DNA of 17,425 nt from Candidatus Woesearchaeota archaeon (GTDB taxonomy: Archaea; Nanobdellota; Nanobdellia; Woesearchaeales; GW2011-AR4), in assembly GCA_013330825.1 (NCBI GenBank), contig DUHN01000067.1, positions 2,899 to 20,323 of the forward strand, read 5' to 3'. This document shows positions 1 to 17,425 of the stretch, piece by piece. The notes beneath the pieces were generated by a model. The model was not told where the DNA came from and did no database searches. It saw nothing but the letters and a program-made list of their open reading frames with translations. Within the stretch, counting starts at the first letter, position 1. Each line of letters opens with the position of its first letter. A program made the position numbers and the translations under genes.

Positions 1-4
1 AATA

Positions 5-586
5 TCATTCCCCCAAATCCTTTTTCATGTCTTCAAACTCTTTTTTTGTTATTTCTCCTTTAGCAAATCTCTTTCTCGAAATATTGAGAGGCGTCTCGGA
101 GGCAGTCTTTTTTATTCCAAATCTATGAATAATCCACACTACTAAGAAAATGACTGCTGCAAGAAGCAATATCCAGAAAATGTTCCAATAGCCATAATTG
201 CTATAATCGTAACTCGCTGGATAATTGCCCATCATCCCTCTGCCCATCATATTCATCATGCCGCCAGAACCCATCATTCCATAGCCGATATAGATATTCT
301 CATTGCAGTAAATCCTTCTTGCCATGTTGATATGCACTTGTTTCAAAGATTCAGAGCCTTCTCCACCCATCATGTTGTCCATAATTTCATGGGCTTCTCC
401 AGGATGCATTTGTTCCATGTAATAATCCCCAATAGCTTCGAGCTGTTCATTACTCAGCTTGTCACAACTCATTTTGCTTTCCACAAGCTTCTTGCCTTCT
501 TCAATTTCACTATCATGGCTTTCTTGTGCCAAAACAACAACGATGCTCAACAAAAATATTACCAAAATCGATGTTATCTTTTTCAT
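5..586 (-). CDS. Secreted/membrane Met-rich SHOCT-domain protein
   Basis: 193 aa. A signal peptide is visible (MKK, then a hydrophobic run ending VVVLA around residue 20). Residues 39-95 form a helical segment with two cysteines (C41, C94) and many Met/His. Residues about 102-121 are a Gly/Met-rich linker with repeated MM pairs. One strong membrane span lies at about 133-155, and the last ~28 residues (NISRKRFAKGEITKKEFEDM) match the SHOCT motif. The paired methionines suggest soft-metal (Cu/Ag) binding, which is inference. The start has an AAGGTGA Shine-Dalgarno and lies 9 nt after the arsR-like stop, so the two genes form one operon. The base composition is clearly AT-richer than the genes to the right. 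Precise function unknown. Confidence 0.75.
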   Translation of the reverse strand: MKKITSILVIFLLSIVVVLAQESHDSEIEEGKKLVESKMSCDKLSNEQLEAIGDYYMEQMHPGEAHEIMDNMMGGEGSESLKQVHINMARRIYCNENIYIGYGMMGSGGMMNMMGRGMMGNYPASYDYSNYGYWNIFWILLLAAVIFLVVWIIHRFGIKKTASETPLNISRKRFAKGEITKKEFEDMKKDLGE

Positions 587-595
587 GGTTTCACC

Positions 596-895
596 TTACA
601 ACACCCTACTTCTCAACCTTTCACTTAAAACCTCTTTTATTATATCAAAAGCCCTGATAATTTTTGGATTTGTAAGTTTGTAGTAGATATTCTTGCCTTT
701 CCTGTTTGATGCAACAATTCCTTTAGATTTCATTATTGATAAATGTTGGGAAATATTTGCCTGGCTTAATCTTGTTTTTTCTATTAATTCTGTTACCGAC
801 AATTCCCTGCCTCTCAAGAGATTCAAAATTTCCAGTCTAGTTGGATTTGAGAATACCTTACACATTTCAGCATGTATTTCATATAATTCTTTCAT
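596..895 (-). CDS. ArsR-family winged-helix repressor
   Basis: 99 aa, the usual size for a single ArsR/SmtB domain. NPTRLEILNLL, the recognition-helix region LSQANISQHLSIMKSKGIV and the wing KGKNIYYKL are all typical. The classical alpha-3 metal motif ELCVCDL reads ELSVTEL here, so the As/Cd thiol site is absent. The only cysteine is C12. It may sense another metal through other residues, a redox signal, or nothing. It is first in the operon with the Met-rich SHOCT protein and sits behind a palindromic operator, so autoregulation is likely. The family call is firm; the ligand is unknown. Confidence 0.9.
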   Translation of the reverse strand: MKELYEIHAEMCKVFSNPTRLEILNLLRGRELSVTELIEKTRLSQANISQHLSIMKSKGIVASNRKGKNIYYKLTNPKIIRAFDIIKEVLSERLRSRVL

Positions 896-901
896 ATTAT
901 C

Positions 902-929
902 ACATTAGAATAAACTAATGTTTAAATAC
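902..929 (-). promoter_or_regulatory. TATA box with overlapping palindromic operator for the arsR-like operon
   Basis: Positions 902-921 hold a perfect inverted repeat with 7-bp arms (ACATTAG, 6-bp spacer, CTAATGT). On the minus strand it follows an AGTATTTAAA TATA-like box (about 921-930) and ends 7 bp before the ATG at 895. The predicted start of transcription is around 900, so a bound repressor would sit between the TATA box and the start site. Confidence 0.75.
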
Positions 930-1077
930 TTTCCGGTTTGGTTACATACGACGGCGGCCCCAGACTTATTTACCCTGATGAGCCTTCGGCTTTGATGTAT
1001 AGAAATTGCCCCTGGCTTTTGTTCTTGACGTATCGCTGTCGCTCTTTGGACAGAACGGGCCTCAAATTTACTTCCTT

Positions 1078-1119
1078 ACGGGAAAGTTTAACAGAAATCC
1101 GATGGTTAAACGAACCCGT
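1078..1119. repeat. Two-block inverted repeat upstream of the deacetylase
   Basis: ACGGG-AAA-GTTTAAC, a 12-nt loop, then GTTAAAC-GAA-CCCGT. Both blocks (5 and 7 bp) pair perfectly around a symmetric 3x3 internal loop. It lies in the 938-1198 stretch, which has no convincing gene. The same stretch has smaller hairpins, for example CTGTC/GACAG at 1036-1053. Function unknown. Confidence 0.6.
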
Positions 1120-1166
1120 CACCAATGCCCTGCCTCCCTGGATCATGTCCTCGGGAGAATGTGCAA

Positions 1167-1175
1167 TATTTAAAA
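1167..1175 (+). promoter_or_regulatory. TATA box for the deacetylase gene
   Basis: TATTTAAAA is centred 28 bp upstream of the ATG at 1199. This fits a leaderless archaeal transcript and supports that start over the upstream TTG at 938. Confidence 0.65.
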
Positions 1176-1198
1176 ACGCTGCCGCATTACCTCCCTGC

Positions 1199-1948
1199 AT
1201 GGGATTTTCAAGAAGAGATTTCCTCGCAGGAGCCGCTGCCCTGCTCGCGGATATGCCTGCACGGTCGCTGGAGGCGAGGATATCCGGGCTGTCAGGCGAA
1301 GCGAGCCAGTCCGGGCCTTTTGGGCAGGATACGGAACTCGCCGCCGCCAAATCCATCTACCTCACCGTCGATGATGGGCCGAAGGCCTCGATGGGCAGCA
1401 TCCTCGACGCGGCCGGCGATGCCCATATGCTCACCTTCTTCCTCATCGGGGAGCAGATGACAAAGGGCAGCCCCGGCTATGACATGGCATTGCGCGCCCT
1501 CCGGAGGGGGCACGCCATCGGGAACCATTCGTACAGCCATCCGTTCCTGGCCAAAGCCAGCGCCAATAAAGCGCGCATGGAAATCAAGCAGACGGATGAC
1601 ATCATCGCAAGCCTGTACAATGAGGCCGGCAGGCACAATCCCAAGCTGTTCCGGTTCCCCTACCGCTCCATCGGCCATGAGGGCATGATACGACGAGAAT
1701 TCGGGCTGCAGATTGTCGGCTGGGATTATGACACCAGCGACTATCGGTCAGAGGGAAGGAACACGGGAAAATCCATGGGAATCATCCGCGGCGCTCAAGA
1801 GCATGCGATTGTCCTCATGCATGATTATCCCGGCACCGCGACCGTCATCCGGCAGCTGGGCGCGTACGGCATCGCGTCGCAGGCGCTGGGGCCGGGCGGC
1901 GCTGCGCAGTACGGCCTGAATGTCCGGCATCCTGTCCCTTTCTGCTGA
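1199..1948 (+). CDS. Tat-exported polysaccharide deacetylase (NodB/CE4 family)
   Basis: 249 aa from the chosen ATG. The N-terminus MGFSRRDFLAGAAALL is a twin-arginine signal, so the protein is exported folded. The NodB homology domain has all usual motifs: TVDDGP (D58/D59, catalytic base and metal ligand), HSYSH (H110, H114, metal ligands), RFPY (R152-Y155), WDYD (from W175) and LMHD (H208). The family removes N- or O-acetyl groups from surface polysaccharide using a divalent metal. The open frame extends back to 938, but that part has no domain and contains hairpins. A TATA box 28 bp upstream and the intact Tat motif fix the start. The protein ends in a Cys. Substrate unknown. Confidence 0.9.
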   Translation: MGFSRRDFLAGAAALLADMPARSLEARISGLSGEASQSGPFGQDTELAAAKSIYLTVDDGPKASMGSILDAAGDAHMLTFFLIGEQMTKGSPGYDMALRALRRGHAIGNHSYSHPFLAKASANKARMEIKQTDDIIASLYNEAGRHNPKLFRFPYRSIGHEGMIRREFGLQIVGWDYDTSDYRSEGRNTGKSMGIIRGAQEHAIVLMHDYPGTATVIRQLGAYGIASQALGPGGAAQYGLNVRHPVPFC

Positions 1949-1971
1949 ATGTAATCCGGAGATTTCCATAT

Positions 1972-2130
1972 GGGAGAACGCCTTGCTGCGCTTCGGGCGG
2001 CGCCAGGCTCGCTTATCTTTATCGCAACGGATATGCGGTTCCCTCCCGTAAGGAACGTCCCCTTCCGCATTCGCTGCCGCAGTTGCCGATTCGCTCGCGA
2101 CAATGGCGCAGCCGCCCTTCGCGTTCTCCC
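1972..2130 (+). repeat. Structured intergenic element, copy A
   Basis: The outer arms GGGAGAACGC (1972-1981) and GCGTTCTCCC (2121-2130) pair perfectly. After an asymmetric 5' bulge, a second stem pairs GGGCGGC/GCCA (1995-2005) with TGGC/GCCGCCC (2104-2117). Inside lie the motifs GGCTCGCTT (2006-2014) and CGCTCGCGA (2092-2100), plus a hairpin ATGCGG/CCGCAT (2033-2070). The 21 bases 1971-1991 recur exactly at 13436-13456 (copy B). The right arm is followed by TTGTCTTGACG, close to TTATCTTAACG in copy B. It starts 23 nt after the deacetylase stop. No convincing gene lies in 1949-2246. It could be a 3'-UTR RNA structure or a mobile repeat. Confidence 0.7.
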
Positions 2131-2193
2131 TTGTCTTGACGATCTCCAACGATCATTCGGCTCGTTGCGAGTTGGCCGTTTTCCTTCATCATC

Positions 2194-2242
2194 TTTAAAT
2201 ACCTCTATTCTCCCCCATAATTGCCGTTCTTCTGAAGAGGTG
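2194..2242 (+). promoter_or_regulatory. Promoter and ribosome binding site of the MFS gene
   Basis: A TTTAAATA box at 2194-2201 predicts a start near 2224. GAGGTG (2237-2242) sits 4 nt before the ATG at 2247, so this mRNA has a short leader with a Shine-Dalgarno sequence. Confidence 0.6.
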
Positions 2243-2246
2243 GCGC

Positions 2247-3800
2247 ATGAAAAAAGGCTCGGAGAGCAAGCTGGTGATCGTGCTGAGCCTGATGTCCGGC
2301 ATGTTCCTCGCGGCGCTGGACCAGACCATCGTGCCTCCTGCGCTGCCGGCAATCGTGGCGCAGCTCGGCGGTCTGGACTACCTGAGCTGGGTGGTGGCTT
2401 CCTATCTCTTCGCCTCGACAGCCACCATCATCCTCTACGGCAAGCTCTCGGACATGTATGGGAGAAAGAGGTTCTATATTCTGGGCATTGCCATATTCCT
2501 GGCAGGATCATTCCTGTCCGGCATCTCGGGGAATATCTTTGAGCTCATCGTCTTCCGGGCATTGCAGGGCATCGGCGGCGGGGCGATCATGTCCAATTCC
2601 CTGGCCATCATCGGGGACCTGTTCCCGCCGAAAGAGAGGGGAAAATGGCAGGGCTTCTTCGGAGCGACGTTCGCCCTCTCGTCCGTCGCGGGGCCGCTGC
2701 TCGGCGGATTCATCACGGACGCGCTGAGCTGGCACTGGATATTCTTCATCAACCTGCCCATCGGCATAGTGTCCATCATCATCCTCACGAAGAACCTCCC
2801 GCACATCCCCGGAACCGGGCACGCGAAGATAGACTACAAGGGCTCTGCAACGCTGATCTCGGCCATCGTCATCCTGATGTTCGCGCTGGAAAGCGGCTCG
2901 CACGACACGCTCCTCACGCCGACCGCCACCGCGCTGTTCGCGTCATCAGCAGCGCTGTTCGTGCTGTTCGCATTCATTGAGAGGAAGGCGGAGACGCCCA
3001 TCCTGCCGCCGTTCATGTTCCGCAACCGGACGTTCCTCATCATCATCTCCCTGGTGCTCATCACCGGAATGGGCATGTTCGGCGCCATCACCTATCTCCC
3101 GCTGTTCCTGCAGGCGGTGCTCGGCGCATCAGCAACCAACTCCGGCCTTGTCCTGACGCCCATGGGGATGTCCATCGTGGCGTCCAGCATGGTGTCCGGA
3201 CGCCTGATGTCCCGCACGGGAAGGTACCGGTCGCTCACCATCGGCGGCATGGCGATGGCGCTCGGCGGCATGTTCACCCTCAGCTTCATCAGCGCCCAGA
3301 GCACGTACATCCATATCATCGGCGGCCTCGTCATGGTGGGCATAGGGATGGGAATAACATTCCCCATCTTCACTTTGGCCGTCCAGGGCGCGTTCGACAA
3401 GTCCATGCTTGGCGTGGCGACGTCCTCCATGCAGTTCTTCCGCTCCATCGGCGGCCTGTTCGGCGTCACGGCCTTCGGCACGGTGCTGCTGACGGTGCTC
3501 TCCTTCTCGCTGGCAGGGACAAACCTCTCCATCACTCCCGAAGACCTGTTGGAGGATCCGGGGCACGCGTCAATCCTTCCGGAGGAGGCAGCCACCGTCA
3601 AGGAGGCGCTCGCGAACAGCCTGCACATCATCTTCCTCATCTCGACGGTTCTCGCGGGGGTGGCTGTCGCCCTTTCGGTCATGCTCAAGGATGTCTCGCT
3701 CGAGAAGCCCCATGCGCAGAGCATGAAGGAAGCGGCCATCCTCCTCGGAGAGGAGGAAGGGTTCATGGTTGCTGAGGACGGGGAAAAAGGGAAGAAATAA
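2247..3800 (+). CDS. MFS drug/proton antiporter, DHA2 (EmrB/QacA) type
   Basis: 517 aa with about 14 hydrophobic spans, the DHA2 size and topology. The TM1 motif is LDQTIVPPALP (family: LDxTIVNVALP). Loop 2-3 motif A is GKLSDMYGRKR, followed by RALQGIGGG. The antiporter motif in TM5 is GPLLGGF, followed by WHWIFFINLPIG, a family hallmark. These proteins export hydrophobic drugs or other small molecules against protons at the cytoplasmic membrane; the substrate is not predictable. The C-terminal cytoplasmic tail is acidic and charged. The stop codon shares its last base with the end of the opposite-strand tRNA-Thr gene. Confidence 0.93.
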   Translation: MKKGSESKLVIVLSLMSGMFLAALDQTIVPPALPAIVAQLGGLDYLSWVVASYLFASTATIILYGKLSDMYGRKRFYILGIAIFLAGSFLSGISGNIFELIVFRALQGIGGGAIMSNSLAIIGDLFPPKERGKWQGFFGATFALSSVAGPLLGGFITDALSWHWIFFINLPIGIVSIIILTKNLPHIPGTGHAKIDYKGSATLISAIVILMFALESGSHDTLLTPTATALFASSAALFVLFAFIERKAETPILPPFMFRNRTFLIIISLVLITGMGMFGAITYLPLFLQAVLGASATNSGLVLTPMGMSIVASSMVSGRLMSRTGRYRSLTIGGMAMALGGMFTLSFISAQSTYIHIIGGLVMVGIGMGITFPIFTLAVQGAFDKSMLGVATSSMQFFRSIGGLFGVTAFGTVLLTVLSFSLAGTNLSITPEDLLEDPGHASILPEEAATVKEALANSLHIIFLISTVLAGVAVALSVMLKDVSLEKPHAQSMKEAAILLGEEEGFMVAEDGEKGKK

Positions 3801-3915
3801 GCCCTCGGGAGGAGTTGCACCCCCGACCTGCGGTTCTTTCGGCGCCGGCGCCGGACGTTCCGTGACGCCAGTCATGATATACGAAACCGCCGCTCCACTG
3901 CTAAGCTACGAGGGC
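3800..3915 (-). tRNA. tRNA-Thr(CGT) with canonical intron
   Basis: Cloverleaf on the minus strand: acceptor GCCCTCG/CGAGGGC, D stem GCTT/GAGC, anticodon stem GCGGT/ACCGC, T stem GGGGG/CCTCC (one G-T pair) with loop TGCAACT, discriminator T (3800). The anticodon CGT is at 3881-3883. A 44-nt intron lies after position 37; the mature tRNA is 72 nt. CCA is not encoded. The 5' end is 4 nt after the stop codon of the zinc-ribbon gene and no TATA box lies just upstream, so it is probably cut from that mRNA. U73 is known for some archaeal tRNA-Thr. Confidence 0.93.
3836..3879 (-). other. tRNA-Thr intron at 37/38 with BHB motif
   Basis: The central helix pairs exon TTCG (positions 32-35) with intron CGAA just before the 3' bulge. 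The bulges are TA|T and AG|A. The outer helix is the anticodon stem. The intron is 44 nt and GC-rich, with a GGCGCC-GGCGCC run. This is the standard position for archaeal tRNA introns. Confidence 0.88.
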
Positions 3916-3919
3916 AGGA

Positions 3920-4078
3920 TCATTTCAGCGCATCGAGGAGCGCTTCCTTCGTCACCAGCTTCCTCTGGCACTCGAAGCATGCCGCCTTCTGCTTGCCTTT
4001 GGCGTCCCTGACGTATGTGCCCCTGATCTTGCCGAGGAACGTCGTCTCGATTTTGGCCGAGCAGATGTCGCACTTCAT
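3920..4078 (-). CDS. Small zinc-ribbon protein, 52 aa
   Basis: Starts MKCDICSAKIETTFLGK. Two CxxC pairs (CDIC near the start and CFEC around residue 35) predict one structural zinc site of zinc-ribbon type; the C-terminus is a basic helix. The start was chosen because the zinc ribbon begins immediately and a TATA element lies about 25 bp upstream; the longer frame reaching 4345 is only antisense to the SnoaL-like gene. The gene runs into tRNA-Thr with a 4-nt gap. Such small ribbons in archaea are often linked to translation or transcription, but no function can be assigned here. Confidence 0.75.
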   Translation of the reverse strand: MKCDICSAKIETTFLGKIRGTYVRDAKGKQKAACFECQRKLVTKEALLDALK

Positions 4079-4098
4079 GGTGGAAGGGGAGCAGGCAT

Positions 4099-4108
4099 CT
4101 TTAAAAAG
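4099..4108. promoter_or_regulatory. Single TATA element between divergent genes
   Basis: CTTTAAAAAG has a palindromic TTTAAA core (4100-4105). It is about 27 bp from the plus-strand ATG at 4130 and about 25 bp from the minus-strand ATG at 4078, the right spacing for leaderless transcripts in both directions. No second TATA-like box is seen in the 51-bp gap. Confidence 0.65.
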
Positions 4109-4129
4109 ATTCGCGTATTTTTGCCGGGA

Positions 4130-4489
4130 ATGGCGACGCAATGGACGCATGACCTGTTCCGGGCCATCGACCGGATGGATTCCCGGGCGTTCGCGGGATT
4201 CCTCGCAGAGGACGCGGTGTTCCGCTTCGGCAACATGCCTGAGGTGAAAGGCAGGGGCGCCATCACGACGGCAGTGGAGCAGTTCTTCTCCTCCATCAGG
4301 GGGCTGAGGCACCGCATCCTCCATGCCTGGGAGCAGGGCAGCCATGTCATCGTGCAGGGAGAGGTCACGTACACGAGGAAGGACGGCAAGGTGCTCACGC
4401 TGCCCTTCGCCAACATCTTCGTGATGGAGGGAGGGAAGGCCAGGGAATACCTGATTTATGCGGATGTCGCTCCCCTGTTCGCGCCGTAG
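4130..4489 (+). CDS. SnoaL-like / NTF2-fold protein
   Basis: 119 aa, the usual size for the NTF2-like cone fold. The pattern of N-terminal helices (WTHDLFRAIDRMDSRAFAGF), then AEDAVFRFGNMPEVKGRGAI, a third helix and a curled sheet (VIVQGEVTYTRKDGKVLTLPFANIFVM) matches the SnoaL_2-type ketosteroid-isomerase-like superfamily. Members range from isomerases and hydrolases to ligand-binding proteins, so no reaction is assigned. Start: the ATG at 4130, placed by the TATA element, rather than the TTG at 4121. Structured element C begins 20 nt after the stop. Confidence 0.8.
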   Translation: MATQWTHDLFRAIDRMDSRAFAGFLAEDAVFRFGNMPEVKGRGAITTAVEQFFSSIRGLRHRILHAWEQGSHVIVQGEVTYTRKDGKVLTLPFANIFVMEGGKAREYLIYADVAPLFAP

Positions 4490-4509
4490 CGAGGGACGCC
4501 CTGTTGTAT

Positions 4510-4662
4510 GGGCAGCACCGACTCGCTCTTTGCTGTCAAGATTTGCATCGACACTCCCCGCAGTCCACGCAGTGGATGCCGGAAGCTCGCTTCCGGGCAG
4601 GGGCGTCCCCCTGCCGATTTGTGGGCAGTTTCGGTGATAACGCTCGTAAGTTGGTGCTGCCC
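4510..4662 (+). repeat. Structured intergenic element, copy C
   Basis: The end stem GGGCAGCACC (4510-4519)/GGTGCTGCCC (4653-4662) matches the inner stem of copy A in position. Motifs GACTCGCTC (4520-4528) and CGCTCG (4641-4646) lie just inside the arms, as in A and B. Three perfect hairpins follow each other: TCCAC-GCA-GTGGA (4564-4576), CCGGAAG-CTCG-CTTCCGG (4579-4596) and GGCAGGGG-CGTC-CCCCTGCC (4596-4615). The right arm is followed by TTTCTTATCG, like the tails of A and B. No convincing gene lies in 4490-4780. Confidence 0.68.
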
Positions 4663-4694
4663 TTTCTTATCGTGCCTATAGATTTAAATAACAT

Positions 4695-4738
4695 AATCCG
4701 TTTCTTATGCCCATGGATCACAAAGTGATGAGCGGATT
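4695..4738. repeat. Nested inverted repeat upstream of the ABCE1 promoter
   Basis: AATCCG (4695-4700) pairs with CGGATT (4733-4738). Inside is a perfect hairpin ATCAC-AAA-GTGAT (4717-4729). It lies just before the ABCE1 TATA box and after a second TATA-like run (ATTTAAATA, 4682-4690). It could be an operator or the end of a short transcript. Confidence 0.45.
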
Positions 4739-4748
4739 CTTCTGATAT

Positions 4749-4758
4749 CTTTTATATA
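4749..4758 (+). promoter_or_regulatory. TATA box for ABCE1
   Basis: CTTTTATATA lies about 27 bp before the ATG at 4781. It is a strong archaeal TATA match and predicts a leaderless mRNA. Confidence 0.7.
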
Positions 4759-4780
4759 GTGCGAACTTTTTGGTGCTCCC

Positions 4781-6529
4781 ATGACCAGGATAGCCATCGT
4801 GGACAACGAGAAGCTGAGGAACATGCAGGAGAAGCTCTACATCCAGAGCCTGTGCCCGGTCAACAGGACGGGGAAAGAGTGCATCAGGATAGACGGCAAC
4901 GGCAAGCTCACCATCGAGGAAAAGCTGTGCACGGGCTGCGGCATCTGCCCGAAGGCGGCGCCATTGGCCATCAAGATCATCAACCTCCCGGAGAAGCTGA
5001 AGCAGAAGCCCATCCACCGCTACGGCGAGAACCAGTTCGTGCTGTATTCCATGCCCACGCCGCTGAAAGGAAGGGTCACCGGTGTGTTGGGGGTGAATGG
5101 CATCGGGAAATCGACTGCGCTCAGGATCCTGGCGAAAGTATTGCAGCCGAATTTCGGGGACTGGACGACGGAAGGCAGATTCAGCGACATCATCCCGTTC
5201 TTCAAGGGGACGGAGGCGCAGAAATTCTTCGAGGAGCTGGACAAGGGCGTGATAACGGTGTCGTACAAGCCGCAGCAGGTGGAGCTCATCCCGAAGACGG
5301 CCAAGGGCAGCGTGAAGGAGCTGCTGAAGAAGGTCGACCAGCGGGGAAAGTTGGGGGAGGTTGCCAAGGAGCTGCAGCTGGACGGGTTCCTGGAGAATGA
5401 CATCCGGGAGATCTCCGGCGGGGAGCTGCAGAGGGTGGCCATCGCGGCGGCGGTGCTCAAGGATGCGAGCCTCTACATCTTCGACGAGCCGTCCTCCTAC
5501 CTGGACATCAGGCAGCGCATCAACATCTCGCGGTTCATCAAGGGGCTGGCGAACCAAGACACCTCGGTGCTGCTGGTGGAGCACGACCTCATCATCCTCG
5601 ACTACATGACGGACCTCATTAACATCATGTACGGCCGGGAGGCGGCGTACGGCATCGTCTCGGGGGTGAAGCCGACGAAGGCGGGCATCAACATCTACCT
5701 CGGCGGCTACCTCAAGGAGGAGAACGTGCGATTCCGGGACGCGGCCATGAAGTTCACCGAGAGGCCGCCCATGGAGAGCAGGCGCAGGGAGGAGCTGACG
5801 TCGTGGAAGAGCATCTCCAAGAAGCTTGGCAGGTTCTCCCTAGAGGCGAAGGAAGGGACCATTTACCGCAAGGACATCATCGGGGTGCTGGGGGAGAATG
5901 GCACCGGCAAGACGACCTTCGCCAGGATGCTGGCCCATGTCCTCACGCAGGACGGGGGGGAGATCACCAAGAAAATCACGGTCTCGTACAAGCCGCAGTA
6001 CATCGAGTCTTCCAACGAGACCGTGGCAGAGGCGCTTGACCACGCGATCCAGAAGTATGCGGCACAACTGATAACGCCATTGAAGATCGAGCCGTTGCTC
6101 GAAAGCAGGCTGTCCCAGTTGTCCGGCGGGGAGCTGCAGAGGGTGGCCATCGCGGCGTGCCTGCAGAAGGACGCTGACTTGTATTTGCTGGACGAGCCTT
6201 CCGCTTATCTGGACGCGGAGCAGCGCCTGGTGGTGTCGAAGGTGGTGAGGGACTTCATGGAGCAGAAGGGGGCCACGGCGATGGTCGTCGACCACGACCT
6301 GCTGTTCATCGATTACGTCGCGACGAAAATCATGGTGGTGGACGGCACGCCTGCCGTCAAAGGGGAAGTCCATGCGCCGCAGGAGATGGAGGACGGCATG
6401 AACCATTTCCTCGGCAAGCTCCAGATAACGCTGAGGAGGGACCACGACACCAAAAGGCCGAGGATCAACAAGGAGGATTCTTATCTTGACCGGGAGCAGA
6501 AGGGGAGCGGGAAGTATTATTATGCATGA
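4781..6529 (+). CDS. ABCE1/Rli1 ribosome-recycling ATPase with a reduced Fe-S domain
   Basis: 582 aa, near the family length. ABCE1 splits ribosomes after termination, together with aRF1/Pelota. NBD1: Walker A GVNGIGKST (104-112), signature SGGELQR (from 212), Walker B FDEP (from 234), H-loop H268. NBD2: GENGTGKTT (371-379), signature from 448, DE 471-472, H505. Both catalytic sites look intact. The N-terminal Fe-S domain normally has eight Cys in two ferredoxin-like motifs. Here motif I keeps only the Cys before Pro (C25), and motif II keeps C50, C53 and C56 but has Ala60 where the last Cys should be. C34 is extra. By ferredoxin ligand crossing, cluster II is complete and cluster I is lost. 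Transcript likely leaderless. Confidence 0.97.
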   Translation: MTRIAIVDNEKLRNMQEKLYIQSLCPVNRTGKECIRIDGNGKLTIEEKLCTGCGICPKAAPLAIKIINLPEKLKQKPIHRYGENQFVLYSMPTPLKGRVTGVLGVNGIGKSTALRILAKVLQPNFGDWTTEGRFSDIIPFFKGTEAQKFFEELDKGVITVSYKPQQVELIPKTAKGSVKELLKKVDQRGKLGEVAKELQLDGFLENDIREISGGELQRVAIAAAVLKDASLYIFDEPSSYLDIRQRINISRFIKGLANQDTSVLLVEHDLIILDYMTDLINIMYGREAAYGIVSGVKPTKAGINIYLGGYLKEENVRFRDAAMKFTERPPMESRRREELTSWKSISKKLGRFSLEAKEGTIYRKDIIGVLGENGTGKTTFARMLAHVLTQDGGEITKKITVSYKPQYIESSNETVAEALDHAIQKYAAQLITPLKIEPLLESRLSQLSGGELQRVAIAACLQKDADLYLLDEPSAYLDAEQRLVVSKVVRDFMEQKGATAMVVDHDLLFIDYVATKIMVVDGTPAVKGEVHAPQEMEDGMNHFLGKLQITLRRDHDTKRPRINKEDSYLDREQKGSGKYYYA

Positions 6530-6571
6530 TTCTCTTGAGAGATTTAATAATCACTTCTAAGTGAAAAATGA

Positions 6572-6583
6572 AGGTATATTTAT
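6572..6583 (+). promoter_or_regulatory. TATA box for the MidA-like gene
   Basis: GGTATATTTATA lies about 30 bp before the ATG at 6608. A GGAGGGG stretch near 6590 is too far from the ATG for an ordinary Shine-Dalgarno. Confidence 0.6.
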
Positions 6584-6607
6584 AAGGTTGGAGGGGCTCC
6601 AGAAGGC

Positions 6608-8038
6608 ATGAATGATGATTTTGTTTTGGTTGGAAGTATATTGCTGCCAAAAAGTGTTGCAGAATCGATGTCCGGGCAGACGCTAAGATGCAGGGAGATG
6701 ATTCCCCTCTCCCTGTGGCAGCAGAAAGTCAACCAGCTCTTTTACAGGAGGGATGATTCCCCCCTGGATCATCTGGGCACGCTTGGCGGCGCGGATCCTT
6801 TGCTGCCCCAGGCCATGGCCAGGGAGTTTCTTCAGGACAACAATGGGGCAAAAACCGTGCATGAGATCGGACCGGGAAAATTCAATTTCGCCAGACATTT
6901 CGTGGATGAAGCCAAACCGACGCTTGATGAGTTGGCGTACCGGGGGCATGACTTCTCGGAAACATCTTACGCTTTCGTAAAACCGGAGCTGGAGCCCTAT
7001 GGCCAATCAATCCAGTTCAACAGGACATCCCTCTCTGAATTTCCAAGAAAGGTGACAGATGATCCTCTCCAAGCGATTCTTGTGGAAGTGCTTGACGATG
7101 TGGCGACCGAGTTCTTCGCGCGGCATGAAGGGAGGGAATATATGCTGCATGTCCGGCCAGAGATGAATGGGGGCCTGTTTTTTCCCAGCAAGAAAAAATA
7201 TGCAAGGATCAAGATTGATGGGGGGAATTTCTCCTTGGCGATTCGGAGGGCCGCGAGCTCTGAGGGCATGGAGAAAACCTACCATGCCCGGGAGATTATC
7301 GGGCTTATAAACTCGTTAAAATGGGATGAATTGGACAAGATTCATCCATCGTTCCTAAAATGGCTGAGATACACCCCGGAAAGCAAGGTGTTCAATCCTT
7401 TCAGTTTGGATCAGCTATATCTCACTCATTGGAAGGATGTGCCGGATGAATTCAGGACGTACGGGGGCAGCATAATCAATCATTTCAGGGACCAATTGAG
7501 CCATGCGGAGGAAGATCGCACCGTCCATTTCCCCGTCGGTGGCTTAGAGTTCTTGTGGTCATTGAGGGAGAGGAAGAATGCACGAGTGGACTTCTTTGAC
7601 TATGGGTATGCATCAGCGAAAAATGATGTGGAGCACATGGCAGTCTACAATGGGCAGATAACCGCCCCGGTGAATTTCGAGCTCCTGAAATATGCGGCAG
7701 AGTGGCTTGGTTTCAACGCGCGTTTGGAGACTAACAGGGAATTCATCAGGAGGACGCTGGGAGAAGACACTATTCCCATCGCATATGTGTTCAAAGCGTT
7801 CAACAACTCCAGCCTTACTCACGCGAATGTCAGAAAGCTGCTGTATGATTGTTTTCATAAAAAGATAGTGGAATTGTGCCCCAAAACAAAACCAACCATT
7901 GATAATTTTATGGCTTTCAGGGTAAGAAGAGATGCGTATGAAACAGTCATCGATGTTGCGAAGGAGAAGGGGTTTGTCAAGCCTGATTTCGAGATGTCAG
8001 AGGGAAGTTTTCATCTTGCGGCATACAAGCGCACATAG
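6608..8038 (+). CDS. Putative SAM-dependent methyltransferase, MidA/NDUFAF7 (DUF185)-like
   Basis: 476 aa. HEIGPGKFNFARHFVD has the shape of SAM motif I (ExGxGxxxxA). VEVLDDV follows where MidA proteins have NElfDAlP. The C-terminal half has FFDYGYASAKNDVEHMAVYNGQ, then ITAPVNFELLKYAAEWLGF and TNREFI, mirroring the DUF185 pattern DYG...H...G..D.TahVDF..L...a...G...tQ..FL. Characterised members are protein-arginine methyltransferases acting on a respiratory complex I subunit; whether that substrate exists here is unknown. It is diverged, with large insertions, so it may have a different target. The base composition is lower in GC than ABCE1. It ends 2 nt before the convergent DUF99 stop. Confidence 0.6.
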   Translation: MNDDFVLVGSILLPKSVAESMSGQTLRCREMIPLSLWQQKVNQLFYRRDDSPLDHLGTLGGADPLLPQAMAREFLQDNNGAKTVHEIGPGKFNFARHFVDEAKPTLDELAYRGHDFSETSYAFVKPELEPYGQSIQFNRTSLSEFPRKVTDDPLQAILVEVLDDVATEFFARHEGREYMLHVRPEMNGGLFFPSKKKYARIKIDGGNFSLAIRRAASSEGMEKTYHAREIIGLINSLKWDELDKIHPSFLKWLRYTPESKVFNPFSLDQLYLTHWKDVPDEFRTYGGSIINHFRDQLSHAEEDRTVHFPVGGLEFLWSLRERKNARVDFFDYGYASAKNDVEHMAVYNGQITAPVNFELLKYAAEWLGFNARLETNREFIRRTLGEDTIPIAYVFKAFNNSSLTHANVRKLLYDCFHKKIVELCPKTKPTIDNFMAFRVRRDAYETVIDVAKEKGFVKPDFEMSEGSFHLAAYKRT

Positions 8039-8040
8039 CG

Positions 8041-8601
8041 TCATGCCCGCCCCCTGCTTTCTCCCTTCACAACGCCCGCGGCAATCAGGTGGGCGACGCG
8101 GATGGGCTCCGGCAGGAAGCTCCTGGTACAGGCGATGTCAAGGAATTCCTTCGCTTCTCCGGGAGAAAGGCCGAAGGATTGGATGCAAATGCTGTTTATC
8201 CTGGTGATTGGCCCCGCCTTCTGGATAACCTCAAATTTCCGCTCCTGCCCCATCTTCACCAATGCCCGCCTCATGCCTTCAAGATCAGGGTATCTCCTCA
8301 TGACCACGATAACCGGCATCCCCGTTTTCCGGTGAAGCTCCTGCACATCAACCACATTGAAGCCCGCGACGGCGATGCCATCCAGGAAGATGCACTGGAC
8401 CTGCCTCCTGAATTTTGACTTGAGGATCATCCCAGCCATGCGTTCCGTCGCGTCATCCCCGTCGACGGCGGCGGAGCAGCTCATCACCCCGTCCAGCGCG
8501 AGGCCGCCGCGGAAGAAGGTGGCGATGAGAAGGGAGGACTTATCTCCTTTCGTGTACGGAGAATCGTCAATGCCGACAAAGCGGATTTCCTTTTTTGCCA
8601 T
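8041..8601 (-). CDS. DUF99 family protein (endonuclease V-like fold)
   Basis: 186 aa, full family length. The family signatures are clear: FVGIDDSPY, FFRGGLALDGVMS, VDGDDATERM, CIFLDGIAVAGFNVVDV, PVIVVMRRYPD, and the ending PEPIRVAHLIAAGVVKGESRGRA. DUF99 (COG1628) is an archaeal family related to endonuclease V (RNase H-like fold), and its acidic residues sit at comparable places, so a nuclease role is possible but unproven. There is a GGGAG-type Shine-Dalgarno and no TATA box at the right distance, so it is likely read through from the upstream winged-helix gene across element D. Confidence 0.93.
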   Translation of the reverse strand: MAKKEIRFVGIDDSPYTKGDKSSLLIATFFRGGLALDGVMSCSAAVDGDDATERMAGMILKSKFRRQVQCIFLDGIAVAGFNVVDVQELHRKTGMPVIVVMRRYPDLEGMRRALVKMGQERKFEVIQKAGPITRINSICIQSFGLSPGEAKEFLDIACTRSFLPEPIRVAHLIAAGVVKGESRGRA

Positions 8602-8614
8602 GCGTTGCTCCCTG

Positions 8615-8770
8615 GGGCATTGAAAACTTCGCTTCGCTCAGCCCAGCGGCGGCAAAACGCCCGCTGTCCATGCGGAAGGTGCTGCGTGCCCGTAGGGCGC
8701 ATCCCCCGCAACGCACTTGCCGCCGAGATTGATGGCGTTTTGCGGAAGGTGCTGCTGGTTTTCAATGCCC
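8615..8770 (-). repeat. Structured intergenic element D
   Basis: The perfect 13-bp arms GGGCATTGAAAAC (8615-8627) and GTTTTCAATGCCC (8758-8770) enclose a second stem GCAAAACGCC (8652-8661)/GGCGTTTTGC (8734-8743). Between them are GCCC-GTA-GGGC and a 15-bp direct repeat TGCGGAAGGTGCTGC at 8671-8685 and 8741-8755. One arm touches the stop codon of the winged-helix gene (8770-8772), so the element sits in the intercistronic region before DUF99. The architecture resembles A-C, but the end sequence and the CTCGC motifs differ, so common origin is uncertain. Confidence 0.62.
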
Positions 8771-9690
8771 TATTCCCTGAACTCCACATCATCCACGATG
8801 CCGTCGCTGTCGAGGTCGATGCCTTCCACGACGTGGGCCTTGGCGCTCTGCTCCTTCAGGTTGCCCTCCTTGACGCGGTCGAAGTGCCGGAGGAAGGCGA
8901 TGATGGCTGCCCGCGTGCCGGAGAACCGCTTGCCTGCGACCACGAGGATGCTCCTTTCCCTGTCGAATGGGTTCCTGATCTTCACGATGAGGCCGCACTC
9001 GTCCTGCGGATAGGTCTCGTGGGTGAGGGTGGAGACGATATTGCCCTGCTCGAAGCGGACGGGCAGCCTGTCATTGACCTTCTCGGTGACCTTGTTCACG
9101 ATGGGGCCGCCGATGAGGATGAGGTTGTTCTGCAGGTCCTGCTCCCTGACCTCGGTGTCCAGCTTCACGTTCACCTTGGGCACGTAGCTGAGGAACGTCC
9201 CCAGAAACAATGCCAGGTCCATGCCGTAGTAGCCGTCCCTGCTTCTTGCTTTGTCCGGACCATGAGGATCGGGGGAGCCGACGATGATGAGCGCGTTCAG
9301 CTGGCCGTTCTCGATGAACGGCTCCAGGAAAGAGGACTCGTTCCGTCCCTGGCCGAGCTTGGTCGTCTCCTCCAGGTCCTTGAAGCGGATGACGAACGCA
9401 GGCTGGACCGCGGCGTAGTAATTGGCCACCGCCCCCTGCTTGCTCTCTTTCCTGACGACGGCGATGATGCCTGCCTTCTCCAGGTTGCGGATGTGGTAGT
9501 AGACCTTCTGCTCGTGCACCCTGAGGCGCTTGGCGAGCTCTGCCGGATAGAGAGGCTCCCTTGCCAGTGCCGCGACAATCCTCTGCGCAAGGTCGGAGCT
9601 GAGGGAAGTGATATCCTCCTTGCCCAGCTCCTTTGCCGGCAGGGAGTACATGTCGCTGCCTTTCCTGTCCATGACAAACATCGTGTTCAC
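8770..9690 (-). CDS. Winged-helix DNA-binding protein with S-layer-like region and EF-hand loop
   Basis: 306 aa from the GTG at 9690; ATG codons at residue 4 or 7 are equally possible. Residues about 30-95 form a winged helix (ALAREPLYPAELAKRLRVHEQKVYYHIRNLEKAGI). The rest has ALIIVGSPDPHG, LILIGGPIVNKVTEKVN and RSILVVAGKRFSGTRAAIIAFLRHFD, the pattern seen in methanogen-type S-layer proteins (GGPxxN..., VxAGxxxxGTRAA). The C-terminus 292-303 is a textbook EF-hand loop, DxDxDG..D..E. No signal peptide or membrane span is visible, so it appears cytoplasmic. Perhaps a regulator that reuses a cell-surface fold; role unknown. AT-rich promoter sequence (9691-9720) lies upstream. Confidence 0.7.
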   Translation of the reverse strand: MNTMFVMDRKGSDMYSLPAKELGKEDITSLSSDLAQRIVAALAREPLYPAELAKRLRVHEQKVYYHIRNLEKAGIIAVVRKESKQGAVANYYAAVQPAFVIRFKDLEETTKLGQGRNESSFLEPFIENGQLNALIIVGSPDPHGPDKARSRDGYYGMDLALFLGTFLSYVPKVNVKLDTEVREQDLQNNLILIGGPIVNKVTEKVNDRLPVRFEQGNIVSTLTHETYPQDECGLIVKIRNPFDRERSILVVAGKRFSGTRAAIIAFLRHFDRVKEGNLKEQSAKAHVVEGIDLDSDGIVDDVEFRE

Positions 9691-9765
9691 TAATAAAAAT
9701 TATTTTTTAGTAGTAGTATTGAAGGTATTATAAAAGGTTTTCGGAGGGGGCGCGGCAAAAGGGAA

Positions 9766-9776
9766 ATTATTATATA
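9766..9776 (+). promoter_or_regulatory. TATA box for the Tic20-like gene
   Basis: ATTATTATATA lies about 28 bp before the ATG at 9799, in the divergent gap between the winged-helix gene and the membrane protein gene. Confidence 0.6.
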
Positions 9777-9798
9777 TCCGTCTGGGAAAAGAAGGGAT

Positions 9799-10170
9799 AT
9801 GGCCAAGAAGAGGGCAGCACAGAAGGCTCCAAAGGGCGCTTCGGCTTCTTCAGGGGACAACTCCACGCTTCTGGCGTTCATCGGCGTGTTTCTCGCGGTC
9901 GTCGGCTTCCTCATCGTCTATCTGGTGAAGAAGGAGGACGACTATGCCATGCACTACGCGAAGCAGGGCCTGGCGCTCTTCATCGTCGCCGTGATTGTCT
10001 GGGTTGCCAGCCGCGTGCTGATGATTGTCCCTGTCCTCGGCAGCATCGTTTCGACTGTGCTGGGCATCGGCCTTCTGGTGCTGTGGATCATCGGCATCAT
10101 CTATTCGTTCTCCGGGCAGAAGAAGGACATTCCCCTCATCGGTGAGCTGGCGAGGAAGCTCAACCTGTAG
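9799..10170 (+). CDS. Small membrane protein, Tic20/DUF4870-like
   Basis: 123 aa. A basic Ala/Lys-rich N-terminus (1-22) is followed by three hydrophobic spans (about 24-44, 57-80, 82-103). Between spans 1 and 2 is DDYAMHYAKQGLALFI, and after span 3 comes SFSGQKKDIPLIGELARKL. Both are hallmarks of the DUF4870/Tic20-like family (xFHAKQGL...G..KxLPLIG.LA). Members are short integral membrane proteins of unclear function, widespread in archaea and bacteria. Monocistronic by position, with its own TATA box; the next gene has another promoter 30 bp on. Confidence 0.8.
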   Translation: MAKKRAAQKAPKGASASSGDNSTLLAFIGVFLAVVGFLIVYLVKKEDDYAMHYAKQGLALFIVAVIVWVASRVLMIVPVLGSIVSTVLGIGLLVLWIIGIIYSFSGQKKDIPLIGELARKLNL

Positions 10171-10188
10171 ATTCCCTGATTTCTTCAA

Positions 10189-10200
10189 AAAATATAAATA
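10189..10200 (+). promoter_or_regulatory. TATA box for the exonuclease gene
   Basis: AAATATAAATA lies about 28 bp before the ATG at 10223, which favours that start over the TTG at 10211. Confidence 0.6.
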
Positions 10201-10222
10201 GTGTCCTGCATTGGCCATCCTC

Positions 10223-10795
10223 ATGGGGGAGCAGTATTTCGTTCTGGACATCGAGACCGTGCCATTGAAGCTGGAAGGCTATTTCGACCTTCCGGAAGAG
10301 GAGCAGAAGAAGCTGCTCAATCCCATCGACTCGAAAGCCGTGGCCATCGGCGTCCGGGTGGGGGGCCAGAGCATCATCATCCAGGGAGAGGACGAGAGGA
10401 AGATGCTGCAGGACTTCTGGTGGGAGTGGCGCAAGGTGCAGAGCCCGGTGCTGCAGGTGGTGGGCTTCAACATCACGCATTTCGACATCCCGTTCCTGGT
10501 GACGAGGAGCTTCGTCCATAACGTGCCCATCGTCCCCTTCACCCTGAAGTCCATCATTGACCTGCGGGAGAAGGTGAATGCCTACCGCCACGGGCCTTCC
10601 CGCGGCACGCTGAAGGAGTTCGCGGGCATCCTGGGCATAGAGATGGACGGCACCGACGGGAGCGACATCGCGCGGCTCCATGCGGAAGGCAACCACCAGA
10701 AGATAAAGGAATATCTGACGACGGACCTGGACATCACCGAGCAGATGTACAAGCGGATGCGGGACACCAATATTCTCAACATCAGCAGATGGTAA
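10223..10795 (+). CDS. DEDDy 3'-5' exonuclease, PolB-exonuclease-like
   Basis: 190 aa. ExoI is VLDIET (D and E ligands), ExoII is GFNITHFDIPFL (N and D), and ExoIII is YLTTDLDITEQMYKRM, a Y-x3-D pattern that places it in the DEDDy class. There is no polymerase domain. It matches the stand-alone predicted exonucleases related to the proofreading domain of family B DNA polymerase (COG3298-like). Likely activity: two-metal removal of nucleotides from DNA 3' ends in repair; the substrate is inferred. Start chosen as MGEQYFVLDIET at 10223 because of the TATA spacing. Confidence 0.88.
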   Translation: MGEQYFVLDIETVPLKLEGYFDLPEEEQKKLLNPIDSKAVAIGVRVGGQSIIIQGEDERKMLQDFWWEWRKVQSPVLQVVGFNITHFDIPFLVTRSFVHNVPIVPFTLKSIIDLREKVNAYRHGPSRGTLKEFAGILGIEMDGTDGSDIARLHAEGNHQKIKEYLTTDLDITEQMYKRMRDTNILNISRW

Positions 10796-10838
10796 TAGTA
10801 AAAATAAATTTATAATAGTTCTATAATTCTTTTAATAA

Positions 10839-10937
10839 CATATATAAACATGCTTCCCTCTCCAAAAGGTATCCTCCAATTGTCTAAACACGCCAATGAG
10901 GAAGATGGGTCGCAAGGCCCATCTTCCCTTTTTCTTT
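10839..10937 (+). ncRNA. Candidate small RNA with TATA box and hairpin/T-tract end
   Basis: A strong TATA box (CATATATAAA, 10839-10848) predicts a start near 10870. Nothing coding follows. A perfect 10-bp hairpin GGAAGATGGG (10900-10909)/CCCATCTTCC (10918-10927), with an 8-nt loop, leads into TTTTTCTTT (10929-10937). The predicted transcript is about 65 nt, with a possible CCTC/GAGG pairing before the hairpin. The glmS gene has its own TATA box downstream, so this is probably separate from the glmS mRNA. A terminator for the exonuclease gene alone would not explain the TATA box. Confidence 0.5.
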
Positions 10938-10951
10938 AGGCCAGGGGAAAC

Positions 10952-10960
10952 CATTTAAAA
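10952..10960 (+). promoter_or_regulatory. TATA box for glmS
   Basis: CATTTAAAA lies about 27 bp before the ATG at 10984 and predicts a leaderless glmS mRNA. Confidence 0.65.
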
Positions 10961-10983
10961 GGCAGGCAAGCGGCAGGGTTGAT

Positions 10984-12816
10984 ATGTGCGGCATCATCGG
11001 GGTGGTATCAGGGCAGCAGGTGCATCAGAAGCTGCTGGACGGCCTTCTCAGCCTCGAGTACCGCGGCTATGACTCCGTGGGCATGTGCACCATAGACAAG
11101 AACTCCCTCATCCTCAAGAAAGGCATCGGCAAAGTGCAGGAAGTCCATGACAAGCACGATTTCTCCAGGAACGGCGGGAAGATCGGCCTGGCGCACTGCC
11201 GGTGGGGCACGCACGGCGGCATCACGGACGAGAACGCCCATCCCCATGTGAACGAGGACAAGACCATCGCGCTGGTCCACAACGGCATCATCGAGAACTA
11301 TGCGGAGCTGAAGGAATTCCTTGCCCAGAAGGGCCATGTCTTTTCCTCGGAAACGGACAGCGAGGTGATCGTCCACCTAATCGAGGAGTTCTACAAGAAG
11401 GTTCCGCTGGAAGAGGCGACTAGGCTGGCATTGCACAGGCTCGAAGGGAGCTATGCATTGGGCATCCTCTCCCTCAGGGAGCCGGGAAAGCTGGTGGCGG
11501 TGCGCAACGAAAGCCCCCTCATCATCGGCGTGGGCAAGGGAGAGCATTTCCTCGCTTCTGACGTCCCTGCCGTGCTCAAGCACACCAATAAGGTCATCTA
11601 TCTTGAGGACAAGGAGATTGCGGTGCTGGAAAAGGGCTCCTGCACCATCATCGATTACGACGGGAAGGCCAAGGAGAAGCAGGCCCATACCATCGACTGG
11701 GGCGTCGAGGCCGCGGAGAAAGCGGGCTACGGGCATTTCATGCTCAAGGAGATCCACGAGCAGCCTCAGGCCATCGCCGAGACCATCCAGGAGCGGCTGC
11801 ACGGCAATGACGTCGTGTTCGAGGACGAGATTAACCTCAGCGCGGACGAGATGAGAGGCGTCAAGCGGATCATCCTGCTGGGCTGCGGCACGAGCTGGCA
11901 CGCCTGCCTCGCGGGAGAGTTCATGCTTGAGGAACTGGCCAAGATACCGACAGAGGTCGAGTACGCGTCCGAGTTCCGCTACCGCAACCCGCTCATCGGG
12001 GAGCATACCCTTGCCATCGCGATCTCGCAGTCGGGAGAGACCGCGGACACCGTGGCAGCGCTGAAGGAGGCCAAGGAGAAGGGGGCGAAGACGCTCGCCA
12101 TCTGCAACGTGAAGGGGAGCAGCATCACGCGCATTGCGGACGGCACCATCTACACGCGGGCTGGGCCGGAGATAGGGGTGGCGTCCACCAAGGCGTTCAC
12201 CACCCAGTTGGCCGTGCTTTACCTGTTGACCATCGCCCTCGCCAAGGAGCGGAAAGCGCTCACCGGAAAGCAGATCGGGTCCATGGTGCAGGGCATCAGG
12301 AGAATCCCCCTCCAGCTCCAGTCCGTTCTCGCGGAGGATGGGGAGATCAGGAATTGCGCCGCGCTCTACCACAAGAAGACCAACTCGCTCTACCTGGGGA
12401 GGGGAGTGAATTTTCCCATCGCCCTTGAGGGGGCGCTCAAGCTCAAGGAAGTCTCGTACATCCATGCGGAAGGGTATCCGGCCGCGGAGATGAAGCACGG
12501 CCCGATCGCGCTGATCGACAAGGAGATGCCCGTCGTAATCATCGCGCCGCAGGACGTCTACACCTACAGGAAAATCCTGGGGAACATCGAGGAGGTGAAG
12601 GCGAGGGGAGGCATCATCATCGCCATCGCCACGGAGGGGGACAGGGAGATCCCGAAGAAAGCGGACCACGCCATCTTCATCCCCAAGACGCTCTACACGC
12701 TGAGCTCCATCCTTGCCGCCATCCCGCTGCAGCTCCTGGCGTACCATACGGCTTTGATGCTGGGCAGGGACGTGGACAAGCCGCGCAACCTGGCGAAAAG
12801 TGTGACTGTTGAGTAG
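10984..12816 (+). CDS. glmS: Glutamine-fructose-6-phosphate aminotransferase
   Basis: 610 aa, full length. Makes glucosamine-6-phosphate from fructose-6-phosphate and glutamine, the first step to UDP-GlcNAc for surface glycans and glycosylation. MCGIIGVV gives the N-terminal Cys nucleophile after Met removal. The glutaminase domain is about 1-220 (YRGYDSVGM, HCRWGTHG, HNGIIENY). SIS domain 1 starts around 300 (GCGTSWHA, SQSGETADT, STKAFTTQ). SIS domain 2 has GRGVNFPIALEGALKLKEVSYIHAEGYPAAE and KHGP near 504. The ending DKPRNLAKSVTVE is diagnostic. No glmS-ribozyme-like leader is seen. The stop is followed at once by a small inverted repeat. Confidence 0.98.
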   Translation: MCGIIGVVSGQQVHQKLLDGLLSLEYRGYDSVGMCTIDKNSLILKKGIGKVQEVHDKHDFSRNGGKIGLAHCRWGTHGGITDENAHPHVNEDKTIALVHNGIIENYAELKEFLAQKGHVFSSETDSEVIVHLIEEFYKKVPLEEATRLALHRLEGSYALGILSLREPGKLVAVRNESPLIIGVGKGEHFLASDVPAVLKHTNKVIYLEDKEIAVLEKGSCTIIDYDGKAKEKQAHTIDWGVEAAEKAGYGHFMLKEIHEQPQAIAETIQERLHGNDVVFEDEINLSADEMRGVKRIILLGCGTSWHACLAGEFMLEELAKIPTEVEYASEFRYRNPLIGEHTLAIAISQSGETADTVAALKEAKEKGAKTLAICNVKGSSITRIADGTIYTRAGPEIGVASTKAFTTQLAVLYLLTIALAKERKALTGKQIGSMVQGIRRIPLQLQSVLAEDGEIRNCAALYHKKTNSLYLGRGVNFPIALEGALKLKEVSYIHAEGYPAAEMKHGPIALIDKEMPVVIIAPQDVYTYRKILGNIEEVKARGGIIIAIATEGDREIPKKADHAIFIPKTLYTLSSILAAIPLQLLAYHTALMLGRDVDKPRNLAKSVTVE

Positions 12817-12817
12817 A

Positions 12818-12870
12818 CCAATGCGCCTCATCCCACCTCGTTCGTGACTTTGGTGTTGCCAAAGCATTGG
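12818..12870 (+). terminator. Inverted repeat after glmS
   Basis: CCAATGC (12818-12824) pairs with GCATTGG (12864-12870). Inside is a perfect hairpin CTTTGG-TGTTG-CCAAAG (12848-12864) that competes for the last base. It begins 1 nt after the stop codon. There is no long T tract, so it may act in mRNA 3'-end stability or termination, or be a small relative of the other structured elements. Confidence 0.45.
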
Positions 12871-12941
12871 AGGGCGCCAAGCATTCGCGGAGCATAATCA
12901 TTATCAATAGATAAACTCATTTGCTAAACAATACCCATAAA

Positions 12942-13421
12942 ATGATTGCCAGAAAAGCGACAGCGGAAGACGCGAAGGGCATCGCCAATGTCCTTAGGGC
13001 GAGCTACAATATCAGCGATGAGCAGGAAGGCCTTTCTGTTTTTGAGTCGGAGGCAGGGAAAGGCCACCACTACCTTGTCGCGGAAGAGGATGGGAAGATC
13101 GTCGGCATCGTGACGTGGGTGCCGCACGGGCTGCCGAAGCACATGCTGGCGGAGCTGGACCGCATCGCGGTGCTGCCGGAGTTCAAGGGAAAAGGCGTCG
13201 CTGAGAAGCTGAAGGACGCGCTGATCGAGGATTGCCGGAACTGGTTCAGGGAAAGGGGGTCCAGGCTGAGAAAGCTCTACCTCCTGACGCACGAGGACAA
13301 TGCCCGTGCGCGGAAATTCTACGAGAAGATGGGCTTCGCGCACGAGACCACGTTGAAAGACCATTATTACGCCGGGAAGAAGGAGTGCGTGTACAGCATG
13401 TTTTTCGGCGGAAAGGGCTAA
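12942..13421 (+). CDS. GNAT-family N-acetyltransferase
   Basis: 159 aa. IARKATAEDAKGIANVL is the usual N-terminal strand-helix. The acetyl-CoA loop is LDRIAVLPEFKGKGVAEKLKDALI (pattern xxGxGxA), and LYLLTHEDNARARKFYEKMGF is motif B (N..A..FYEK.GF). Target unknown; general members acetylate small amines or protein N-termini. Start: the ATG at 12942 matches the domain start; the TTG at 12921 adds only seven unlikely residues. It is convergent with the MBL gene, with structured element B between. Confidence 0.88.
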   Translation: MIARKATAEDAKGIANVLRASYNISDEQEGLSVFESEAGKGHHYLVAEEDGKIVGIVTWVPHGLPKHMLAELDRIAVLPEFKGKGVAEKLKDALIEDCRNWFRERGSRLRKLYLLTHEDNARARKFYEKMGFAHETTLKDHYYAGKKECVYSMFFGGKG

Positions 13422-13436
13422 AGGTCATTCAAGTCT

Positions 13437-13628
13437 GGGAGAACGCCTTGCTGCGCAGGGTGGCACGCGGAAACACGTTTCCGGTGCCCATCGCCTTGCT
13501 CCGGGCATTGGGCTCGCTTTGGCATTCGTAATTGAAAAGTCGACATCTCCGGAGGAACCATCCCTCTGTCTCACCGTTTTCCTAACCGCAAGACGCTCGC
13601 AACAAGACGCCACCCTTGGCGTTCTCCC
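13437..13628 (+). repeat. Structured intergenic element, copy B
   Basis: The outer arms GGGAGAACGCC (13437-13447) and GGCGTTCTCCC (13618-13628) pair over 11 bp. After a 5' bulge identical to that in copy A, AGGGTGGC (13457-13464) pairs with GCCACCCT (13609-13616). Next comes a hairpin CGGAAA-CACG-TTTCCG (13468-13483), extended by GCAC/GTGC. Motifs GGCTCGCTT (13511-13519) and CGCTCGCAACAA (13594-13605) match copies A and C. The tail TTATCTTAACG matches copy A at nearly every base. It starts 15 nt after the GNAT stop. Nothing else is seen in 13422-13670. Confidence 0.7.
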
Positions 13629-13670
13629 TTATCTTAACGGTCTTAAAAGGTCAAGGGAAGAGGCGGGGAG

Positions 13671-14294
13671 TCAAAGCCGCTCCCCGAAGAAGTCCTCCTT
13701 TGTTCCCGATGATAGGAAGGGATTGTGCTTCTTCTCATGCCCAAAGGGGGAGGAAGGGGTGTCGCCGTAATCATGCCCGGGAAATATCTCGATGCCGTCG
13801 TCCATCTTCCTGAGCTTCTGCATGGTCTGCCACATCTGCTCCGGGTCGCTGCCCGGCAGATCGACGCGGCCGCAGCCGCCGACGAAAAGGGTGTCACCGG
13901 TGATCATCTTCCTGCCGTGGAGCAGGCAGATGCTGCCCGGCGTGTGGCCCGGGGTATGGATGACCTTCATCTTCAGGCCGCCGATGGGGATGGAGTCATT
14001 GTCCTTGACCAGCACAATAGCAGTAGAGTATCTCTTTGCGTCAAATGGTTCGTCTTCATGGATGACAACTTCCGCCTTGGTCTTGTCCACCATCTCCTGC
14101 AATGCCTTGACGTGGTCATAGTGGGCGTGGGTGAGGATTATCTTTTTGATGAGCAGGCCGTGTCGCTTTGCGGCGGACAGCAGCGTATCGGCGTCCCATC
14201 CCGGATCGACAATAGCCCCTTCCTTCGTCTTCCCGTCCCCCAGGACATAGCCAAAGTTCTGCATCGGGCCGATGGGGATTTGCTCAAGGATCAT
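13671..14294 (-). CDS. MBL-fold hydrolase, glyoxalase II-like
   Basis: 207 aa from the chosen ATG. Metal-binding motifs: THAHYDH (HxHxDH), HTPGHTPGS, GDTLFVGGCGRVDLPGSDPEQMW and FPGHDYG, the full glyoxalase II / persulfide-dioxygenase-type set for a two-metal or one-iron centre. Family reactions are thioester hydrolysis or sulfur transfer; which applies is not decided by these motifs. The shorter start is preferred to the upstream one at 14378 because the ATG overlaps the TrmI stop as ATGA, the usual sign of coupled translation, and the fold begins at MILEQIPIG. Confidence 0.92.
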   Translation of the reverse strand: MILEQIPIGPMQNFGYVLGDGKTKEGAIVDPGWDADTLLSAAKRHGLLIKKIILTHAHYDHVKALQEMVDKTKAEVVIHEDEPFDAKRYSTAIVLVKDNDSIPIGGLKMKVIHTPGHTPGSICLLHGRKMITGDTLFVGGCGRVDLPGSDPEQMWQTMQKLRKMDDGIEIFPGHDYGDTPSSPFGHEKKHNPFLSSGTKEDFFGERL

Positions 14295-15031
14295 TGCAAT
14301 TTTCTCGCGATGGTGATGAAGCCGGAATGGCCGATTGCCGCGGTCACCGGGCGCACCTTCCTGCCGGAGATCTCCCACTCGCGCTCGATGATCTCAAAGG
14401 TCTTGATGTGGGCGAAACGTGGATTGTCCAGGACGGCATTGGTGAAATCCGCCGTCTGGGTGATGGACGGGCTGTACGACACCAGGAAACCGCCTGCCTT
14501 CAATGCGGCAGCGGCGTGCGGCAGCGCTTTCCAGGGCTCCGGCACGTCCAATGTTATCGTATCGACATCTTCCTCATCGATCCCCCCATAGATGTCCTTG
14601 TTCTTGACGGTGATGTTGTCCAGCTGCAAAAACGCGATGTTTTCCCCGACAATAGCGATGAAATCGTCCCTGATATCATACGTGACGACTTCTTTGGCCA
14701 AGTGGGCGAGGAAGCATGCCAACGCGCCCGTGCCTGCGCCGGCATCCACGACCCTGCTGCCCTTCCCGATGCCGGTCTCCGCGACAATGGCCGCGATGTC
14801 CTTGAGCGGGATGATCTGCGCCCCCCGCTTTATCCTTGAATAAAGGTCGCGGAAAAAAGGGGAATAGAGGAACATCTCCTTTCCGGTGTTGGTGGGCAGC
14901 CTGGTTCCGTCTTTTGCGGCGGCGATGTCCTCTTTCCTCACCGCGCCGAACTGGGAATGGCAGTCCTCATCGCCCCGGATGAAGAATCTCCTGCCTTCCT
15001 TGGTCATGAGGACTTTGGTGATGCGCTCCAT
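14291..15031 (-). CDS. trmI: tRNA (adenine-N1) methyltransferase, TrmI type
   Basis: 246 aa. Methylates N1 of A57/A58 in the T loop of tRNA using SAM; the family works as a tetramer. The N-terminal beta domain has FFIRGDEDCHSQFGAVRKEDI. The Rossmann domain has VVDAGAGTGALACFLAHLA (motif I), VVTYDIRDDF (acidic residue for SAM ribose), and TITLDVPEPWKAL (family LDLPxPW, active site). The C-terminal REWEISGRKVRPVTAAIGHSGFI is typical. First gene of a unit with the MBL protein (4-nt ATGA overlap). A TTTTTTAAA box about 25 bp upstream (15053-15061) gives a leaderless start. Confidence 0.95.
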   Translation of the reverse strand: MERITKVLMTKEGRRFFIRGDEDCHSQFGAVRKEDIAAAKDGTRLPTNTGKEMFLYSPFFRDLYSRIKRGAQIIPLKDIAAIVAETGIGKGSRVVDAGAGTGALACFLAHLAKEVVTYDIRDDFIAIVGENIAFLQLDNITVKNKDIYGGIDEEDVDTITLDVPEPWKALPHAAAALKAGGFLVSYSPSITQTADFTNAVLDNPRFAHIKTFEIIEREWEISGRKVRPVTAAIGHSGFITIARKLQ

Positions 15032-15052
15032 GAAGGGAGGGGAGGGACCTGC

Positions 15053-15062
15053 CGTTTAAAAA
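15053..15062 (-). promoter_or_regulatory. TATA box for the trmI operon
   Basis: On the minus strand a CTTTTTTAAA run lies about 25 bp upstream of the ATG at 15031. Confidence 0.6.
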
Positions 15063-15157
15063 AGTGCGTGCCGTGGCAAGAAATGAGGGCGTTGATGGTC
15101 GCCAGAACAGGGAACAATGGCGATAGGCGCGAAAAGAAGGGAGGTGACCAATAGCGG

Positions 15158-15193
15158 ATAAAAAATGACAAAAAAATAAAAGAAAGGCAAAAT
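15158..15193 (-). terminator. T-rich terminator after the Cys-rich membrane protein
   Basis: Read on the minus strand this is a series of T runs (TTTTG, CTTTCTTTTATTTTTTTG, CATTTTTT) starting about 11 nt after the stop codon at 15204. Oligo-T runs are the usual archaeal termination signal. The rest of 15032-15203 holds no gene I can support. Confidence 0.55.
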
Positions 15194-15203
15194 CAGGATG
15201 GGC

Positions 15204-15428
15204 TTAGCGCTTCTTCCTCGCAGCTTTCGGTGCAGGCGCCTCGCACGCCGCCTTGTTGCAGGGGCAGCAGGGCATGATCAGCTTCAGGACACCGGCAAGC
15301 ACCAGTAACGCGCCAACCAGCAGCCACCAGTTGACGAAGTTCCACCAGTAGTTGGCCAGCACGACCGCGCCCACCACAATCAACTGCATTGCCTTACATT
15401 TCGGACAATATTCTTCACAGCAAGACAT
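15204..15428 (-). CDS. Small Cys-rich membrane protein, 74 aa
   Basis: The N-terminus MSCCEEYCPKCK has four Cys in a CC-x3-C-x2-C pattern. Two hydrophobic spans follow (about 15-28 and 33-52, joined by a Trp-rich turn), then PCCPCNKAACEA with four more Cys and a basic tail. Both termini would lie on the same side and could share a metal or Fe-S site. A good Shine-Dalgarno (AAGGTGAT) precedes the ATG, and a TTTATAAATAG box lies near 15490-15499, giving a leader of about 40 nt. I do not recognise the family. Confidence 0.7.
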   Translation of the reverse strand: MSCCEEYCPKCKAMQLIVVGAVVLANYWWNFVNWWLLVGALLVLAGVLKLIMPCCPCNKAACEAPAPKAARKKR

Positions 15429-15489
15429 TGGTCATCACCTTTTTTGGTTGTTATCATTTATGTGGATGAATGTCTTTCTGGGATGTTTC

Positions 15490-15499
15490 TATTTATAAA
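15490..15499 (-). promoter_or_regulatory. TATA box for the Cys-rich membrane protein gene
   Basis: TTTATAAATAG on the minus strand predicts a start near 15467. The downstream leader carries the Shine-Dalgarno AGGTGA. Confidence 0.55.
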
Positions 15500-15522
15500 C
15501 TTTACGGTTTTTGTCGAGGAGA

Positions 15523-15541
15523 GTTTTAAAAGGATTAAAAC
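15523..15541. repeat. Perfect inverted repeat in a divergent intergenic region
   Basis: GTTTTAA-AAGGA-TTAAAAC lies between the membrane-protein promoter and the radical SAM gene. It is AT-rich and could be an operator. It occurs once, so it is not a CRISPR repeat. Confidence 0.45.
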
Positions 15542-15605
15542 CTGATGGGTAGGCAATCGTAGTTGAAATACTATAAGGACTACTAAAAAGTGCTAACATA
15601 GAAAA

Positions 15606-15615
15606 AATTTATAAG
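15606..15615 (+). promoter_or_regulatory. TATA box for the radical SAM gene
   Basis: AAAATTTATAAG lies about 27 bp upstream of the ATG at 15638, so the gene start looks intact although the gene is broken further on. Confidence 0.55.
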
Positions 15616-15637
15616 AGTGCCTTAATAAGCGCAGTAT

Positions 15638-16701
15638 ATGAGTTATATAACACGAATGATACCCAATACAGGTATTCTGGCAAGGGCTATAACAGAGGTG
15701 AATCCAAGACAAGTAATCTTTCATTCTTTGAATAACGTTCGCACCGATTTGTTTCAGCCTTCAAATACTTATGATGGAAGAAAGATGATTGTTCCAAATT
15801 CCATCTATATTGAGCCAACAATGATATGCAATAGGAGGTGTGATGGTTGCTATCCTGAAAAATTAGGGGGTAAAATCGCTTAACAGTACGAGATTGCACA
15901 ACAGGTTTATGACGTTTCATTGAAGTTTGGGGTGCATTACGCCGCTTGGATAGGTGGGGAACCCCTGGTGCCGAGCGCAAGGGATATAACGCTTGGAATT
16001 TCTGAAAGAAATCAGAAAGTGGCAACTATTATATGCACAAACGGGGATTTTGTGGACGAAAAGGCAGCGGATAGAATAGCATCCTCGCGCAGTATAGTAC
16101 CTTTCATCAGCATTGATGGCTTAAGGGACTTGCATGACAAGAGGAGGGGTGAGGGGTCGTATGATAATGCGCTAAAGGCAATGGGCCGCTTCAAAGAGAG
16201 AAAAGCAATGATTGGCTATTCTACGACGATAACTTCTGAAAATTTTCGTGAAGTTTCAAGCGAACGATTCATGGATGAGATGGTAAAAATAGCGCCTTCA
16301 TAGGATTTTACACTGTATTCATCTCAAACACGCCGCACAAGCTGCACCTCGCTGCCGAGCAGTTGACGGAGGCGATTAGCAACCTTGACAGATTATCCAA
16401 GGATATGCCTCTTTATGTGCTCTCAACAGACCACGGCAGATTAAGGGGTAAGGGAATAATCAAAGGAAAGCGGCTAATTGGAATAACAGTTGACCCATGG
16501 GGTGGAGTAAGGACTGAGAGGGGCGGGCCGATTAGGGATAGGATAACCCCTGAGAATGACTTGGAGCGGATAATAACAAGCGAAACAGTCCAAGGTATTT
16601 TCCGGAGTAAATCCAATGGAGAAGCTGATGCACCTTATGATAGTGGGAGAGCGGAACTTAGGGGAGCCGTCTTTACAGGTATAAAGGGCGCTTTAAAATA
16701 A
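15638..16701 (+). pseudogene. Radical SAM protein gene, broken by a stop and a frameshift
   Basis: The reading starts MSYITRMIPNTGIL. IEPTMICNRRCDGCYP carries the CxxxCxxC cluster motif (C64, C68, C71). A TAA at 15881-15883 interrupts the frame, but the same frame continues at once with QYEIAQQVYDVSLKFGVHYAAWIGGEPL (GGEP motif for SAM), ICTNGDF and FISIDGLRDLHDKRRGEGSYDNALKAM, all typical radical SAM barrel features. Around 16289-16302 the frame shifts: codons from 16300 read IGFYTVFISNTP and run to 16701. The joined product would be about 350 aa. Two lesions suggest decay or assembly error. The gene is AT-richer than its neighbours. Substrate unknown. Confidence 0.85.
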
Positions 16702-16715
16702 AAGAAAGGGAAAGG

Positions 16716-16807
16716 CGGGCCAGCGAGGATTCGAACCCCGGACCTACAGCTTAGAAGGCTCTAGCGTGCGGAAGCATGTCGCTCTATCCAAGCTGAGCTA
16801 CTGGCCC
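16716..16807 (-). tRNA. tRNA-Arg(TCT) with intron in the anticodon stem
   Basis: Minus-strand cloverleaf: acceptor GGGCCAG/CTGGCCC, discriminator G (16716), D stem GCTC/GAGC, T stem CGGGG/CCTCG with loop TTCGAAT. The anticodon stem closes only when 17 nt (16761-16777) are removed: ACAGC pairs with GCTGT around loop CTTCTAA, anticodon TCT at 16753-16755. The mature tRNA is 75 nt and lacks an encoded CCA. A TATA box (ATATTTAAAAAG, 16832-16843) lies about 30 bp upstream. Confidence 0.93.
16761..16777 (-). other. 17-nt tRNA-Arg intron at 28/29 with relaxed BHB
   Basis: Exon AGCG (positions 23-26) pairs with intron CGCT to give the 4-bp central helix. The bulges are AC|A and AG|A. The intron forms its own hairpin TGC-TTCC-GCA. 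The outer helix of a full BHB is missing, so this is the HBh' type. A cut one base later would give the same mature tRNA but no such helix. Confidence 0.85.
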
Positions 16808-16831
16808 ATAAGAGTGCAGCTAAGGAAAATT

Positions 16832-16843
16832 CTTTTTAAATAT
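16832..16843 (-). promoter_or_regulatory. TATA box for tRNA-Arg
   Basis: ATATTTAAAAAG on the minus strand predicts a start near 16812, giving a 5' leader of about 5 nt. Confidence 0.65.
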
Positions 16844-16862
16844 GTTGATTGGGACAGGGGAA

Positions 16863-16944
16863 AGCGGGCTTGGCTTCGTTGCGCCCGCTCCGCGCGCAAT
16901 AATTTGGCGCGCTGCAATGCGCGCAATCTTCTGATGGAAGAATC
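16863..16944. repeat. GC-rich structured stretch between the small Cys-rich gene and tRNA-Arg
   Basis: AGCGGGC (16863-16869) pairs with GCCCGCT (16883-16889). Then come three GCGCGC palindromes near 16892, 16907 and 16919, and a small TCTTC/GAAGA hairpin (16928-16942). It is the 3' flank of the minus-strand 53-aa gene. None of the conserved motifs of copies A-C is present. Confidence 0.45.
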
Positions 16945-16975
16945 AGGTGAAAGGCAACCGAACCAGCTTAACGGC

Positions 16976-17137
16976 TCAACCTTTGGGCTCCCAGCTATTG
17001 GCCCACATGGTGCAGTGCTTCTTGCCCTCCCAATAGTACCAGCAGTCCTTGCCGAAGCTTGCCCACATCACGCAGCCCTTGCAGCACTTCGGCGCGCCTT
17101 TCCACGGGTCCTGCTGTTCCTGGGCTTTTTGTGACAT
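16976..17137 (-). CDS. 53-aa Cys/Trp-rich protein
   Basis: Starts MSQKAQEQQDPWKGAPKCC and ends WANSWEPKG. It contains CCKGC, a lone Cys in GKDCWYYW, and HC in KKHCTMW: five Cys, one His and five Trp in 53 residues. The C-C-x2-C ... C ... H-C layout suggests a small metal-binding (zinc or Fe-S) module. There is no signal peptide or membrane span. The start ATG lies at the edge of a tandem 12-bp repeat with TATA-like content (TCATATACTCAT twice), so the transcript may be leaderless. Codon use is GC-rich like the neighbours, which supports a real gene. Family not recognised. Confidence 0.65.
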   Translation of the reverse strand: MSQKAQEQQDPWKGAPKCCKGCVMWASFGKDCWYYWEGKKHCTMWANSWEPKG

Positions 17138-17159
17138 GAGTATATGAATGAGTATATGA
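17136..17159. repeat. Tandem 12-bp direct repeat at the start of the 53-aa gene
   Basis: ATGAGTATATGA occurs twice in a row on the plus strand. On the minus strand it reads TCATATACTCAT twice and the last copy overlaps the ATG. It contains TATA-like sequence and may be the promoter. Confidence 0.6.
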
Positions 17160-17163
17160 AAGT

Positions 17164-17186
17164 CGCTCGCGAAATTGGTGCTGCCC
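17164..17186 (+). repeat. Half copy of the structured element (right end only)
   Basis: CGCTCGCGA, 4 nt, then GGTGCTGCCC: the same motif order and spacing as the right end of copy C (4641-4662), with TTGGTGCTGCCC identical over 12 bases. No matching left arm GGGCAGCACC on the plus strand is found in 16808-17163, so it is a lone end. Read on the minus strand, it lies 32 nt past the stop codon of the gene at 17219. Confidence 0.6.
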
Positions 17187-17218
17187 GTTATGTTGGCGTA
17201 TGAATGCCGTGTTATGTT

Positions 17219-17425
17219 CTAGTCAAGGAAGTCCTGCCTTTTAATCTTTTCCGGCAGATACGTGTCCGAGATGAAGGTGATGCCGCGGCTGGAGAGGGAC
17301 TGGATCTCCACTTTCGCGCCGTTCCTCTTCATGGCGGTGAATTCCTTCTGCCAGGGCTTGTTGTTCTTGAACCAGTCGTAGTCCATGATCTGCTTCAGGC
17401 GTGTGTTGTCCACGTCCTTGAAGGT
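17219..17425 (-). CDS. C-terminal part of an unrecognised protein, cut by the window end
   Basis: The frame is open from the window edge to TAG at 17219-17221, giving 68 residues (beginning TFKDVDNTRLKQIMDYDWF, ending KIKRQDFLD). A GTG inside the frame could be called a start, but the frame continues upstream in good GC-rich codons, so it is more likely a 3' fragment. It is a mixed charged soluble sequence with no cysteines and no motif I recognise. Confidence 0.6.
   Translation of the reverse strand, partial: TFKDVDNTRLKQIMDYDWFKNNKPWQKEFTAMKRNGAKVEIQSLSSRGITFISDTYLPEKIKRQDFLD

Follow-up and report, generated by a model that had tools for sequence, protein, structure and literature searches.

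The element at positions 1959..2146 (+) of the window, by which we mean the whole stretch of 17,425 nucleotides that was analyzed, is very probably a MITE, an old copy of a large family in the Woesearchaeota. Members of this family are non-coding and multicopy and carry terminal inverted repeats and target duplications, which is the reason for our confident assignment. The interior has a conserved fold, with nested helices, a side mini-hairpin and an apical loop that hardly varies, which is unusual for a MITE. Judged from the similarity of ends and duplications, mobilization in trans by IS5-type transposases acting via the ends of the element is the best supported account of how it moved.

Element A and other copies in the window

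The initial annotation had delimited this element, here called A, at 1972-2130, which is too short: the right terminal inverted repeat (GAGATCGTCAAGACAAGG, 2129-2146, equivalent to C60:5027-5044, with three mismatches to the pattern) reaches 2146, and the left one, which reads GAGAT... in the sequence, starts at about 1959, the left edge being approximate. The perfect 10-bp outer arms described there, GGGAGAACGC at 1972..1981 and GCGTTCTCCC at 2121..2130, are the inner parts of the two terminal repeats, and the 21 bases from 1971 to 1991 were found again exactly in the second element, B. The other features described, namely a second stem, an internal hairpin and an asymmetric bulge on the 5' side, were confirmed in A as well. 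By the family pattern, the bulge (CTTGCTGCGCTTC, 1982..1994) is the site of the side mini-hairpin, and it is followed by the 5' arm of helix P2 (GGGCGGCGCC, 1995..2004), the 3' arm of which (GGCGCAGCCGCCC, 2105..2117) has a bulge of 3 nt. The two CTCGC motifs noted inside the arms provide the 5' side (GGCTCGCTT, 2006..2014) and the 3' side (CGCTCGCGA, 2092..2100) of helix P3, and between them lies the apical hairpin P4 with the conserved loop region (CCCGTAAGGAACGTCCCC, 2035..2068), all on the plus strand. Stretches of 28-42 nt from the apical region are 87-97% alike in the genomes G004, G011, G008 and G028, which represent three other genera.

A covariance model built from 48 chosen copies (R2), of which A is one, matches A at 1989-2120 with 68.7 bits. 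No target duplication is visible around A. Its folding energy is unremarkable (z -1.14, with 32 of 200 shuffled sequences equally good) and was dropped as evidence for the structure; that of B is better (z -2.55, with one of 200 shuffles as good).

The window holds at least four copies, namely A, B and the elements at 4504-4668 and 8615-8770. B, which represents a second sub-type, extends over 13428..13644 (+) including its terminal repeats, of which the left one is incomplete and the right one is AAGACCGTTAAGATAAGG (13627-13644); its arms start at 13437 and end at 13628, and the covariance-model match covers 13497-13621 with 33.3 bits. B is flanked by a probable target duplication, TAAAGGTCA on the left (13419..13427, +), which overlaps the stop codon of an acetyltransferase gene, and AAAAGGTCA on the right (13645..13653, +), with 8 of 9 positions alike as judged by eye. 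The third copy (4504..4668, +) scored 92.6 bits with R1, a covariance model made from nine copies of the same genome including A, and 44.3 bits with R2; its P2 is formed by GGGCAGCACC (4510-4519) and GGTGCTGCCC (4653-4662), and an outer terminal repeat is not clearly present in this copy. The fourth copy (8615..8770, +, ends placed by eye) was matched by R2 at 8635-8766 with 44.9 bits, and has the terminal repeats GGGCATTGAAAAC at 8615-8627 and 8758-8770, a fully paired variant of P3 (GCAAAACGC/GCGTTTTGC) and flanks that are alike at 7 of 9 positions (TGCTCCCTG/TATTCCCTG). A weak R2 match at 17074..17192 (+; 14.2 bits, E 0.009) is a possible remnant containing the right half of the core, CGCTCGCGAAATTGGTGCTGCCC.

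Among the other features of the window are two tRNA genes predicted by Rfam on the minus strand, at 3800-3915 and 16716-16807. The former is long (116 nt) and perhaps has an intron; ARAGORN reported the latter only, with an anticodon that is not clear. An open frame of 476 aa at 6608-8038 (+), with no Pfam match at E<=0.001, is located after an ABC-ATPase gene that by our reading resembles ABCE1.

Distribution, target duplications and candidate partner insertion sequences

The genome from which the window is taken (G000) comprises 1.16 Mb in 83 contigs and is 87% complete. A blastn search of this genome with A yielded 15 matches at E<=0.01, corresponding to A and 12 other places, some of which are just end pieces. 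The covariance-model search proposed in the initial annotation found further copies, with 52 R1 matches at E<=0.5 in this genome, and a chance origin of the likeness between A and B is excluded by this copy number. R1 also gave matches in 13 of 38 related genomes at E<=0.5, while R2, for which the counts per genome rest on the best 12 candidates, gave matches in 64 of 279 genomes in a sample of the phylum at E<=0.001, with E-values that are rough. All 64 belong to the same order as the window's genome. Genomes G010 and G012 were among those with matches to R2 and none to R1; the relatives G001, G014, G016, G019 and G032 had zero matches to either model. A scan of named genomes for the pattern of the bulge and the start of P2 identified 22 loci, 16 of them in records from Woesearchaeota, three from Nanoarchaeota and one each in bins assigned to Thaumarchaeota, Bacteroidetes and Propionibacteriaceae. 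R1 matched 8 of the 17 loci tested, including the Thaumarchaeota contig, and did not match the Bacteroidetes and Propionibacteriaceae loci. The core pattern gave zero matches in viral contigs. In the titles and abstract openings of open-licence literature on MITEs in DPANN, Woesearchaeota or archaea, the matches listed contained no description of the present family.

Several loci have a composite structure. By our reading of L111/L112 in G008, one core is nested inside P2/P3 of another, which gives two stacked P2-like helices. At three loci in the window's genome (L015, L019, L091), a second repeat, TTTCTTTTGGTCAAGCC...GGAGGC...GCCTCC, adjoins or is fused with pieces of the family, and short end pieces that lack a core, GCGAAGGGCGGCTGCGC or similar, were seen at L010, L015 and L016. 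Several contigs of G020 carry another kind of MITE (L210-L220) with the end GGCTTCATCCAAAAA and the core TTTTTAGGGTTGTGCC...CCCTAAAAAAGGCACAACC, in which the order of complementary segments, a b a' b', would correspond to a pseudoknot; 9-bp flanking repeats surround about half of these copies.

For the analysis of ends and flanks, 129 copies were laid out, 45 of which are from G000, 77 from 12 relatives and seven from named records. The source was 103 plus 35 matches, of which eight were left out (two that duplicated others by overlap, two truncated at contig ends, two that form a chimera with another repeat, L190 as a presumed duplicate of L151, and one of 22 nt), and one of the remaining 130 was dropped at a contig end. 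B is outside this set because R1 does not list it. A target-site duplication (TSD) was called if a direct repeat of 8-10 bp was located immediately outside terminal inverted repeats that match at 10 or more of 14 positions. Such duplications were identified in 41 of the 129 copies, 35 of 9 bp (17 exact and 18 with one mismatch), three of 8 bp and three of 10 bp; examples are GACTAATTC (G007:C128), CTATCCATA (G007:C141) and TCCCGTCTG (C80 in the window's genome). When the right flanks outside the terminal repeats were swapped between copies, 9 of 640 combinations qualified, as compared to 40 of the 128 real copies with full flanks, and at this rate about two of the 41 may be due to chance. No duplication was called for the other 88 copies; in 11 of these, the two flanks share an exact direct repeat of 8 bp (31 of 880 in the control). 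In the window's genome, a duplication was called for just 8 of 45 copies and the other 37 have none, and most of the copies there are therefore probably old.

The 41 copies with duplications are 153-238 bp long, and a few other copies of the family are longer. Terminal inverted repeats that match at 12 or more of 15 positions were found in 95 of the 129 copies, and at 14 or more in 69, whereas controls in which the right flank was taken from a copy in a different genome gave 43 and 7 of 384, respectively; 34 copies have no pair at the lower threshold. At that threshold, the terminal repeats form 33 clusters, some singletons of which reflect chance or misplaced 15-mers. The initial annotation had also expected many intergenic copies, and only 6 of 115 copies lie inside long open frames, as compared to 112 of 242 random windows from the same loci. 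A role as 3' terminator was rejected, with 11 of 109 copies located between two converging frames by a rough count.

Insertion sequences of about 900 bp and of IS5 type, with ends like those of the MITEs, were found in the same order as the window's genome. One of these, at locus L178 in G020, has the terminal inverted repeat GGCTCAGTAGAAAATC, which encloses the gene for a DDE protein of 281 aa that matches PF01609 above the cut-off (60.8 bits) and has the IS5 model NF033579 as its best NCBIfam match, just below the cut-off (135 bits vs. 140). No TSD was seen around it. Homologs of this protein were identified at E<=1e-10 in 21 of 145 genomes of the order. At 16 homolog loci, terminal repeats were found in 12, most of them of kinds that also occur in the MITEs (GGCTCWGTAGAAAATC, GGCTCTGTCCTGAATC, GCGTTCAAAATC, GCTCTGGTGAAAATC), and none in the other four; 9-bp duplications were present at three, of which one, L239, has an end not seen in MITEs. 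IS903, an IS5-family element, duplicates 9 bp of its target and has an end of the GGCTTTGTTGAA type. R2 identified no core inside the insertion sequences at any of these 16 loci or at L178, and the sole match in their vicinity, in L230, is more than 1 kb outside the insertion sequence.

Matches to PF01609 were not found in the window's own genome or in G004, G006, G007, G011, G028 and G038, and homologs to the G020 protein were not found in G000, G004, G006, G007, G011, G017, G028 and G038. Among the carriers, a full match to this protein was seen in G020 and weak or partial matches in G003, G008, G009 and G013. In the carriers without a match, the partner may be absent or may have been lost from incomplete assemblies. 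Fragments of IS5-type transposase genes at the first bases of contigs C28 and C58 in G003 suggest that assemblies break at the autonomous insertion sequences. In G000, the A-type end GAGACC..TAAGG occurs at 13 sites with at most two mismatches; an autonomous element with such ends was not found, and searches with PF01609, the G020 transposase and Y1 transposases identified no autonomous partner in this genome. An isolated left end in G004 (L170) was considered as an insertion sequence and rejected, as no right end was found and no transposase-like frame was seen. In the mechanism that we propose, IS5-type (DDE) transposases would have moved the MITEs in trans by recognizing the terminal repeats as double-stranded DNA.

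Covariation of the core, exchange of the ends and choice of strand

Covariation was examined in a selected set of 48 copies, mostly with inner lengths near 90-105, which were aligned with MAFFT without structural information. In the three nested helices that were counted, P2, P3 and P4, 23 of 25 pairs change on both sides. The compensatory changes that the initial annotation had asked about are abundant: 276 cells are changed on both sides, as compared to 92.5 +/- 7.7 in shuffled data and to no more than 57 when the arms were slid by 1-3 columns. Across the helices, 82.6% of the cells pair (59.9% in shuffles), with 99.4% in P2, 70.6% in P3 and 72.8% in P4, while the number of further pair types, 54, was not above that in the shuffles (54.6). 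RNAalifold recovered P2 and P3 unaided from the 48-copy alignment and did not recover P4. The two arms of P2 score well against each other in 110 of the 129 copies, as compared to 16 of 129 when one arm was taken from a random copy and 49 of 125 when it was taken from a copy in the same genome. The sequence of P2 varies, from GGTTAGCATC to GCATAGTGCC and GGGCAGCACC, while the surrounding bases stay alike. The most conserved stretch is the apical loop, CCCGTA.GG..C..CCCC, which is near-invariant.

The ends and the core follow different patterns. Copies that each have a terminal 15-mer pair matching at 12 or more of 15 positions form 505 pairs within the same genome, and in 61 of these pairs the cores of the two copies are at least 75% identical. 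In 21 of the 61 pairs with like cores, the end 15-mers match at no more than 9 of 15 positions; 17 of the 21 have credible terminal repeats on both sides, and the other four involve L112/L131, where the 15-mers are not real terminal repeats. The reverse case, like repeats with unlike cores, was seen in 0 of 22 pairs. Core and ends are therefore exchanged, either of the two being a candidate for the part that moves. The description of the ends as conserved and the inside as variable in the initial annotation applies to A and B, which share one type of terminal repeat; in the family as a whole it is the ends that vary widely and the core that is kept.

Several features differ between the two strands, and since copies are related, the counts given here overstate the number of independent events. 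On the strand as read here, P3 contains a tandem T.C/C.T mismatch in 40-42 of the 48 copies and is of Watson-Crick type in 6-7 rows. On the complement, this mismatch becomes a tandem G.A (5'-GA-3' twice, between a pyrimidine and a purine), which is a stable motif in DNA and RNA. Side hairpins were counted in 104 copies with a strict P2 of at least 8 bp. A hairpin of at least 3 bp is present in 83 of these, as compared to 193 of 387 outside windows, and is thus not rare as such. The loops are distinctive: a G..A loop is found on the minus strand in 43 of the 83 hairpins and on the plus strand in none, while the corresponding numbers for the 193 control hairpins are 6 and 17. GAA on the complementary strand is the commonest loop (26 of 83), and the canonical side hairpin, CTCGCTTCGCTCG, reads on the complement as CGAGCGAAGCGAG, which contains GCGAAGC. 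As a DNA oligonucleotide, d(GCGAAGC) forms an extraordinarily stable mini-hairpin (PMC6582339, citing Hirao 1994), whereas in the element the hairpin is a prediction.

With DNA parameters, the minus strand is the more stable in 94 of 127 copies (68 of 121 in flank controls), and with RNA parameters in 72 of 127 (66 of 123 in controls), a weak preference that reverses in G004 and G007; in G007, the DNA parameters give no preference either (5 of 11). The apical GTA/GTAA loop belongs to a type that is stable on the plus strand and favors that strand. The mismatches in P2, seven G.T and 12 A.C in 912 cells, carry no significant strand signal, and in the 48-copy alignment G.T occurs at the outermost pair only; in P4, there are 25 G.T and 15 A.C on the plus strand. 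A larger G.T excess in the stems was set aside as evidence for the strand, as it originates from the conserved motif that adjoins P2. A structure in single-stranded DNA is favored by the several signs that it is the complementary strand that folds, as DNA.

Possible roles of the core and comparison with known systems

The initial annotation had called the element a member of no known class and had offered a short non-autonomous mobile element and a selected RNA or single-stranded DNA structure as alternatives. The family is now placed among the MITEs. Its mobile nature is borne out by the terminal inverted repeats, the 9-bp target duplications and the insertion sequences with similar ends, and of the second alternative the compensatory changes and the many intergenic copies stand, with selection itself as a candidate reading. 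Our tentative preference is that the core works as single-stranded DNA at some propagation step. The core, consisting of the side mini-hairpin, P2, P3, P4 and the apical loop, would act when the complement of the strand read here is single-stranded, and the folded strand would probably help the copying of the element or the synapsis of its ends. Such a role could be the reason that the core has been kept while terminal repeats were swapped between types of insertion sequences. It is also conceivable, if doubtful, that the core is a passenger, a folded module of single-stranded DNA (or RNA) that is under selection for a function and has passed from the terminal repeats of one IS5-type insertion sequence to those of many others; one unit would then exploit a whole transposase lineage across the Woesearchaeota, and the apical loop would be the recognition site for a host or transposition protein.

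The helices could have arisen without selection if the arms of a quasi-palindrome are repaired against each other by template switching during replication and so change in concert. In the 48-copy alignment, one-sided changes are absent from the nine inner pairs of P2 while double changes are abundant, as expected from this process, which is documented to create and mend stems (PMC8794818) and would also explain that pairs of terminal repeats stay matched after exchange. However, such correction would be expected to remove asymmetric features and would not keep a loop constant, while different genera have retained both the asymmetric side hairpin and the tandem mismatch in P3, along with an apical loop that is nearly invariant. 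We consider this origin less likely than not, although it is a serious rival. Somewhat less probable still is that the core is selected as RNA, such that MITE transcripts fold and the fold, or a protein-bound apical loop, is of advantage to the element or lessens damage to transcripts of the host. The covariation of the helices would fit, many copies have an apical CCC-GTAA/GTGA-GGG that might form a GNRA hairpin on the strand read here, and stem-loop-forming transcripts of prokaryotic MITEs have been described (PMC10969869), but the signal for the strand is stronger with DNA than with RNA parameters, and G.T is no commoner than A.C in P2. Nor is there a clear preference in the orientation relative to neighboring frames (by a rough count, 45 left neighbors point toward the element and 66 away, and 43 right neighbors toward and 70 away). 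Rfam did not provide a match: no family matched the copies in the window, where the two tRNAs alone scored, none matched L001 and five further loci, and at E<=10 nothing around A came near the gathering score.

A host regulatory RNA is unlikely. The conserved fold and the intergenic location would suit a stand-alone structured RNA gene or a riboswitch-like element that serves the host wherever it is located, yet such a gene is very hard to reconcile with target-site duplications, terminal repeats of many kinds and 52 matches in one genome against none in G001, G014, G016, G019 and G032. We find it equally improbable that the element resembles REPINs in being moved as single-stranded DNA by a Y1 transposase (IS200/IS605 or RAYT). 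It shares with REPINs a short, extragenic, hairpin-forming unit with compensatory changes (PMC3116915), and Y1 transposases are present in 9 of 13 carrier genomes, but the 9-bp TSDs and the terminal inverted repeats are like those of DDE insertion sequences, and a Y1 match is absent in the window's genome, G003, G007 and G017.

Selection of the fold would imply that the shape of the element is read by some component of the host or of transposition. Without selection, the family would document template-switch correction on a large natural scale, and would caution against taking covariation in mobile palindromes as a sure sign of RNA. The family can be used for masking and annotating woesearchaeal genomes.

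In integron attC sites, one strand folds and keeps certain unpaired bases, while its helices are free to vary. We consider them a comparison for the manner of working only, since the target duplications and terminal inverted repeats of the present family indicate a DDE transposon. It is usually by their ends that MITEs are defined, the interior being of no consequence. In the MITEs described here, the interior consists of several helices with strong covariation and a near-invariant loop, and it is shared across different IS-type ends and many uncultured archaeal genera.

IS5-family MITEs are known from archaea such as Methanosarcina and M. burtonii (PMC3852290). According to that description, they are short, non-coding, multicopy and mostly intergenic, have the terminal inverted repeats and duplications of an autonomous IS5-type element and show little similarity to the insertion sequence beyond the ends. 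The present family resembles them in these respects and differs in that its covarying core is common to many kinds of terminal repeats and many genera and is missing from the 17 insertion-sequence loci tested, and its target duplications are 9 bp, as compared to 0 or 3 for the IS5 entries tabulated in PMC3852290. The nearest hairpin-forming comparison is with REPINs, which PMC3116915 describes as dispersed, extragenic, hairpin-forming mobile units with compensatory changes, for which hairpins in single-stranded DNA or mRNA have been proposed. In contrast to this Y1/RAYT system, the present family has DDE-type ends, 9-bp duplications, a unit of about 150-240 bp and nested helices.
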